From Pseudomonas sp. MN1F (GTDB lineage: Bacteria > Pseudomonadota > Gammaproteobacteria > Pseudomonadales > Pseudomonadaceae), in NCBI RefSeq assembly GCF_009391885.1, contig NZ_VZII01000016.1:1-64000 (forward strand): 64,000 nt of DNA, written 5' to 3'. This document shows positions 1 through 64,000 of this stretch, in pieces. The notes beneath the pieces are model-generated. The model ran no database searches, was not told the DNA's origin, and saw only the letters and a list, made by a program, of their open reading frames with translations. Position numbers and translations under genes: made by a program. The number at the start of each line of letters is the position of its first letter. Position 1 is the stretch's first letter.

Positions 1-957
1 GGCCAACCGCATCCCCCACCTGGGCATCAGCAACATCGCCAGCGCAAACGGCAACATGCCCGCCCCCGCTGCCAGCGCCGACAGCTGCAGTCCGTTCTGC
101 AGATACAACGGCAACAACGTCATCATCACTTGCGCACAGGCGGCATACGCGAACATCCCCAGCAAGGCCCCGATGAAGCGCCCGCTGCGCATTAGTTGCA
201 GGTCGATCATCGGCCGTTCCTGACTGCGTTCGACCATGATGAACAACCCCATCAGGAACGCGCTGATCAGCAGGCGCCCGAGCGTATCGACACTGGTCCA
301 ACCCACCTGATTGGCTTCGATCATCGCCCAGATCAGGCAGCCCAAACTGCCCGCGAAGGTCAGGCTGCCCATCGGGTCGAGCCGTGCGGCAGCGCTGTCG
401 CGAGACTCTTCGATACTGCGCAACACCATCAGCGCCAGCACCGCCACTAACGGCAGGTTGATGTAGAAGATCCAGCGCCAGCCGAGAGTACTGGCGATCA
501 CACCGCCGAGCAGCGGCGCGAAGGTGATGGTCGCGCCCATGCAAGCGCCCCAGAACGCCCAGGCGCGCATGCGTTCTTGCGGTTCATGGAAGCGGTGGCC
601 GATGGCGGCCAGGGCCGAGGTCAGCAGCATTGCCGCGCCTACACCCTTGGCTGCACGGGCCAGGTCGAGGAACAGCAGGCTGGGGGCGGCGCCGCAGGCG
701 AGCGAGGCGATGCCGAACACGGCCAGGCCGATCAGCAGCATGCGTTGGCGGCCGAAGCGGTCGGCCAGGCTGCCGGCGGGCAGCAGGCAGGCGGCGAAGG
801 CCAGGAGGTAGGCACTGACTACCCATTCGATATCGGCGAACGAGCCGGACAGGTCGCGGGCGATGCTGGGCAGGCTGACGGCGACGATGTTGGTGTCGAG
901 GATGATCAGGGCGCAGACCAGTGAGGCGGTGAGCAGGGTGAAGCGTGCTGAGGGCAT
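1..957 (-). CDS. MFS transporter, DHA2 (14-TM) drug-efflux type, 3' end cut by window edge
   Basis: The frame opens at ATG 957 (MPSARFTLLTASLVCALIIL) and runs leftwards off the window, giving about 319 residues of the N-terminal two thirds. The first helix carries LDTNIVAVSLPSIARDL, the signature of the DHA2/EmrB-type family of proton-driven drug exporters, and GSLADRFGRQRML is the usual MFS loop 2-3 motif. Many hydrophobic helices follow. A LysR regulator is transcribed divergently 245 bases away, the classical layout for an efflux pump with its regulator. Substrate cannot be told from sequence. The product is an inner-membrane protein; a 14-TM topology is inferred from the family because the end is missing. 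Confidence 0.85.
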   Translation of the reverse strand, partial: MPSARFTLLTASLVCALIILDTNIVAVSLPSIARDLSGSFADIEWVVSAYLLAFAACLLPAGSLADRFGRQRMLLIGLAVFGIASLACGAAPSLLFLDLARAAKGVGAAMLLTSALAAIGHRFHEPQERMRAWAFWGACMGATITFAPLLGGVIASTLGWRWIFYINLPLVAVLALMVLRSIEESRDSAAARLDPMGSLTFAGSLGCLIWAMIEANQVGWTSVDTLGRLLISAFLMGLFIMVERSQERPMIDLQLMRSGRFIGALLGMFAYAACAQVMMTLLPLYLQNGLQLSALAAGAGMLPFALAMLLMPRWGMRLA

Positions 958-1011
958 GGATGGGCTCCGGGGAGTGGCTGGCCTGTGAGATCGCCGGGGC
1001 TGCTCTGCAGC

Positions 1012-1099
1012 CCATCGCCGGCAAGCGCGGCTCCCACAGGTACAGTGCAAGGCTCAACGGCGGCGCTGTACCTGTGGGAGCCGCGCTTGCCGGCGATGG
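1012..1099. repeat. REP-type palindrome between divergent genes
   Basis: Two perfect 34-base inverted arms (1012-1045 and 1066-1099) contain the CGCGGCTCCCACAGG core common to Pseudomonas REP elements. It lies between the MFS gene and the divergent LysR gene, which is an unusual place for a REP because these mostly sit after genes. Confidence 0.85.
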
Positions 1100-1201
1100 A
1101 CCGCATAGCGGTCCCCTGCAGGTTGGACTCACCTTAATGCCTTAGGCCCCGAAGCTTGTTAGCCTCAAGGGACCGCGTCCTTAGCCTGCAGGTAACACCG
1201 C

Positions 1202-2071
1202 ATGGAAATCCGTCACTTTCGCTACTTCCTCTGCGTCGCCCGCCACGGTCACTTCACCCGTGCCGCCGAGCAGCTGGGTATCGCCCCGCCCACCCTCAGC
1301 CGGCAGATTCAGGACATGGAGCGCGAGCTGGGCGTGCGGTTGTTCGAGCGCAATCAGCGCGAAGTGAACCTCACCGCCGCGGGCCAGGCGCTGCTGATCG
1401 AAGCCGAGCAGGCGGTGCGCCAGTTCGATGCCGCGCAGCTGGGCGCGCAGCGTGCCGGGCGGGGTGACAGCGGGCGTATCGAGTTGGGCTACGTGGCGTC
1501 GGCGGCGTATTCGGGCATGCTGCAGCGGCAGGTGATCAGCTTCAGTGATGCCCACCCCGGAGTGCGACTGAACATCCGTGAACTGCCCATGGCCGAGCTG
1601 CCGGGCATGGTGCGTGATGGCTTGCTCGACCTGGCTTATGTGCGCTCGCCGATGGAGCTGCCGGACGAGCTTGAAGCCATCGCCCTGCATCAGGAAGACT
1701 TCGTGCTCGCCCTGCCCGCCAGCTCGCGGATCAACGAACTGGCGCAGATTCCGGCTGCGCGCCTGGCCAACGAGACCTTCATCCTGCCCGAACAGATTTC
1801 CGGCACGCTGGAGGCGGCAGCGCAGGGTGGCTTCGTCCCACGGCTGGGGCCGCAACCGGGCAGCCTGGTGGCGGTGATTACCTTGGTGTCGCTGGGGCAA
1901 GGGATCGCAGTAGTGCCGGAATCTGTGGTGCAGCGCATCAGCTTGCCGCAGGTGAATTACCGGCGGATTGCCGATTGCCAGGCCAGCTCGTGGTTGAGCC
2001 TGGTCCACCGGCGCTTCGAGAAGGGGCCGGCGGTTGTGCGTTACATCGATGGCGTGAAAGCTGGCATTTGA
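1202..2071 (+). CDS. LysR-family transcriptional regulator
   Basis: A 289-residue protein starting MEIRHFRYFLCVARHGHFTRA, with the N-terminal winged helix-turn-helix (residues 1-60; AAEQLGIAPPTLSRQIQDME) and a C-terminal periplasmic-binding-like effector domain. Length is typical of the family. It is divergent from the MFS exporter gene and probably controls it; the effector is unknown. The N-terminal region resembles regulators of the BenM/CatM/TfdT group, but that does not define a ligand. ATG 1202 is the only start that gives the complete HTH. Confidence 0.9.
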   Translation: MEIRHFRYFLCVARHGHFTRAAEQLGIAPPTLSRQIQDMERELGVRLFERNQREVNLTAAGQALLIEAEQAVRQFDAAQLGAQRAGRGDSGRIELGYVASAAYSGMLQRQVISFSDAHPGVRLNIRELPMAELPGMVRDGLLDLAYVRSPMELPDELEAIALHQEDFVLALPASSRINELAQIPAARLANETFILPEQISGTLEAAAQGGFVPRLGPQPGSLVAVITLVSLGQGIAVVPESVVQRISLPQVNYRRIADCQASSWLSLVHRRFEKGPAVVRYIDGVKAGI

Positions 2072-2078
2072 CCTGAAC

Positions 2079-3122
2079 TCAAGCGCCCTCCTCAGGCGTA
2101 GCCCCCAAGGCGTAAAACTCGTGCAACTTGGCCTGCAGTAGTGCCTTGTCTGGCAGGCGTGTCTGGTATTCCGCAATCAAAGCAGGTGACAAGCTGCGGT
2201 TGAGCGCGTATTCGACCACTTCATCGTCCTTGCTGGCACACAGCAACACACCGATGGCCGGGTTTTCATGAGGCTTGCGCTCATTTCGATCCAGGGCTTC
2301 CAGATAGAAATCGAGCTTGCCCAGGTATTCCGGCTCAAAGCGACCGACCTTTAGCTCGATTGCCACCAGGCAATTGAGACCACGGTGGAAGAACAGCAAG
2401 TCCAGTGCGAAGTCGCGGCCGCCGACCTGTAACGGGTATTGGGAGCCAACGAAGCAGAAGTCCCGGCCCAGCTCGATGAGGAACTCTTTCAGACGATCCA
2501 TCAATGCACAATGTAGATCAGCTTCGGCATGGCCTCCGGGCAGACCAAGGAATTCAACCATGTAAGCATCCCGGAATATTTCTATGGCTGCAGGGCAATG
2601 CTGCCGCAGAGCCGCCGACGCCTTGGTCGGAGTCGCAATACTGCGCTCAAAGAGCGAGGCTTTGACTTGCCGCTCCAATTCTCGACTTGACCACTTTTCC
2701 TGGATTGCCATGCGCAGGTAGAACTCACGCTCCTGTGGCAGCTTGCTCTGGCTGAGGATCGTCAGGTTATGGGTCCACGGTAATTGTCTCAGCAGTGCTG
2801 AGACTTTCTCGTCGTGACGATAAGCCTCATAGAATTGGCGCATACGGAACAGATTGGGTCGTGTAAAACCCCGTAGCCCGGGCTGCGTTCGAGCAAGATG
2901 TGCGGCCAGCTGACTGACCACCGAATCGCCCCACTCCGCTTGCTCCAGCTTGCGACTGATATAGCCCCCCACCTGCCAGTACAAATCGATCAACTGACTG
3001 TTAACCGCCTGCACCGCCCGCTGCCGGGCCCCGTGAATCAACGCCAGCACTTCCTCGAAACGGTCATCCTTTACCGACGGAGAAGCCACTGGCGCATTGG
3101 CGTCTTGTTGTTTCGCGCTCAT
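2079..3122 (-). CDS. YhcG-family (DUF1016) PDDEXK nuclease-domain protein
   Basis: A 347-residue protein with the DUF1016 N-terminal winged-helix region (about residues 20-165; LIDLYWQVGGYISRKLEQ) followed by a PDDEXK nuclease fold. In the latter, DFALDLLFFH supplies the acidic residue and AIELKVGRF the E-x-K pair. The conserved GFTRPNLFRMRQFYE segment is diagnostic of YhcG proteins. The cellular role of this family is not settled; members often sit beside restriction-modification or mobile loci. Here the gene is solitary, convergent with the LysR gene (7 bases apart), and by eye poorer in G+C than its neighbours, which suggests horizontal acquisition. The start at 3122 gives the usual length. 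Confidence 0.85.
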   Translation of the reverse strand: MSAKQQDANAPVASPSVKDDRFEEVLALIHGARQRAVQAVNSQLIDLYWQVGGYISRKLEQAEWGDSVVSQLAAHLARTQPGLRGFTRPNLFRMRQFYEAYRHDEKVSALLRQLPWTHNLTILSQSKLPQEREFYLRMAIQEKWSSRELERQVKASLFERSIATPTKASAALRQHCPAAIEIFRDAYMVEFLGLPGGHAEADLHCALMDRLKEFLIELGRDFCFVGSQYPLQVGGRDFALDLLFFHRGLNCLVAIELKVGRFEPEYLGKLDFYLEALDRNERKPHENPAIGVLLCASKDDEVVEYALNRSLSPALIAEYQTRLPDKALLQAKLHEFYALGATPEEGA

Positions 3123-3204
3123 GCCTCGACTCCCTGTATGAATTGCGCAGGAAGTCTACCCCCACCAGCCCACCCTCCAGCGGCCAGCAGCACCGATCAA
3201 GTGT

Positions 3205-3242
3205 TTCAAAAAGAAAAGGGCACCCATCCACTGGTGCCCTTT
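3205..3242 (-). terminator. Intrinsic terminator of the gabP-like gene
   Basis: A 10-bp stem (3233-3242 with 3215-3224) with an 8-base loop is followed on the minus strand by TTTTCTTTTTG. It lies just after the stop of the permease at 3266. Confidence 0.85.
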
Positions 3243-3265
3243 GCCTTACCACAAGGTGAACTCAA

Positions 3266-4657
3266 TCACCCCATCGACCGCGCCCCCACCGTTTGCGCAT
3301 GGCCCCGCGAGGTGACGATCCCCAGGAAGGAAATCACGATCGCCAGGCCCAAGGTCGAACTCACTTCCGCCCGGTGCTCAGGCGTGTACATCATCACCGC
3401 CAGCGCACCGGCGATGAAGATGATCACCGCCCAGGTCAGGTACGGGAACAGCCACATGCGGAACTTCAACTCGGTATTTTCGCGCTCCAGGCGGCGGCGC
3501 ATGCGCAGCTGGGAGATGGCGATGACCATGTACACCAGCAGTGCGATGGCGCCGGAGCTGGCCAGCAGGAACTCGAACACGCCCTTCGGTGCAAAGTAGT
3601 TGAGGACGGCGATGGCTGCGCCAATCAGGGTGCTGCCGAATACCGCGGCACGTGGTACGCCAACCTTGGAGGTCCTGTTGAGGAACGCCGGGGCGTCGCC
3701 GCGCTTGGCCAACGAGTACATCATCCGCGAGGCGATGTAGATCGACGAGTTCATGCAGCTGGTCACGGCCACCAGCACCACCAGGTCGACCATGAAGGCG
3801 GCGTTGGGGATGTTCATGATTTCCAGCGCACGCTGATACGAACCCACCACCGCCAGCTGTGGATCGTTCCACGGCACCACCGAGATGATCACGAAGATCG
3901 ACAGGATGTAGAAGGTGCTGATGCGCCAGATCACCGAGCGGGTGGCCTTGGCAATGTTGCGCGACGGGTCGCTGGATTCGGACGCGGCGATGGTCACGGC
4001 CTCGGTGCCAATGAAGCTGAACATCACAGTGATGAACGCGCCGATCACCGCCGACCAGCCTTTGGGCACGAAGCCGCCATGTTCGGCCATCAGCCCGCTC
4101 AGGCCGCTGACTTCACGGTTGGGCAGCCAGCCCAACAGCGCGGCAAAACCGAGGCCAATGAAGCCGAGAATCGCGGTGACCTTGAGGATGGCGAACCAGA
4201 ACTCGAACTCGCCGTACTTGGCCACGCTGAACAGGTTGGTGCCTGCCAGCAGCAGCACCGAGGCGAGGGCGAAGATCCAGCTGGGGATATCGGGGAACCA
4301 GGCGTTGAGCACATGCCCTGCGGCCAATGCTTCGATCGGGATCACCAGCACCCAGAACCACCAGTACAACCAGCCGATGGTATAGCCGGCCCAGCGGCCG
4401 ATGGCCTGGTCAGCGTAGGTGGAGAACGATCCGGTGTCCGGGTGTGCCACGGCCATTTCGCCGAGCATGCGCATGACCAGTACCACCAGGGTTCCGGCCA
4501 CGAAATACGAAAGAATGGTGGCTGGCCCGGCCGCCGCGATGGCGTGCCCGGAGCCGACGAAAAGTCCGGCACCGATAATGCCCGCAATGGACAGCATCGT
4601 TACATGACGTGGCTTGAAACCTTGTGCAAGGTTGCCATCAGATCCCACGGTGTTCAT
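3266..4657 (-). CDS. gabP: GABA permease (APC superfamily)
   Basis: A 463-residue, 12-helix amino-acid:polyamine-organocation permease. The start is ATG 4657 (MNTVGSDGNLAQGFKPRHVT), preceded by AGAGAA; the frame stays open upstream to 4774 but without a better start. The segments RHVTMLSIAGIIGAGLFVGS, PDTGSFSTYADQAIGRWAGY and TIGWLYWWFWVLVIPIEA are nearly those of E. coli GabP. Predicted role: proton-coupled uptake of gamma-aminobutyrate and related compounds across the inner membrane. No gabD/gabT lies next to it, so the specificity is inferred from similarity alone. It has its own terminator and a long upstream region, hence probably a monocistronic unit. Confidence 0.85.
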   Translation of the reverse strand: MNTVGSDGNLAQGFKPRHVTMLSIAGIIGAGLFVGSGHAIAAAGPATILSYFVAGTLVVLVMRMLGEMAVAHPDTGSFSTYADQAIGRWAGYTIGWLYWWFWVLVIPIEALAAGHVLNAWFPDIPSWIFALASVLLLAGTNLFSVAKYGEFEFWFAILKVTAILGFIGLGFAALLGWLPNREVSGLSGLMAEHGGFVPKGWSAVIGAFITVMFSFIGTEAVTIAASESSDPSRNIAKATRSVIWRISTFYILSIFVIISVVPWNDPQLAVVGSYQRALEIMNIPNAAFMVDLVVLVAVTSCMNSSIYIASRMMYSLAKRGDAPAFLNRTSKVGVPRAAVFGSTLIGAAIAVLNYFAPKGVFEFLLASSGAIALLVYMVIAISQLRMRRRLERENTELKFRMWLFPYLTWAVIIFIAGALAVMMYTPEHRAEVSSTLGLAIVISFLGIVTSRGHAQTVGARSMG

Positions 4658-4978
4658 TGATCTTGTTCTCTTTTTGCTGACACAAGGAAGGACGGGGCAG
4701 GTGTAGGCGAAAATATCTCCTTTCAAATCAGGAAGTCGACACGTTGCTGGTGCTCTGTTGTTGATCTTTGGCACGCGTCACAGAGCAAGATGCCGGTGTG
4801 GTTCGGGCTTCATTTAAGCCCCGTGAGGCTGTGGGAAATTACACGAGAACGCCTCGGAACTGTTCGATCACGACAGGGCATTTCCCTAAACGCCAGATGT
4901 CGCGAATGGCATGTCCGATCACGCCAGCGGGCCGTCTGACGCTTTCGTTTTTCATTTGGATGTGTTTTGACCGCACAC
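4658..4978. other. Upstream region of gabP, no gene seen
   Basis: About 320 bases between the permease start and the terminator of the next gene. It is richer in A+T than the flanks and must hold the permease promoter. I see no convincing -35/-10 pair, sigma-54 site or small ORF with a ribosome binding site. Confidence 0.5.
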
Positions 4979-5003
4979 AAAAAAGCCCCGGTCTCCCGGG
5001 GCC
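4979..5003 (-). terminator. Intrinsic terminator after the MFS hexarate transporter gene
   Basis: On the minus strand, GCCCCGG-GAGA-CCGGGGC (5002-4985) is followed by six T residues (4984-4979), directly after the stop at 5024. Confidence 0.9.
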
Positions 5004-5023
5004 TCTGTTGCTCAGGCGTCTGC

Positions 5024-6367
5024 CTACGCCTGCCCAGTGCGCTCGAAGCGCTTGGCCAGCAACAGGTAAGCGAAGATCCCCAGCACGCCATGGGCGGCCA
5101 CGAACCAGAGTGCGTTGTGGAACGAGCCGGTGCTGGCGACCACGTAACCGATCACCAGCGGGGTGATGATGCCGGCGATGTTGCCGATGCCGTTGAACAC
5201 GCCACCACACAGGCCGACCATCTTCTTCGGCGCCACATCCGACAGCACCGCCCAGCCCACCGCCGCCAGGCCCTTGCCAAAGAACGCCAGGGTCATCAGG
5301 GCGATCACCGCCGCGTTGCCCTCCACATAGTTGGCCAGCACCAGGCTGGTGGATAGCGCCATGCCGATCACGAACGGGGTCTTGCGCGCCTTGGACGGGT
5401 GCACGCCGCGGCGGATCAGGCAGTCCGAAACGAAGCCGCCGAGGATGCCGCCGGTGAAGCCGCAGATGGCGGGCAGCGCAGCGACCCAGCCGGCTTCCAT
5501 GATGGTCATGCCACGGCCCTTGATCAGGTAGATCGGGAACCAGGTGATGAAGAAGTAGGTGAGCGCGGTAATGCAGTATTGCCCCAGGTACACCGCCCAC
5601 AGGTTGCGGCTGGTGAACAACTGCGCGATCTCGGCGCGGGTCGGTTTGCTTTTGGCCGTCTTGCGTTCCTTTTCCAGGTCGACCAGGGCGCCGCCTTCAC
5701 GCATGTAGTCCAGTTCTTCGCGGCTCAGCCCCGGCGCGCTGTGCGGTTCGTGATAAAGGCGGAACCACACCACGCTCAGCACCAGCCCCAGCACGCCCAT
5801 CCAGATGAACACCTGCTCCCAGCTCAGGCTGTGGGTCATCCATGCCATCAGCGGGGCGAACACCACCACGGCCATGTACTGCGCCGAGTTGAACAAGGCA
5901 GAGGCCGTGCCGCGTTCACGGGTGGGGAACCAGCAGCTGACGATGCGCGAGTTGGCCGGGAACGCTGGCGACTCCACCAGGCCGAGCATGAAGCGCATGG
6001 AGAACAGCGCCACCGCCGCCGACACCCCGGCCAGGCCCAGCCAGCCGACGGTGCCTTGCAGCAGGGTGAACAGTGACCAGAGGATCAGGCTGACGCCATA
6101 CACCCGGCGCGCGCCGAAGCGGTCGAGCAGCCAGCCACCGGGGACCTGGCCCAGGGCATAGGCCCAGGCGAAGGCCGAGAAGATCATGCCCAGCATTACC
6201 GGGTCCAGGCCCAGGTCTTTCAGGACTTCGGTGCCGGTGATCGACAAGGTGGCGCGGTCGGCGTAGTTGATGACGGTGATGACGAAGATCAGCGCCAGGA
6301 CCAGGAAGCGATGGCGGCCGACCCCGGCCACGGCCTGCGGTGCGGCAACGGCGGATTTGCTGTTCAT
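5024..6367 (-). CDS. MFS transporter, anion:cation symporter (hexuronate/glucarate-type) family
   Basis: A 447-residue, 12-helix MFS protein. VITVINYADRATLSITG and GQVPGGWLLDRFGARRVYG in the first three helices, and the RERGTASALFNSAQYMA loop, are typical of the ACS family that takes up sugar acids such as glucarate, galactarate, galactonate and hexuronates. It lies on the same strand downstream of a D-2-hydroxyacid dehydrogenase gene, separated by a REP palindrome, within 5 kb of gudD and gudP. I infer uptake of a hexarate or related sugar acid. It is the second ACS transporter in the locus, so the two may differ in substrate. Start ATG 6367. Confidence 0.85.
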   Translation of the reverse strand: MNSKSAVAAPQAVAGVGRHRFLVLALIFVITVINYADRATLSITGTEVLKDLGLDPVMLGMIFSAFAWAYALGQVPGGWLLDRFGARRVYGVSLILWSLFTLLQGTVGWLGLAGVSAAVALFSMRFMLGLVESPAFPANSRIVSCWFPTRERGTASALFNSAQYMAVVVFAPLMAWMTHSLSWEQVFIWMGVLGLVLSVVWFRLYHEPHSAPGLSREELDYMREGGALVDLEKERKTAKSKPTRAEIAQLFTSRNLWAVYLGQYCITALTYFFITWFPIYLIKGRGMTIMEAGWVAALPAICGFTGGILGGFVSDCLIRRGVHPSKARKTPFVIGMALSTSLVLANYVEGNAAVIALMTLAFFGKGLAAVGWAVLSDVAPKKMVGLCGGVFNGIGNIAGIITPLVIGYVVASTGSFHNALWFVAAHGVLGIFAYLLLAKRFERTGQA

Positions 6368-6448
6368 GTGGACCCTCTTGCTTCTCGGTGGAAGCGATTG
6401 TTTTTGTACAGAGAAGGTGTGGCCCTTTGGCCTTGTGTTACCTGTGCC

Positions 6449-6522
6449 GGCCCTTCGCGGCTAAAGCCGCTCCTACACAGACGGCGGTGTACATGTAGGA
6501 GCGGCTTTAGCCGCGAAGGGCC
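6449..6522. repeat. REP-type palindrome abutting the dehydrogenase stop codon
   Basis: Perfect 29-base arms (6449-6477 and 6494-6522) with the core CCCTTCGCGGCTAAAGCCGC. The right arm ends on the base before the stop codon of the hydroxyacid dehydrogenase (6523-6525). It may stabilise that gene's mRNA 3' end or uncouple it from the downstream transporter gene. Confidence 0.85.
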
Positions 6523-7500
6523 CTAGAGGTCGATCACCCGATTCGGCGGCACCTCGCCCCTGAAACAGGCTTCAAGGTTGTTCAACACCATGCGCCCCAT
6601 CTCCAACCGGGTCTGCAGCGTGGCGCTACCTCGATGCGGCTGCAGGCTGACCTGGTTCAGGTCACGCAACGCCGGCGGCACATACGGCTCGTCGACAAAC
6701 ACATCCAGCCCGGCCCCGGCGATGCGCTGTTCCCGCAACGCCTCGACCAGCGCGTCCTCGTCAACCAACTTGCCGCGCGCCACATTGACCAGGTACCCCT
6801 CCGGCCCCAGAGCATCGAGCACCTCGGCCGTCACCAGCACCTGGCCGCCATCGGCAGAAGCCGCCACCACCAGTACATCCACCGAGCGCGCCAGTTCGAC
6901 CAGGTCGGCCTCGTAGCGATAACCCGTTTCTGGCTGCTCGCGCCGCCCGTTGTAGGCAATGCGCATGTCGAATGCAGCGGCGCGCCGGGCGATGGCCTTG
7001 CCCACCTCGCCGAGCCCGACGATGCCCAGTTCGATGCCGCTGACCTTACGTGCCAATGGCAGGTTGACCGTGCCCCACAAACCGTCGCGCACCAGCCGCT
7101 CACCCTCGCCCAGGCGGCGCAGGGTACTGATGATCAGGCCCATCGCCAGGTCGGCCACATCCGCGGTGAGCACGCCCGGTGTGGTGGTGACGTGGATGCC
7201 GCGGCTGGCCGCGTGGCGCAGGTCCACGGCGTCGGTGCCGATACCGCTGATGGCGATGATCTCAAGGCTGGGCAACTGGTCCATCAGCGCGTTCGACAAG
7301 CCCTTGGCACCGCCGGTGACTACAGCGCGAATGCGCGGGCCAACCTCGGCGAGCAGCTGTTGCGGGTGGTCATGCTGATACAGCCGATGCACCTGGTAGG
7401 CACTGACCAGCTGGGCATCGATGGCCTCGGGGACAGGCTGGGTCAGCAGCACGTCGATGGCGTTGTTGTTCATCCTGGGCATCCGGCAGTTCGAAGACAT
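6523..7500 (-). CDS. D-isomer-specific 2-hydroxyacid dehydrogenase (NAD(P)-dependent)
   Basis: Up to 325 residues. The Rossmann motif is GIVGLGEVGKAIARR (about residues 157-171). The catalytic Arg lies in VNVARGKLVDE, the Glu in LDVFVDEP and the His in LQPHRGSAT, so the full Arg-Glu-His set is present. It belongs to the GhrA/GhrB and 2-ketogluconate reductase-like group; the likely reaction is reversible reduction of a 2-oxoacid such as glyoxylate, hydroxypyruvate or a keto-sugar acid. It is divergent from a LysR gene 72 bases away and co-directional with a sugar-acid transporter. In-frame ATGs at 7482 and 7473 are alternatives; none has a strong ribosome binding site. Confidence 0.8.
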   Translation of the reverse strand: MSSNCRMPRMNNNAIDVLLTQPVPEAIDAQLVSAYQVHRLYQHDHPQQLLAEVGPRIRAVVTGGAKGLSNALMDQLPSLEIIAISGIGTDAVDLRHAASRGIHVTTTPGVLTADVADLAMGLIISTLRRLGEGERLVRDGLWGTVNLPLARKVSGIELGIVGLGEVGKAIARRAAAFDMRIAYNGRREQPETGYRYEADLVELARSVDVLVVAASADGGQVLVTAEVLDALGPEGYLVNVARGKLVDEDALVEALREQRIAGAGLDVFVDEPYVPPALRDLNQVSLQPHRGSATLQTRLEMGRMVLNNLEACFRGEVPPNRVIDL

Positions 7501-7556
7501 GACTCGATGCTAGGCCCGCATTTGATACAGGTCTAATATAGATACTGGATCGAATA

Positions 7557-7571
7557 ATTCAGGAATTGAAT
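7557..7571. promoter_or_regulatory. Candidate LysR operator (T-N11-A) next to the regulator's start
   Basis: ATTCAGGAATTGAAT is a palindrome of the T-N11-A form bound by LysR proteins. It ends one base before the ATG of the LysR gene in the 72-base divergent region, where repression of its own gene would be expected. A second motif pair, GATAC at 7524 and 7541, lies nearby. Confidence 0.4.
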
Positions 7572-7572
7572 C

Positions 7573-8460
7573 ATGGAGCTGCACCAGCTGCGCTGCTTCG
7601 TCGCCGTCGCCGAAGAGCTGCATTTCGGCCGCGCCGCTACCCGCTTGCACATGACCCAGCCGCCGCTGAGCCGGCAGATCCAGCTGCTGGAACATGCCCT
7701 CGGGGTGCTGTTGCTGGAGCGCAACAACCGCCAGGCGCGCCTGACCCTGGCCGGGCAAAGCTTTCTTGAAGATGCCCGGCGTATCCTGCAAGTCGCCGAA
7801 TCGGCCAGCCAGTCGGCGCGGCGTATCGCCCATGGCGAAGCCGGCCGCCTGACCCTGGGCTTCACCGCCGTTGGTGCCTACAGCATGATCCCGCGCTTGC
7901 TGGTGCACGCCGGGCAGAGCTTGCCGGATATCGAGCTGGTGCTCAGTGAACGGGTCTCGTCCACCCAGGTGCACGACCTGGAAGCCGGCCTGATCGATGT
8001 CGGCCTGGTGCGCCAGGTGCTGCCCAGCGCGCGCGTGGAATACCTGCCGATCCACCGCGAACCTTTCGTCGCCGCCCTCCCCGCCGGGCATGCGCTGGCG
8101 GCACGCGAGCGGCTCAAGCCGAGCGATTTCGATGGGCAGCCGTTCGTGATGTACAGCGCCAATGAAGGGCGCTATTTCCATGACCGCATCGCCAACCTGT
8201 TCGCCCGGCATGAGGTGCAGCCGCGCTACCTGCATCAGCTGGGGCAGACCCATTCGATCCTGGGCCTGGTCAATGTGGGATTAGGCTGTGCGGTGGTGCC
8301 GGCTTCGGCGCAGGCGTTGCGCCTGGAGCAGGTGGTGTTCAAGCCGTTGGTGGGGATGGAGCAGCAGGCGGAGATCTTTCTGGCGTTCTGCCGGGACAAC
8401 CCCAACCCGGTGCTGGGGGGCTTTGTGGCGATGGCGCGGGCATTCTTTGAAGCAGGATGA
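7573..8460 (+). CDS. LysR-family transcriptional regulator
   Basis: A 295-residue LysR protein. The N-terminal HTH spans residues 1-60 (AATRLHMTQPPLSRQIQLLE), followed by a typical effector domain. It is divergent from the 2-hydroxyacid dehydrogenase and convergent with gudD. The position argues for control of the dehydrogenase-transporter pair, with a sugar acid or its breakdown product as inducer; this is inference. A REP-type hairpin directly follows the stop. Confidence 0.9.
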   Translation: MELHQLRCFVAVAEELHFGRAATRLHMTQPPLSRQIQLLEHALGVLLLERNNRQARLTLAGQSFLEDARRILQVAESASQSARRIAHGEAGRLTLGFTAVGAYSMIPRLLVHAGQSLPDIELVLSERVSSTQVHDLEAGLIDVGLVRQVLPSARVEYLPIHREPFVAALPAGHALAARERLKPSDFDGQPFVMYSANEGRYFHDRIANLFARHEVQPRYLHQLGQTHSILGLVNVGLGCAVVPASAQALRLEQVVFKPLVGMEQQAEIFLAFCRDNPNPVLGGFVAMARAFFEAG

Positions 8461-8467
8461 ATAGTGT

Positions 8468-8516
8468 TGGCCTCTTCGCGGCGGTTCGACGCCTCGATAA
8501 ACCCGCGAAGAGGCCA
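8468..8516. repeat. REP-type hairpin between convergent genes
   Basis: Arms TGGCCTCTTCGCGG (8468-8481) and its complement (8503-8516) flank a 21-base loop. It sits between the convergent LysR and gudD stops and could end transcription from both sides, though there is no T tract. Confidence 0.75.
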
Positions 8517-8522
8517 GCAGCC

Positions 8523-9878
8523 TTAACGCACCAGGCTAGGCCGCTTGTTGTCGAAGCTCCAACCGGGAATCAGGAACTGCATCGCCACGCTGTCATCCCG
8601 CGCCCCCAGCCCCATGTTGCGGTAGCACTCATGGGCCTTGGCCAGCTGGTCTTCATCCAGCTCCACACCCAGCCCCGGACGCTCCGGCACCCGCACATGG
8701 CCGTCGACGATACGCAGCGGCTCACGGGTCAGGCGCTGGCCGTCCTGCCAGATCCAGTGGGTATCGATGGCAGTGATTTCACCCGGCGCCGCCGCCGCCA
8801 CCTGGGTAAACATCGCCAGCGAAATGTCGAAGTGGTTGTTCGAGTGCGAGCCCCAGGTCAGGCCCCAGTCGTGGCACATCTGCGCCACCCGCACCGCCCC
8901 CTGCAAGGTCCAGAAATGCGGGTCGGCCAAGGGGATGTCCACCGACTGCAACTGGATCGCATGGCCCATCTGCCGCCAGTCGGTGGCGATCATGTTGGTG
9001 GCGGTCGGCAGGCCGGTGGCACGGCGGAACTCAGCCATCACTTCTCGGCCCGAGTAGCCGTTCTCGGCACCGCACGGGTCTTCGGCGTAAGCCAGCACAT
9101 TGTGCTTGTCGCGGCACAGGGCGATGGCCTCTTTCAACGACCAGGCGCCATTCGGGTCAAGGGTGATACGCGCTTGCGGGAAGCGTTCGGCCAGGGCCGT
9201 CACCGCGTCCATTTCCTCTTCCCCCCGCAGCACGCCGCCCTTGAGCTTGAAGTCGCTGAAGCCATAACGCTGCTTGGCCGCTTCGGCCAGGCGCACTACC
9301 GCTTCCGGGGTCAGGGCCTTTTCGTGGCGCAGGCGGAACCAGTCGTCATCGGCATCGGCTTCGTTGCGGTAGGCCAGGTCGGTCTGCTGGCGGTCGCCGA
9401 TGTAGAACAGGTAGCCGAGCATCTTCACCGCTTCACGCTGCTGGCCCTCACCCAGCAGTGCCGCCATCGGCACGTTGAGGTGCTGGCCGAGCAGGTCGAG
9501 CAGCGCCGACTCGATGGCCGTCACCGCGTGCACGGTGATGCGCAGGTCGAAGGTCTGCAGGCCACGGCCGGCGGAATCACGGTTGGCGAAGGTCTGGCGC
9601 ATGGCGTTGAGCACGCGCTGGTAGTGACCGATCGGCTGGCCGACCACCAGGCTGCGGGCGTCTTCCAGGGTCTGGCGGATCTTCTCGCCACCAGGCACTT
9701 CGCCCAGGCCGGTGTTGCCGGCACTGTCGCGCAGCACCACGACGTTGCGGGTGAAGTACGGGCCATGGGCGCCACTGAGGTTGAGCAGCATGCTGTCGTG
9801 GCCAGCCACGGGGATCACGCGCAGGTCAGTGACAACCGGGGTGCTGGAGTGAACGGCGGGATTGGTCTGCATGTTCAT
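8523..9878 (-). CDS. gudD: Glucarate dehydratase
   Basis: A 451-residue enolase-superfamily enzyme that converts D-glucarate (and L-idarate) to 5-dehydro-4-deoxy-D-glucarate. The catalytic lysine motif is DFKLKGG; metal ligands are in ITLDPNGAW and [16 protein letters not shown] and the base His in WGSHSNNH are all present. The C-terminal [19 protein letters not shown] closely matches the family end. Start at ATG 9878 (a second ATG is at 9872). It lies 19 bases downstream of gudP and is probably cotranscribed with it. The next enzymes of the pathway (5-dehydro-4-deoxyglucarate dehydratase and ketoglutarate semialdehyde dehydrogenase) are not in this window. Confidence 0.95.
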
Positions 9879-9897
9879 GGTTGTTGTCTCGCAGTCA

Positions 9898-11250
9898 TCA
9901 GTGGGTCTGGCCCAAGGCCGAAGGCGCCTTGTGGTCGTCAGAGGGAACGCCCTTGGGGCGAATGCGTACGAAGAAGATGGCGATGGCCGCCAGCACCGAG
10001 GTCACCGCCAGGCCATACAGCCCGCCCTGGATCGACCCGGTCTGCTGTTCGAGCAGGCCGAAGGTGGTGGGGGCGACGAAGCCGCCGAGGTTGCCGACCG
10101 AGTTGATCAGCGCGATCACAGCCGCGGCGATACGGGCGTCCAGGTAGCCTTGCGGAATCGGCCAGAACAGCGACGAGGCCGACTTGAAACCGATGGCGGC
10201 AAAGCACACGGCAACAAAGGCGAACACCGGGCCGCCGGTGGTGGACATGAACATGCCGATGGCGGCGACTATCAAGGCACCGGCAACCCAGGCCTGCTGG
10301 AACTTCCAGCGCGTTGAGCCGGCAGCGAAGGCGTACATGGCGATGATCGAGATCAGCCACGGGATCGAGTTGAAGAAGCCGACCTGCAGGTCGCTGAGGT
10401 CGCCCATGCGCTTGATGATGCTCGGCAGCCAGAAGGTGGCGGCATAGATGGTCAGCTGGATGCAGAAGTAGATCAGGCAGAACAGCACGATCTGGCGGTC
10501 CTTGAGCAGGCTCCAGGCCGAAGGCTTCACCGCGCCGACCGCTTCACGCTCCCGCTGCTCGCGGTCGATGGTCGCCACCAGCGCGTCCTGTTCAGCCTGG
10601 CTCAGCCACTTGGCATCGTGCGGCTTGGAGTCGAGCCAGAAGAACACGAAGAAGCACAGGGTCACCGAGGCCATGCCTTCGATGAACAGCATCCACTGCC
10701 AGCCATGCAGGCCCAGGCCCTGGATCTGCATCAGCGCACCGGCCAGCGGCCCGGAAATCAGCGACGCCAGGGCCGAACCGCTGAGGAAGATGGCAATCGC
10801 CTTGCCGCGCTCGGCAGCCGGCAGCCAACGGGTGAAGTAGTAGATCACGCCGGGGAAGAAGCCCGCCTCGGCAACGCCCAACAGGAAGCGCAGCACGTAG
10901 AACTGGGTTTCGCTCTGGACGAAGGCCATGGCGGTGGCCACCAGGCCCCAGGTGAACATGATGCGGGTCAGCCACAGCCGCGCACCGATCTTTTGCAGCA
11001 GCATGTTCGAGGGCACTTCGAACAGCGCGTAGCCGATAAAAAACAGCCCGGCACCGAAACCGAAGGCCGCGGCACTGATGCCCAGGTCGCTTTCCAGGTG
11101 CGGGCGGACGAAGCCGATGTTGACGCGGTCGAGGTAGTTGACGATGAACATGATGACGAACAGCGGCAGGACGTGGCGCTTGACCTTGGCCACGGCACTG
11201 GCCAAAGCGTCGCCTTCATTCCGGGCAGACGGAGCGAGGGTGTCGTTCAC
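9898..11250 (-). CDS. gudP: Glucarate transporter, MFS anion:cation symporter
   Basis: A 450-residue MFS protein ([18 protein letters not shown] at its start). I chose GTG 11250 because GGGAGA lies 7 bases upstream and the first helix ([20 protein letters not shown]) follows at a normal distance; the longer open frame to 11418 would run through the operator region. The motifs [20 protein letters not shown] and [20 protein letters not shown] are classic for glucarate/tartrate-type symporters. It is cotranscribed with gudD and divergent from an FCD/GntR regulator. Confidence 0.85.
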
Positions 11251-11289
11251 GGGTGGATCTCCCACTAATTGTTTTTGTGCGGGTCGAAG

Positions 11290-11300
11290 TTGTCTGACAT
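11290..11300. promoter_or_regulatory. Degenerate third copy of the 11-base site
   Basis: TTGTCTGACAT resembles the TTGTACGACAA sites at 11332 and 11477 (three mismatches). It may be a weaker auxiliary operator closer to the gudP start. Confidence 0.25.
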
Positions 11301-11331
11301 GACAATGGAACGGAGCATAGGCGCAGCGAAG

Positions 11332-11342
11332 TTGTACGACAA
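11332..11342 (+). promoter_or_regulatory. Candidate GntR/FCD operator, copy 1
   Basis: TTGTACGACAA fits the TTGT-N3-ACAA form recognised by FCD-subfamily GntR repressors. An exact copy in the opposite orientation is at 11477-11487. It lies 82 bases upstream of the gudP start codon. Confidence 0.6.
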
Positions 11343-11476
11343 GATGCCGAACATCGCGGATATAGCAAAATACAAGCTGATAAATAGCAACATTGCGTCT
11401 ATCATGCCGACAACGCAATTAACAGCCCTGTACCGTGCAGAGAAAAACCGGGCAAAAAAAATTTTTATTGGTTAAC

Positions 11477-11487
11477 TTGTCGTACAA
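11477..11487 (-). promoter_or_regulatory. Candidate GntR/FCD operator, copy 2
   Basis: TTGTCGTACAA is the reverse complement of the site at 11332-11342. It lies 23 bases upstream of the regulator's ATG, placed for autorepression. Confidence 0.6.
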
Positions 11488-11510
11488 GCAACCCTGACCC
11501 GGAACGCCTC

Positions 11511-12209
11511 ATGGACACTTCCCCAGCCAAACGCAGCCACAGCCGCGCCCACGACCTGGTGTCGAGCCTGACCCAGCAGATCCTGCTGGGCACCTTCAAG
11601 CCCGGGGACAAGCTGCCGTCGGAGAACACCCTGGTGCGCGAGCATGGCGTCAGCCGCACCGTGGTCCGCGAAGCGCTCTCGAAGTTGCAGGCCTCGGGCC
11701 TGGTGGAGCCACGCCACGGCATCGGCACCTTCGTGATGGAGCGCCAGGGCCAGGCGGGTTTGCGCGTGGGGGCGGAGAATGCTGCCAGCGTGCGTGACCT
11801 GCTGGAGCTGCGCATCGGCCTGGAGGGCCAGGCAGCCGCCCTGGCTGCCGTGCGCCGCAGTGACGAGCACCTGGCACGCATGCGCAAGGCGCTGGATGAC
11901 TATCAGGACTTGGCGGCGGCCGGGGACAGCTGTATCGAGGCCGACCGGCGCTTTCACCTGTTGATCGCCGAGGCCACCGGCAACCTGTATTTCAGCGAGA
12001 TGATGGCGCAGCTGGGCAACGGCCTGATCCCGCGCAATCGAATGGCCCTGGCCGAACGCGCCGGGGCCAACCTGGCGCGGCATGCCTACCTGGCCAACCT
12101 TGAGCATGAGGCGATCCTCAATGCCATCCGCCGGCAGGACCCGGATGCCGCGCGGGCGGCGATCTGCCTGCACCTGTCCAACAGCCGGGATCGCCTGCTG
12201 CCGGACTAG
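11511..12209 (+). CDS. GntR-family regulator, FCD (FadR) subfamily; probable glucarate-locus regulator
   Basis: A 232-residue protein with the GntR winged helix at residues 8-75 (GDKLPSENTLVREHGVSRTV) and an all-helical FCD ligand domain (LLELRIGLEGQAAALAA; the metal/ligand residues sit in DRRFHLLIAEATGN and RHAYLANLEHEAILNAI). It is divergent from gudP-gudD across 260 A+T-rich bases that hold two identical inverted 11-base sites. I infer a repressor released by a hexarate or keto-acid intermediate. The weak GGAA before ATG 11511 would keep the level low. Confidence 0.85.
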   Translation: MDTSPAKRSHSRAHDLVSSLTQQILLGTFKPGDKLPSENTLVREHGVSRTVVREALSKLQASGLVEPRHGIGTFVMERQGQAGLRVGAENAASVRDLLELRIGLEGQAAALAAVRRSDEHLARMRKALDDYQDLAAAGDSCIEADRRFHLLIAEATGNLYFSEMMAQLGNGLIPRNRMALAERAGANLARHAYLANLEHEAILNAIRRQDPDAARAAICLHLSNSRDRLLPD

Positions 12210-12229
12210 AAGCCGCTGTCGTTACAGTT

Positions 12230-13240
12230 TCACCAGGTCAGGCAGATCTTGCCGAAATGCCGATTGCTCTCCTGATAGCGGAACGCCTCGACGATCTGCT
12301 CCAGTTCGAAATGCTTGTCCACCACCGGCCGCAAGCCATTGGCATCGATCGCCCGCACCATCGCCTGCTGCTGCGCGCGGCTGCCCACCAGCACACCTTG
12401 CAGGCGGATCTGCCGCACCAGTGCCTGCACCAGCGGCAACTGCCCGGCCACGCCAGTGAGAATGCCGATCAGCGACACATGCCCACCAATACGCGCGGCA
12501 ATCATCGACTGCTCCAGGGTCGCCGGCCCACCCACTTCGATCACATGATCGACGCCGCGATTGCCCGTGAGCTCACGGGCCTTCTCACCCCAGGCCGGGG
12601 TGCTCTTGTAGTTGATCAGGTGGTCGGCGCCGAGGGCTTTCAGGCGTTCGAGCTTGGCGTCGCTGGACGACGTGGCGATGACCGTGGCCCCCGCCAGCTT
12701 GGCGAACTGCAAGGCGAAGATCGACACCCCGCCGGTGCCCTGCACCAGCACCGTGTCACCGGGCTTGAGGTGATCATCGCTCATCAAGCTGCGCCAGGCA
12801 GTGAGGCCGGCCGTGGTCAGGGTTGCAGCCTCGGCGTGGCTGAAGCCTTGGGGAGCCAGGGTGAAGGCGGTAGCGGGAGCGGTCACCTGTTCGCGCGCGT
12901 AGCCGTCGATGCCGTCGCCGGGCACCCGGCCAAAGCCTTCGACGTTGGCCTGGCCGTCGAGCCAATCCGGGAAGAAGGTGCTGACGACGTTGTCGCCGAC
13001 CTTGAATTCACTTACGCCCGCACCGACCGCGACCACTTCGCCGGCGCCGTCGGCCATGGGAATGCGCCGCTCGCTCGGGCCCCACATGCCGCTGACCACG
13101 GCGAAGTCGTGATAGTTGAGGGAGCTGGCATGCAGCTGCACGGTGATCTCGCCGGCCTTGGGCGCTGGGGCCTCGCTGGTGCCGACTTCGACCTTGTCGT
13201 AGCCGCCGCCGGGTTGCACATAGATGGCCTTGCTGGTCAT
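12230..13240 (-). CDS. Zinc-independent MDR alcohol dehydrogenase / quinone oxidoreductase-like protein
   Basis: A 336-residue medium-chain dehydrogenase/reductase. The GroES-like domain has LNYHDFAVVSG and MADGAGEVVAVGAGVSEFKV; the Rossmann motif is VLVQGTGGVSIFALQFAK followed by ATSSSDAKLERLKALGA, which suggests NADP(H). There is no cysteine set for a structural zinc. Start ATG 13240 (MTSKAIYVQPGGGYDK) has GGAG 8 bases upstream; the open frame continues further but without a binding site. Substrate unknown. It is convergent with the GntR gene and has a lone half-REP upstream. Confidence 0.85.
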   Translation of the reverse strand: MTSKAIYVQPGGGYDKVEVGTSEAPAPKAGEITVQLHASSLNYHDFAVVSGMWGPSERRIPMADGAGEVVAVGAGVSEFKVGDNVVSTFFPDWLDGQANVEGFGRVPGDGIDGYAREQVTAPATAFTLAPQGFSHAEAATLTTAGLTAWRSLMSDDHLKPGDTVLVQGTGGVSIFALQFAKLAGATVIATSSSDAKLERLKALGADHLINYKSTPAWGEKARELTGNRGVDHVIEVGGPATLEQSMIAARIGGHVSLIGILTGVAGQLPLVQALVRQIRLQGVLVGSRAQQQAMVRAIDANGLRPVVDKHFELEQIVEAFRYQESNRHFGKICLTW

Positions 13241-13287
13241 GACTGGGGCTCCATTCAGAGAAAGACTGCGGTTCAGCATAGCCATTT

Positions 13288-13302
13288 CCGGCCTCTTCGC
13301 GG
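13288..13302. repeat. Half REP element
   Basis: CCGGCCTCTTCGCGG is the typical P. putida REP half-sequence without an opposing arm nearby. It lies between the HAD phosphatase stop and the dehydrogenase promoter. Confidence 0.5.
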
Positions 13303-13310
13303 CGCAAGGG

Positions 13311-13901
13311 TCAGCCCAACAACCCCCGCAGTGCCCGGCAATCCGCCGCATGCCAGTCCACCAGTTCTGGCCATGGATTATCCGGCAAATTCACCAGCAC
13401 CGTGCGCGCACCCGCAGCCCGCCCACAGTCCAGGTCAAAGCGATAATCCCCGACCATCACCAGCTCACTGGGCGCCACACCCCAGACGCTGGCAATCTTC
13501 AACAGCCCATCCGGGCTCGGCTTGGGCTCTGCCTCATCGCGCCCGAGAATGTGCTCGACCGGGAAGCAATCCGCCAGGCCGATCGCTTCCAGCGTCACAT
13601 GCGCCAGCTCCCGGGCATTGCGGGTGAGGATGCCCAGGCGGCAACCACGCTGAGCCAGCTCACGCACCAGTTCCACGGCCCCGGTGGCCGCTGTCGAGGC
13701 AATCGCCAGGTCGCGTTCATGCTCCAGCAGCCAGGCATGCTTGGCCGCCGCTTCCGCTGCCGGCAGCGCCGCCAGGTGGGTGAGAATGTCGTGCTCGGCC
13801 GGGATGTCCAGGGCGACGCGGATAGCGGCGAAATCGTGCACCGCCACCGTCAGGGTGCCGTCCATGTCGAACACCCAGTTGCGGATTTCGGCCAGGCTCA
13901 T
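13311..13901 (-). CDS. HAD-superfamily (subfamily IA) phosphatase
   Basis: A 196-residue protein. Motif I is VFDMDGTLT (residues 10-18, nucleophile Asp12), motif II LGILTRNAR, motif III EAEPKPSPDG and motif IV MVGDYRFDLDCG, so it is a complete HAD phosphatase with a helical cap (about 25-85). It resembles phosphoglycolate phosphatase-like enzymes; the substrate is unknown. Its ATG (13901) overlaps the tesB stop by 4 bases (ATGA), so it is translationally coupled to tesB. No better start exists; the frame upstream lies wholly within tesB. Confidence 0.88.
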   Translation of the reverse strand: MSLAEIRNWVFDMDGTLTVAVHDFAAIRVALDIPAEHDILTHLAALPAAEAAAKHAWLLEHERDLAIASTAATGAVELVRELAQRGCRLGILTRNARELAHVTLEAIGLADCFPVEHILGRDEAEPKPSPDGLLKIASVWGVAPSELVMVGDYRFDLDCGRAAGARTVLVNLPDNPWPELVDWHAADCRALRGLLG

Positions 13902-14767
13902 GCCCAGTCCTTGCGGTGGCGAATCAGGCCTTCCTGGGTCGACGATGCCACCAGCTGGCCAGCGCGGTTGAAGATGCTGCCGCGGCAGAAACCACGGGCA
14001 TTGCCGGCCCACGGGCTGTCGGTGGCGTACAGCAGCCACTCATCGGCGCGCAGGTTACGGTGGAACCACAGCGAATGGTCGAGGCTGGCGATCTGCATGT
14101 CGCGCTGCCACACCGACTTGCCATGGGGCAGCAACGAAGTGGTCAGCAGGCCGAAGTCGGAGGCGTAGGCCAGCAGGTACTTGTGCAGTGCAGGTACGTC
14201 AGGGAGTGTGCCGTCGGCGCGGAACCAGGCGTACTTCACCGGGTCGCCGGGTTGCGGGTTGAACGGGTCGCGCTCGGTTACCGGGCGGATCTCGATCGGC
14301 TTGGCGCACAGCACCTTGTCGCGGATGCGTTCGGGCAGCTTGTCGGCGTGGGCGCTGGCCAGCTCGACTTCGGTCGCCAGGTTTTCCGGGCCGACCACGT
14401 CAGGCATCTGCACCTGGTGCTCGAAGCCTTCCTCGTCGTACTGGAACGACGCGCTGCAGGTGAAGATCGGCTGGCCCTTCTGAATCGCCGTCACCCGCCG
14501 GGTGCTGAAGCTGCCGCCGTCACGCACGCGGTCGACCGAATACACCACCGGCAAGCTGGCATCGCCTGGGCGCAGGAAGTAACCGTGCAGCGAATGCACG
14601 TGGCGCGCATCCTCGACCGTCTGGCTGGCAGCCGACAGCGACTGGCCCAGTACCTGGCCACCGTACAGCTGACGGAAGCCCAGGTCCTGGCTGCGGCCAC
14701 GGAACAGGTTCTCCTCGATCGACTCGAGGCTCAACAGGTCGACCAGGTCGTCCAACACATGACTCAT
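13898..14767 (-). CDS. tesB: Acyl-CoA thioesterase II
   Basis: A 289-residue double hot-dog thioesterase that hydrolyses medium- to long-chain acyl-CoA. Family landmarks are FRGRSQDLGFRQLYGGQVLG near the N-terminus, VHSLHGYFLRPGDASLPVVY, and in the second half YASDFGLLTTSLLPHG and SLDHSLWFHRNLRADEWLLY with the catalytic Asp/Thr/Gln region. Length matches E. coli TesB. Coupled to the downstream HAD gene by a 4-base overlap. Confidence 0.95.
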   Translation of the reverse strand: MSHVLDDLVDLLSLESIEENLFRGRSQDLGFRQLYGGQVLGQSLSAASQTVEDARHVHSLHGYFLRPGDASLPVVYSVDRVRDGGSFSTRRVTAIQKGQPIFTCSASFQYDEEGFEHQVQMPDVVGPENLATEVELASAHADKLPERIRDKVLCAKPIEIRPVTERDPFNPQPGDPVKYAWFRADGTLPDVPALHKYLLAYASDFGLLTTSLLPHGKSVWQRDMQIASLDHSLWFHRNLRADEWLLYATDSPWAGNARGFCRGSIFNRAGQLVASSTQEGLIRHRKDWA

Positions 14768-14779
14768 CGGGGGTTCTCC

Positions 14780-14806
14780 TTGTAGGAGCGAGCTTGCTCG
14801 CGATGC
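14780..14806. repeat. Short REP-like hairpin upstream of tesB
   Basis: TGTAGGAGCGAGCTTGCTCG carries a GCGAGC-TT-GCTCGC palindrome typical of the short Pseudomonas REP variant, about 13 bases upstream of the tesB start. Confidence 0.5.
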
Positions 14807-14914
14807 GCCGCGTCAACGGCGCTCGGTTTCACAGGCGCTGAACATCTTTCGGCGAGCACCTTGCAGGGGTAAGGAAATGATACAGGGTTTGTCATTGACG
14901 CCGTGCATGGCGGC

Positions 14915-15487
14915 TCATTCAGTGCGCAGGGTCTGCTCCCAATGTGCGCGGTCAATGCGATACAGCACGTGAGGGCGCAGCGGGTGGCCGATGGGCAGGC
15001 GGGGGTGATCGAAGCTGCCATTGGCGTCCTGGAGCATGCCGATGGCCTGCATGACTTTCTGCGACGGCAAATTGCTCTCGCTAGTGAACGACACCACCTC
15101 TTCCACGCGCAATTGGGCGAAAGCACAACGCAGGCAGGTCCATGCCGCCTCGCTGGCAAAACCCAGGCCCCAATGGCGCCGGGCCAGGCGCCAGCCGATC
15201 TCCACTGCCGGGGCGAACGGCGCATCGAAATTGACATTGAGCAAGCCCGTCATGCCGATGAACGCCCCACTATCCTTGCGCTCCAGCGCCCACAGGCCGA
15301 AGCCGTACTCGTTGAAGTGGCCGCGGATCCTGCCGATCAGCGCCGCCGCTTCCAGCCGCGTCATCGGCGCAGGGAAATAACGCATCACCTGCGGGTCGGC
15401 ACACATTGCGGCGAACTCGCGCAGGTCGTCATCGTGCCATTGGCGCAGCACCAGGCGTGCGCTTTCCAGGTGGAGGATGGGGGTCAT
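14915..15487 (-). CDS. GNAT acetyltransferase, RimJ/RimL type
   Basis: A 190-residue protein starting MTPILHLESARLVLRQWHDDD at ATG 15487, with GGAG 8 bases upstream. Residues around 85-130 (AVEIGWRLARRHWGLGFASE) form the acetyl-CoA-binding region and SNLPSQKVMQAIGM the end of the GNAT fold. It probably acetylates a protein N-terminus or a small amine; the target is unknown. It stands alone on the minus strand between tesB and a divergent phosphatase gene. Confidence 0.87.
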   Translation of the reverse strand: MTPILHLESARLVLRQWHDDDLREFAAMCADPQVMRYFPAPMTRLEAAALIGRIRGHFNEYGFGLWALERKDSGAFIGMTGLLNVNFDAPFAPAVEIGWRLARRHWGLGFASEAAWTCLRCAFAQLRVEEVVSFTSESNLPSQKVMQAIGMLQDANGSFDHPRLPIGHPLRPHVLYRIDRAHWEQTLRTE

Positions 15488-15656
15488 GGGAGGTGCTCCG
15501 GTTTTACGTTGTGGCATTTAACAGCGTAGGCGCGGCCAGGTTTTTCACGCAACCGGCGGCGCCCGGAATGCAATTTTCACAACCCCTTCACCCGTCCCCG
15601 ACAGACGGCTGAGCACAATGCCCCCTCAAACCACCGCCGCGCCATTGGAGTGACGC

Positions 15657-16343
15657 ATGCAGCCAAGCAACACCTTGGGCCACCCCGCCAACCACGCCCG
15701 TCGCAAGCGACGCATGTCACGCAAAGCCCTTGGTGCCGCTCTCGGCCTGTGCCTGGTCATCGCGGCGGTGACCACCTGGCTGGCGACGAGGACCCATATC
15801 GTGGACCTTGGCAACGAGCGACAGTTGAACGAAAGCGGCCTGCTGAAGGACTGGGCCGACGGTGCGGTAATCGTGATGATCCGCCATGCCGAACGTTGCG
15901 ACAGCGCGCCCGGCCCGTGCCTGAACGACCCCACCGGCATTACCGTGGCCGGCAGCGAGGCCGCCACGCGTGTAGGCCAAGGCTTGAAGCAACTGGGCCT
16001 GAGCAATGCCGATGTGCTCGCCAGCCCCAAGGTGCGCACCCAGCAGACTGCGCACTTCATCCTTGGCCAGGCCGTAGCGAGCGAAGCCTGGCTGGAAAGC
16101 TGCGACAACCAGTTCGCCAGTGAAGCGCTGGCGCGCAAGCGTGCGGGGCACAACCTGGTACTGGTGACCCACAATGGCTGCATCGACCATTTCGCCCGCC
16201 AGCAGCATGTGGCCGGTGGTGAGCGCGAGAGCAACTACGCCAGCGCGCTGTTCGTCTCGGTCAATGCCAACGGCAAGGCGCGAATCCTTGGGCGCTTGAA
16301 CGAGCCAGACTGGCAACGCGTATTGGCCAGCGTGGGGAAATAA
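15657..16343 (+). CDS. Membrane-anchored histidine phosphatase-family protein (Ais-like)
   Basis: A 228-residue protein. A positively charged N-terminus (HARRKRRMSRK) precedes one membrane segment at about residues 24-42 (ALGAALGLCLVIAAVTTWLA). A periplasmic histidine-phosphatase fold follows: VIVMIRHAERC carries the catalytic RHxE motif, SPKVRTQQTA the second Arg and LVTHNGCIDH the second His. E. coli Ais, which removes a heptose phosphate of the LPS core, has this architecture, but the real substrate is unknown. An internal Met at residue 20 is a possible alternative start. Confidence 0.8.
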   Translation: MQPSNTLGHPANHARRKRRMSRKALGAALGLCLVIAAVTTWLATRTHIVDLGNERQLNESGLLKDWADGAVIVMIRHAERCDSAPGPCLNDPTGITVAGSEAATRVGQGLKQLGLSNADVLASPKVRTQQTAHFILGQAVASEAWLESCDNQFASEALARKRAGHNLVLVTHNGCIDHFARQQHVAGGERESNYASALFVSVNANGKARILGRLNEPDWQRVLASVGK

Positions 16344-16381
16344 CTGGCAAGATCAGCGCTGGCCCCGATTGCGAACTTCCC

Positions 16382-17296
16382 ATGCCGTTGCCGCTGATCT
16401 ACCACGAAGACTACAGCCCGGAATTCCCCGCCGAGCACCGCTTTCCGATGGACAAGTTCCGCCTGCTGCGCGACCACCTGGTGGCCAGCGGGCTGACCAC
16501 CGACCAGGCCCTGCTGCGCCCGGACATCTGCCCCAACGATATCCTCGCCCTGGCCCATGACCGCAGCTACATCGAGCGCTACATGAATGGCGAACTGTCC
16601 CGCGAGGACCAGCGTCGCCTCGGCCTGCCCTGGAGCGAAGCCCTGGCCCGGCGTACCGTGCGCGCGGTGGGTGGCTCGCTGCTGACCGCCGAAATGGCGC
16701 TGCAGCACGGCATCGCCTGCCACCTGGCCGGCGGCACCCACCACGCCCACTACGACCACCCGGCCGGCTTCTGTATCTTCAATGACCTCGCCGTGATCAG
16801 CCGCTACTTGCTCGCAGCCGGCCGCGTGCACCGGGTGCTGATCTTCGACTGCGATGTGCACCAGGGCGACGGCACCGCACGCATCCTCCACGACACCCCG
16901 GACGCCATCACCGTGTCCCTGCACTGCGAGCAGAACTTCCCCGCACGCAAGGCTCACAGCGACTGGGACATTCCCCTGCCACGCGGCATGGGCGACACGG
17001 CTTACCTGAAGGTGGTGGAAGATGCGCTGAACTACCTGCTGCCGCTGTATCAACCCGACCTGGTGCTGTACGACGCTGGCGTCGATGTGCACAAGGACGA
17101 TGCCCTGGGCTACCTGCAACTCACCGACCAGGGCCTGGCCGCGCGTGACGAGCTGGTGATGCGCCACTGCCTGGGCCGTGACATCCCGGTGGTCGGGGTG
17201 ATCGGTGGCGGCTACAGCAAGGACCGCGAAGCCTTGGCCAGGCGCCACGGCATTCTTCACCACAGCGCGGCACGCGTCCTGGGTTGTTCACAATGA
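16382..17296 (+). CDS. Histone deacetylase-family protein (class II-like amidohydrolase)
   Basis: A 304-residue arginase/deacetylase-fold enzyme. The catalytic His pair is in GGTHHAHYDHPAGFCIFNDL, the zinc ligands in IFDCDVHQGDGTA and LYDAGVDVHKDD, and VIGGGYSKD completes the site. Bacterial relatives deacetylate acetoin-related compounds, acetylpolyamines or proteins; the short length fits the compact bacterial group. Start at ATG 16382. It follows the histidine phosphatase gene by 38 bases on the same strand and precedes the flavoprotein gene. Confidence 0.9.
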   Translation: MPLPLIYHEDYSPEFPAEHRFPMDKFRLLRDHLVASGLTTDQALLRPDICPNDILALAHDRSYIERYMNGELSREDQRRLGLPWSEALARRTVRAVGGSLLTAEMALQHGIACHLAGGTHHAHYDHPAGFCIFNDLAVISRYLLAAGRVHRVLIFDCDVHQGDGTARILHDTPDAITVSLHCEQNFPARKAHSDWDIPLPRGMGDTAYLKVVEDALNYLLPLYQPDLVLYDAGVDVHKDDALGYLQLTDQGLAARDELVMRHCLGRDIPVVGVIGGGYSKDREALARRHGILHHSAARVLGCSQ

Positions 17297-17309
17297 CTGT
17301 GGAACCGCT

Positions 17310-18290
17310 TGTGGATAACCTGCGGGAAAGACGCTGCAGCCCTTTACCAGCCTGGCCTGTAGAACACTGATCATTTTTTGTTCAGTGCTTAGCTTGGCCA
17401 GGCTGCGCTAGAATGTGCCGTCTTTTCCACAGCCTGCTGCCTACCATGTCAGATAAATCCCCCGCTTCCTCTCCCCAGGCCGTCGTGATTGGCGGCGGCC
17501 CTGCCGGCCTGATGGCCGCAGAAGCCATGGCCCAGGCGGGCCTGGCGGTGGAAGTGTTCGACGCCATGCCATCGGTGGGCCGCAAGTTCCTGCTGGCCGG
17601 CGTCGGCGGCATGAACATCACTCATTCGGAAGCTTATCCACAGTTCGTTTCGCGCTACGCCGAGCGACAGAGCGAGATTGACGGGCTATTGCGCGACTTC
17701 GATGCCGATGCGCTGCGCCAGTGGATTCACGGGCTGGGTATTGAAACCTTCGTCGGCACGTCGGGCCGGGTTTTCCCGACCGACATGAAGGCTGCCCCGC
17801 TGCTGCGCGCCTGGCTGAAGCGCCTGCGTGACAACAATGTAGTTATCCACACCCGCCATCGCTGGCTGGGCTGGAATGCCGACGGGAGCTTGCGCCTCGC
17901 TTATCCACAGGGTGAATTGCAGGTCAAGGCCGACGCCGTGGTGCTGGCCCTCGGTGGCGCCAGCTGGGCAAGGCTGGGCTCCGACGGTGCCTGGCAGCCA
18001 TTGCTGGCCGAACGTACTGTGGATATCTCGCCGCTGCGGCCGAGCAACTGCGGTTTCGAGGTCGAAAGCTGGAGCCCAGTGCTTGTGGACAAGTTTGCGG
18101 GGGCGCCGCTGAAGAACATTGCCTTGAGTGTGCCAGGCATGGCGCCGCGCAAAGGCGAGTTCATCCTCACCGCACAGGGCGTCGAGGGCAGCCTGGTGTA
18201 CGCATGGTCGGCGCAGCTGCGCCAGGCCATCGAGCATGAGGGGCAAGCCAGGCTATTGCTTGATCTGCTGCCGGACAAGCCTGTGGACAA
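17310..18290. repeat. Cluster of DnaA-box sequences in and before the flavoprotein gene
   Basis: Four perfect TTATCCACA boxes occur at 17310-17318 (minus), 17634-17642, 17843-17851 and 17901-17909 (plus). One-mismatch versions are at 17423-17431 (TTTTCCACA), 18019-18027 (TGTGGATAT), 18084-18092 and 18282-18290 (TGTGGACAA). By eye only two other perfect copies were found in the window (26469-26477 and 28478-28486). Two of the boxes use the less common codon pair TAT-CCA where TAC-CCG would be expected. This looks like a DnaA-binding locus; see findings. Confidence 0.6.
17409..17414 (+). promoter_or_regulatory. Probable -10 box of the flavoprotein gene
   Basis: TAGAAT, with TGCTTA 17 bases upstream as a weak -35. 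If used, transcription would begin near 17420, so the ATG at 17413 cannot be the start and ATG 17446 is chosen. Confidence 0.4.
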
Positions 18291-18687
18291 AATTGCCCAG
18301 GCGCTGGCCAAGCCACGCGGGTCGCGGTCGATGGCCAAGCACCTGCATAGCCAGTTGGGGATCGACGGGGTCAAGGCGGGGTTGCTGCGGGAGCTGACGG
18401 ACCATGCGACGTTTGCCGATCCCCAGGCGTTGGCGCGGGCGATCAAGGCCTTGCCGATCACGCTGCTACGGACGCGCCCGCTGGATGAAGCGATCAGCAG
18501 CGCCGGTGGCGTGCGTTTCGAAGGGCTGGATGAAGGGTTGATGGTTCGCCGGATGCCGGGGGTGTTCTGTGCCGGCGAAATGCTGGACTGGGAGGCGCCG
18601 ACCGGGGGGTATCTGCTGACGGCGTGCTTTGCCAGTGGTTTGCGTGCGGGGAGAGCCGCAGCAGACTGGCTGAAATCTCAAGGCTGA
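17446..18687 (+). CDS. FAD-dependent flavoprotein, PP_4765 family (HI0933/BaiN-like)
   Basis: A 413-residue protein starting MSDKSPASSPQAVVIGGG. The dinucleotide-binding motif VIGGGPAGLMAAEAMAQAG is followed by GRKFLLAGVGGMNITHSE, a hallmark of the HI0933-like group, and the C-terminal GEMLDWEAPTGGYLLTACFASG binds FAD. It matches the family defined as TIGR03862 (uncharacterised flavoprotein, PP_4765 family). The reaction is unknown; relatives include 3-dehydro-bile-acid reductases. The gene carries seven of the eight DnaA-box-like sites listed separately. A REP palindrome follows its stop. Confidence 0.88.
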   Translation: MSDKSPASSPQAVVIGGGPAGLMAAEAMAQAGLAVEVFDAMPSVGRKFLLAGVGGMNITHSEAYPQFVSRYAERQSEIDGLLRDFDADALRQWIHGLGIETFVGTSGRVFPTDMKAAPLLRAWLKRLRDNNVVIHTRHRWLGWNADGSLRLAYPQGELQVKADAVVLALGGASWARLGSDGAWQPLLAERTVDISPLRPSNCGFEVESWSPVLVDKFAGAPLKNIALSVPGMAPRKGEFILTAQGVEGSLVYAWSAQLRQAIEHEGQARLLLDLLPDKPVDKIAQALAKPRGSRSMAKHLHSQLGIDGVKAGLLRELTDHATFADPQALARAIKALPITLLRTRPLDEAISSAGGVRFEGLDEGLMVRRMPGVFCAGEMLDWEAPTGGYLLTACFASGLRAGRAAADWLKSQG

Positions 18688-18697
18688 CCCCGCTCCC

Positions 18698-18784
18698 CTG
18701 TGGGAGCGGGCTTGCCCGCGAAGCAGGCAACGCGGTGCTTGGCACGGGCTTCGCCCGTGTTCGCGGGCCCGCCCGCTCCCACAG
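18698..18784. repeat. REP palindrome between convergent genes
   Basis: Arms CTGTGGGAGCGGGCTTGCCC (18698 on) and its near complement (18762-18784) enclose a second small hairpin (GGCACGGGC region). It lies between the convergent flavoprotein and rhlE stops. Confidence 0.8.
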
Positions 18785-18805
18785 AGGTACGCGCTACTCC
18801 CGTAA

Positions 18806-20137
18806 TTACGGTTTGCGCTTGCGCGGCCCGCCGTTGAAGCTCGGCACCTTGCGCACTGCCTTGACCGATGGCTCGGCAACGCCCGCCTCGGCGCTGTCCA
18901 TCCAGCGCCCCAGCCCGCGCTTGGCGCTGTTCTCTTTCGGTTTCTTGGGCTTCTTCGGCTTCTTGATCACCTGGCCACTGGCATCGGTCATCGGTACCCG
19001 GTGCTCGGGGATGAAGTCAGGCTCTTCATGACGCGGCAAGGTCTGCCGGGTCAGCACTTCAATCGCCGACAGCATCTGCACTTCATCGGCACACACCAGC
19101 GAGATCGCCTCGCCCTTGTTGCCGGCCCGGCCGGTACGGCCAATGCGGTGCACATAGTCCTCGGCCACGATCGGCAGGTCGAGGTTGACCACCAGCGGCA
19201 GGTCGTCAATGTCCAGGCCACGGGCCGCAACATCGGTCGCCACCAGCACCTGGATCTCGCGCGCCTTGAAACTGTCCAGCGCGCGCTGACGGGTAGCCTG
19301 CGGGCGATCGCCGTGAATGCCGTCGGCATTTACACCGTCAGCCAGCAGGCGCTCGACCAGCTGATCGACGCCATTGCGGGTCTTGGCGAATACCAGCACC
19401 TGCTTCCAGCGCTGCTTGCGCAGCAGGTGCATGAACAACTCGGTCTTGCGCTTCTTGTCCACAGGCACCAGCCACTGCTTGACCGTGGTCGCCGCAGCGT
19501 TGCGCGGGCTGACTTCAATGCTCAACGGATCATTCAGCGCCAGGCCGGCGAGCATGCGGATCTGCTCGGAGAAGGTGGCGGAGAACAACAGCGTCTGGCG
19601 CTTGCGCGGCAAGGCGGCATACACCGACTGCAGCTCTTCGGCAAAGCCCAGGTCAAGCATGCGGTCGGCTTCATCGAGCACCAGGGTCTGTACCTGGTTG
19701 AACTTCACCGCGTTCTGACGGAACAGGTCGAGCAAGCGGCCGGGCGTAGCCACCAGCAGGTCGACGCCACGGCGCAGGCGCATCATCTGCGGGTTGATGC
19801 TGACCCCGCCGTACACCGCGTAGGTGCTCAGCGGCAGGTTCTCGGCATACTCGCGCACGTTGTTGTGCACCTGCTCGGCCAGCTCGCGGGTCGGCACCAG
19901 CACCAGCGCACGGATCGAGTTGCTGGCAACCTTCTCACCTTCCAGGGCCAGGCGCTGCAGCACCGGCAGGGCGAAACCGGCAGTCTTGCCGGTGCCGGTC
20001 TGGGCTGCGGCCATCAGGTCGCGGCCGGCCAGCACGGCAGGGATGGCCTTGGCCTGGACCGGGGTCGGGGTGGTGTAGTCCAGCTGCTGCAAGGTGCGCA
20101 GCAGCGGTTCGATCAGGCCGAGTTGGGCGAAATTCAT
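18806..20137 (-). CDS. rhlE: DEAD-box ATP-dependent RNA helicase RhlE
   Basis: A 443-residue protein with the full set of DEAD-box motifs: Q motif (YTTPTPVQAKAIP), motif I AAQTGTGKTAG, Ia PTRELAEQ, GG, Ib ATPGRLLD, motif II DEAD, motif III SATF, IV VFAKT, V ATDVAARGLDID and VI HRIGRTGRAG. The C-terminal tail (from about residue 370) is basic and low in complexity, with KPKKPKKPKKPK, and probably binds RNA. RhlE unwinds short RNA duplexes in ribosome assembly and mRNA turnover. Monocistronic on the minus strand. Confidence 0.93.
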   Translation of the reverse strand: MNFAQLGLIEPLLRTLQQLDYTTPTPVQAKAIPAVLAGRDLMAAAQTGTGKTAGFALPVLQRLALEGEKVASNSIRALVLVPTRELAEQVHNNVREYAENLPLSTYAVYGGVSINPQMMRLRRGVDLLVATPGRLLDLFRQNAVKFNQVQTLVLDEADRMLDLGFAEELQSVYAALPRKRQTLLFSATFSEQIRMLAGLALNDPLSIEVSPRNAAATTVKQWLVPVDKKRKTELFMHLLRKQRWKQVLVFAKTRNGVDQLVERLLADGVNADGIHGDRPQATRQRALDSFKAREIQVLVATDVAARGLDIDDLPLVVNLDLPIVAEDYVHRIGRTGRAGNKGEAISLVCADEVQMLSAIEVLTRQTLPRHEEPDFIPEHRVPMTDASGQVIKKPKKPKKPKENSAKRGLGRWMDSAEAGVAEPSVKAVRKVPSFNGGPRKRKP

Positions 20138-20192
20138 GGCAATACCGTCAGGGGGTTCAGCGAAGGCGGCAAGTTTACCGCATCGCCCCTGG

Positions 20193-21107
20193 CTACTTGC
20201 AGATTTCGCCCTTCAACGGCTGTTCAGGCGCCTTGCGCCACTGCGGCAGGCCGATCAGCACCACGGCGCCAATGATCACCGCCATGGCCAGGCATTCCTC
20301 CGCGCCAATCTCTTCGCCGGCGAAGACGATGCCCAGCAGCACCGCCACCGCCGGGTTGACGTAGGCATAGCTGGTGGCGGCGGCCGGGCGCACGTTCTTG
20401 AGCAGGTACATGTAGGCACTGAAGGCGAGGATCGAACCGAACAGCACCAGGTAGGCCAGCGCGCCCCAGCCAGCTGCGGTGGGCATCTGCGTCATGCGCT
20501 CACCGGACAGCCCACTGCCCAGCAGCAATACCGCACCGCCGACCAGCATCTCGGCAGCACTGGCCATCGGCCCCTGGGGCAACGGCAGGCTTTTGCTCCA
20601 CACCGAACCGAATGCCCACGAAGCCGCCGCGAACAGGATCAACGCCGCGCCGATGGGGCTGGCCTGCAAGTTCGAGCCGAGGTTGAGCAAACCGATGCCG
20701 AGCAGGCCAAGGAAGATCCCGGCCCATTCCAGGCGCGAGTTGCGGTGGCCGAACAGCAAACCAAAGACCAGGGTGAACAGCGGCACCGTGGCCACCGCCA
20801 ACGCCGCCACACCCGATGCCACACCGGCATGCTCGGCCACGGTCACACCACCGTTGCCGCAACTGAGCAGCAGAAAGCCGATGGCACCTGCTGCACGCCA
20901 TTGCGGCCAGGTCGGTGCCGGCACCCCGCGCCAGCGCAGGAAGCCGTACAGCAGCCCGCCCGCAATCAGGAAGCGCACCCCCGCCATCAGCATCGGCGGC
21001 CATGACTCGACGCCGATGCGAATGAACAGGTAAGTGGAACCCCAGACCAGGTACAAGGCCAGGAAGGCGCCGACGAGCAACAGCGGAAAGCGACGGGAGG
21101 CAGGCAT
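20193..21107 (-). CDS. EamA/DMT-family transporter (YedA/RhaT-like exporter)
   Basis: A 304-residue, 10-helix protein with two EamA repeats (about residues 5-140 and 150-290). Start ATG 21107 (MPASRRFPLLLVGAFLALYL) gives the first helix at once; the open frame extends to 21365 through the neighbour's end and is not credible. WGSTYLFIRIGVESWPP is typical of the YedA group. Predicted export of an amino acid or another small metabolite across the inner membrane; the substrate is unknown. Confidence 0.85.
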   Translation of the reverse strand: MPASRRFPLLLVGAFLALYLVWGSTYLFIRIGVESWPPMLMAGVRFLIAGGLLYGFLRWRGVPAPTWPQWRAAGAIGFLLLSCGNGGVTVAEHAGVASGVAALAVATVPLFTLVFGLLFGHRNSRLEWAGIFLGLLGIGLLNLGSNLQASPIGAALILFAAASWAFGSVWSKSLPLPQGPMASAAEMLVGGAVLLLGSGLSGERMTQMPTAAGWGALAYLVLFGSILAFSAYMYLLKNVRPAAATSYAYVNPAVAVLLGIVFAGEEIGAEECLAMAVIIGAVVLIGLPQWRKAPEQPLKGEICK

Positions 21108-21216
21108 GGCAGACAACTCAGAAATCCGTTTTCGGGTGACCGAGTTTAGGGCTGTGTGCAAGTAAAGATAAGTTACAAAACAGCGCGAAATGAGCGGCAC
21201 ACTTTTGGTGCGCTCA

Positions 21217-21822
21217 TCAGGCGTACTTGGCCAAGGTTTCGCGAACTTTCGCGGCAGGCGTTTTCTGCAGGCGGCAAAGCAGCTCGTGGGAGAGTTGCTG
21301 GATGCCGTGGCTCTGGCGTAGCACACCGGCCAAATGTTGCAGCAGGTTGGCGGCCATCTCCGCATCGGCCATCGCCCGGTGCGCGGTACCGGTATCCGGC
21401 AGCGCGGCCCAACGGGTCAAGGTACCCAGCTTGTGGTTCGGTGCCGCCGGCAGCAGGCGCCGTGACAGCAGCAGGGAACAGGCGAAGGCCTGGCGACGGC
21501 TGCGGCCGATGCGGCTCAATTCGTAATCCCAGAACTTCTGGTCGAAGGCGGCGTTGTGCGCCAGCAGCGGGGTATCACCGACGAACTCGGCCACTTCGTT
21601 CATCACCGTGTCCACCGGCGGCGCCGTGCGCAGCATGGCGGTGGTAATGCCGGTCAGCCCGGCGACGAAGGCAGGCACCGGCACACCGGCATTCATCAGG
21701 CTCTGATAGCGCTCGACGATGCGCCCGCGTTCCAGCATCACCACCGCCACCTCGGTGGCGCGGCAGCCGGCACCGGGGGAAATACCGGTGGTTTCAAAGT
21801 CGATGACAGCAATACGTTCCAT
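21217..21822 (-). CDS. DnaQ-like 3'-5' exonuclease
   Basis: A 201-residue DEDDh exonuclease. ExoI is VIDFETTGIS (residues 5-14), ExoII LLAHNAAFDQKFW (about 86-98) and ExoIII TAHRAMADAEMA (about 146-157) with the catalytic His. Unlike DNA polymerase III epsilon, it lacks a polymerase-binding tail, so it acts probably alone on DNA or RNA ends. The gene is 8 bases downstream of the NYN gene on the same strand, which suggests a two-gene unit of nucleic-acid-processing proteins. Confidence 0.88.
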   Translation of the reverse strand: MERIAVIDFETTGISPGAGCRATEVAVVMLERGRIVERYQSLMNAGVPVPAFVAGLTGITTAMLRTAPPVDTVMNEVAEFVGDTPLLAHNAAFDQKFWDYELSRIGRSRRQAFACSLLLSRRLLPAAPNHKLGTLTRWAALPDTGTAHRAMADAEMAANLLQHLAGVLRQSHGIQQLSHELLCRLQKTPAAKVRETLAKYA

Positions 21823-21830
21823 GAAAAACC

Positions 21831-22310
21831 TTAGTGCTTGAGCAACAGCGTGCCCTCGATGGGCACATAACGGGTGGCGGCACGAATCAGCGACAACGCG
21901 GTCAGGCCGGGGACGCCATAAACCACCGCCTCGGTGCCGTGGCGCTGGATGACCCGTTCCAGCAGCAGGTCGAAGTCACCATCACCAGAAGCCAGCACCA
22001 CCTGGTCGACCCGGCTGGCCGCATCGATCACATCGAGGGTGATGCCCACATCCCAGTCGCCCTTGGCCGAACCGTCGCTGCGCTGGATGAACGGTTTCAG
22101 GCGCACGTCGAAACCGAGATTGCGCAGGATCTGCTGGAATTGCTGCTGCTTGCTGTCGCCACGGTCGATGGCATAGGCCACGGCCTCGACGATCTCGCCT
22201 TCACGGCTGACGTCCTTCCACAGTGCGGTGTAGTTGAAGTGGCAGCCGTGGGCCTGGCGCACGGTGTAGTAGAGGTTCTGCACATCGGCGAACAGCGCGA
22301 TCTTTTTCAC
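21831..22310 (-). CDS. NYN-domain protein (LabA/DUF88-like putative RNase)
   Basis: About 159 residues. KIALFADVQNLYYTVRQ opens the fold with the first catalytic Asp, KGDWDVGITLDVIDAA gives further acidic residues and VVLASGDGDFDLLLERV the last pair: the PIN-like acidic set of NYN nucleases. Start: two adjacent GTG codons (22313 and 22310) follow GAGGG; the second has the better 6-base spacing. The longer frame begins inside the terminator hairpin upstream and is rejected. Likely an endoribonuclease; target unknown. Confidence 0.8.
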   Translation of the reverse strand: MKKIALFADVQNLYYTVRQAHGCHFNYTALWKDVSREGEIVEAVAYAIDRGDSKQQQFQQILRNLGFDVRLKPFIQRSDGSAKGDWDVGITLDVIDAASRVDQVVLASGDGDFDLLLERVIQRHGTEAVVYGVPGLTALSLIRAATRYVPIEGTLLLKH

Positions 22311-22325
22311 CACATACCCTCGACA

Positions 22326-22350
22326 TGAAAAGGGGCGCAAAGCGCCCCTT
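22326..22350 (-). terminator. Intrinsic terminator after the DUF2076 gene
   Basis: A 9-bp stem (22342-22350 with 22330-22338) and AAA/TTT loop is followed on the minus strand by a TTTT run. It separates the DUF2076 gene from the NYN gene. Confidence 0.85.
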
Positions 22351-22378
22351 CGGAAATGCCAGCAGTATGCCAGACCGG

Positions 22379-23146
22379 TCAGACGAACGTATCGTCATCC
22401 GAGAAGAAGCCGCCGCCCTCGTTACCGTAGTCGGTATCGGCCCAGCCACCCTGGTCATTGCCCCAGCCACCGTTGTCGGCGACCTGCTGCTGTGCGCCCT
22501 GGTCATTCCAGCCGCCGTTGTCACTGGCCGGTGCCGGCTCTTCCTTGATCACCTCGACCACCTCTTCAGGCTGCGAGTGGTGGTTGAACAGGCTGCTGAT
22601 GCCTTGTGCCAGCAACACACCACCGGCCACACCCGCAGCGGTCTGCATCGCGCCACCGAGGAAGCTGCTGGCACCGCTGCGCGCCGGCGCGGCGCCAAAC
22701 CCGGCCTGTTGCGGTTGCGCTTGTGCCTGCATTTGCGGCTGCGGCTGGGAGAAGCCCGGCGCACTCGGCTCGCGCCAACCGCCACCCGATGCCACCGGCG
22801 CACTTGGGCGCTGCGGCTGAACCGGCTCCGGATTGCGCGCACCGGCACCGAAAATGCTGGAGAGGAAGCCACCGCCGCCATTGCTGCTGCTGGCACGGGT
22901 TGCCTCAAGCTGGGCCCGGGCTTGCTTCAGCTCAGCCTCCAGCTGCTTGTTCTGCTCGTCCAGGCGCTTGATCGCGGCTTCCTGAACCAGGATCGCCTGG
23001 GCCATGTAGTACGGCGCCGCCGGTTGCTGGCGGACATGCTCCTCGATCCGTGCCTGCGCCTGCGCATCACGCGGCTGGCTCGGGTCTTCGGCTTGCTTGA
23101 TGCGGCCGAACAGGCCGTCGATCAGGGTTTGTTCATCAGTGTTCAT
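22379..23146 (-). CDS. DUF2076-family protein
   Basis: A 255-residue protein. The N-terminus (MNTDEQTLIDGLFGRIKQAE) and a predicted coiled coil at about residues 55-82 (AIKRLDEQNKQLEAELKQAR) define DUF2076. The middle is rich in Gln, Pro and Ala, a short hydrophobic stretch (GGAMQTAAGVAGGVLLAQGI, about 165-184) may touch a membrane, and the acidic tail repeats Asn-Gly-Gly-Trp (NGGWNDQG, NGGWGNDQ). Function is unknown. ATG 23146 has GAGGTAG 4 bases upstream. It has its own terminator and is divergent from the YciC-like gene. Confidence 0.83.
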   Translation of the reverse strand: MNTDEQTLIDGLFGRIKQAEDPSQPRDAQAQARIEEHVRQQPAAPYYMAQAILVQEAAIKRLDEQNKQLEAELKQARAQLEATRASSSNGGGGFLSSIFGAGARNPEPVQPQRPSAPVASGGGWREPSAPGFSQPQPQMQAQAQPQQAGFGAAPARSGASSFLGGAMQTAAGVAGGVLLAQGISSLFNHHSQPEEVVEVIKEEPAPASDNGGWNDQGAQQQVADNGGWGNDQGGWADTDYGNEGGGFFSDDDTFV

Positions 23147-23301
23147 TGGGCTACCTCATGGGCTAGCAGGACATCGGACATGGCAAAGATGGGGGGCTTG
23201 GGCGAAGGATTCAATCACCGCGCGGGTGAAACTTTTTTCAGCAAGTGACAGCTCTGGGCTAAAGTTAGGCCCCTGTTTTTACTGCCTTGCGATGTTGACT
23301 G

Positions 23302-23958
23302 ATGAATCCGCTGAGCGTTCTGCGCGACTCCCTGTACTTCTTCCGCCGCCACCTGGCCAACATCATCCCGCTGTGCCTGCCGCTGGTGGTGCTCGAAGCC
23401 CTCACCACCCAGCTGCTGTACCGGCAGCTGGGCGACCAGGCCTCGCCGGCCTACGGCATGCTGATCAGCCTGTTGTTCTACCCGCTGTACAGCGCGGCGT
23501 TGATCCTCTACCTGGACACCCGCAGCAACGGCCAGGAGATCCGCAAACGCGACCTGTTCGCCCGCGCCGTGCAGCTGTGGCCGCAACTGGCCCTGCTGAT
23601 CACGATCAGCTCGCTGCTGATCATGGCCGGCCTGGCGCTGCTGGTGTTCCCGGGCGTGTGGATCATGATCAACCTGGTGTTCGCTGAGTACCTGCTGGTG
23701 CTGCGTGGCCTGCCAGTGGTGCAATCGATGCGCGAAAGTGCGCGGATGACCACCGGGCACTTCCTGCGCATCATGATCTGCGTGCTCGGCGTGCTGGCGC
23801 CGATCTGGCTGATCGATGGCCTGCTGCTGATGGCCTTCCCAGAGCCTGCGCCGGGCGTCGAACTGGCCCTGGACAGCCTGAGTGGGTTCCTGCAGTTGTT
23901 CAGCACCGTAGTGCTGTATCGCCTGTTCATGCTGCTGGAAGGTGAAGCTGGCGCCTGA
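23302..23958 (+). CDS. YciC-like (UPF0259) inner-membrane protein
   Basis: A 218-residue, six-helix membrane protein. NPLSVLRDSLYFFRRHLANI at the N-terminus and VFPGVWIMINLVFAEYLLVL in the middle are typical of the YciC group. No enzymatic motif is visible and the function is unknown. The start ATG 23302 lacks a strong ribosome binding site but gives the family's usual N-terminus. Confidence 0.8.
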   Translation: MNPLSVLRDSLYFFRRHLANIIPLCLPLVVLEALTTQLLYRQLGDQASPAYGMLISLLFYPLYSAALILYLDTRSNGQEIRKRDLFARAVQLWPQLALLITISSLLIMAGLALLVFPGVWIMINLVFAEYLLVLRGLPVVQSMRESARMTTGHFLRIMICVLGVLAPIWLIDGLLLMAFPEPAPGVELALDSLSGFLQLFSTVVLYRLFMLLEGEAGA

Positions 23959-24054
23959 CGCTGTATACCCACGAGGCGCTGAAGGAAGCCATTCAGCCTC
24001 CCATGTGGCATGCCCGATCCATACGGTGGAGTCCCAATCACCTGGAGACTCCCC

Positions 24055-24549
24055 ATGGATTCGCAAATACAAGACGCTTACGCCCGCTCGTTCAGCGGCC
24101 AACTGTATGCAATCGCCACCAACAGGTATGTGCCCCTGCGGCTAAGCAGCAGCCGCGACAAATGGAGTTGGGGTATCACGCCTCAGAACGACTGGCTCAT
24201 GGCAGGCGGCAAGCAGAACTCCATACGCCTGGATTTTGCCTTCGACTCCCAGACACACGACCGACTGCATTACCACATCAGCCTCTCCGGCAGCGCGCAT
24301 CCCCCCAAGAAACTGGGGCTCAGCCTGAACGGTTACCTGGGTTTCTACCAGCGATTGGAAGTGACCGATTACTGGAAGATCGAACCGCTGGAGCTGACAG
24401 AGCACGGCCTGATCTGTCACCTGCGTGATCATCAGGGCCACCGTGCGGGCGCCATCATGGACACCCCGCATTACAACGGTCAAACACAGTACCTGCTGAA
24501 TACGAAAGAAGGCGAAACACTCACCTTCCTGCTTCGGCAAGACAGCTGA
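24055..24549 (+). CDS. Hypothetical protein (unrecognised, 164 aa)
   Basis: ATG 24055 (MDSQIQDAYARSFSGQLYAI) has GGAG 7 bases upstream. It encodes a soluble protein without signal peptide or membrane segment, and I recognise no domain. It seems rich in beta-strand-like alternation (RLDFAFDSQTHDRLHYHISL). The gene is lower in G+C by eye than hrpB and yciC beside it, so it may be a recent acquisition. An inverted repeat (GGAGTC 24028-24033 / GACTCC 24047-24052) overlaps the ribosome binding region and could affect initiation. Confidence 0.6.
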   Translation: MDSQIQDAYARSFSGQLYAIATNRYVPLRLSSSRDKWSWGITPQNDWLMAGGKQNSIRLDFAFDSQTHDRLHYHISLSGSAHPPKKLGLSLNGYLGFYQRLEVTDYWKIEPLELTEHGLICHLRDHQGHRAGAIMDTPHYNGQTQYLLNTKEGETLTFLLRQDS

Positions 24550-24559
24550 ACACCGCCCC

Positions 24560-27088
24560 TCAAGTGCCGCGCGGCTTGGCCCGCGCGGTAGCTTCAGCGA
24601 CCAAGGGATCATCTGGCCAATAGTGCTTGGGGTACCTGCCCTTCAGGTCCTTCTTCACCTCGGCATAGGTCGTGCGCCAGAAGTTGGCCAGGTCCTGGGT
24701 CACCTGCACCGGACGCCGCGCCGGCGACAACAGATGCAGTTTCACCTGCTGGCGGCCCTGGGCAATGCGCGGGGTATCGGCCAGGCCGAACAACTCTTGC
24801 AGGCGCACGGCGAGAATCGGCGGGCTCTCACTGTAGTCCAGGCGGATGTTCGAGCCGGACGGTACCGCCAGATGAGCCGGCGCCCATTCGTCCAGACGCT
24901 GCGGCAATGGCCAGGGCAGCAGGTTGCGCAGGATCGACGACAGGTCCAGGGCGGCGAAGTGGCTCAGGCGCGAGACCTTGCCCAGGTAAGGCTGCAGCCA
25001 GTCTTCCATATTCGCCAGCAAAGCCTCGTCACTCAGGTCGGGCCATTCGCTCTGCCCCTCCTTGGCTAGATCCAGCTGACGCAACAGCGCGACCCGCGCT
25101 TGCCATTGGCGCAGCTCCGGGGTCCAGTTCAGCAGGTTCAGGCCTTTGCGCCGCACCAGGCCAAGCAACGCCTTGGCGCGGGCTTCGTCATCCAGGCCAG
25201 GCAACGGTTCGCGGCCCAACACCAGTTCGCCGACCTTGGTCTGGCGTTCGGCGCGCAGCACCTGCTCGCGCTCGTCCCAATCGAGGATATCGACGCGCTC
25301 GACCTGTTCGGCCAGCACATCATCGAGCAGCGCCGGGTCGAACTCGGCCGCCAGGTAGATGCGCTCTTCTCGCTGACCCTGACGGCTGCCCAGATCGGCG
25401 ATCACCAGCCACGGGCATTTCATCAACGCGTCGACCTCGGCGAACAAGGCGGCACGGCCATTGGCCAGGCGATACTCGGCGCCCCCCTCGCGCCGCTGCT
25501 GGGCGACCCGATCGGGATAGGCCAGCGCCAGCAATGCGCCAAGCCAACGCGGATGGTCGGGGTCGGCAACCGCCGCCACGGCCTTGCCGCGCAACAGGCC
25601 ACGGTATTGCCGAGCAAGCTGTCGGGCGCGCTGCACAGCGCCCTGGCCACCCCGGCTGGCCTTGCCCTCACCGCTGACCAGCGCCAGGCGGCTGTGCAGG
25701 TCGGCACCACCCCCGCGCTGGATATCGCGCTCGCCAAGCAAGGCGGCGACATCGCAGGCCATCGTCGCCAGGCCGAGATCCTGGCCGCGCAGCAGCAGGT
25801 GGGCGATGCGTGGATGAGCCGGCAGTTCGGCCATGGCCTGACCGTGGTCGCTGAGGTTGTCGCGGCTGCCCGGCTTGAACGCGCCCAGCCGCGCCAGCAG
25901 GTCCTGGGCCTGGGAGAAGGCCGCGGCTGGCGGCTGGTCGAGCCAGCACAGCTGGTCGGGGGTAACCCCCCAGCGCGCAAGCTGCAGGGCCAGGCCGGCG
26001 AGGTCGGCCTGGAGGATCTCGGCGCTGCCGTAGGCAGCCAGCTGGTCATGCTGGGCCTCGGACCACAGGCGGTAGCACACGCCAGGTTCCAGGCGCCCTG
26101 CCCGGCCGGCGCGCTGGGTGGCGCTGGCGCGGGAAATGCGCTGGGTGTCCAGGCGGGTCATGCCGCTGCCCGGATCGAAGCGCGGCACGCGCGCCAGGCC
26201 AGCATCGATGACAACGCGCACGCCGTCGATGGTCAGGCTGGTTTCGGCGATGTTGGTCGCCAGTACCACCTTGCGCAGGCCTTTGGCCGGCGGGTCGATG
26301 GCGGCGCGCTGGGCATTGAGGTCCAGTTCGCCGTGCAGCGGACACAGCAGCACATCTGGCCGCTCACCCAGGGCCTCCTGCAGGCTTTGATGCACGCGAC
26401 GGATCTCTGCCTGGCCGGGCAGGAACACCAGCACGCTGCCGGGCTGCTCGGCCAGTGCCAGCAACACGTTATCCACAACCCGCGGCTCGATGAACTCGCC
26501 CGGCTGGAACGGCCGGCCCCAGCGGATATCCACCGGGTGCATGCGGCCTTCGCTGCTCACCACTGGCGCGTCGCCCAGCAACCGCGACAGGCGCTCGCCT
26601 TCCAGGGTCGCGGACATCAGCAGGATTTTCAGCGCAGGGTCGTCACGCAGCAGTTCGCGGCCATTGAGGCTCAGCGCCAGAGCCAGGTCGGCATCCAGGC
26701 TGCGCTCATGAAATTCATCGAAGACCAGCAGGCCCACGCCAGCGAGTGCCGGGTCGGCCTGCAAACGGCGGGTGAGGATGCCTTCGGTGACCACCTCGAT
26801 GCGCGTGTTCGGCCCGACCTTGCTGTCCAGGCGGATGCGGTAGCCCACGGTTTCGCCGACCTTTTCGCCCAGTTCACTGGCCAGACGCTCGGCCGCTGCC
26901 CGCGCAGCCAGGCGGCGCGGCTCGAGCATGAGGATGGTCTGCCCGGCCAGCCACGGCTCATTGAGCAGCGCCAGCGGCACGCGGGTGGTCTTGCCCGCAC
27001 CGGGGGGCGCTTCGAGCACGGCTTCGTCGCGGTTTTCCAAGGCTTCGCGCAGGGCGGGCAAGACGGCATCGATCGGTAAAGAAATCAT
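24560..27088 (-). CDS. hrpB: ATP-dependent helicase HrpB
   Basis: An 842-residue DEAH/RHA-type helicase. Walker A EAPPGAGKTTRVPLALL (about residues 24-40), DEFHERSLD as motif II, MSATLEG as motif III, LVFLPGQAEIRR as IV and QRAGRAGRLEPG as VI, followed by HA2 and the HrpB-specific C-terminal domain. Length matches E. coli HrpB. Role in the cell is poorly defined; it is implicated in RNA metabolism. Start ATG 27088. A perfect DnaA box (26469-26477) lies inside the gene. Confidence 0.93.
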   Translation of the reverse strand: MISLPIDAVLPALREALENRDEAVLEAPPGAGKTTRVPLALLNEPWLAGQTILMLEPRRLAARAAAERLASELGEKVGETVGYRIRLDSKVGPNTRIEVVTEGILTRRLQADPALAGVGLLVFDEFHERSLDADLALALSLNGRELLRDDPALKILLMSATLEGERLSRLLGDAPVVSSEGRMHPVDIRWGRPFQPGEFIEPRVVDNVLLALAEQPGSVLVFLPGQAEIRRVHQSLQEALGERPDVLLCPLHGELDLNAQRAAIDPPAKGLRKVVLATNIAETSLTIDGVRVVIDAGLARVPRFDPGSGMTRLDTQRISRASATQRAGRAGRLEPGVCYRLWSEAQHDQLAAYGSAEILQADLAGLALQLARWGVTPDQLCWLDQPPAAAFSQAQDLLARLGAFKPGSRDNLSDHGQAMAELPAHPRIAHLLLRGQDLGLATMACDVAALLGERDIQRGGGADLHSRLALVSGEGKASRGGQGAVQRARQLARQYRGLLRGKAVAAVADPDHPRWLGALLALAYPDRVAQQRREGGAEYRLANGRAALFAEVDALMKCPWLVIADLGSRQGQREERIYLAAEFDPALLDDVLAEQVERVDILDWDEREQVLRAERQTKVGELVLGREPLPGLDDEARAKALLGLVRRKGLNLLNWTPELRQWQARVALLRQLDLAKEGQSEWPDLSDEALLANMEDWLQPYLGKVSRLSHFAALDLSSILRNLLPWPLPQRLDEWAPAHLAVPSGSNIRLDYSESPPILAVRLQELFGLADTPRIAQGRQQVKLHLLSPARRPVQVTQDLANFWRTTYAEVKKDLKGRYPKHYWPDDPLVAEATARAKPRGT

Positions 27089-27204
27089 GGTGGTCCTCGA
27101 ACAGTCTGGCGAGTATAACGGCGAACCCAGCCTGCTCTATCATGGTCTTAGCTTCAGGTGCTGGCGCTTCGCTTGCCCTGCTGAATACTTTTTCGGAGAT
27201 TTAC

Positions 27205-27624
27205 ATGCGCATCCCATCCCGCGTCATTGGTGGCGCCCTGATCGTCACCCTGCTGACCCAGCTGACGGCCTGCGGCACCATCTTGTATCCCGAGCGCCGT
27301 GGCCAGATCGGCGGCAAGATCGACCCCGTAGTAGCCGCAATGGACGCCATCGGCATCCTGTTCTACGTGATCCCGGGCCTGATCGCCTTTGGTATCGACT
27401 TCGCCACGGGTGCCATCTACTACAAGGGCGGGCGCACGGCCCAGGTCGATCCGGCAAAACTGCGTGACGCCGTCAGCCCGGATGGCAAGGTCGACAACCT
27501 CAAGCTGCAGGCCATTCTCGAAAGCGAACTGGGCCAGCGCCTGCCACTGGATGACCCACGGCTGATCCAGCACCGCGGCAGCGTCGAGCAACTGGCGACC
27601 CTGGGTCTGATTCCTGCAGCCTGA
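27205..27624 (+). CDS. Small lipoprotein, YceK/YidQ-like
   Basis: A 139-residue protein starting at ATG 27205, 6 bases after GGAG. The signal peptide ends in a lipobox, QLTAC, with Cys23 as the lipidated residue. CGTILYPERRGQIGGKIDPV and a hydrophobic stretch (GILFYVIPGLIAFGIDFATG, about 51-70) resemble the YceK/YidQ lipoproteins; the C-terminal half appears soluble. Function unknown. It lies 25 bases before the cation efflux gene and may be cotranscribed with it. Confidence 0.78.
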   Translation: MRIPSRVIGGALIVTLLTQLTACGTILYPERRGQIGGKIDPVVAAMDAIGILFYVIPGLIAFGIDFATGAIYYKGGRTAQVDPAKLRDAVSPDGKVDNLKLQAILESELGQRLPLDDPRLIQHRGSVEQLATLGLIPAA

Positions 27625-27649
27625 CACTGACAAGGACAATGCCCAGAGC

Positions 27650-28519
27650 ATGATCACCCCAGCCGAACACCAACGCCTGCTGCGCCTGGCCACCCGCGCA
27701 TCACTGGCAGTGGCCAGCATTCTGGTCGTCAGCAAGGCCGTGGCCTGGTGGCTCAGTGGCTCGGTCAGCCTGCTGGCCGGGCTGACCGACTCGGCACTGG
27801 ATGCCGTCGCCTCGTTCCTCAACCTGCTTGCCGTGCACTACGCCCTGCGCCCGGCCGATGACGATCATCGCTTCGGCCACGGCAAGGCCGAGGCCCTGGC
27901 TGGCATGGCCCAGGCGCTGTTCATCGGGGTCAGCGCGGTGCTGATCGGGATACAGGCCTATGAACGCCTGCAAGACCCGCAACCGCTGGGTGACACGGCC
28001 ATCGGCATCGGCGTGATGCTGTTGTCGCTGGCGCTGACCGTCGCCTTGCTGGCGTTGCAGCGCAAGGTGATTCGCCTGACCGGCTCGACCGCAGTGCGCG
28101 CCGACTCGCTGCACTACCGTTCCGACCTGCTGCTCAATGGCAGCATCCTGCTGGCCCTGCTGCTGGCACGCCTGGGCTGGGCGCAGATGGATGCGCTGTT
28201 CGGCTTGGGCATCGCGCTGTACATCCTCTGGAGTGCATTGCAGATCGCCCGCGAGAGCACGGCGATCCTCATGGACAAGGAGCTGCCGGGTGACATTGGC
28301 GAGGGGATGGTCGAACTGGTGCTGGGCATTCCCGGCGTCGAAGGCGTGCATGACCTGCGCACGCGGGTGTCGGGCAACCAGTGGTTCGTGCAACTGCACC
28401 TGGAGTTACCCGGGCAGCTGCCGCTGAACGCGGCACACGACTTGTGCGTGCAGGCATCGGATGTCATCCGCCAGCGTTATCCACAGGCGGATGTGATGGT
28501 GCATGCCGACCCGGTGTGA
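27650..28519 (+). CDS. fieF: Cation diffusion facilitator, FieF/YiiP-like
   Basis: A 289-residue, six-helix CDF protein. The transport-site ligands are in LTDSALDAVASF (helix 2) and LHYRSDLLLNG (helix 5), with the cytoplasmic HRFGHGKAEALAG site and a C-terminal ferredoxin-like metal-sensing domain (HDLRTRVSGNQWFVQLHLEL). It exports Zn, Fe or other divalent cations using the proton gradient. The gene symbol follows E. coli similarity; the true metal is not known. It ends 1 base from the convergent DUF6515 gene. A perfect DnaA box is at 28478-28486. Confidence 0.88.
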   Translation: MITPAEHQRLLRLATRASLAVASILVVSKAVAWWLSGSVSLLAGLTDSALDAVASFLNLLAVHYALRPADDDHRFGHGKAEALAGMAQALFIGVSAVLIGIQAYERLQDPQPLGDTAIGIGVMLLSLALTVALLALQRKVIRLTGSTAVRADSLHYRSDLLLNGSILLALLLARLGWAQMDALFGLGIALYILWSALQIARESTAILMDKELPGDIGEGMVELVLGIPGVEGVHDLRTRVSGNQWFVQLHLELPGQLPLNAAHDLCVQASDVIRQRYPQADVMVHADPV

Positions 28520-28520
28520 A

Positions 28521-29339
28521 TCAGTTGACGCTGTAGCCTCGGCCACTGAAGCAGGCACTCAGCGCCCGTCGGTAGTTGCTCGCCACCTCGACGGGTGGCG
28601 CATAAGGTGCCGTTGCCGGGTCGAAGCCTGACTGGCTCACTGCCCAGCGGTGGCACTGGTAGCGGTCCTGGTCCTGCTGCTCCTGCCCTTGGCCATACAT
28701 CGGGTAGGCAATCACGTCGTAGCTGTTGCCGGCCGGGGCTGCCGCCGGCATCGGTGCCGGGGCCATGGCGGGCGGGTTGACCACGACATACTCCTGGCTG
28801 TCGGCCAGGTACTGGTAGTAGGTGTCGGCCACCAGGAAGAACAGCGCGCCGCCCAGCCAGACTTCCCGTGCATAGGACGGCAGGTAGTTGACCCGCACGC
28901 CGTAGGGCGGGGTCACCACCACGTAGCTGCCACCATGCGGGCGGTACCAGTAACCACCGGAGTAGTAGTAGTCATTGCCGCGGTACGGCACCTTGGCATA
29001 GCGGTCCGGGAAATGATCGACGGTGTGCCCTGGGCGATACTGCGGCCCGGGGCCCCAGCCATTGCCGTGGCCGTCCGGGCGCCCCTGCCAGTCGCCGCCG
29101 GGCCGTTGGCCTGGGCCGCCGGCTTGCCAGTGGCGGTTGTCACCGTTGTGCCGGGGGATATCCTGATAGTAGCCCTGCCGCGCGGGCTGGGTCTGCTGTA
29201 CTTCGTCACGCGAGTTGAGTGGGCGGCCGGGGCTACCTTCGTTGCCATGCCCCTCGCCCGGCCCTTCGGCCATAACCCCAAGGCTGATACTCAAACCCAG
29301 CAAACCAACACCTGCCAACTGCCAGATGCGCGACTTCAT
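28521..29339 (-). CDS. DUF6515-family secreted protein, Gly/Pro/Tyr-rich
   Basis: A 272-residue protein starting ATG 29339 (MKSRIWQLAGVGLLGLSISL), 4 bases after GAGGAA. The signal peptide is cleaved probably after VMA (about residue 24). A low-complexity Gly-, Pro- and Gln-rich region (25-105) follows, then a DUF6515 core with repeated aromatic motifs (NDYYYSGGYWYRPHGGSYVV) and a Cys pair near the C-terminus. It is probably periplasmic or envelope-associated; function unknown. A minus-strand terminator 80 bases upstream insulates its promoter. Confidence 0.78.
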   Translation of the reverse strand: MKSRIWQLAGVGLLGLSISLGVMAEGPGEGHGNEGSPGRPLNSRDEVQQTQPARQGYYQDIPRHNGDNRHWQAGGPGQRPGGDWQGRPDGHGNGWGPGPQYRPGHTVDHFPDRYAKVPYRGNDYYYSGGYWYRPHGGSYVVVTPPYGVRVNYLPSYAREVWLGGALFFLVADTYYQYLADSQEYVVVNPPAMAPAPMPAAAPAGNSYDVIAYPMYGQGQEQQDQDRYQCHRWAVSQSGFDPATAPYAPPVEVASNYRRALSACFSGRGYSVN

Positions 29340-29412
29340 GTTGTTCCTCACGGTCAATAAAACGGCATGCAACCAGTCTACCGTGCTGGCACCACGGGCA
29401 GATGAAATCGCG

Positions 29413-29446
29413 GCCATGAAAAAAGGGAGGCCATTGGCCTCCCTTT
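29413..29446 (-). terminator. Orphan intrinsic terminator upstream of the DUF6515 gene
   Basis: An 11-bp stem (29436-29446 with 29422-29432) with a 3-base loop is followed on the minus strand by TTTTTTCATGG. No minus-strand gene lies before it for more than 1 kb, so it must end a transcript starting in the lrp intergenic region. Confidence 0.85.
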
Positions 29447-29655
29447 GAGAATTGTCGTCCGTGCTCGGCACTTGTGGCGCCGGCTCACCTCACAGCGTCT
29501 TCTGGAAGCTGTGTAGCCCGGGGGCCTGCAGATCCTGTTGGATGGCTGGCCGCGACCGCCCGCCTAGGGCGCGTCGCCGTGGACTGATGTCCGGGCAGTG
29601 ATTCTGTGGTTAACGATACGGGAGAGGCGGCGGCACAGGATTGCGAAGATTGCTC
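29413..29655 (-). ncRNA. Candidate small RNA between DUF6515 and lrp genes
   Basis: Inferred from the orphan terminator at 29413-29446 and an extended -10 element on the minus strand (TGCTATTTAT, at about 29658-29667). The 240-base interval can form several hairpins (GGACATCAGTCC; GGCGCC-ACAAGT-GCC) and contains GGA triplets, but I do not recognise a known RNA family. A 63-codon frame inside it uses a TTG start without binding site and is not convincing. Confidence 0.4.
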
Positions 29656-29730
29656 AGATAAATAGCACTTGCGCAATTTTTAACCCTGGATCGATAATTC
29701 ACCGCAATCCGAACAGAAAAGGCCTTTTCC

Positions 29731-30207
29731 ATGAGCAAACTTGACCGCTACGACCTGAGCATCCTCGCCGAATTGCAGCGCGACGCGCGCATCTCCAACC
29801 AGGAGCTGGCCGAACGCATCGGCCTGTCGCCATCGCCGTGCTCGCGTCGGGTCAAGCAACTGGAAGACGACGGCTATATCTCGCGCCAGGTCGCCCTGCT
29901 CGACCGCAAGAAGCTCGGCCTGAGCCTGACCGCCTACGTGCTGATCGGCATGGACCGGCACACCCCGGAGCGCTTCGAGACGTTTGAAGCCGCCATCCGC
30001 AACCTGCCGCAAGTGCTCGAATGCAGCCTGGTCACCGGGATGGATGCCGACTACCAGCTCAAGGTGGTCGTACCCGACATGGACCACTACCAGAAGCTGC
30101 TGCTAGGCAGCCTGACCCGGATCGAAGGCGTGACCAGCGTGCGTTCGAGCTTCGTGCTCAACCAGGTACTGGCAAGCACCGAGCTGCCATTGACCCACCT
30201 GCGCTAA
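29731..30207 (+). CDS. Lrp/AsnC-family transcriptional regulator
   Basis: A 158-residue protein. The N-terminal HTH covers residues 3-63 (DRYDLSILAELQRDARISNQ; ERIGLSPSPCSRRVKQLE) and the C-terminal RAM ligand domain follows (VLECSLVTGMDADYQLKVVV). Typically a feast/famine regulator of amino-acid metabolism acting as octamer or similar; ligand unknown. No metabolic gene is divergent from it, but a candidate small RNA is. Confidence 0.9.
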   Translation: MSKLDRYDLSILAELQRDARISNQELAERIGLSPSPCSRRVKQLEDDGYISRQVALLDRKKLGLSLTAYVLIGMDRHTPERFETFEAAIRNLPQVLECSLVTGMDADYQLKVVVPDMDHYQKLLLGSLTRIEGVTSVRSSFVLNQVLASTELPLTHLR

Positions 30208-30224
30208 ACGCCCGCTCGCCCGCG

Positions 30225-30230
30225 TATAAT
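30225..30230 (+). promoter_or_regulatory. Consensus -10 box before the DUF2788 gene
   Basis: A perfect TATAAT 30 bases upstream of the DUF2788 ATG. The -35 (GCTAAA, 16 bases upstream) is poor. Confidence 0.45.
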
Positions 30231-30259
30231 CGCAAGCTCAGCCTGCCTGGAGAACACAG

Positions 30260-30463
30260 ATGGATCCCGCCGTATTCGAAGAGTGGATGATGATCGTACT
30301 GGTCACCGTACTGATCGGTTTCATGGGCTTCATCGTCTGGGACCTGGCGAAAAAGTCCAAGGCCGGGCGCTTTGGCACGATGATCCTGTTCTTCGTGCTC
30401 GGGCTGGGGGTGTTGGCCTTCATCATCAAGAGCGTGGTGGTGGCGTTTCTCGAAGGGGTCTAG
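30260..30463 (+). CDS. DUF2788-family small membrane protein
   Basis: A 67-residue protein with two membrane segments (about 9-29, MIVLVTVLIGFMGFIVWDLA, and 38-61) joined by a short basic loop AKKSKAGRFG. It matches the DUF2788 family found in Pseudomonas and relatives. Function unknown. GGAG sits 9 bases before the ATG; it converges with rluE, 4 bases apart. Confidence 0.83.
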   Translation: MDPAVFEEWMMIVLVTVLIGFMGFIVWDLAKKSKAGRFGTMILFFVLGLGVLAFIIKSVVVAFLEGV

Positions 30464-30467
30464 GCCC

Positions 30468-31103
30468 TCAACGCGTGAGTTTCGGGGCAACCTCACGCCA
30501 GCCCCCCTGCTCCAGCCCATCCAGCGCCCAGTCGCCGATCCGCACCCGCACCAGGCGCAAGGTCGGCAAGCCGACTGCGGCAGTCATCCGCCGCACCTGG
30601 CGATTGCGCCCCTCGCGAATCACCAGCTCCAGCCAGCTGGTCGGCACGCTCTTGCGAAACCGCACTGGCGGATTGCGTGGCCATAGCTCGGGCTCGTCTA
30701 GGCGCCGGGCTTCGGCGGGCAGGGTTGGCCCATCATTGAGCTCCACGCCATCGCGCAAACGCTGGATCTGCTCGTCGCTCGGCTCGCCTTCCACCTGCAC
30801 CCAGTAGGTCTTGGGCAACTTGTGCTTCGGGTCGGCAATACGCGCCTGCAGCCCGCCATCGTTGGTCAGCAGCAACAAGCCTTCGCTGTCACGGTCGAGC
30901 CGCCCAGCCGGGTATATGCCTGGGATGTCGATGAAATCCTTGAGGGTCGCGCGCCCCTCACCGTCACTGAACTGGGTCAGCACGTCGAATGGCTTGTTGA
31001 ACAGGATCAAGCGTGGCTCGGCCGGTGGCGCCTTGGCCTGGCGACGGGGGCCGGCAGGCCGCGCCTGGGGGCGGCGCGGCTTGGAACGGGGTGGCAGTGG
31101 CAT
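30468..31103 (-). CDS. rluE: 23S rRNA pseudouridine synthase E-type (RluE)
   Basis: A 211-residue RsuA-family pseudouridine synthase without an N-terminal S4 domain, as in RluE. The catalytic Asp is in [30 protein letters not shown] and [20 protein letters not shown] are further family motifs. The first 28 residues are Arg/Pro-rich and disordered. E. coli RluE modifies U2457 of 23S rRNA. The gene is 6 bases downstream of amn. Confidence 0.88.
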
Positions 31104-31109
31104 GGATCC

Positions 31110-32573
31110 TCAGCGGAACGGCGGCTCATCGAAGCTGCGCAGTTTACGCGAGTGCAACGAATTGAGCTCGGTGCGCAGCAGGTCGAGGGCAGCGATGCCG
31201 ATCTTCAGGTGCTGGCTGACCGCACGGTTGTAGAAGGCGTTGGCCGAACCCGGCAGCTTGATTTCGCTGTGCAATGGTTTGTCGGACACGCACAGCAAGG
31301 TGCCATACGGTACCCGCAGGCGATAGCCCTGGGCTGCGATGGTGCCGCTTTCCATGTCCACTGCCACGGCACGCGACAGGTTGATCAACGGTCGCTCCTG
31401 GGCCCAGCGCAGCTCCCAGTTGCGGTCGTCGTAGGTCAGCACGGTGCCGGTGCGCAGGCGTTTCTTCAGCTCTTCGCCACGCTCGCCGGTCACCTGTGCC
31501 GCGGCTTCCTGCAGCGCCAGCTGCACCTCGGCCAGGGCCGGAATCGGAATGTTCGGCGGCACCACACGGTCAAGAATGCCGTCGCGGCGCATGTAGGCGT
31601 GGGCCAAGACATAGTCGCCGATGGTCTGCGACTGACGCAGGCCGCCGCAATGGCCGATCATCAGCCAGCAGTGCGGGCGCAGCACCGCCAGGTGGTCGGT
31701 GATGTTCTTGGCGTTGGACGGGCCGACGCCGATGTTGACCAGGGTCACGCCATCACCGTCGCCAGCGATCAGGTGGTAGGCCGGCATCTGATAGCGGTGC
31801 CACACCACGCTGGCCACCAGGGCCTGGGCCTCGCCGTGGTCCATGCCCTTTTCGATCACCACGTTGCCCGGCAGCACCATGCGCACGAAGCGCGGGTCTT
31901 CACGCAGTTGTTCGAGGCCATGGCTGATGAACTGGTCGACATACCGGTGGTAGTTGGTCAGCAGGATCCACGGCTGCACATGACGCCAGTCGCTGCCGGT
32001 GTAGTGCACCAGACGGCGCAGCGAGAAATCCACGCGGGCGGCATCGAACAGCGCCAGCGGCAGGGTCTCGGCAGTGCCCCAATCGCACAGGCCATCGGCG
32101 ATGTTATCGGTGGCTGCCGACAGGTCGGTACTGGGGAACACCCGCGCCAGTTCGGCGGCTGTGATGCCGCTGCCGGCCAGCTCATCGCCCTGGTCGACCA
32201 CATAGGGGTACGGGATGTTCTGTTCACTGACGCCGACTTCCACGGTCACCGTGTAGTCATGCATCAGCGGGCGCAGCTGCTCCAGCAGGTAACCGCGGAA
32301 TGCCGAGGGCTGGGTGACGGTGACGCTGTAGGTGCCCGCTACCTGGACCTTGGCGTAGGCGCGGGTGGTGGCAGCCACCTCGCCGTGGCTGTAGTAGGTC
32401 AGGCGCAGTGCCGGGTAGCGGTACAAGGCGCGCTCGTCGGCGCCCGGCTCGGTACGGTCCTTCAGGTAACGCTTGAGGGCCTGGCTCAGGGCCCCGGTGG
32501 CCTGTTCATGCAGGGCCGCCAGACGGTCGACGGCCTGTTCGGGGGTATCAACGACTACAAAAGCTTGGCTCAC
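31110..32573 (-). CDS. amn: AMP nucleosidase
   Basis: A 487-residue enzyme that splits AMP into adenine and ribose 5-phosphate, helping to set adenylate levels. The N-terminal regulatory domain (about 1-175) contains RYPALRLTYYSHGEVAATTR; the C-terminal nucleoside-phosphorylase-fold domain has WLMIGHCGGLRQSQTIGDYV and VAVDMESGTIAAQGYRLRVP, the catalytic motif. GTG start at 32573, 6 bases after AGGAAG. Probably cotranscribed with rluE. Confidence 0.94.
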   Translation of the reverse strand: MSQAFVVVDTPEQAVDRLAALHEQATGALSQALKRYLKDRTEPGADERALYRYPALRLTYYSHGEVAATTRAYAKVQVAGTYSVTVTQPSAFRGYLLEQLRPLMHDYTVTVEVGVSEQNIPYPYVVDQGDELAGSGITAAELARVFPSTDLSAATDNIADGLCDWGTAETLPLALFDAARVDFSLRRLVHYTGSDWRHVQPWILLTNYHRYVDQFISHGLEQLREDPRFVRMVLPGNVVIEKGMDHGEAQALVASVVWHRYQMPAYHLIAGDGDGVTLVNIGVGPSNAKNITDHLAVLRPHCWLMIGHCGGLRQSQTIGDYVLAHAYMRRDGILDRVVPPNIPIPALAEVQLALQEAAAQVTGERGEELKKRLRTGTVLTYDDRNWELRWAQERPLINLSRAVAVDMESGTIAAQGYRLRVPYGTLLCVSDKPLHSEIKLPGSANAFYNRAVSQHLKIGIAALDLLRTELNSLHSRKLRSFDEPPFR

Positions 32574-32657
32574 ACTGGGCTTCCTGTCTGGACATGCATG
32601 TCAGCCATCTTGCCTGCCTTTGTTACTAAATACATCCCCAGTGGTGAGCCGCCGTCT

Positions 32658-34310
32658 TCAACTTGGCCAGGCCGGTGTCGCCCGCGCCACCAGCGCCGCG
32701 ACATCGATGCCTCGCGGCAATGCGCCATACACGCGCCCGCCAGCGCTCAGCCGGCTATCGATAAAGGCATCGCTGACCAGCGCATTGCCCGCCTCCAGCA
32801 GCAGCTTGGCCTGCAATGCCAAGGCAATGTCCTCGGTCAACTGCCGTGCCCGGTACTGGATATCGCTGGTATCGGCGAACGCCCCCTTGAGGTTGCCGAT
32901 GTGCGCGGCCAGGCGCGGGTCGCCATGCCCGTCGCCCAGCTCGGCGAACAGGGCATCGAGCACCCCTGGCTCCTTGGACAAGGCCCGCAACACGTCCAGG
33001 CATTGCACGTTGCCAGAACCTTCCCAGGTCGAGTTGACCGGCGCTTCGCGATACAGCCGCGGCAGGATGCTGTCTTCGACATAGCCTGCACCGCCCAGGC
33101 ACTCGGCGGCCTCGTTGATCATGGCCGGCGCCCGTTTGCAGATCCAGTACTTGCCCACCGCCGTGACCAAACGCGCGAAATGCGCCTGCTGCGGGTCGTC
33201 GAGCTGCTCCAGGGCTTGCCCCATGCGCAGGCTCAAGGCCAGCGCGGCCTCGCTTTCCAGCGCCAGGTCGGCGAGCACGTTCTGCATCTGGGGTTGTTCG
33301 TTGAGCACCCGGCCGCCGACCTTGCGATGGGCGCAGTGGTGCGCCGCCTGAGTCAGCGCCTGACGCATCAGCGCGCTGGAGCCGACCATGCAGTCGAAGC
33401 GGGTCATGGCCACCATCTCGATGATGGTCGGCACGCCGCGCCCCTCCTCGCCCACCATCCACGCCAGGGCACCGCGAAACTCGACTTCGCTGGAGGCATT
33501 GGAGCTGTTGCCCAGCTTGTTCTTCAGGCGCTGGATGTAGAACTGGTTACGGCTGTCGTCGGGCCGGTGGCGCGGTAGCAGGAAGCAACTCAGGCCCTTG
33601 TCGGTCTGCGCCAGGGTCAGGAAGGCATCGCACATCGGTGCCGAGCAGAACCACTTGTGCCCGACCAGCTCGTAGGGCTGACCAGGGCCGGGGCTGCCAA
33701 CCGGGTAAGCGCGGGTGGTGTTGGCGCGTACGTCGGTGCCGCCCTGCTTCTCGGTCATGGCCATGCCAAGGGTGACGCCGGCCTTGTGGCGGTCACCGAC
33801 ATTGCGCGGGTCGTATTCGCGGGCAAGGATCTTCGGTAGCCAGTATTCGGCCAGCTCGGGTTGCAGTCGCAACGCAGGTACGGCGGCGAAGGTCATGGTC
33901 AGCGGGCAGCCAGTACCGGCTTCGGCCTGGCTGTGCAGGTAGGTCATCGAAGCCCGCGCCACGTGGGCACCGGGCCTGGGTTCGGCCCAGGGCAACGATG
34001 GCAGGCCATGTTCGACGGCAGTGCGCATCAACTCGTGGTAGGCGGGGTGGAACTCGACCAGGTCGATGCGGTGGCCATAGCGGTCATGGCTGCTGAATTC
34101 CGGCTTGTGCGCATTGGCCAGGAAGCCCGCGGCCATCAGCGGGCCGCCGGCCAAGGCACCATAAGCGTCGATCCGCGCTTCGGCCCAACCGGCCCCGAAA
34201 CGCCGCGACCACTCCTGCAGCGGCAGGTCCAGGCGGTACAGGTTGGCCCCGTCGAGTGACGGTGGCTGGTTGGTGACTTCGTGGGTTTCAGCGTACTGGT
34301 GCAGGTTCAT
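32658..34310 (-). CDS. aidB: AidB-like acyl-CoA dehydrogenase
   Basis: A 550-residue flavoprotein very similar to E. coli AidB over its whole length: GMAMTEKQGGTDVRANTTRA, HKWFCSAPMCDAFLTLAQ, NKLGNSSNASSEVEFRGALA, LGGAGYVEDSILPRLYREAP and VNSTWEGSGNVQCLDVLRAL. AidB belongs to the adaptive response to alkylating agents, binds DNA and has weak isovaleryl-CoA dehydrogenase activity. No ada gene or Ada box is visible here. 84 bases separate it from amn downstream. Confidence 0.9.
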   Translation of the reverse strand: MNLHQYAETHEVTNQPPSLDGANLYRLDLPLQEWSRRFGAGWAEARIDAYGALAGGPLMAAGFLANAHKPEFSSHDRYGHRIDLVEFHPAYHELMRTAVEHGLPSLPWAEPRPGAHVARASMTYLHSQAEAGTGCPLTMTFAAVPALRLQPELAEYWLPKILAREYDPRNVGDRHKAGVTLGMAMTEKQGGTDVRANTTRAYPVGSPGPGQPYELVGHKWFCSAPMCDAFLTLAQTDKGLSCFLLPRHRPDDSRNQFYIQRLKNKLGNSSNASSEVEFRGALAWMVGEEGRGVPTIIEMVAMTRFDCMVGSSALMRQALTQAAHHCAHRKVGGRVLNEQPQMQNVLADLALESEAALALSLRMGQALEQLDDPQQAHFARLVTAVGKYWICKRAPAMINEAAECLGGAGYVEDSILPRLYREAPVNSTWEGSGNVQCLDVLRALSKEPGVLDALFAELGDGHGDPRLAAHIGNLKGAFADTSDIQYRARQLTEDIALALQAKLLLEAGNALVSDAFIDSRLSAGGRVYGALPRGIDVAALVARATPAWPS

Positions 34311-34434
34311 CGGGAGCTCCTGGATCCGGGCATGCCTGAAAGGCCCAGTGAAGCACTCCCTGCGAGTCAGTCAAAGTGACAATAATGACTAAACATGTGG
34401 CCCAGGGCTCGCCATGACAGTATCAGCGCCCCCC

Positions 34435-36423
34435 TCAAAGCGAACGCCGCGTCTGCAGGGTCGTCGGGGTCATCTGTACCTGCGAAACAGCCATGCTCAC
34501 ACTCAACTCAAAGCGGCTCCCCAACCCCCGCGTCGACTCATGGGACAGCTTGCCGCCAAGCAACTCGGCCAACTGCCGGCAGATCGACAAGCCAATACCC
34601 AACCCGCCATAACGTCGGGTCATCGAGCCATCGACCTGGAAGAAACGCTGATAGAGGATCGCCTGGTCCAAATCATCGAAACCGATGCCGCTGTCACTGA
34701 TGGTGAAGGTCAACGCCAGGTTGTCGGGGCCAAGGCGGCGACCGCGGACCTGCACCATCACCCCACCCTGATGGGTGAACTTCAAGCCGTTGTCCACCAG
34801 GCAGCCCAGGCAGCGGGTCAGTTTCTGCGCATCGCCCAGCAACTCGTCCGGCAGTTCGGCGGGGATGTCCAGGCTCAGGTACAAACCCTTGCCCAGGGCC
34901 GTTCCGGCATAGCCGGCACGCAAGTCCTGCAACGTGCGCCGCAGGCTGAATGGCAGCGCCTGCAGGCGCATGCGGCCGGCCTGCAATTCGGTCAAGGCGA
35001 GAATATCGTCCACCATGTCCATCATGTCCTGGGCCGAGCCGACCGCCGTGCGGTGGTACTGGGCCATCTCGGCACTCATGGGCAGTGTGTGCATCAGTTC
35101 CATCGAGCCGATCACGCCATTCATCGGCGTGCGCAGTTCGTGGGTAACGGTGGCGAGGAACTCGTCCTTCAGGTGATTGCTCCTGGCCAGTTGCTGGTTC
35201 ATCTGTTCCAACGCCTCGCCGGTATCACGCAAGGTCTGCGCCTGCTGTTCGCGCATGCTGTTGATGCGGTCGGCCAGGGCCAGCGACAGCAACGCCACTT
35301 CCAGCGCCGACCCCAGCTGGCTGGAATACATGGTGATGAACAGGTTGGGCAGGTAACCCAGCACCATCAGGGTATTGATCAGCCCACCGACCAGGAACGC
35401 CGTCCAGGCGATGATGAACCAACGCGCCACGCGCAGGCCACGCACCCAGGCATACAACCCGGCGGCAAAGATGCTCACGGTAAACAGCAGGGCCAGCACC
35501 GTGGCCATGCGCAAGGCGATGCCGTAGCGCATGCTTACCGACAACACCATCACCAGCACGCCACCGAGCATCAATAGCTGCAAAAGCCGGTCAAAACTGC
35601 GGCTGATCCTGTCCAACTGCAGGAAGTGACGCGCGAACTGGCAACCGAACAGGCCCGCAGCGCCAATGAACAGCGGCGTCGCAGCGTTGGCCCACCAGGG
35701 GCTGTCCGGCCAGAAGTAAGCAACCCCGGCCCCGTTCACCGACACCTGATACAAGCCGAACGAGGCAATGTAGAGGATGTAGTAGAGGTAACTGACGTCT
35801 CGCACGCTGAGATAGATGAACAGGTTGTACACCGCCATCACCAGCAGCACGCCGTAGATCATGCCCAGCACATAGAGGCGGGTCGGCTGGTCTTCCAGAT
35901 AGGCTTCGGCGGACCATAACGCCAGCGGCGCCTGCACCGACCCCTGACTGTGCAGGCGCAGGTAGGCGGTGGTCGACTGCCCGGGCCGCAGCGGCAGTTC
36001 AAACAGGTAATTGTTCTGGCGGATCTGCCGGCTGTCGTAGGGCAAGGCGTCGCCGGTGCGTTGGGCCAGGCGGAACCCGCCATCGCTGCCCGGCAGGTAC
36101 AGTTCGATATGGTCCATGGGGGGATATGCCAGCTCCAGCAACCACTGGCGCGGCTGCGCATCGGCAGAGGCCACATAGTGCAGGTCGACCTTGAGCCAGA
36201 ACACCGAAGTCGAGTAACCCGCGTTCAGCACGTCCTGGTGGTGCGTGCGGAAACGGCTGGCAAAGATAGGCGCGCTGACCTGGGCAATGCTCGCGCTGCC
36301 ATCACGGTCCTCGTAGACCTGCATGATCTTGCCCAACGGAAGGTGGCGGGTCGCTTCGTCGATTTCGACGGCTCCGGCCAGCACGGGCAACAAGCCCAGA
36401 AGCACAATCAGCAAATAGCGCAT
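34435..36423 (-). CDS. ladS: LadS-like membrane sensor histidine kinase without receiver domain
   Basis: A 662-residue protein. Signal peptide (1-18), periplasmic 7TMR-DISMED2 domain (about 25-175), seven transmembrane helices (about 182-375), coiled coil, HisKA with the phosphorylated His428 (VTHELRTPMNG) and HATPase with LVDNGLKFTHQGG, DSGIGFDD and GGLGIGLSICRQ. Domain layout and position next to thiD match LadS of P. aeruginosa (PA3974), which senses calcium and feeds phosphate to GacS through its own receiver domain. Here the protein stops 12 residues after the HATPase end, so the receiver is absent. The symbol is by synteny and architecture. Confidence 0.82.
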   Translation of the reverse strand: MRYLLIVLLGLLPVLAGAVEIDEATRHLPLGKIMQVYEDRDGSASIAQVSAPIFASRFRTHHQDVLNAGYSTSVFWLKVDLHYVASADAQPRQWLLELAYPPMDHIELYLPGSDGGFRLAQRTGDALPYDSRQIRQNNYLFELPLRPGQSTTAYLRLHSQGSVQAPLALWSAEAYLEDQPTRLYVLGMIYGVLLVMAVYNLFIYLSVRDVSYLYYILYIASFGLYQVSVNGAGVAYFWPDSPWWANAATPLFIGAAGLFGCQFARHFLQLDRISRSFDRLLQLLMLGGVLVMVLSVSMRYGIALRMATVLALLFTVSIFAAGLYAWVRGLRVARWFIIAWTAFLVGGLINTLMVLGYLPNLFITMYSSQLGSALEVALLSLALADRINSMREQQAQTLRDTGEALEQMNQQLARSNHLKDEFLATVTHELRTPMNGVIGSMELMHTLPMSAEMAQYHRTAVGSAQDMMDMVDDILALTELQAGRMRLQALPFSLRRTLQDLRAGYAGTALGKGLYLSLDIPAELPDELLGDAQKLTRCLGCLVDNGLKFTHQGGVMVQVRGRRLGPDNLALTFTISDSGIGFDDLDQAILYQRFFQVDGSMTRRYGGLGIGLSICRQLAELLGGKLSHESTRGLGSRFELSVSMAVSQVQMTPTTLQTRRSL

Positions 36424-36688
36424 ACAGCCCCAGCATGGCCTGTCCGGTCGCGTCGCGATGGCCTCCGATCCTTTTGAGACGACGAAATCCGGCAGAGCCC
36501 GTTTGTCGAGTTATCCGAGCACTCTAGCATAGCTTTCAACGCTGGCCACGGGCCACTCCAATTTTCGATTAAAAGGCTCTAAAACAATGCTTTCAGAGCA
36601 ATCACCCAGGCAAATCTGACCGCTCGATCAACAAATCTCGTTTGTAGGACGATCCGCGCAAATGGGTTTGGTGGTAAGCTCGCCGACC
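36424..36688. other. ladS-thiD divergent intergenic region
   Basis: 265 bases, A+T-richer than its flanks. It holds the promoters of ladS and thiD (GGTAAGCT at 36673-36680 resembles a -10 just before the thiD start, suggesting a very short leader). I looked for a TPP riboswitch upstream of thiD and saw neither the CTGAGA nor the ACCTGAT element. Confidence 0.5.
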
Positions 36689-37486
36689 ATGAATACCTAC
36701 AGCTCCCGCCCCGTTGTCCTCTGTCTCTCCGGCCACGACCCAAGTGGCGGCGCCGGCCTGCAGGCAGATATCGAAGCCCTGATCGCCCAAGGCTGTCACG
36801 CCGCACCGACCGTGACCGCCCTGACCGTGCAGGATACCGTCAACGTTTCCGACTTCCGCGTGCTCGACCGCGAGTGGGTCCTGGCCCAGGCCAATGCCGT
36901 GCTGGCCGACTCCACGGTCGCCGCCGTCAAGCTGGGCATGCTCGGCTCGATCGGCATGGTCGACACCGTCGCCGAACTGCTCAGTGCCCACCCGCACCTG
37001 CCGCTGGTCTGCGACCCGGTGCTGCGTGCCGGTGGCGGTGGCCGCCTGGGCAAGGACGAAGTCGGCTATGCCCTGCGCGAACGCCTGCTGCCGCTGGCGA
37101 CCATCGCCACGCCAAACCTGCCAGAGGCGCGCATCCTGGCCGAACTCCCTGAAGGCACTGCCGACGAGTGTGCCGAAAAACTGTTGCCGTTCTGCAAAAA
37201 CCTGCTGATTACCGGGGGGCACGGTGACGAGGACGAAATCCACAATCGCCTGTACAGCCGCGATGGCCTGAGCCACACCTGGACCTGCCAGCGTCTGCCG
37301 GGCAGCTACCACGGTTCCGGCTGCACCCTGGCCAGCGCCCTGGCCGGTCGCCTGGCCCTTGGCGAGCAACTACAAAGCGCGGTGAAAAGTGCCCTGGATT
37401 ACACCTGGCGCACCCTGCGCGACGCCGAACAGCTGGGCAAGGGCCAGTACGTCCCGCGCCGCCTGCCCCTGGATTACTGCTCCTGA
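36689..37486 (+). CDS. thiD: Hydroxymethylpyrimidine/phosphomethylpyrimidine kinase
   Basis: A 265-residue ribokinase-fold enzyme that phosphorylates HMP and HMP-P in thiamine synthesis. [44 protein letters not shown] and [17 protein letters not shown] (catalytic base region) are the family motifs. I take ATG 36689 ([15 protein letters not shown]); the frame is open 9 codons further. First gene of thiD-thiE-hemL. Confidence 0.94.
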
Positions 37487-37499
37487 TACGAGGCTTTCA

Positions 37500-38123
37500 A
37501 TGAAGCTACGCGGTCTGTACGCAATCACCGACAGCCAGCTGCTCGCCGGCCGTTTCCTGTCCCACGTCGAAGCCGCGCTGGAAGGCGGTGTGTGCCTGCT
37601 GCAGTACCGCGACAAGGGCGATGACGCTGCCCGCCGCCTGCGTGAGGCCGAGGCGCTGATGAAGCTTTGCGAGCGCTACGGCACCCAGCTGATCATCAAC
37701 GACGACGCCGAACTGGCCGCACGCCTGGGCGTCGGCGTGCACCTGGGCCAGACCGACGGCCCGCTGACACCGGCACGCGCCCTGCTCGGCCGCCAGGCGA
37801 TCATCGGCTCCACCTGCCACGCCAGCCTCGAACTGGCCGCCCAGGCGGCCAGCGAAGGTGCCAGCTACGTGGCCTTTGGTCGCTTCTTCAATTCCGTCAC
37901 CAAGCCCGGTGCGCCGGCTGCCAACGTCGAGCTGCTGGAGCAGGCCCGTACCCAGGTGAAACTGCCGATCACGGTGATCGGTGGCATCACCCTCGACAAC
38001 GCTGCCCCGCTGATCGCCCATGGTGCCGACCTGCTGGCGGTGATCCACGGCCTGTTCGGTGCCGACAGCGCGCAGGAAGTCACCCGCCGCGCCCGCGCCT
38101 TCAATGCCCTGTTCGCTTCCTGA
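37500..38123 (+). CDS. thiE: Thiamine-phosphate synthase
   Basis: A 207-residue TIM-barrel enzyme joining HMP-PP and thiazole phosphate. [44 protein letters not shown] and [20 protein letters not shown] are conserved binding-site segments. Start ATG 37500, 13 bases after the thiD stop, in the same operon. Confidence 0.94.
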
Positions 38124-38140
38124 TTTCGAGAGAAGATCCC

Positions 38141-39424
38141 ATGTCCCGTTCCGAAGCCCTGTTCGCCCAAGCCCAGAAGCACATCCCTGGCGGCGTCAAC
38201 TCGCCGGTCCGCGCTTTCAAGAGCGTCGGCGGCACCCCGTTGTTCTTCAAGCATGCCGAAGGCGCCTACGTCGTCGACGAAGATGACAAGCGCTACGTCG
38301 ACTATGTCGGCTCGTGGGGCCCGATGATCCTCGGCCACGGCCACCCTGACGTGCTCGATGCGGTACGCCGCCAGCTGGAACACGGCCTGTCCTACGGCGC
38401 ACCGACTGCGATGGAAACCGAGATGGCCGACCTGGTCTGCTCGCTGGTGCCGTCGATGGAAATGGTACGCATGGTCAGCTCCGGCACCGAAGCGACCATG
38501 AGCGCCATCCGCCTGGCCCGTGGCTACACCGGCCGCGACGCCATCATCAAGTTCGAAGGCTGCTACCACGGCCACTCCGACAGCCTGCTGGTCAAGGCCG
38601 GTTCCGGCCTGCTGACCCAAGGCGTGCCGAGTTCGGCAGGCGTACCGGCGGACTTCGCCAAGCACACCCTGACCCTGCCGTTCAACGACATCGCTGCGGT
38701 CGAGAAGACCCTCGCCGAAGTCGGCCAGACCGTGGCCTGCATCATCGTCGAGCCGGTGGCCGGCAACATGAACTGCGTACCGCCGGCGCCAGGCTTCCTC
38801 GAAGGCCTGCGCGAGCAGTGCGACAAGCACGGTGTGGTACTGATTTTCGACGAAGTGATGACCGGTTTCCGCGTCTCGCTCGGCGGCGCCCAGGGTTACT
38901 ACGGCATCAAGCCAGACCTGTCGACCTTCGGCAAGATCGTCGGCGGCGGCATGCCGGTTGGCTGCTTCGGTGGCAAACGCGAAATCATGGGCTGCATCGC
39001 CCCGCTGGGCCCGGTCTACCAGGCCGGTACCCTGTCCGGTAACCCGCTGGCCATGGCTGCCGGGCTGACCACCCTGAAGCTGATCAGCCGCCCAGGCTTC
39101 CATGACGAACTGACCGCCTTCACCAGCCGCATGCTCGATGGCCTGCAGCAACGTGCCGATGCTGCGGGCGTGCCGTTCGTCACCACCCAGGCGGGTGCCA
39201 TGTTCGGCCTGTACTTCAGCGGTGCCGACGACATCGTCACCTTCGACGACGTGATGGCCAGCGATGCCGAACGCTTCAAGCGCTTCTTCCACCTGATGCT
39301 CGACGGTGGCGTGTACCTGGCGCCGAGTGCGTTCGAGGCCGGCTTCACTTCCATCGCCCACGGTGAAAAAGAGCTGCAGATCACCCTGGATGCGGCTGAG
39401 CGGGCGTTCGCTGCACTGAAGTAA
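38141..39424 (+). CDS. hemL: Glutamate-1-semialdehyde 2,1-aminomutase
   Basis: A 427-residue PLP enzyme making 5-aminolevulinate, the haem precursor, from glutamate-1-semialdehyde. [62 protein letters not shown] and [19 protein letters not shown] (PLP lysine) are all present. Start ATG 38141 with GAGA(AG) upstream, 17 bases after thiE. A REP palindrome follows the stop and probably ends the thiD-thiE-hemL transcript. Confidence 0.95.
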
Positions 39425-39432
39425 TGTGGCAA

Positions 39433-39482
39433 CTGTGCCGGCCTCTTCGCGGCTTAAGCCGCTTCCACAGAGGCCGGCACAG
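39433..39482. repeat. REP palindrome after hemL
   Basis: Arms CTGTGCCGGCCTCT (39433-39446) and the complement (39469-39482) enclose GCGGCTTAAGCCGC, itself a palindrome. Confidence 0.8.
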
Positions 39483-39544
39483 GCAATAAAAGCCCCTGCA
39501 CAATCAGTTATCTTCCCCACCCAGACAGTTTTTCGCGTAAAACT

Positions 39545-39574
39545 TTGTAAGGTTGGCGCTGCTTATCCCATAAT
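39545..39574 (+). promoter_or_regulatory. Promoter of the Sel1-repeat gene
   Basis: TTGTAA (39545-39550) and CATAAT (39569-39574) are 18 bases apart, a reasonable sigma-70 promoter, 50 bases upstream of the ATG. Confidence 0.5.
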
Positions 39575-39623
39575 GTGCCACCAGAGACATTGGCCGCAGC
39601 TTTGCAGAGGTAAGTCGATCCCC

Positions 39624-40169
39624 ATGAACCGCACCGGCCGCGCCCTGACCTTGGGCTGCCTGTTGCTTCTTCAGCCCCTGCTGGCCCTGGCGGAGGGCGG
39701 TAACTCGTTGCTGATTCCGGCAACGGGGCGCTGCACGCTCAATGTTCAGCCAGAAGACCTGCAGAACGCGCTGAAAGCCTGCGAGGAAACGGCGGCGACC
39801 GGGGACGCCCAGGCACAATTCGAGCTGGGTGAGTACTACTACACGCTGACGCCAAAAAACCTGAAAAAGGCCCTGGACTGGTTCGAGAAGGCCTCGCTGC
39901 AAGGCCACGCCGAAGCCCAGTACCGCCTTGGCGCCATGTTCTTCCATGGCGAAGGGGTCAAGGCCAACAACGTGCAGGCCTACATCCTGCTGAAGATGGC
40001 CGCGGTCAACGGCGCTGAAGATGCGCTGGACATGGCCGACGAAGTGACCGAACAGATGCCTCGCGACGAGCTGGAGCACGCCACCCAGGTGCTCGGCCAG
40101 ATCTTCCGCAAGTACCTGCTGGAACTGCAGAACGCCGAAGGGCGCACGCCGTTCTCACCACTCCCCTGA
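39624..40169 (+). CDS. Sel1-repeat (tetratricopeptide-like) secreted protein
   Basis: A 181-residue protein with a signal peptide (residues 1-23, LLLLQPLLALA) and two Sel1 repeats: AQAQFELGEYYYTLTPKNLK plus KKALDWFEKASLQGHAEAQYRLG, and AMFFHGEGVKANNVQAYILL. Sel1 proteins are periplasmic or surface adaptors; partner unknown. Start ATG 39624, with AGAGG upstream; the frame is open to 39426 but without signal sequence. The equivalent gene follows hemL in other Pseudomonas. Confidence 0.85.
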   Translation: MNRTGRALTLGCLLLLQPLLALAEGGNSLLIPATGRCTLNVQPEDLQNALKACEETAATGDAQAQFELGEYYYTLTPKNLKKALDWFEKASLQGHAEAQYRLGAMFFHGEGVKANNVQAYILLKMAAVNGAEDALDMADEVTEQMPRDELEHATQVLGQIFRKYLLELQNAEGRTPFSPLP

Positions 40170-40172
40170 CCC

Positions 40173-40499
40173 TTACTTCTCCGGCATCGGCATGGGGAAC
40201 GGCATCACGTTGCCGCTGGCCCTGGCCTCGCTGATCTTGGCCGTGCCCAGGCGCTCCACCTCATCGATGCGCACGATCGAATGCATCGGCACGAAGCTGC
40301 GGATCACCCCTTCGAACTGATTCTTGAGCTTCTCCTCGCTCAGGTCGACCACCACCTGGGTGCGCTCGCCGAAAACGAACTCCTCGATTTCCAGAAACCC
40401 CCACAGGTCGCTCTGGTAGATCTGCTTGGCATACATCTCGAAGACCTGCCCCTGGTTGAGGAAGATCACTTTATAGATGGCGGGTTCGCGTTTGCTCAT
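40173..40499 (-). CDS. DUF1820-family protein
   Basis: A 108-residue soluble protein starting ATG 40499 (MSKREPAIYKVIFLNQGQVF). The SDLWGFLEIEEFVFGERTQV segment and VDLSEEKLKNQFEGVIRSFV match DUF1820; small basic/acidic protein of unknown function, conserved next to miaB/ybeZ in Pseudomonas. A good -10 box (TATGAT, 40542-40537 on the minus strand) lies 38 bases before the start. Confidence 0.83.
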   Translation of the reverse strand: MSKREPAIYKVIFLNQGQVFEMYAKQIYQSDLWGFLEIEEFVFGERTQVVVDLSEEKLKNQFEGVIRSFVPMHSIVRIDEVERLGTAKISEARASGNVMPFPMPMPEK

Positions 40500-40673
40500 G
40501 TTCGGCGGGATAACACATGCGTAAGAAAAGGCGCGCATCATAGCAGAGCGGGCCCTGGCCCGCGCAGGTACACAGCTTGTACCAACCCTTGATCGTTTCA
40601 GTGCTTTCGCCACTGCCCTTCAAGGGTTATTCTTGAGTTCACATTCATTGCCGTCGAGCGGCTAAAAACGACC
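40500..40673. other. Short intergenic region where miaB would be expected
   Basis: Only 174 bases lie between the DUF1820 gene and ybeZ. In P. aeruginosa, P. putida and E. coli gene order miaB precedes ybeZ. No MiaB motif is found in any frame here. Confidence 0.55.
40584..40628. promoter_or_regulatory. Nested inverted repeat upstream of ybeZ
   Basis: AACCCTTGA (40584-40592) pairs with TCAAGGGTT (40620-40628), and CAGTG (40599-40603) with CACTG (40611-40615) inside. It ends 45 bases before the ybeZ start; it may be a leader structure, the left edge of a deletion or the former terminator. Confidence 0.4.
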
Positions 40674-41672
40674 TTGAACGCACCCATACAACCCCATCGT
40701 TTCATCCTCGAACCTTTCGAGGCCCACCGTTTCGCCAACTTGTGCGGCCAGTTCGACGAGCACCTGCGCCTGATCGAACAACGCCTGGCCATCGAAATCC
40801 GCAACCGCGGCAACCAATTCGAGCTGATCGGCGAACCCAAGACCACTTCCGCTGCCGAGCAACTGCTGCGCCGCCTCTACCGCGAGGCCAAGGCCACAGA
40901 CCTGTCGCCGGAAACCGTGCACCTGTACCTGCAGGAGTCGACGGTGGAGAACATCGACAACCCGGCGATCAATGAGGTCAGCGTCTCGTTGCGCACGCGC
41001 AAGGGCAATATCCGCCCGCGCGGCGTCAATCAGCAGCGCTACGTCAAGGAAATCCTGGCCAACGACATCAACTTCGGCATCGGCCCGGCCGGTACCGGCA
41101 AGACCTACCTTGCCGTCGCCTGCGCCGTCGACGCCCTGGAGCGCGAGCAGGTGCGCCGCATCCTGCTGGTGCGCCCGGCAGTCGAGGCGGGCGAAAAGCT
41201 CGGCTTCCTGCCTGGCGACCTGGCCCAGAAGATCGACCCGTACCTGCGCCCGCTGTACGACGCGTTGTACGAAATGCTCGGTTTCGAGCATGTGGCCAAG
41301 CTGATCGAGCGCCAGGTGATCGAGATCGCCCCGCTGGCCTACATGCGCGGCCGTACCCTGAACAACAGCTTCATCATCCTCGACGAGAGCCAGAACACCA
41401 CGCTCGAACAGATGAAGATGTTCCTCACCCGTATCGGCTTCGGCTCGACTGCGGTGATCACCGGTGACATCACCCAGGTCGACCTGCCACGCGGCACCAA
41501 GTCGGGCCTGACGCATGTGATCGACGTGCTCAAGGACGTACCGGGGATCAGTTTTACCCATTTCCAACCCAAAGATGTGGTTCGTCACCCACTGGTGCAG
41601 CGTATCGTCGAGGCCTACGACCGCTTCGAAGCGCGCCAGGCCAAGCCCGAGGTCCCCGGCAAAGATGCTTGA
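40674..41672 (+). CDS. ybeZ: PhoH-like ATPase YbeZ
   Basis: A 332-residue protein with an N-terminal RNA-binding-like domain (about 1-110) and a PhoH P-loop domain: Walker [21 protein letters not shown], Walker [21 protein letters not shown], and [18 protein letters not shown]. YbeZ works with YbeY in rRNA maturation and ribosome quality control. The only suitable start is TTG 40674 ([14 protein letters not shown]), with no clear ribosome binding site, so translation may be weak. Overlaps ybeY by 8 bases. Confidence 0.92.
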
Positions 41673-42138
41673 ACTTGACCTGCAACGGGCCACGGATGCT
41701 GCCGCCCCGGATGACGCTGCCTTCCGCCGCTGGTGCGAGCTGGCCCTGCGCCAGCGCACAGCCGATTCGGAAATGACCATTCGTCTGGTCGACGAAGCCG
41801 AGGGCCGCGAACTCAACCACACCTACAGGCACAAGGACTACGCGACCAATGTGCTGTCGTTCCCGGCCGACGTGCCCGATGACCTGCTCGACATCCCGCT
41901 GCTGGGCGACCTGGTGATCTGCGTGCCGGTGGTCGAGCGCGAGGCTGCCGAACAAGGCAAATCGCTGGAAGCGCACTGGGCGCACCTGGTCATCCACGGC
42001 TGCCTTCACTTGCTCGGCTACGACCACATCGAAGACGATGAGGCCGAGGAAATGGAAGCGCTGGAACGGGAATTGCTGGCAGAACTGGGTCACCCTGACC
42101 CGTACGCCGACGATGAAAACGAACCTCTCACACACTGA
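41665..42138 (+). CDS. ybeY: Endoribonuclease YbeY (16S rRNA 3' maturation)
   Basis: A 157-residue zinc metalloprotein. The signature [11 protein letters not shown] (about residues 111-121) supplies the three zinc-binding His residues; [18 protein letters not shown] is the conserved substrate-binding segment. The ATG at 41665 overlaps the 3' end of ybeZ by 8 bases, so the two are translationally coupled. Confidence 0.94.
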
Positions 42139-42163
42139 TACACGAAGGATCACGAGAACCGCC

Positions 42164-43003
42164 ATGAGCGAAGATCGATCGAGCAACGGGCAGAAGTCCT
42201 GGCTGGGTAAACTGACCCAGGCTTTTGCCCATGAGCCGAAAAACCGCCAGGAGCTCCTTGAGCTGCTGCGCGAAGCCCATCAGAACAAGCTGCTCGACAG
42301 CGAAGCGCTGACCATCGTCGAAGGCGCCATCCAGGTCGCCGACCTGCAGGTACGCGACATCATGGTCCCGCGTTCGCAGATGATCAGCATCAAGGCGACC
42401 CAATCGCCGCGCGAGTTCCTCCCGGCCGTCATCGACGCCGCCCACTCGCGCTACCCGGTGATCGGCGAAAGCCATGACGATGTGCTCGGGATCCTGCTGG
42501 CCAAGGACCTGCTGCCGCTGATCCTCAAGGAGAACGGCGACAGCTTCAACATCAAGGACCTGCTGCGCCCGGCCACCTTCGTGCCGGAGTCCAAGCGCCT
42601 GAACGTGCTGCTGCGCGAGTTCCGCGCCAACCACAACCACATGGCCATCGTCATCGACGAGTACGGCGGCGTGGCGGGCCTGGTGACCATCGAGGATGTG
42701 CTGGAACAGATCGTCGGTGACATCGAGGACGAGCACGACGTCGAAGAAGACAGCTACATCAAGCCGCTGCCCAGCGGCGACTTCCTGGTCAAGGCGCTGA
42801 CCCCGATCGACAACTTCAACGAGTTCTTCGACAGCGAATTCTCGGATGATGAGTTCGACACCGTCGGCGGCCTGGTGATGAGTGCCTTTGGCCACCTGCC
42901 CAAGCGCAACGAGACCACCGAGATCGGCGCCTACAAGTTCCGCATTCTCAATGCCGACAGCCGGCGGATACACCTGCTGCGCCTGACCCCGATCACCCGC
43001 TAA
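42164..43003 (+). CDS. corC: CorC/YbeX-type CBS-domain protein (Mg/Co efflux family)
   Basis: A 279-residue cytoplasmic protein. Two CBS domains (about 65-125 and 130-185; RDIMVPRSQMISI and EYGGVAGLVTIEDVLEQIVG) are followed by the transporter-associated domain (FDTVGGLVMSAFGHLPKRNE). The short form lacks the membrane DUF21 domain. Named for Mg/Co efflux in Salmonella; recent work ties YbeX to ribosome metabolism, which fits its place between ybeY and lnt. Start ATG 42164. Confidence 0.92.
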   Translation: MSEDRSSNGQKSWLGKLTQAFAHEPKNRQELLELLREAHQNKLLDSEALTIVEGAIQVADLQVRDIMVPRSQMISIKATQSPREFLPAVIDAAHSRYPVIGESHDDVLGILLAKDLLPLILKENGDSFNIKDLLRPATFVPESKRLNVLLREFRANHNHMAIVIDEYGGVAGLVTIEDVLEQIVGDIEDEHDVEEDSYIKPLPSGDFLVKALTPIDNFNEFFDSEFSDDEFDTVGGLVMSAFGHLPKRNETTEIGAYKFRILNADSRRIHLLRLTPITR

Positions 43004-43011
43004 GGACAAAC

Positions 43012-44529
43012 ATGCGTTGGATCACCCGCCCCGGCTGGCCCGGTAACCTGCTGGCCCTGGCGGCCGGCGCATCGACCCTTCTGGCCCTGGCGCCGTTCGA
43101 CATCTGGCCGCTGGCGCTGCTGTCCATCGCCTTGCTCTACCTTGGCCTGCGTGAGCTCAGCCCGCGTCAGGCCATGTGGCGTGGCTGGTGGTTCGGCTTT
43201 GGCCTGTACGGCGCAGGCACCTGGTGGATCTACGTCAGCATGAATACCTACGGCGGCGCCTCGCCGTTGCTGGCGATCGTGTTGCTGCTGGCGTTCTTCG
43301 CCGCTCTCGCCTGGTTCTTTGCCCTCCCCACCTGGCTATGGGCACGCTGGTTCCGGCGCAATGAGGCGCCCCTGGCCGACGCCCTGTGCTTCGCCGCCCT
43401 GTGGCTGCTGCAGGAAGCTTTCCGTGGCTGGTTCCTCACTGGCTTCCCCTGGCTGTACGCCGGTTACAGCCAACTCGATGGCCCGCTGGCGGGCCTTGCG
43501 CCGTTGGGTGGCGTGTGGCTGATTTCCTTCGTCCTGGCACTGAGCGCCGCGCTACTGTGCAACCTGCACCGCCTGCGCGAACGCCGCTCGTTCCTGGCCG
43601 TCGGCGTGGTACTGCTGCTGGCGCCATGGGTGACAGGCATGGCCCTCAAGGACCACGCCTGGACCACGCCCGCCGGCGACCCGCTCAAGGTTGCAGCCTT
43701 GCAAGGCAACGTCGAGCAAGACCTGAAATGGGACCCGGCCCACATCGACGCGCAACTGGCGCTGTACCGCGACATGAGCTTCAGCTCCAGGCCGGTTGAC
43801 CTGCTGGTGTGGCCGGAAACCGCCGTGCCGGTGCTCAAGGACCAGGCTCAAGGCTATATCGATGTGATGGGCCGCTTTGCTGCCGATCGGCATTCGGCGC
43901 TGATCACCGGCGTACCCGTACGTGAAGTGGTGCATCACCAGCGCCGCTACTACAACGGCGTCACCGTGACCGGCGAAGGCGACGGTACCTACCTCAAGCA
44001 GAAGCTGGTGCCGTTTGGCGAGTATGTGCCCTTGCAGGACATGCTTCGCGGCGCGATCGAGTTCTTCAACCTGCCGATGTCGGACTTTGCCCGCGGCCCC
44101 GCGGACCAGCCACTGCTGCAGGCCAAGGGCTACCAGATTGCGCCGTTCATCTGCTACGAAGTGGTCTACCCCGAGTTCGCTGCAGGCCTGGCGGCACGCA
44201 GCGACCTGCTGCTGACCATCAGCAACGATACCTGGTTCGGTACCTCGATCGGCCCGCTGCAACACCTGCAGATGGCCCAGATGCGTGCGCTGGAGGCCGG
44301 CCGCTGGATGATCCGCGCCACCAACAACGGCGTGACCGCGCTGATCGACCCGTTTGGCCGGATCACCGCAGAAGTGCCGCAGTTCCAGCGGGCGGTGCTG
44401 TATGGCGAAGTGGTGCCGATGCAGCAGCTGACGCCTTACCTGCAGTGGCGGTCCTGGCCGCTGGCGATTCTGTGTGTGCTGTTGCTGGGCTGGGCGTTGC
44501 TGGCAGGCCGTATCGCCAAGACTGTTTAA
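43012..44529 (+). CDS. lnt: Apolipoprotein N-acyltransferase
   Basis: A 505-residue inner-membrane enzyme adding the third acyl chain to lipoproteins. About six N-terminal helices (1-210), then a periplasmic nitrilase domain with the triad Glu in LLVWPETAVP, Lys in YLKQKLVPFGEYVP and Cys in PFICYEVVYPEF; WFGTSIGPLQHLQMAQMRAL follows. One last helix near the C-terminus. It closes the ybeZ-ybeY-corC-lnt operon (8-base gap after corC). Start ATG 43012. Confidence 0.95.
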   Translation: MRWITRPGWPGNLLALAAGASTLLALAPFDIWPLALLSIALLYLGLRELSPRQAMWRGWWFGFGLYGAGTWWIYVSMNTYGGASPLLAIVLLLAFFAALAWFFALPTWLWARWFRRNEAPLADALCFAALWLLQEAFRGWFLTGFPWLYAGYSQLDGPLAGLAPLGGVWLISFVLALSAALLCNLHRLRERRSFLAVGVVLLLAPWVTGMALKDHAWTTPAGDPLKVAALQGNVEQDLKWDPAHIDAQLALYRDMSFSSRPVDLLVWPETAVPVLKDQAQGYIDVMGRFAADRHSALITGVPVREVVHHQRRYYNGVTVTGEGDGTYLKQKLVPFGEYVPLQDMLRGAIEFFNLPMSDFARGPADQPLLQAKGYQIAPFICYEVVYPEFAAGLAARSDLLLTISNDTWFGTSIGPLQHLQMAQMRALEAGRWMIRATNNGVTALIDPFGRITAEVPQFQRAVLYGEVVPMQQLTPYLQWRSWPLAILCVLLLGWALLAGRIAKTV

Positions 44530-44539
44530 GTCTTCCTGC

Positions 44540-44577
44540 GCCGGCCTCTTTGCGGGCATCCTCGCGAAGAGGCCGGC
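44540..44577. repeat. REP palindrome after lnt
   Basis: GCCGGCCTCTTTGCG (44540-44554) pairs with 44563-44577 with one G-T mismatch; 8-base loop. It stands between the convergent lnt and ydcF-like genes. Confidence 0.8.
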
Positions 44578-44593
44578 ACTGGCTACGCAAGGT

Positions 44594-45355
44594 TCAGTAG
44601 AACAACCGATACCCCACCAACCCCACCGCTTCATTGAGCAACTGCCCGCTCTGCCACATGGCCCGGTTCTCCGGCAGCAAGCCACCGAACGGCCGTGCAT
44701 GATCGCGCCCCAGGAACCCTACCGGCGCCGGTACCACCTCGAACCCGGCCCGTTCGAAACTCCAGCGTGAACGCTGCATATGCCACGCCTGAGTCACCAC
44801 CACCACCCGGTGAATTCCCAGCGGCTGCAACACCTTGGCGCTCAGCTGGGCGTTCTCCCAGGTGGTCCGACTGGTCTCTTCCTTCCATTTCACCTCGACG
44901 GCGAAATCCTCACGCAGGCGGTCCGCCATCAACTGCGCTTCGCTCGGTGGTGTCCCGTAATGCAAGCCGCCGCTGGTCAGCACCGGCAACCCGGAGGCTT
45001 TCGCCAGCCGAGCAGCAAAACGCATGCGCTCAAGCGCCGTTGCCGTAGGCTGGTCATCACCGCCCCAGGCCGGGTCACCGCGCTCGCGCCCGGCGCCAAG
45101 CACGACGATGGCGTCAGCCCTGCTCGCCAGACCGGCCCAATCACCTGGCGCCAGCGGCGGCTCGGTCTCCAGCAGGCTTGCGGCCTCCTGCACCACCAAC
45201 GGCAAGCTCATCAACCACAGGCCTCCCAGCCCCACGGCAAAACACAGCGTCGCCAGCCGCGGTCGCCGCCTGCGCAACCACCAGGCCGCGAGCAGCAGCA
45301 GGAACAGGACGCCAGGCGGCATCAGCCATTGCTTGATGAAAAAACGAATCGGCAT
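44594..45355 (-). CDS. YdcF/ElyC-type DUF218 membrane protein
   Basis: A 253-residue protein with two N-terminal membrane helices (about 8-28 and 33-55) and a periplasmic DUF218 domain: ADAIVVLGAGRERGDPAWGG, LPVLTSGGLHYGTPPSEAQL, EETSRTTWENAQLSAKVLQP and VVVTQAWHMQRSRWSFERAG. ElyC acts in peptidoglycan/ECA lipid-carrier metabolism. I use ATG 45355, 7 bases after GGAGG; a GTG two codons upstream is less well placed. Confidence 0.85.
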   Translation of the reverse strand: MPIRFFIKQWLMPPGVLFLLLLAAWWLRRRRPRLATLCFAVGLGGLWLMSLPLVVQEAASLLETEPPLAPGDWAGLASRADAIVVLGAGRERGDPAWGGDDQPTATALERMRFAARLAKASGLPVLTSGGLHYGTPPSEAQLMADRLREDFAVEVKWKEETSRTTWENAQLSAKVLQPLGIHRVVVVTQAWHMQRSRWSFERAGFEVVPAPVGFLGRDHARPFGGLLPENRAMWQSGQLLNEAVGLVGYRLFY

Positions 45356-45484
45356 CGACACACCTCCATGGAAGGCGTGCAGCCTATAGAGGATCGACGC
45401 CGGTCAACAAGTCCAGGCCGGCGTCGATCTAGGGAAGTGTATTGTAGAACCGGCGCGCAAGCCCGCGCCTGGCGTCCTGAACGG

Positions 45485-45799
45485 CTAGCGATGCGGCAGC
45501 GTCCTGGATCTCGCCGAGTTGGCGGGGCGTTTCTTGTCCTTGAGCCAGATAATCTTGGCCGTTGCCGGTTCCGCTTGCGGGAATGTACCGGCGCAGGCAT
45601 TGCGGCGTTCCGGGAGGGAATCCAGGTAAGCCTTGATCACTTCGAACTCTGCATGGCTCAAGCCACGCAACTCCAGCTCGGCTGGCATCTCGTCGCGTAA
45701 TCTTACCGAGGTTCTGGCGACTTCCAGTGCCAGGCCAAGACGGTCGATCAGGCGTTCGTAAAGCTCCGGTTTGATTGCGGGTAGCTGCGTCTCTCCCAT
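45485..45799 (-). CDS. Hypothetical protein, 104 aa
   Basis: MGETQLPAIKPELYERLIDR opens a soluble, probably helical protein rich in Leu, Glu and Arg, with a basic tail. I recognise no domain. GAGGTGA 4 bases before ATG 45799 supports translation, and comparable genes occur in other P. putida-group genomes between the ydcF-like gene and leuS. Confidence 0.6.
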   Translation of the reverse strand: MGETQLPAIKPELYERLIDRLGLALEVARTSVRLRDEMPAELELRGLSHAEFEVIKAYLDSLPERRNACAGTFPQAEPATAKIIWLKDKKRPANSARSRTLPHR

Positions 45800-45821
45800 C
45801 CGTTCACCTCATTGAAGATAA

Positions 45822-48635
<2,814 letters not shown>

Positions 48636-48642
48636 TGGCAAC

Positions 48643-48671
48643 GCCCACCTGCACCCGGTGCGGGTGGGCGG
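48643..48671. other. Hairpin between leuS and lptE
   Basis: CGCCCACC (48643 on) pairs with GGTGGGCG, with a GCACC/GGTGC inner stem. No T run follows, so this is more likely an mRNA processing or stability element than a terminator. Confidence 0.4.
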
Positions 48672-48696
48672 TATCGGCCCACAAGGGAGCAACAAC

Positions 48697-49302
48697 ATGA
48701 TCAAACGCAATCTGCTGGTAATGGGCCTGGCTGTCCTGCTCAGCGCCTGCGGTTTCCAGCTGCGCGGCACCGGCACCAATGCCCTGAGCGTCAAGGAGAT
48801 GGACGTCAGCGCGCGCAACGCCTACGGCCAGACCGTGGTGCAATTGCGCCAGGTACTTGAGCGCAGTGGCGTCAATGTGCACGCCGGCGCACCTTATCGC
48901 CTGGTACTGACCAACGAGCAGGAAAACTCGCGCTCGGCCAGCTATACCGGTGGTAACCGCACTGCCGAGTATGAACTCACCACCACGCTCAACTACAGCA
49001 TCCTGGGCCTGAACAACCTCGAACTGCTGAGCGACAAGGTAGAAGTACGCAAGGTCTACGTGCGTGACGGCTCCAACATCAACGGCTCCGATCAGGAAGC
49101 CCAGCGCTCGCGCGAAGAGATGCGTCGCGACCTGGTGCAGTCGATGGTCGCGCGCCTGCAACTGCTGAGCCCTGCGCAGCTTGATGAGCTGCAACGCAAG
49201 GCAGACGCACGTGCCAAGGCCGAAGCCGATGCACTGGAGGCAGCGCGCCGCCAGCAGGCGGAAACGCCGCAGCAGTCGCCTCTGGAAGTCCCGGGCAACT
49301 AA
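48697..49302 (+). CDS. lptE: LPS-assembly lipoprotein LptE
   Basis: A 201-residue outer-membrane lipoprotein that plugs LptD. The signal peptide ends in the lipobox LLSAC with Cys18; CGFQLRGTG is the usual LptE start, and SRSASYTGGNRTAEYELTTT and DGSNINGSDQEAQRSREEMR are typical internal segments. The last 40 residues are Ala/Glu/Gln-rich helix. Start ATG 48697 after AAGGGAG. Confidence 0.93.
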   Translation: MIKRNLLVMGLAVLLSACGFQLRGTGTNALSVKEMDVSARNAYGQTVVQLRQVLERSGVNVHAGAPYRLVLTNEQENSRSASYTGGNRTAEYELTTTLNYSILGLNNLELLSDKVEVRKVYVRDGSNINGSDQEAQRSREEMRRDLVQSMVARLQLLSPAQLDELQRKADARAKAEADALEAARRQQAETPQQSPLEVPGN

Positions 49303-49309
49303 GCCCGAG

Positions 49310-49329
49310 CGGGGCACTTCGGTGCCCCG
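49310..49329 (+). other. UUCG tetraloop hairpin between lptE and holA
   Basis: CGGGGCAC-TTCG-GTGCCCCG is an 8-bp perfect stem with the very stable UUCG loop, 10 bases before the holA ATG. Without a T run it is not a standard terminator; it could moderate holA translation or stabilise the upstream mRNA. Confidence 0.55.
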
Positions 49330-49339
49330 CCTGCTCCCC

Positions 49340-50377
49340 ATGAAGCTCGCCCCCGCCCAACTCAACAAGCACCTGCAAGGCAGCCTGGCCCCGGTCTACG
49401 TGGTCAGCGGCGACGACCCACTGCTGTGCCAGGAAGCCGCCGACGCCATCCGCAATGCGGCGCGCCAGCAGGGTTTTGACGAACGCCAGGTGTTCAGCGC
49501 CGACGCCAACTTCGACTGGGGCACCTTGCTGCAAGCGGGCGCCAGCTTGTCGCTGTTCGCCCAGCGGCGCCTGCTGGAGCTGCGCTTGCCTTCGGGCAAG
49601 CCCGGTGACAAGGGCGCTGCGGCGCTCATGGAGTACTGCGCCAGGCCCGCCGAAGACACCCTGCTGCTGATCAGCTTGCCCAAGCTCGATGGCAGCGCGC
49701 AGAAGACCAAGTGGGGCAAGGCCCTGATCGAAGGTGCCCACTGCCAGTTCATCCAGATCTGGCCGGTCGATGCCCAGCACTTGCCCCAGTGGATCAACCA
49801 GCGCCTGTCCCAGGCCGGGCTGTCGGCCCAACGCGATGCCGTCGACCTGATCGCCGCGCGGGTCGAAGGCAACTTGCTGGCTGCTGCCCAAGAGATCGAA
49901 AAGCTCAAGCTGCTGGCAGACGGCAACCAGATCACCGTCGAAACGGTGCAGGCGGCAGTTGCCGACAGTGCGCGCTTCGATGTCTTCGGGCTGGTGGATG
50001 CCATCCTCAATGGCGAAGCCGCGCATGCCCTGCGCATGCTCGAAGGCCTGCGCGCAGAAGGTGTGGAGCCGCCGGTGATTCTTTGGGCGCTGGCCCGTGA
50101 ACTGCGCCTGCTGGCCGGGCTTGCGCAACAGTTCAGCCAAGGTGTGCCGCTGGACAAGGCTTTCAGCCAGGCGCGCCCACCAGTGTGGGACAAACGCCGA
50201 CCACTGGTCAGCAAGGCCCTGCAGCGCCTCTCGGCGCAGCGTTGGGCGCAACTGCTGCAGGATGCCCAGCGTATCGATGCGCAGATCAAGGGGCAGGCCG
50301 AAGGCTCGCCCTGGACCGGCTTGTCGCGATTGGCGCTGTTGATGGCCGGCCAGCGATTGGTACTTCCTTCGCAATAG
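49340..50377 (+). CDS. holA: DNA polymerase III subunit delta
   Basis: A 345-residue clamp-loader subunit that opens the beta clamp. PVYVVSGDDPLLCQEAADAI opens the AAA+-like domain I, ISLPKLDGSAQKTKWGKALI is conserved, and ILWALARELRLLAGL begins the C-terminal collar domain. Start ATG 49340. No clear Shine-Dalgarno is seen apart from the preceding UUCG hairpin, so translation could be coupled or low, in line with the protein's low copy number. Confidence 0.93.
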   Translation: MKLAPAQLNKHLQGSLAPVYVVSGDDPLLCQEAADAIRNAARQQGFDERQVFSADANFDWGTLLQAGASLSLFAQRRLLELRLPSGKPGDKGAAALMEYCARPAEDTLLLISLPKLDGSAQKTKWGKALIEGAHCQFIQIWPVDAQHLPQWINQRLSQAGLSAQRDAVDLIAARVEGNLLAAAQEIEKLKLLADGNQITVETVQAAVADSARFDVFGLVDAILNGEAAHALRMLEGLRAEGVEPPVILWALARELRLLAGLAQQFSQGVPLDKAFSQARPPVWDKRRPLVSKALQRLSAQRWAQLLQDAQRIDAQIKGQAEGSPWTGLSRLALLMAGQRLVLPSQ

Positions 50378-50488
50378 CTGGGGCCGCTTGGCGCCCCAGG
50401 ACCTCAGCCATATATACAATCAATTGGCCCCACCCTGCCTCAAGCCCTAAAGTCCGCCCCGAAAGCCATCCAAGCAGGGAACCCCGCC

Positions 50489-50653
50489 ATGAGCAAAAAG
50501 CCGAAAAAACACGGCCCCAACAAGGCCAAGTCGATCATCGCCCAACCACTGTTCCGCTGCCGCCAGGAACAACCAGAGAAGGGCAAAGGCAGCTACCGCC
50601 GCGAAGCCTTCCAATCGAGAGATTGGGAGGCTTCTTACTTTTTAGCCGCATGA
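50489..50653 (+). CDS. arfA: Alternative ribosome-rescue factor ArfA
   Basis: 54 codons: MSKKPKKHGPNKAKSIIAQP then PLFRCRQEQPEKGKGSY, RREAFQSRDWEASYFLAA. The PLFR-x-R...KGKGSY-x-R...WEAS pattern is that of ArfA, which binds the empty mRNA channel of stalled ribosomes and recruits RF2. AGGGA lies 8 bases before ATG 50489. The reading frame contains a complete intrinsic terminator (50603-50644), so most transcripts should end before the stop codon and be non-stop mRNAs, degraded through tmRNA and translated into active ArfA when trans-translation fails. Confidence 0.9.
   Translation: MSKKPKKHGPNKAKSIIAQPLFRCRQEQPEKGKGSYRREAFQSRDWEASYFLAA
50603..50644 (+). terminator. Intrinsic terminator inside arfA
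   Basis: A 14-pair stem (50603-50616 with 50621-50634; one G-T pair) closed by a GAGA tetraloop is followed by TTACTTTTTAG. It lies at codons 39-52 of arfA, upstream of the TGA at 50651. Confidence 0.85.
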
Positions 50654-50713
50654 AAGCATCGCAAGCGCAGGCATGGTATGGTCGGCACCTGACCTGCAAT
50701 TCTGGATCTGTGC

Positions 50714-52030
50714 ATGCTCTTGAGTCTTCTCCCCCGTTGGAATTCCCGCCAGGTACTCGCGGCCTCCAGCTTCATCCTGCTCGTCGCCTGCGCGGAAAAA
50801 CCTACCGCCGCCGACGCCCTGCCGCTGGCCCCAGCCCAGCCCGCCCCGGTCGTTACCCTGCCTGGCGCCACGCCCGACGTCAGCACTGAAATCCAGCCCC
50901 TGCAAACCTTCGCCCAATGGCAAGCCGGTTTCCGCCAGCAGGCACTGCAGGCCGGCATCGCGTCGAACACCTTCGACCGTGCGTTTCTCGGCGTCACGCC
51001 AGACATGGACGTGATCAAGGCCGACCGCAGTCAGCCCGAATTCACCCGCCCGGTGTGGGAATACCTTGATGGCGCGCTGTCGCCCCTGCGCGTGCGCAAC
51101 GGCAAAAAGTTGCTGGAACAGAACACCGAACTGCTGGCCCGCATCGAGCAGCGCTATGGCGTCGACCGCCAGGCGCTGGTCGCGGTGTGGGGCATGGAAA
51201 GCAACTTCGGCCAGTTCCAGGGCAGCAAGTCAGTGATCCGCTCGCTGGCTACCCTGGCCTATGAAGGGCGCCGTCCACAGTTCGCCCAGGACCAGCTGAT
51301 CGCCGCCCTGCAGATCATCCAGCATGGCGATATCCAGCCTGAGTCCATGCGTGGTTCGTGGGCCGGCGCCATGGGCCAGACCCAGTTCATCCCGACCACC
51401 TACAACACGTATGCGGTGGACTTCGACGGTGACGGCCGCCGTGATATCTGGAACAGCACACCCGATGCCCTGGCCTCGACAGCCAACTACCTGCAAAGCT
51501 CGGGCTGGAAGCATGGCCAGCCGTGGGGCTTCGAAGTGCAGGTGCCAGCAGGCTTCGACTATTGGCAAGCCGATGGCGCGCTGCGCAAGCCGGTCTACGA
51601 ATGGTTGCAGATGGGCGTGAAACTGCCGGCAGGTACCCAGCTGCCAGCGGGCAGCAATGAGCTGTCGGCGGCCCTGCTGTTGCCGGCTGGCGCCCGTGGG
51701 CCGGCGTTCCTGGTGCTGGACAACTTCCGCGCGATCCTCAAATACAACAACTCGTCGTCCTATGCCTTGGCAGTGAGCCTGCTGGGTGATCGCTTCTCGG
51801 GCTGGGGCTTCATCAGCGGCAGCTGGCCGAAGGAAGACCTGCCATTGAGCCGCAGCGAGCGGATGGAGTTGCAGAACCTGTTGAATGCCAAGGGGCATGA
51901 GGCGGGCAACCCGGATGGCATCATCGGGGCCAATACCCGCAAGGCCATCCGTAATGCCCAGCAGGGCCTGGGATGGCCGGCGGATGGCTATCCGACCCAC
52001 AAGCTGCTCGATAGCCTGCGTCAGCGCTGA
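50714..52030 (+). CDS. Lytic murein transglycosylase with C-terminal peptidoglycan-binding domain
   Basis: A 438-residue lipoprotein (lipobox LLVAC, Cys26). The catalytic SLT_2/MltB-type domain spans about 60-350: VWGMESNFGQFQGSKSV contains the catalytic Glu, GSWAGAMGQTQFIPTTYNTY and VDFDGDGRRDIWNSTPDALA are conserved. A PG_binding_1 domain follows (about 370-435; AGNPDGIIGANTRKAIRNAQ). It cleaves murein with 1,6-anhydro end products. Distinct from mltB at 57471. Confidence 0.9.
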   Translation: MLLSLLPRWNSRQVLAASSFILLVACAEKPTAADALPLAPAQPAPVVTLPGATPDVSTEIQPLQTFAQWQAGFRQQALQAGIASNTFDRAFLGVTPDMDVIKADRSQPEFTRPVWEYLDGALSPLRVRNGKKLLEQNTELLARIEQRYGVDRQALVAVWGMESNFGQFQGSKSVIRSLATLAYEGRRPQFAQDQLIAALQIIQHGDIQPESMRGSWAGAMGQTQFIPTTYNTYAVDFDGDGRRDIWNSTPDALASTANYLQSSGWKHGQPWGFEVQVPAGFDYWQADGALRKPVYEWLQMGVKLPAGTQLPAGSNELSAALLLPAGARGPAFLVLDNFRAILKYNNSSSYALAVSLLGDRFSGWGFISGSWPKEDLPLSRSERMELQNLLNAKGHEAGNPDGIIGANTRKAIRNAQQGLGWPADGYPTHKLLDSLRQR

Positions 52031-52063
52031 GGTCATTGGGGCCGCTTGGCGGCCCCGGCGATC

Positions 52064-53002
52064 TCAAAGCTTGAACAGGTCCTGGCCCAACACCAGTGTC
52101 TGCCGCTCACTGTCCAGCCTCACCCAGGCCCCCAGCGGCAAGCACACATTCGGGTCACAATGCCCGCTGCGCCACCCGGCCAGCACCGGCACGCACAGCG
52201 GCCCGAAAGTCTCTTCCAGCAGCGGCGCCAACGCTGCTACGGTAATCCCGGCAAAATCCCCCACCAGCACGCCCTTGATGCCCTCCAGCTTGCCTGCCAG
52301 GCGCAAGTGGGTCAGCAACCGGTCCACCCGATAAAGCGGCTCGTTGACGTCTTCGATGAACAGGATGCAGCCCTGCGTATCAATCTCCGCGACCGTCCCA
52401 AGGGTCGCGCTCAGCATCGACAGATTGCCACCGAGCAGGCGCCCGCTGGCAGCCCCAGGCACCACGCAGTTCAAGGCGAAATCAGCCGGATGGACAATTT
52501 CATCCCCCTCCCCCAGCAGCCCGCCCAGTTGCGCCAGCAGCGATGACTCGGTCGGCTGCAACTTGGCGCCCAACAGGTCGGCATTGAGCATCGCGCCGTG
52601 GAAAGTGAGCAGCCCGGTACGCTGGTATATCGCCGTGTGCAGCGCGGTGATGTCGCTGTAGCCGATCAGCGGCTTGGGGTTGCGGCGGATCAGCTCGAAA
52701 TCGAGCCGATCGAGCAGGCGCATGCTGCCATAACCACCGCGCATGCACAGGATCGCGTCGACCTCGGGATCGGCAAATGCCGCATGCAGGTCCTGCAGGC
52801 GCTGCTCATCGCTACCGGCCAGGTATCCCTTAGCCTCATGAACGCCCGGGTAGATCCGGCAGCGGTAGCCACGCTCGGCGAACCACTGGCCAGCCTTCTG
52901 CGCATCCAGTCGCGCCGGCCCGGCCGGAGCGACGATGGCGAAGCAGGCATTGTCCGCCAGTGCCCTGGGCAAACGGGATTCCGTGGTTTCAGCGCAATTC
53001 AT
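52064..53002 (-). CDS. ldcA: LD-carboxypeptidase (murein tetrapeptide, S66)
   Basis: A 312-residue cytoplasmic serine peptidase that removes D-Ala from murein tetrapeptides during recycling. CMRGGYGSMRLLDRLDFELI leads to the nucleophile Ser in LIGYSDITALH; the Glu in LFIEDVNEPLYRVDR and His in SGHCDPNVCLPLGA complete the triad. Start ATG 53002. Symbol by family similarity. Confidence 0.88.
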   Translation of the reverse strand: MNCAETTESRLPRALADNACFAIVAPAGPARLDAQKAGQWFAERGYRCRIYPGVHEAKGYLAGSDEQRLQDLHAAFADPEVDAILCMRGGYGSMRLLDRLDFELIRRNPKPLIGYSDITALHTAIYQRTGLLTFHGAMLNADLLGAKLQPTESSLLAQLGGLLGEGDEIVHPADFALNCVVPGAASGRLLGGNLSMLSATLGTVAEIDTQGCILFIEDVNEPLYRVDRLLTHLRLAGKLEGIKGVLVGDFAGITVAALAPLLEETFGPLCVPVLAGWRSGHCDPNVCLPLGAWVRLDSERQTLVLGQDLFKL

Positions 53003-53021
53003 CGCAGCTCCTGTCTAGACA

Positions 53022-53066
53022 GCAAAAACAAAAATGCCGATGCCGCCTCTCAGCGTGCATCGGCAT
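53022..53066 (-). terminator. Intrinsic terminator of the lipA operon
   Basis: ATGCCGATGC pairs with GCATCGGCAT (53034-53043 / 53057-53066), followed on the minus strand by TTTTTGTTTTTG. It ends the ybeD-lipB-lipA transcript. Confidence 0.9.
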
Positions 53067-53084
53067 GTTCAACTCAAGCCCGGA

Positions 53085-54101
53085 TCAGAGCTTGATCTTG
53101 GCTTCGTGCGCCTGCTGGTCGGCGTGGTACGACGAACGTACCAACGGGCCGGAAGCGACGTTCTTGAAGCCCATCTTGTAGCCTTCCTCGGCGAACCAGG
53201 CGAAGGTGTCCGGGTGGACAAAACGCTGTACCGGCAGGTGGCTGCGCGACGGCTGCAGGTACTGGCCGAGGGTCAGCATGTCGATGTCGTGCTCGCGCAT
53301 GCGGTGCATCACCTCGATCACTTCCTCGTCGGTCTCACCCAGGCCGAGCATCAGGCCCGACTTGGTCGGTACATGCGGAACCATCTGCTTGAACTTCTGC
53401 AGCAGGTCCAGCGACCAGTCGTAGTCCGAACCGGGACGCGCGGCCTTGTACAGGCGCGGTACGGTTTCCAGGTTGTGGTTGAACACATCTGGCGGCGTCT
53501 GTGCGGTGATTTCCAGGGCGACGTCCATGCGGCCGCGGTAGTCGGGGACCAGGGTCTCCAGCTGCACGCCAGGCGACAATGCACGGATTTCGCGAATGCA
53601 GTCGGCGAAGTGCTGGGCACCGCCGTCACGCAGGTCATCGCGGTCAACCGAGGTGATCACCACGTACTTCAGGCGCAGGTCGGCGATGGCCACGGCCAGG
53701 TTCTTCGGCTCGTCCAGGTCCAGCGGCTTCGGCCGACCGTGGCCGACGTCGCAGAACGGGCAGCGACGGGTGCAGATGTCGCCCATGATCATGAAGGTCG
53801 CGGTGCCACCGGAGAAGCACTCGCCCAGGTTCGGGCAGGACGCCTCTTCGCACACGCTGTGCAGCTTGTGCTTGCGCAGCAGCTGCTTGATGCGGTCGAC
53901 TTCCGGGGATACCGGGATGCGCACGCGGATCCAGTCAGGCTTTTTCGGCAGTTCGTCGGTGGGGATGATCTTCACCGGGATACGCGCAACCTTTTCGGCG
54001 CCACGCAGTTTTACCCCGGCTTCCACTTTCTTCGGCGCTGGGCGCGCGGTGGCATCCTGGGTAGGTGTCAGGTTCGGCACGGCTTCTTGCACAGTTGTCA
54101 T
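53085..54101 (-). CDS. lipA: Lipoyl synthase
   Basis: A 338-residue radical-SAM enzyme inserting two sulphurs into octanoyl groups. It has both iron-sulphur clusters: auxiliary [12 protein letters not shown] (about residues 83-94) and radical-SAM [10 protein letters not shown] (about 110-119), plus the C-terminal Arg-Ser-Ser-Tyr (VRSSYHADQ). Start ATG 54101, 2 bases after lipB. Confidence 0.96.
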
Positions 54102-54103
54102 AT

Positions 54104-54751
54104 TCAGTCGATTCCGCCCGTAAGGGTCGTCTGCTCAGCATAGTCGAGGTGCCTGACCAGCTGTCCGCGCAGCCTTGTCCTGACCTCGTCGAGTTCGATC
54201 GGACCTGCCAGGTCGCGCAACTGGGTCATGGCCAGCCCCGCATACCCACAGGGGTTGATTCGGCGGAATGGAGCCAGGTCCATGTCCACGTTCAGAGCAA
54301 GGCCGTGGAAGGAACGGCCGTTGCGGATTCGCAGGCCGAGGGAGGCGATTTTCGCTCCGTCGACATAGACACCCGGCGCATCGGGCTTGGCCACGGCGTT
54401 GACACCGTAGCTGGCGAGCAAGTCGATCAGGGTCTGCTCGATACGGCTGACCAGCTCGCGCACGCCAAAGCCCAGGCGGCGCACGTCCAGCAGCAGGTAG
54501 GCCACCAGCTGCCCGGGGCCATGGTAGGTCACCTGGCCGCCGCGGTCGGTCTGCACCACCGGAATGTCGCCTGGCACCAGCAGGTGCTCGGCCTTGCCGG
54601 CCTGGCCCTGGGTGAAGACCGCGGGGTGCTCGACCAGCCAGATTTCGTCCTGGCTGTCCGGGCTTCGCTGCTCGGTGAAGCGCCGCATGGCCTCCAGCAC
54701 CGGTTCATAGGGCTGCAGGCCAAGCTCGCGAATACCGAGGCAACGCGACAT
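54104..54751 (-). CDS. lipB: Octanoyltransferase LipB
   Basis: A 215-residue enzyme moving octanoyl from ACP to lipoyl domains. [20 protein letters not shown], the Lys in [20 protein letters not shown] and the catalytic Cys in NPCGYAGL are present. Start ATG overlaps the ybeD stop by one base (TGATG). Confidence 0.95.
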
Positions 54752-55026
54752 CAGAGCACCATTTTCACGATGCCGGTGGCACGCAGGGCACTGTTGATGT
54801 CGTGCAGCTGGTTCTCGCTTTCAGCGACGATGTGCAATTGCACGGTGGTGTATTTGCCTTCCTTGCTCTGGCGCTCGGCCAGGGTGGAAAGGTCGACCTT
54901 CGCGTGCTTGCTCAGGATCTCGATTACCGTGTCCTTGAAGCCGACAACGGTGTCGCCGATTACCTTGATCGGGTAATCGTCGCAGGGGAATTCGATTTTG
55001 TGCGACTTGACGTCAGGTTCGCTCAT
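54751..55026 (-). CDS. ybeD: YbeD/DUF493-family protein
   Basis: A 91-residue ACT-like protein: [20 protein letters not shown] and [20 protein letters not shown]. Conserved beside lipB in gammaproteobacteria and perhaps a regulator of lipoylation. One-base overlap with lipB. Confidence 0.9.
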
Positions 55027-55052
55027 GGCGGAAACGGCCTCGTAAGCCGTGG

Positions 55053-55085
55053 CAACAACAACGCCCCCGCAGGATGCGCGGGGGC
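55053..55085 (-). terminator. Terminator-like hairpin between dacA and ybeD
   Basis: GCCCCCGC (55078-55085 on the minus strand) pairs with GCGGGGGC at 55070-55063; GTTGTTGTT follows instead of a pure T run, so leaky termination is likely and some read-through into ybeD-lipB-lipA may occur. Confidence 0.65.
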
Positions 55086-55099
55086 TTGCAGGTCACGTA

Positions 55100-56260
55100 T
55101 CAGTTGAACAACCCGTAGAAGAATAGACGGATGCTATCCCACATACGGCGGAAGAAACCACCTTCCTCGACGCCATCGAGGGCGATCAGGTCGGCGCTGT
55201 GAACCACGTTCTCGTCCAGTTTGACTTCCACTTTGCCGATCACGTCACCTTTGGCGATCGGTGCGGTGAGCTGCGGGTTCATGGTCATCGAAGCCTGCAG
55301 GCGCTTCAATTGGCCTTTAGGCATAGTCATGGTCAGGTCGTTGGCCAGGCCAGCCTTGACTTGACTGGTAGCGCCCTTCCAGACCGGAGCCTGGGTCAGC
55401 TCGGTGCCCTTCTGGTAGAAGGTCTGGGTTTCGAAGAAGCGGAAACCGTAGGTCAGCAGCTTCTGGGTCTCGGCAGCACGGGCTTGCTCGCTGTTGGTGC
55501 CGAACACCACGGCGATCAGGCGCTGGCCGTCACGTACGGCCGAAGCCACCATGCAGTAGCCGGCTTCTTCGGTGTGGCCGGTTTTCAGACCGTCGACGGT
55601 CTTGTCACGCCACAGCAGCAGGTTGCGGTTCGGCTGCTTGATGTTGTTCCAGAAGAACTCTTTCTGCGAGTAGATGGCGTAGTGGGCCGGGTCGATGGTG
55701 ATGATCGCGCGGGCCAGCAGGGCCATGTCGTGAGCCGAGGAGTAGTGCTCTGGGTTCGGCAGGCCGGTCGGGTTCATGAAGTGGCTGTTGGACATGCCCA
55801 GTTCGGCAGCGGTCTTGTTCATCATGTCGGCGAAGGCGTCTTCGCTGCCGGCGATGTGCTCGGACAGGGCGACCGAGGCATCGTTGCCCGACTGGATGAT
55901 GATGCCGTGCAGCAGGTCGCTGACGGTGACCTGGCTACCGACCTTGATGAACATGCGCGAACCGCCGGTACGCCAGGCGTTTTCGCTGACGGTGACCGGG
56001 TCGTTCTCGCCAATCTGGCCACGACGGATGTCGACGGTGGCGATGTAGGCGGTCATCAGCTTGGTCAGGCTGGCTGGTGGCAGGCGCTCGTCACCGTTGT
56101 TCTCGACCAGCACGTTGCCGCTGGACGCGTCCATGAGTACGTAGGACTTGGCTGCCAGTTGCGGTGGCGCCGGCATCATCTGCTCTGCTGCGAAGGCAGC
56201 AGGCGTGAGCATCAGCAGTACGGGCAGGCAAAGTCGTTTGGCAAGGTTGGTGATGTTCAT
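55100..56260 (-). CDS. dacA: D-alanyl-D-alanine carboxypeptidase (PBP5/6-type)
   Basis: A 386-residue penicillin-binding protein. Signal peptide 1-25; active site S64-x-x-K67 (LPPASLTKLMT), S124-G-N (IIQSGNDASV) and K226-T-G (LKTGHTEEAG); C-terminal amphipathic anchor (GGFFRRMWDSIRLFFYGLFN). Trims pentapeptides in the periplasm. Follows rlpA in the same direction, with a terminator between. Confidence 0.95.
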   Translation of the reverse strand: MNITNLAKRLCLPVLLMLTPAAFAAEQMMPAPPQLAAKSYVLMDASSGNVLVENNGDERLPPASLTKLMTAYIATVDIRRGQIGENDPVTVSENAWRTGGSRMFIKVGSQVTVSDLLHGIIIQSGNDASVALSEHIAGSEDAFADMMNKTAAELGMSNSHFMNPTGLPNPEHYSSAHDMALLARAIITIDPAHYAIYSQKEFFWNNIKQPNRNLLLWRDKTVDGLKTGHTEEAGYCMVASAVRDGQRLIAVVFGTNSEQARAAETQKLLTYGFRFFETQTFYQKGTELTQAPVWKGATSQVKAGLANDLTMTMPKGQLKRLQASMTMNPQLTAPIAKGDVIGKVEVKLDENVVHSADLIALDGVEEGGFFRRMWDSIRLFFYGLFN

Positions 56261-56424
56261 CCGTCTCTCGAAAATCGCTAATGGTCTGATGTTCCCTGGG
56301 CCACATCGTGTGCCCAGCGCCAGTCAGTCTAGTTTTTGTGGCCGTCGGCCTGGCCCACGAACTGCGGCTTTATGTCGCTGCGGGCAAAAGCCGACATTGT
56401 ACATGGCCGGGGCCGGCAATTCAT

Positions 56425-56471
56425 GACAAAACCGACAGTTTGTGGGGGGCAAGGCCCCCACAAGAACTGTC
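56425..56471 (-). terminator. Terminator at the rlpA stop codon
   Basis: A long hairpin (56434-56440 with 56465-56471; 56441-56448 with 56455-56462) overlaps the rlpA stop codon and is followed on the minus strand by GGTTTTG. Confidence 0.7.
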
Positions 56472-57471
56472 AGTCAGCTGTGACCAGCTTGGCCTGGCCA
56501 AGGTTCGCCAGGCGAATGCTGTCCTGTGCCTGCTGGATCTCGCCCTGGCTGCTGAACGGCCCCAGGCGCACACGATGCAGGGTTTGCTGGTTACGCACGA
56601 TGGAGCTGATGAACACCGGCGCGCTGACCATGGTACTGAGCTTGGAACGCAGCAGTTCGGCGGCATCCGGGTTGGCGAAGGCACCCACCTGGAGAACGTT
56701 GCCAGCACCGCCGGCCGCTACGTAGTTGTTAGCCACCTGCACCGGCACCACCGGCGCCGCGTGTTGCTGCGGTGGCGGGGTCCATTGCTCGACGCGACCG
56801 GTACTGGCCGGGATCGCCTGGGTCTGGGCAACCTGCGGCTCCTTGAGCATCAGCGGCGGCTGCTGGCCTTTCTGCGCCCACCATTGCTGCGGGTCGATGC
56901 CTTCAACGCGCACGTGAGCGGTACCGATCTCGGCGTAACCGAGCTTCTTCGCCGCCGCGTAGGACAGGTCGATGATGCGGTCGGAGTAGAACGGGCCACG
57001 GTCGTTGACGCGCAGGATCACGCTGCGGCCGTTGGCCAGGTTGGTCACCCGCACGTAGGCCGGCAGTGGCAGGGTCTTGTGCGCCGCGCTCATGCCGTAC
57101 AGGTCATAGAGCTCGCCGTTGGCGGTGTTCTGCCCGTGGAACTTGGTGCCATACCACGATGCGGTGCCCTCGGCGCGGTAGTTGCGCGCGTCCTGCATCG
57201 GGTAGTAGGTCTTGCCCAGCACGGTATAGGGGTTGGCCTTGTAGGCACCGGTGTGCACGGTTGGCGTGGCGTCAGGGATCTTGTTGACGTCCACGTCCCA
57301 CCACGGTGCGCCGTCCTTGTGTGCCCGGTTGATGTCCAGGCCAGGCTGCGAGCGGACTACGTTGCCGCCGCCCTGGGAGGTCGGGCGGCTGGAGGAACAG
57401 CTGACCAGCAGCACGCCAACGGTCATGCAGGTCAGCAGTTTGAAGGTGTTGGCAGAGAAGATTGCACGCAT
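56470..57471 (-). CDS. rlpA: Septal-ring lytic transglycosylase RlpA
   Basis: A 333-residue outer-membrane lipoprotein (lipobox LLVSC, Cys25). The double-psi beta-barrel domain spans about 100-200 (EGTASWYGTKFHGQNTANGE; VILRVNDRGPFYSDRIIDLS) and the C-terminal SPOR domain about 255-330 (VLQVGAFANPDAAELLRSKL) binds denuded septal glycan. ATG overlaps the mltB stop by one base (TAATG). Confidence 0.94.
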   Translation of the reverse strand: MRAIFSANTFKLLTCMTVGVLLVSCSSSRPTSQGGGNVVRSQPGLDINRAHKDGAPWWDVDVNKIPDATPTVHTGAYKANPYTVLGKTYYPMQDARNYRAEGTASWYGTKFHGQNTANGELYDLYGMSAAHKTLPLPAYVRVTNLANGRSVILRVNDRGPFYSDRIIDLSYAAAKKLGYAEIGTAHVRVEGIDPQQWWAQKGQQPPLMLKEPQVAQTQAIPASTGRVEQWTPPPQQHAAPVVPVQVANNYVAAGGAGNVLQVGAFANPDAAELLRSKLSTMVSAPVFISSIVRNQQTLHRVRLGPFSSQGEIQQAQDSIRLANLGQAKLVTAD

Positions 57472-58481
57472 TACTTGACACCCCGTACCTGGACCAGCTG
57501 CTCGGCAAGCTGATGCACCGCCATGGCATACATCACGCTGCGGTTGTAGCGAGTGATCGCGTAGAAATTCTTCAGGCCCATCCAGTACTCGGGGCCGTTG
57601 TCGCCTTCCAGGCGGAAAGCAGTCACCGGCAGATCATCGCGCAGCGCATCATGGCTCGACCAGCCCAGCGCCCGCAACTCCCCGACTGTCTTGACCGGCT
57701 CGATTCCGCTGGTGACGCCCTCGTCAACCCGCGTCCCACTGACCTGGGCGCGGCTGACCACGCCCTCGCCGGCCACCCAGCCATGGCGCTTGAAGTAGCT
57801 GGCCACGCTGCCGATGGCATCGTCGGGGTTGTTCCAGATATTGATGTGGCCGTCACCGTCGAAGTCCACCGCGTAGTTGCGGAAGCTGCTCGGCATGAAC
57901 TGCGGCAGGCCCATGGCGCCGGCGTAGGAACCCTTGAGGTTGAGCGGGTCGATCTGCTCGTCACGGGCCAGCAGGAGGAATTCGCGCAGCTCCTTGCGGA
58001 AGAATTCGGCACGCGGCGGGTAATCGAAGGCCAGGGTCGACAAGGCATCGATCACCCGGTAGTTGCCGGTGTTGCGACCGAAGAAGGTCTCCACGCCGAT
58101 GATCGCGACGATGTACTGCGCCGGCACGCCATATTCTTGCTCGGCTCGGGCCAGCACCGCCTCGTGCTGGCGCCAGAAGTCCACACCACGGGCAATGCGC
58201 GCGTCAGTGATGAACATCGGCCGGTATTCCTTCCACGGCTTGACCCGTTCGGCCGGGCGCGAGATGGCGTCGAGGATCGACTGCTTGCGCTGCACCTCAC
58301 GGAATACACCGTTCAATTGCTCGGGGGCAAAGCCGTAATCGCGGCTCATCTGGAGAACGAACTCGGTCACCTGCGGCGAGCCGTCGTAGTCGCCGGCCTG
58401 GGCCAGCTGTACAGCGCCGAACAGGCCCACCGCGCCGATCCACGGCGCACAACGGGCAGCCCAGTTACGCACTGCTTGCAT
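57471..58481 (-). CDS. mltB: Membrane-bound lytic murein transglycosylase B
   Basis: A 336-residue enzyme with signal peptide (cleaved near QLAQA) and no lipobox, so probably soluble or peripheral. IIGVETFFGRNTGNYRVIDA has the catalytic Glu; GSYAGAMGLPQFMPSSFRNY is the motif after it. I choose ATG 58481 (AAGGTGA 8 bases upstream) over the longer frame from 58517, which overlaps rodA by 19 bases. Confidence 0.92.
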   Translation of the reverse strand: MQAVRNWAARCAPWIGAVGLFGAVQLAQAGDYDGSPQVTEFVLQMSRDYGFAPEQLNGVFREVQRKQSILDAISRPAERVKPWKEYRPMFITDARIARGVDFWRQHEAVLARAEQEYGVPAQYIVAIIGVETFFGRNTGNYRVIDALSTLAFDYPPRAEFFRKELREFLLLARDEQIDPLNLKGSYAGAMGLPQFMPSSFRNYAVDFDGDGHINIWNNPDDAIGSVASYFKRHGWVAGEGVVSRAQVSGTRVDEGVTSGIEPVKTVGELRALGWSSHDALRDDLPVTAFRLEGDNGPEYWMGLKNFYAITRYNRSVMYAMAVHQLAEQLVQVRGVK

Positions 58482-58498
58482 GAAATTCTTCACCTTAT

Positions 58499-59644
58499 TC
58501 AAACCTGCGCGATCCATTTGCGGTGCGTGTGGATCGACATCAGAACGCCAAACGCTGACAGCAGCGTCACCAACGAAGTTCCGCCATAGCTAATGAAGGG
58601 CAGCGGCACCCCCACCACAGGCAACAGGCCGCTGACCATACCAATATTGACGAACACATAAACAAAGAAGGTCATGGTCAGGCTGCCCGCCAGCAGCTTG
58701 CCGAACAGGGTCTGCGCCTGCGCGGTGATCATCAGGCCGCGGCCGATCAGCAGCAGGTAGACGATCAGCAGCAGGCAGATGCCGACCAGGCCGAACTCCT
58801 CACCAAGCACCGCAATGATGAAGTCGGTGTGGCTCTCGGGCAGGAAGTCCAGGTGCGACTGGGTACCCAGCAGCCAGCCCTTGCCGAACACGCCACCGGA
58901 GCCGATGGCGGCCTTCGACTGGATGATGTTCCAGCCGGTACCCAGCGGGTCGCTTTCCGGGTCGAGGAAGGTCAGTACCCGCTGCTTCTGGTAGTCGTGC
59001 ATCACGAAAAACCACATCGCCACCGCTACCGGCACGGCCGCGGCCAGCACGCTGAGGATCCAGCGCCAGCGCAGGCCACCCATGAACAGCACAAATGCAC
59101 CGGAGGCAAGAATCAGCAGCGCCGTGCCCAGGTCAGGCTGACGGACGATAAGAATGAACGGCACGCCGATCAACACCAGGCTTATTGCCACGTGTTTCAG
59201 GTGCGGCGGCAAGGTGCGCTTGGACAGGTACCAGGCGATGGTCGCCGGCATGATGATCTTGAGGAATTCCGAGGGCTGGAAGCGGATCACCCCGGGGATG
59301 TTGATCCAGCGTGTGGCGCCCATCGCGTTGTGGCCCATGACGTCCACCACCACCAGCAGGAACACCCCGACCAGATACGCCAGCGGCACCCAGCGGGCCA
59401 TGAAGCGCGGCTCCAGCTGGGCGATGACGAACATCGAGACCAGGCCGATGCCGAACGAGGTGGCCTGCTTGAGCAGCAGGTCCCAGTTCTTGCCACTGGC
59501 CGAATAGAGGACGAACAGGCTGCCGGCCGCGAGGGTCAGCAGGATGATCAGCAAGGGGCCGTCGATGTGGATGCGCTGCAGGAAGCTGGCGCGTCGACGC
59601 ATCACGTCCTCGCTGGAGAGCATGCGATCGAAATTGTTCTTCAC
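58499..59644 (-). CDS. rodA: Rod-shape peptidoglycan polymerase RodA (SEDS)
   Basis: A 10-helix SEDS glycosyltransferase partnering PBP2. RQPDLGTALLILASGAFVLF, GWNIIQSKAAIGSGGVFGKG, FIIAVLGEEFGLVGICLLLI and PFISYGGTSLVTLLSAFGVL are canonical. Start: GTG 59644 (381 residues) overlaps the mrdA stop by 4 bases with AGGAAA 7 bases before it; ATG 59602 (367 residues, GAGGA upstream) is equally possible. Confidence 0.94.
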   Translation of the reverse strand: MKNNFDRMLSSEDVMRRRASFLQRIHIDGPLLIILLTLAAGSLFVLYSASGKNWDLLLKQATSFGIGLVSMFVIAQLEPRFMARWVPLAYLVGVFLLVVVDVMGHNAMGATRWINIPGVIRFQPSEFLKIIMPATIAWYLSKRTLPPHLKHVAISLVLIGVPFILIVRQPDLGTALLILASGAFVLFMGGLRWRWILSVLAAAVPVAVAMWFFVMHDYQKQRVLTFLDPESDPLGTGWNIIQSKAAIGSGGVFGKGWLLGTQSHLDFLPESHTDFIIAVLGEEFGLVGICLLLIVYLLLIGRGLMITAQAQTLFGKLLAGSLTMTFFVYVFVNIGMVSGLLPVVGVPLPFISYGGTSLVTLLSAFGVLMSIHTHRKWIAQV

Positions 59645-61530
59645 TGGGCCGTTTCCTGGGCGACGGTGGCGGGCGCGAATTCGCTTTTCAGCCGGCCGCT
59701 CTCGTCGAGCAGCCAGGCATCCATGATCTGCCGCACCACTGGCGCAGCAACGCCAGAGCCGGACTCACCGTTCTCGACCATCACCGAGACCACGATCTTC
59801 GGATCGTCGGCCGGGGCAAAGGCCACGAACAGCGCGTGGTCGCGGTGGCGCTCCTGGAGTTTGTTGCGGTCGTACTTCTCGCCTTGCTTGATCGCCACCA
59901 CCTGGGCGGTACCGCTCTTGCCGGCGATGCGGTACTGGGCACCGGTTGCCGCCTTGCGCGCGGTGCCGCGGGCGTTGTGCATCACCTGCTCCATGCCGTG
60001 GGTAACCTTGGCCCAGTCGGACTTGTCGCGCAGGACGATGTCCTCCATGGGGTTGGGGTCCACCGGCGGCTGGCCCTCGATGGTCTTGGCCAGGTGCGGA
60101 CGGTTCCACACGCCCTTGTTGGCGATCAGTGCAGTGGCCTGGGCCAGCTGCAGCGGCGTGGCCTGCATGTAGCCCTGGCCGATGCCGAGAATCAGCGTTT
60201 CACCCGGGAACCAGGCCTGGCGACGGGTGGCGCGCTTCCACTCGCGCGACGGCATCAGCCCGGGCGACTCCTCGAACATGTCGAGGGCAACCTTTTGGCC
60301 GATGCCGAACTTGTTCATGTAACTGGACAGCCGATCAATACCCATCTTGTGGGCAAGGTCGTAGAAGTAGGTGTCGTTGGAGCGCATGATCGCGGTGTCC
60401 AGGTCGACCCAGCCGTCACCGGTGCGGTTCCAGTTACGGTATTTGTGGTCGTAGTTGGGCAACTGGTAGTAGCCCGGGTCGAATACCCGGCTGCTGGCGT
60501 TGACCACCCCGCTGTCGAGGCCGGCAATGGCCACCGCCGGCTTGATGGTCGAACCCGGCGGGTACAGGCCGCGCAGCACGCGGTTGAACAGTGGCCGGTC
60601 GATCGAGTCGCGCAGCTCGGCATAGGCCTTGAAGCTGATGCCGGTGACGAACAGGTTGGGGTCGAAGCTCGGCTGGCTGACCATTGCCAGCACCTCACCG
60701 GTACGCGGGTCGAGCGCTACCACGGCGCCGCGCCGGCCACCCAGGGCGGCCTCGGCGGCTTCCTGCAGCTTGATGTCGAGGCTCAGCACGATGTCCTTGC
60801 CCGGCTTCGGGTCGGTGCGCTTGAGCACCCGCAATACGCGGCCCCGGGCATTGGTCTCGACTTCCTCGTAACCAACCTGGCCGTGCAGTTCGGGCTCGTA
60901 GAAGCGCTCGATGCCGGTCTTGCCGATGTGGTGGGTGCCGCTGTAGTTCACCGGATCGAGGGTTTTCAGCTCTTTTTCGTTGATCCGCCCGACATAACCG
61001 ACCGAATGAGCGAAGTGCGCGCCCTGTGGGTAGTGGCGCACCAACTGAGCGACCACTTCCACCCCCGGCAGGCGGAACTGGTTGACCGCCACGCGGGCGA
61101 TCTGCTCTTCGTTCAACTCGAACAGGATCGGCACCGGCTCGAACGGCCGACGCCCCTGCTTCATGCGCTTCTCGAACAGTGCCCGATCGTCCGCCGTGAG
61201 GTCCAGCACTTCGACGATGGTATCCAGCACTTCCTGCCAATTACCCGCACGTTCGCGGGTCATCGACAGGCTGAAGCTAGGCCGGTTGTCGGCGACGATC
61301 ACCCCGTTGCGGTCGAAGATCAGCCCGCGAGTCGGCGGAATCGGCTGCACATGCACCCGGTTGTTCTCCGACAGCGTCGAGTGATAGTCGTACTGGATGA
61401 TCTGCAGGTAGTACAGCCGCGCGACCAGCACGCAGATGAGCAGCATGACCGCCACCGCGCCGACCACGACGCGGTTACGCACCAGGCGGGCGTCTTTCTC
61501 GTGGTCCTTGAGACGGATCGGCTGCGACAT
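59641..61530 (-). CDS. mrdA: Peptidoglycan transpeptidase PBP2
   Basis: A 629-residue class B PBP. N-terminal membrane helix (about 20-40), dimerisation/pedestal domain, then the transpeptidase: nucleophile in LYPPGSTIKPAVA, S-x-N equivalent IMRSNDTYFYD and KSG in AGKSGTAQVVA. Makes lateral-wall cross-links with RodA. ATG 61530. Confidence 0.95.
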   Translation of the reverse strand: MSQPIRLKDHEKDARLVRNRVVVGAVAVMLLICVLVARLYYLQIIQYDYHSTLSENNRVHVQPIPPTRGLIFDRNGVIVADNRPSFSLSMTRERAGNWQEVLDTIVEVLDLTADDRALFEKRMKQGRRPFEPVPILFELNEEQIARVAVNQFRLPGVEVVAQLVRHYPQGAHFAHSVGYVGRINEKELKTLDPVNYSGTHHIGKTGIERFYEPELHGQVGYEEVETNARGRVLRVLKRTDPKPGKDIVLSLDIKLQEAAEAALGGRRGAVVALDPRTGEVLAMVSQPSFDPNLFVTGISFKAYAELRDSIDRPLFNRVLRGLYPPGSTIKPAVAIAGLDSGVVNASSRVFDPGYYQLPNYDHKYRNWNRTGDGWVDLDTAIMRSNDTYFYDLAHKMGIDRLSSYMNKFGIGQKVALDMFEESPGLMPSREWKRATRRQAWFPGETLILGIGQGYMQATPLQLAQATALIANKGVWNRPHLAKTIEGQPPVDPNPMEDIVLRDKSDWAKVTHGMEQVMHNARGTARKAATGAQYRIAGKSGTAQVVAIKQGEKYDRNKLQERHRDHALFVAFAPADDPKIVVSVMVENGESGSGVAAPVVRQIMDAWLLDESGRLKSEFAPATVAQETAQ

Positions 61531-61546
61531 CGGACTGCTTACAGGC

Positions 61547-62014
61547 TCATTTGTGGTAAGGGTGCCCGGACAATACCGTCCAGGCGCGGTAGATCTGCTC
61601 GCCGATGAGTATCCTTACCAACGGGTGCGGCAGGGTCAGCGGCGACAGCGACCAGCGTTGCTCGGCGCGCGCGCAGACCTCAGGCGCCAGCCCCTCCGGG
61701 CCGCCCACCATCAAATTCACCGTGCGCGAGTCCAGGCGCCAGCGGTCCAGCTCGCTCGCCAGCTGCTCGGTACTCCAAGGCTTGCCATGGACCTCGAGGG
61801 TGACGATGCGTTCCCCAGGCTGAACCTTGCTCAGCATGGCCTCGCCCTCCTGACGGATCAGGCGGGCGACGTCGGCATTCTTGCCACGGGTGTTCAGCGG
61901 GATTTCCACCAGCTCGAGCGACAGCTCCTGGGGCAGGCGCTTGGCATATTCATGCCAGCCTTCCTCGACCCACTTGGGCATGCGCGAGCCGACCGCGATC
62001 AGGCGCAGACGCAC
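61547..62014 (-). CDS. rlmH: 23S rRNA pseudouridine-1915 N3-methyltransferase
   Basis: A 155-residue SPOUT enzyme. [22 protein letters not shown]-type loop [13 protein letters not shown] and the C-terminal knot [18 protein letters not shown] bind SAM. Start is GTG 62014 with AAGGAAG 4 bases upstream. 16 bases before mrdA. Confidence 0.95.
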
Positions 62015-62023
62015 GACGCTTCC

Positions 62024-62446
62024 TTATTCCCGGTCTTTGAGTTTGTCGGTGAAGTAGTCGCTGGCGTTTTCCGGGCTGTGGTGCTTGGCATCGGCCGCAC
62101 GGCTCTGTTCGGCGCCCAGCCACAGGCGCTCCAGGTCGTAGAACTGACGGGCAGCAGCGGTCATCATGTGCACGATGACGTCGTTCAGGTCCAGCAGCAC
62201 CCAGTCGCTGTCGCCCTTGCCTTCTTCACCCAGAGGCTGCGCGCCCTCTTTCTTGACCGTTTCACGGACCTTTTCCAGCATCGCGTTGATCTGGCGGTTG
62301 GAGGTACCGGTGGCAATGATCATGTAGTCGGTCAGGCTGTGCTTCTCGCGCACGTCGATGACCTGGATGTCCTGGGCCTTGACGTCTTCCAGGGCGCTGA
62401 TGGTCAGTTTGACCAGTGCTTCGCCATTGATTTTCTGCTTGCTCAT
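62024..62446 (-). CDS. rsfS: Ribosomal silencing factor RsfS
   Basis: A 140-residue DUF143 protein that binds L14 and blocks subunit joining in poor nutrition. DVREKHSLTDYMIIATGTSN and DWVLLDLNDVIVHMMTAAAR are diagnostic; the last 25 residues are an extended acidic/basic tail. ATG 62446. Confidence 0.94.
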   Translation of the reverse strand: MSKQKINGEALVKLTISALEDVKAQDIQVIDVREKHSLTDYMIIATGTSNRQINAMLEKVRETVKKEGAQPLGEEGKGDSDWVLLDLNDVIVHMMTAAARQFYDLERLWLGAEQSRAADAKHHSPENASDYFTDKLKDRE

Positions 62447-62489
62447 ATAAAACTCTTCAACTCGTTGGATGAGGCGCCCTGGGGCACCG

Positions 62490-63185
62490 TCAGTTAGGGG
62501 CACGATACAGTTCGTGCGCCTCGATGTAGGCCAGTACGGCGTCCGGCACCAGGAACCTCACCGATTTGCCGCTGGCCAGCAGCTGTCGGATCTGTGTAGC
62601 CGACACCGCGAGCGGCGTCTGCCAGACGAACGAAATATTCCCCGCCGGGCCGGACATGGCGGTGGGATCGCTCTCCGAGCGCGCAGCCAGCAGGTTGCGC
62701 AACTCGTCAGGGGGTTCAACGTCGGCATCCGGGCGTTGCAGCACCAGGATGTGACAGTGTTGCAGCAGTTCTTCCCAGCGGTGCCAGGTGGGCAGGCCGC
62801 AAAAGGCGTCCCAACCCAGCACCAGGAACAGCTGGTCGTCGGCACCCAACTCGGCGCGAATCGACTCCAGCGTGTCGATGGTGTACGACGGTTTGTCGCG
62901 TTCAAGCTCGCGGGCATCGACGCTCAGGCAATCGACACCCTGCACCGCTTCACGGACCATGGCCAGGCGGTCATGCGCCGCCACCTGCGGGGTATCGCGG
63001 TGTGGCGGGCGGGCGTTAGGCAACAGGCGCAGCTCATCGAGCGCCATGAACTCGGCCACTTCCAGCGCGCTGCGCAGGTGACCGATGTGCACGGGGTCGA
63101 AGGTACCGCCAAGAATGCCGATGCGCCGGACTGCCTGGGCCTTGCTCAACTCAGCAGGACTCCTGGCCACGCAGCTGGCCGTCAC
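62490..63185 (-). CDS. nadD: Nicotinate-mononucleotide adenylyltransferase
   Basis: A 231-residue nucleotidyltransferase of NAD synthesis. [50 protein letters not shown] and [20 protein letters not shown] are the family motifs. GTG 63185 overlaps the 3' end of proA by 35 bases; GTG 63170 and TTG 63149 are alternative starts, the last just after the proA stop with AGGAG 10 bases before. Confidence 0.93.
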
Positions 63186-64000
63186 CGATCACCACGTACT
63201 TCTCGCAGGTCAGGCCTTCCAGGCCGACCGGGCCGCGGGCGTGCAGCTTGTCGGTGGAAATGCCGATCTCCGCGCCCAGGCCATATTCGAAGCCATCGGC
63301 GAAGCAAGTCGGGGTGTTGAGCATCACCGATGCCGAATCGACCTCGGCCATGAACTGGCGGGCCTGACCCTGGTGCTCGGTGATGATCGAGTCGGTGTGG
63401 TGCGAGCCGTACTGGTTGATGTGCTCGATGGCCTGGTCCAGGCCTTCAACGACGCGAATCGACAGGATCGCGTCGAGGTACTCGGTGTGCCAGTCGTCTT
63501 CAGTGGCCGGCTTGGCCTCGATCAGCGCACGGGTACGCTCGCAGCCACGCAGTTCGACGCCCTTCTCCTGGAAGCGGCGGGCCATTTCCGGCAGGAAGCC
63601 TTCGGCCACGCGCTGGTCGACCAGCAGGGTTTCCATCGCGCCGCAGATGCCGTAGCGGTAGGTCTTGGCGTTGAATGCCACGCGCCAGGCCTTGTCCAGA
63701 TCGGCGTGCTCGGCCACATAGACGTGGCAGATGCCGTCCAGGTGCTTGATGACCGGCACGCGGGCATCGCGGCTGATGCGCTCGATCAGGCCACGGCCGC
63801 CGCGCGGCACGATGACATCGACGAACTCGGGCATGCTGATCAGCGCGCCAACGGCCTCGCGGTCAGTGGTCTCGACCACCTGCACCACGGCAGCCGGCAG
63901 GCCGGCTTCGGCCAGGCCACGCTGGATGCAGATGGCGATGGCGCGATTGGAGTGGATGGCCTCGGAGCCGCCGCGAAGAATAGTGGCGTTGCCCGACTTC
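63151..64000 (-). CDS. proA: Glutamate-5-semialdehyde dehydrogenase, 5' end cut by window edge
   Basis: About 282 residues of the C-terminal two thirds, reading from the right edge ([20 protein letters not shown]). It reduces glutamyl-5-phosphate in proline synthesis. [20 protein letters not shown], the catalytic Cys in [17 protein letters not shown] and [20 protein letters not shown] are intact. It overlaps nadD. Confidence 0.95.

Follow-up and report, generated by a model that had tools for sequence, protein, structure and literature searches.

The arfA gene of Pseudomonas, which encodes a backup factor for ribosome rescue, is likely held down by two locks. One would be an intrinsic terminator within the reading frame, which leads to tagging of the product by tmRNA; the other would be an ssrA-like C-terminus that the gene itself encodes. 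As a backup factor, ArfA would probably survive only when the main rescue system fails. These proposals rest on comparison of sequences. The pattern of change across the family indicates that the hairpin and the U tract behind it are under nucleotide-level selection. It also indicates protein-level selection on an Ala-Ala end encoded beyond the predicted terminator, a point that an earlier, sequence-only reading of this DNA had missed.

The arfA gene and its surroundings

The window, i.e., the whole stretch of 64,000 nucleotides analysed, contains on the + strand a reading frame of 54 codons plus TGA (50489-50653; MSKKPKKHGPNKAKSIIAQPLFRCRQEQPEKGKGSYRREAFQSRDWEASYFLAA). Its product scores 37.4 bits against the Pfam ArfA profile PF03889 (cut-off 25.5, E 1.8e-9, residues 12-40) and contains the KGKGSY core; none of the NCBIfam models matched it. 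In a search of the whole genome it was the only PF03889 match at E <= 0.001. Judged by profile and core, the window gene is Pseudomonas arfA, the gene of a backup ribosome-rescue factor, and the sequence-only reading was right in taking the 54 codons for arfA.

Near its 3' end the frame contains a terminator-like hairpin (50603-50634, + strand). The arms, 50603-50616 and 50621-50634, form 14 pairs, 7 of them G-C and one G-T, and enclose the loop GAGA at 50617-50620. Directly 3' of the stem follows the U tract TTACTTTTT (50635-50643, + strand), an interrupted tract of nine bases with 7 T and a longest run of 5 T. The gene so presents both parts of an intrinsic terminator, a G+C-rich stem and a U tract directly after it. 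Codons 52-54 (50642-50650, + strand) encode Leu-Ala-Ala, the C-terminus of the read-through protein. Between the U tract and the stop codon TGA (50651-50653, + strand) lie 7 bases (50644-50650); the stop codon would be read only when transcription passes the predicted terminator. A 14-pair stem, a GAGA loop and a T run in frame, with the stop codon a few bases further on, had already been described from the sequence, and the description holds. Intrinsic terminators release RNA 7-9 nt after the stem. The 3' end of arfA RNA would be expected at about 50641-50643, in codons 51-52, i.e., just before or within the LAA.

The neighbours, identified by gene order, lie on the + strand too. DNA polymerase III delta (holA, 49181-50377) is encoded 5' of arfA, a lytic murein transglycosylase (50714-52030) 3' of it, and the annotation of P. 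aeruginosa shows the same order, holA-arfA-lytic transglycosylase. A putative Shine-Dalgarno-like AGGGA stands 5' of the arfA start codon (50476-50480, + strand). Reverse-strand open reading frames of 54, 93 and 127 codons overlap the 3' end of arfA in the window. Among 80 named loci the closest is that of Pseudomonas putida KH-21-134 (L349), with 93.1% over 3.2 kb, which points to a P. putida-like species as the source of the window. Elsewhere in the window, Rfam P24, a Pseudomonas sRNA, matches 29424-29676 on the - strand with 232 bits.

Of the 298 genomes searched in the window's genus, 289 have a PF03889 match and 9 have none; the counts are 101 of 119 in the family sample and only 4 of 274 in the class-wide sample. 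The genera g232 (0/12) and g234 (0/4) gave no match, in a family that otherwise nearly always carries arfA. The comparison set comprises 239 Pseudomonadaceae loci of 17 genera. The 150 from the window's genus are best-scoring plus hand-picked places and thus a non-random choice. The 239 loci stem from 238 genomes, as the genome of L119 carries L172 as a further copy; L042 was excluded as a duplicate of L001. Covariation was counted in 236 of the 239 (L024, L085 and L154 left out), and the tail set holds 237, L024 and L154 having no tail by the GGCTT rule. Parsimony counts cover 125 genus loci and 197 of the 199 family loci with a standard tail, and in an all-tail run 234 of the 237; loci with <350 bases upstream are excluded from the trees. 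The enterobacteria-like order of G555 contributed loci from 30 of its 69 positive genomes, and all of these but L263 and L267, i.e., 28, were used.

ArfA-like genes also turned up elsewhere. The Pseudomonas phage pf16 (KU873925; L365:1453-1596) has an unannotated ArfA-like open reading frame of 47 amino acids with a GTG start. It overlaps the annotated gp199 on the opposite strand, and its stop codon lies within an inverted repeat, AGCTGAATG/CATTCAGCT. It would be unusual for a phage to carry a factor for ribosome rescue. In the Salmonella phage Arash (OQ632216, gp99c; L367:523-747) the second part of a protein annotated as 'ribosomal protein L2' is ArfA-like and 54% identical to the pf16 protein. 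In seven Aeromonas-like loci (L251, L252, L253, L255, L257, L260, L264) the arfA stop lies inside a long hairpin that extends beyond the frame, as folded for L251 only; the full-length proteins of all seven have VCC or VWC at the C-terminus.

The Ala-Ala end

Complete termination would leave the last codons free to vary. They are constrained instead. ArfA ends Ala-Ala at 212 of the 239 loci (LAA 155, MAA 28, VAA 10, and others) and at 67 of 78 named loci (80 fetched), the species of which overlap with the 239-locus set. Within the genus each of the four bases occurs at the third position of both Ala codons. Over the 125 loci of the genus tree the last codon shows 0, 0 and 25 changes at positions 1, 2 and 3, and the second-last 0, 4 and 42; the six codons of KGKGSY show 0, 0 and 65. 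The all-tail run (234/237) gave 3, 4, 42 and 8, 11, 70 for the last two codons. In the bases 3' of the stop, 20-39 changes are counted on the genus tree at each of the positions +2 to +9 and 6 at +1, and the last codon of the upstream gene changes 36, 29 and 45 times.

An antisense or DNA-level element as the cause of the Ala-Ala constraint was considered and rejected, for the third bases change 25 + 42 times and positions 1-2 only 0-4 times. The idea that AA ends are common by chance was rejected, too: Ala makes up 13.9% of background codons, which yields about 2% for two of them, and none of 120 upstream proteins, from the 125 loci, ends AA (0/120; the upstream frame is the longest open one at each locus, its identity with holA being presumed in the 120).

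Tails of standard length end AA in 192 of 199 cases, those of other length in 18 of 38; a change of length thus often, not always, keeps the AA. The loci without an AA end number 27 of the 239. Twenty of them are among the tails of non-standard length, and 13 of these form one clade with RAC or ARA. This clade, P. mendocina/P. alcaliphila-like as labelled from the named loci (L011-L013, L015-L019, L021, L022, L103, L120, L145), has a longer ArfA tail that ends RAC at 11 loci and ARA at 2; the end in E. coli is GAC. Possibly, RAC and ARA represent another C-terminus with the same role as AA. No AA end was seen among the 28 loci from the order of G555 (0/28), nor in ArfA of E. coli, Proteus, Pasteurella, Vibrio and Neisseria. 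Its absence from the loci of that order implies that the degron is a trait of the family and not intrinsic to ArfA.

The genome has a tmRNA gene; the encoded tag, ANDENYEGYALAA, ends YALAA, and the window ArfA ends YFLAA. C-motif-1 of ClpX is given as LAA, NAA, PAA or EAA (PMC9775585), i.e., a C-terminal xAA, typically LAA, as it is found in the window ArfA. LAA is a common end of ssrA tags; the variants in use include LVA and AAV (PMC9382460).

It is unlikely that Ala-Ala serves the activity of ArfA, by binding in the mRNA channel or by recruitment of RF2, instead of its degradation. The constraint on Ala-Ala does equal that on KGKGSY. However, residues 1 to 53-55 of the E. coli protein are described as fully functional without the tail (PMC3989591), the two residues that precede LAA vary freely as amino acids, and 18 of the 38 tails of other length have kept Ala-Ala (20 have not). 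Some of the exceptions, LVA and AV ends, moreover resemble ssrA variants that serve as degradation tags (PMC9382460). The Ala-Ala constraint past the predicted terminator is a testable sign that read-through yields the protein often enough to be of consequence.

The hairpin and the U tract

By itself, the window gene is moderate evidence for the hairpin; the case is carried by the comparative data. The segment 50585-50655 folds with -30.4 kcal/mol (z = -4.1), and none of 200 shuffles was as stable. Under synonymous recoding of arfA the z of the minimum free energy is only -1.4, with 178/2000 as stable. An equally good hairpin arose in 97/5000 recoded genes, and in 4/5000 the 9 bases behind it also contained 6 T or more. 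The inverted repeat is in part dictated by the amino-acid sequence (REAF...WEAS). A simple terminator scan of 49000-52500 was uninformative, with 4 sites vs 3.3 +/- 1.9 in shuffles; the arfA site has 14 pairs, the remaining ones at most 7.

Across the family, the stem core AAGC(C/T)...GGCTT is present at 236 of the 239 loci. Pairs 1-5 form in all of the 101 distinct hairpin segments (101/101), and pairs 1-4 are uninformative because they are invariant. Double-sided changes occur at pairs 7-11 in 6, 12, 7, 26 and 9 of these segments. At positions 6-9 the arms of one and the same sequence pair in 96.3%, as against a mean of 89.7% and a maximum of 91.7% in 300 swaps of arms between sequences. Of the distinct segments, just 76% form pair 12 and 55% pair 13. 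In P. aeruginosa (L364; the record is labelled plasmid and also carries holA) arfA is built of the same parts as in the window: GAAGCCTCCCGTAACTGGGAGGCTTC, then TTTCGTTATGGCGGCC and TGA, the protein ending Val-Met-Ala-Ala. The compensatory changes in Pseudomonas hairpins which the sequence-only reading had named as a check are thus there, and the near-universal core disposes of its reservation that the hairpin might not be conserved.

In the U tract, the third codon counted from the GCT that closes the stem ends about 7 nt behind the stem, and its last base is T in every one of the 147 distinct genus genes (147/147), where 27.3 would be expected. The same T is found in 67 of 70 distinct genes from the seven further genera represented by 5 loci or more (12/12, 12/12, 10/11, 10/12, 11/11, 7/7 and 5/5); smaller genera, which account for 16 of the 237 tails, are outside this test. 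Because the genes are related, binomial p values of this test overstate the case, and the parsimony counts are safer. On the genus tree (125 standard-tail loci) this codon, number -4, shows 0 changes at its third base and 12 at its first; on the family tree (197 loci) the third base changes twice. The choice of codons points the same way. The 147 distinct genus genes use 141 TTT and 3 TTC for Phe in the tail vs 27 and 216 in the gene body, the background of TTT being 14%, and of the 132 genus loci with a Ser behind the stem 90 encode it by TCT (background 3.3%). Fixation of T at silent sites is hard to ascribe to a constraint on the protein; it is what a terminator requires. The tract is weaker in some genera, 12 nt containing on average 5.0 T in g8 and 5.2 in g239 vs 6.9 in g1, and the NTT codon is absent in g240 (0/3) and g245 (0/1).

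Could the hairpin chiefly be a processing site of an endonuclease, RNase III, as in E. coli, with termination playing a minor part? RNase III processing needs a long duplex of ~20 bp or more, a figure that partly also comes from PMC13159725. The stems of the family fall short of it: the longest uninterrupted stem measures 10-15 bp at 203 of the 239 loci, 16 or 18 bp at only two and <10 bp at 34, including all 11 of g244, where mismatches break it. In E. coli, Proteus, Pasteurella and Vibrio, arfA folds with ~20 or more pairs. In favour of RNase III, an additional outer pair (pair -1) is possible in 41 of the 101 distinct segments. The P. aeruginosa hairpin has been described as shorter than known RNase III substrates (PMC13159725). 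RNase III does cut arfA of E. coli (PMC3989581, PMC3989591), but its cleavage leaves the silent-site fixation of U after the stem unexplained, and we consider such a role in the family quite improbable. It is very improbable, finally, that an ordinary terminator at the end of the gene just happens to overlap the last codons, with ArfA made from full mRNA and a non-regulatory end: the T run does stand right at the stop codon in some relatives, e.g., Proteus mirabilis, and the scan score by itself is not above chance, but the tract lies before the stop, in frame and with the same spacing, in 199 of the 237 tails and 13 of the 17 genera, and E. coli ArfA and BrfA are precedents for the in-frame position. 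The comparative data favour an in-frame intrinsic terminator and place the predicted 3' end of the RNA within a few bases.

How ArfA may be kept off

The first lock would be the terminator. Lying within the frame, it would end most arfA mRNAs ~7-9 nt after the hairpin and before the stop; ribosomes would stall on the non-stop mRNA, and tmRNA would tag the product (...YALAA) for ClpXP. The second lock would come into play when RNA polymerase reads through, e.g., if the hairpin is blocked by a ribosome close behind. Translation would then reach the stop codon, and the read-through ArfA would end in its own ssrA-like C-terminus, LAA here and mostly xAA in the family, and be destroyed. Termination would take the degron off, and tmRNA, taking over the ribosome, would add one; after read-through the degron would come from the gene. 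Degron-free ArfA would appear only when ArfA-RF2 or ArfB, not tmRNA, releases the stalled complex. Termination in vivo, tagging by tmRNA and degradation of ArfA by ClpXP are what we infer. If true, the rule for keeping a backup rescue factor off is a simple one: the same degradation tag on every normal route.

Whether ArfA also responds to an overload of ClpXP, and not just to loss of tmRNA, is conceivable, yet doubtful. The product that ends at the stop codon and the tmRNA-tagged product would share their fate and would queue for ClpXP with all other tagged proteins. Stalled ribosomes would flood ClpXP with such proteins, ArfA-LAA would be spared, and rescue would shift to the backup path.

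Comparison with known systems

An in-frame terminator in arfA is of a known kind, with precedents in E. coli and in BrfA. The stem-loop of E. coli arfA has been described as both terminator and RNase III site; tmRNA represses the gene, the full-length ArfA is unstable, and two C-terminal Asp residues stabilise it (PMC3989581). E. coli arfA (YhdL) shares with the window gene the family, the KGKGSY core and the in-frame stem-loop before the stop, which in E. coli goes along with a non-stop mRNA. It differs in its longer stem, its longer hydrophobic tail, which ends GAC and lacks a short xAA, and its 3' end, which is convergent with mscL. The interpretation of arfA as self-terminating is partly supported; it is right for the most part but less novel than stated. 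That a terminator does the truncation fits the conservation of hairpin and U tract, their selection as expected of a terminator, and a stem that is short for RNase III; overdrawn was the contrast with E. coli, to which a mere RNase III-type hairpin had been ascribed.

The hairpin in arfA of Neisseria gonorrhoeae was reportedly shown to act as an intrinsic terminator in the 2012 work of Schaub. Its sequence fits a terminator: like the window gene, it has an in-frame hairpin and a T run (GTCCCGCCGTTTTT). Unlike there, the fold has 17 pairs, partly formed by the T run, the run is uninterrupted, and the protein has a long tail that ends RRSL, without AA.

For BrfA of B. subtilis, an in-frame terminator was demonstrated by reporters (PMC6881298). 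An in-frame intrinsic terminator that gives rise to a non-stop mRNA, as proposed for the window arfA, is thus a feature of BrfA. According to its authors, however, BrfA has no evolutionary relation to ArfA, and the part of the article consulted makes no mention of an encoded degron (PMC6881298).

In P. aeruginosa itself, ArfA is credited with a hydrophobic C-terminus and a predicted hairpin in a review of 2026, which, in the part consulted, states that there are no published data on what the shorter hairpin entails (PMC13159725). A term search in the main text of a 3'-end study of P. aeruginosa (PMC8297930) gave no mention of arfA. In the literature searched we identified no proposal of an encoded ssrA-like end of ArfA; a prior mention is possible in Chadani 2011, Garza-Sanchez 2011 and Schaub 2012.

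A further likeness is to the tmRNA tag and C-motif-1 of ClpX, with which the window ArfA shares the C-terminal LAA (YALAA in the tag, YFLAA in ArfA). Unlike that of the ssrA tag, the LAA of ArfA does not come from trans-translation but is read from the final codons of arfA itself. As far as the literature searched goes, what is new is this short-stem form, spread over the family, with its encoded ssrA-like end.
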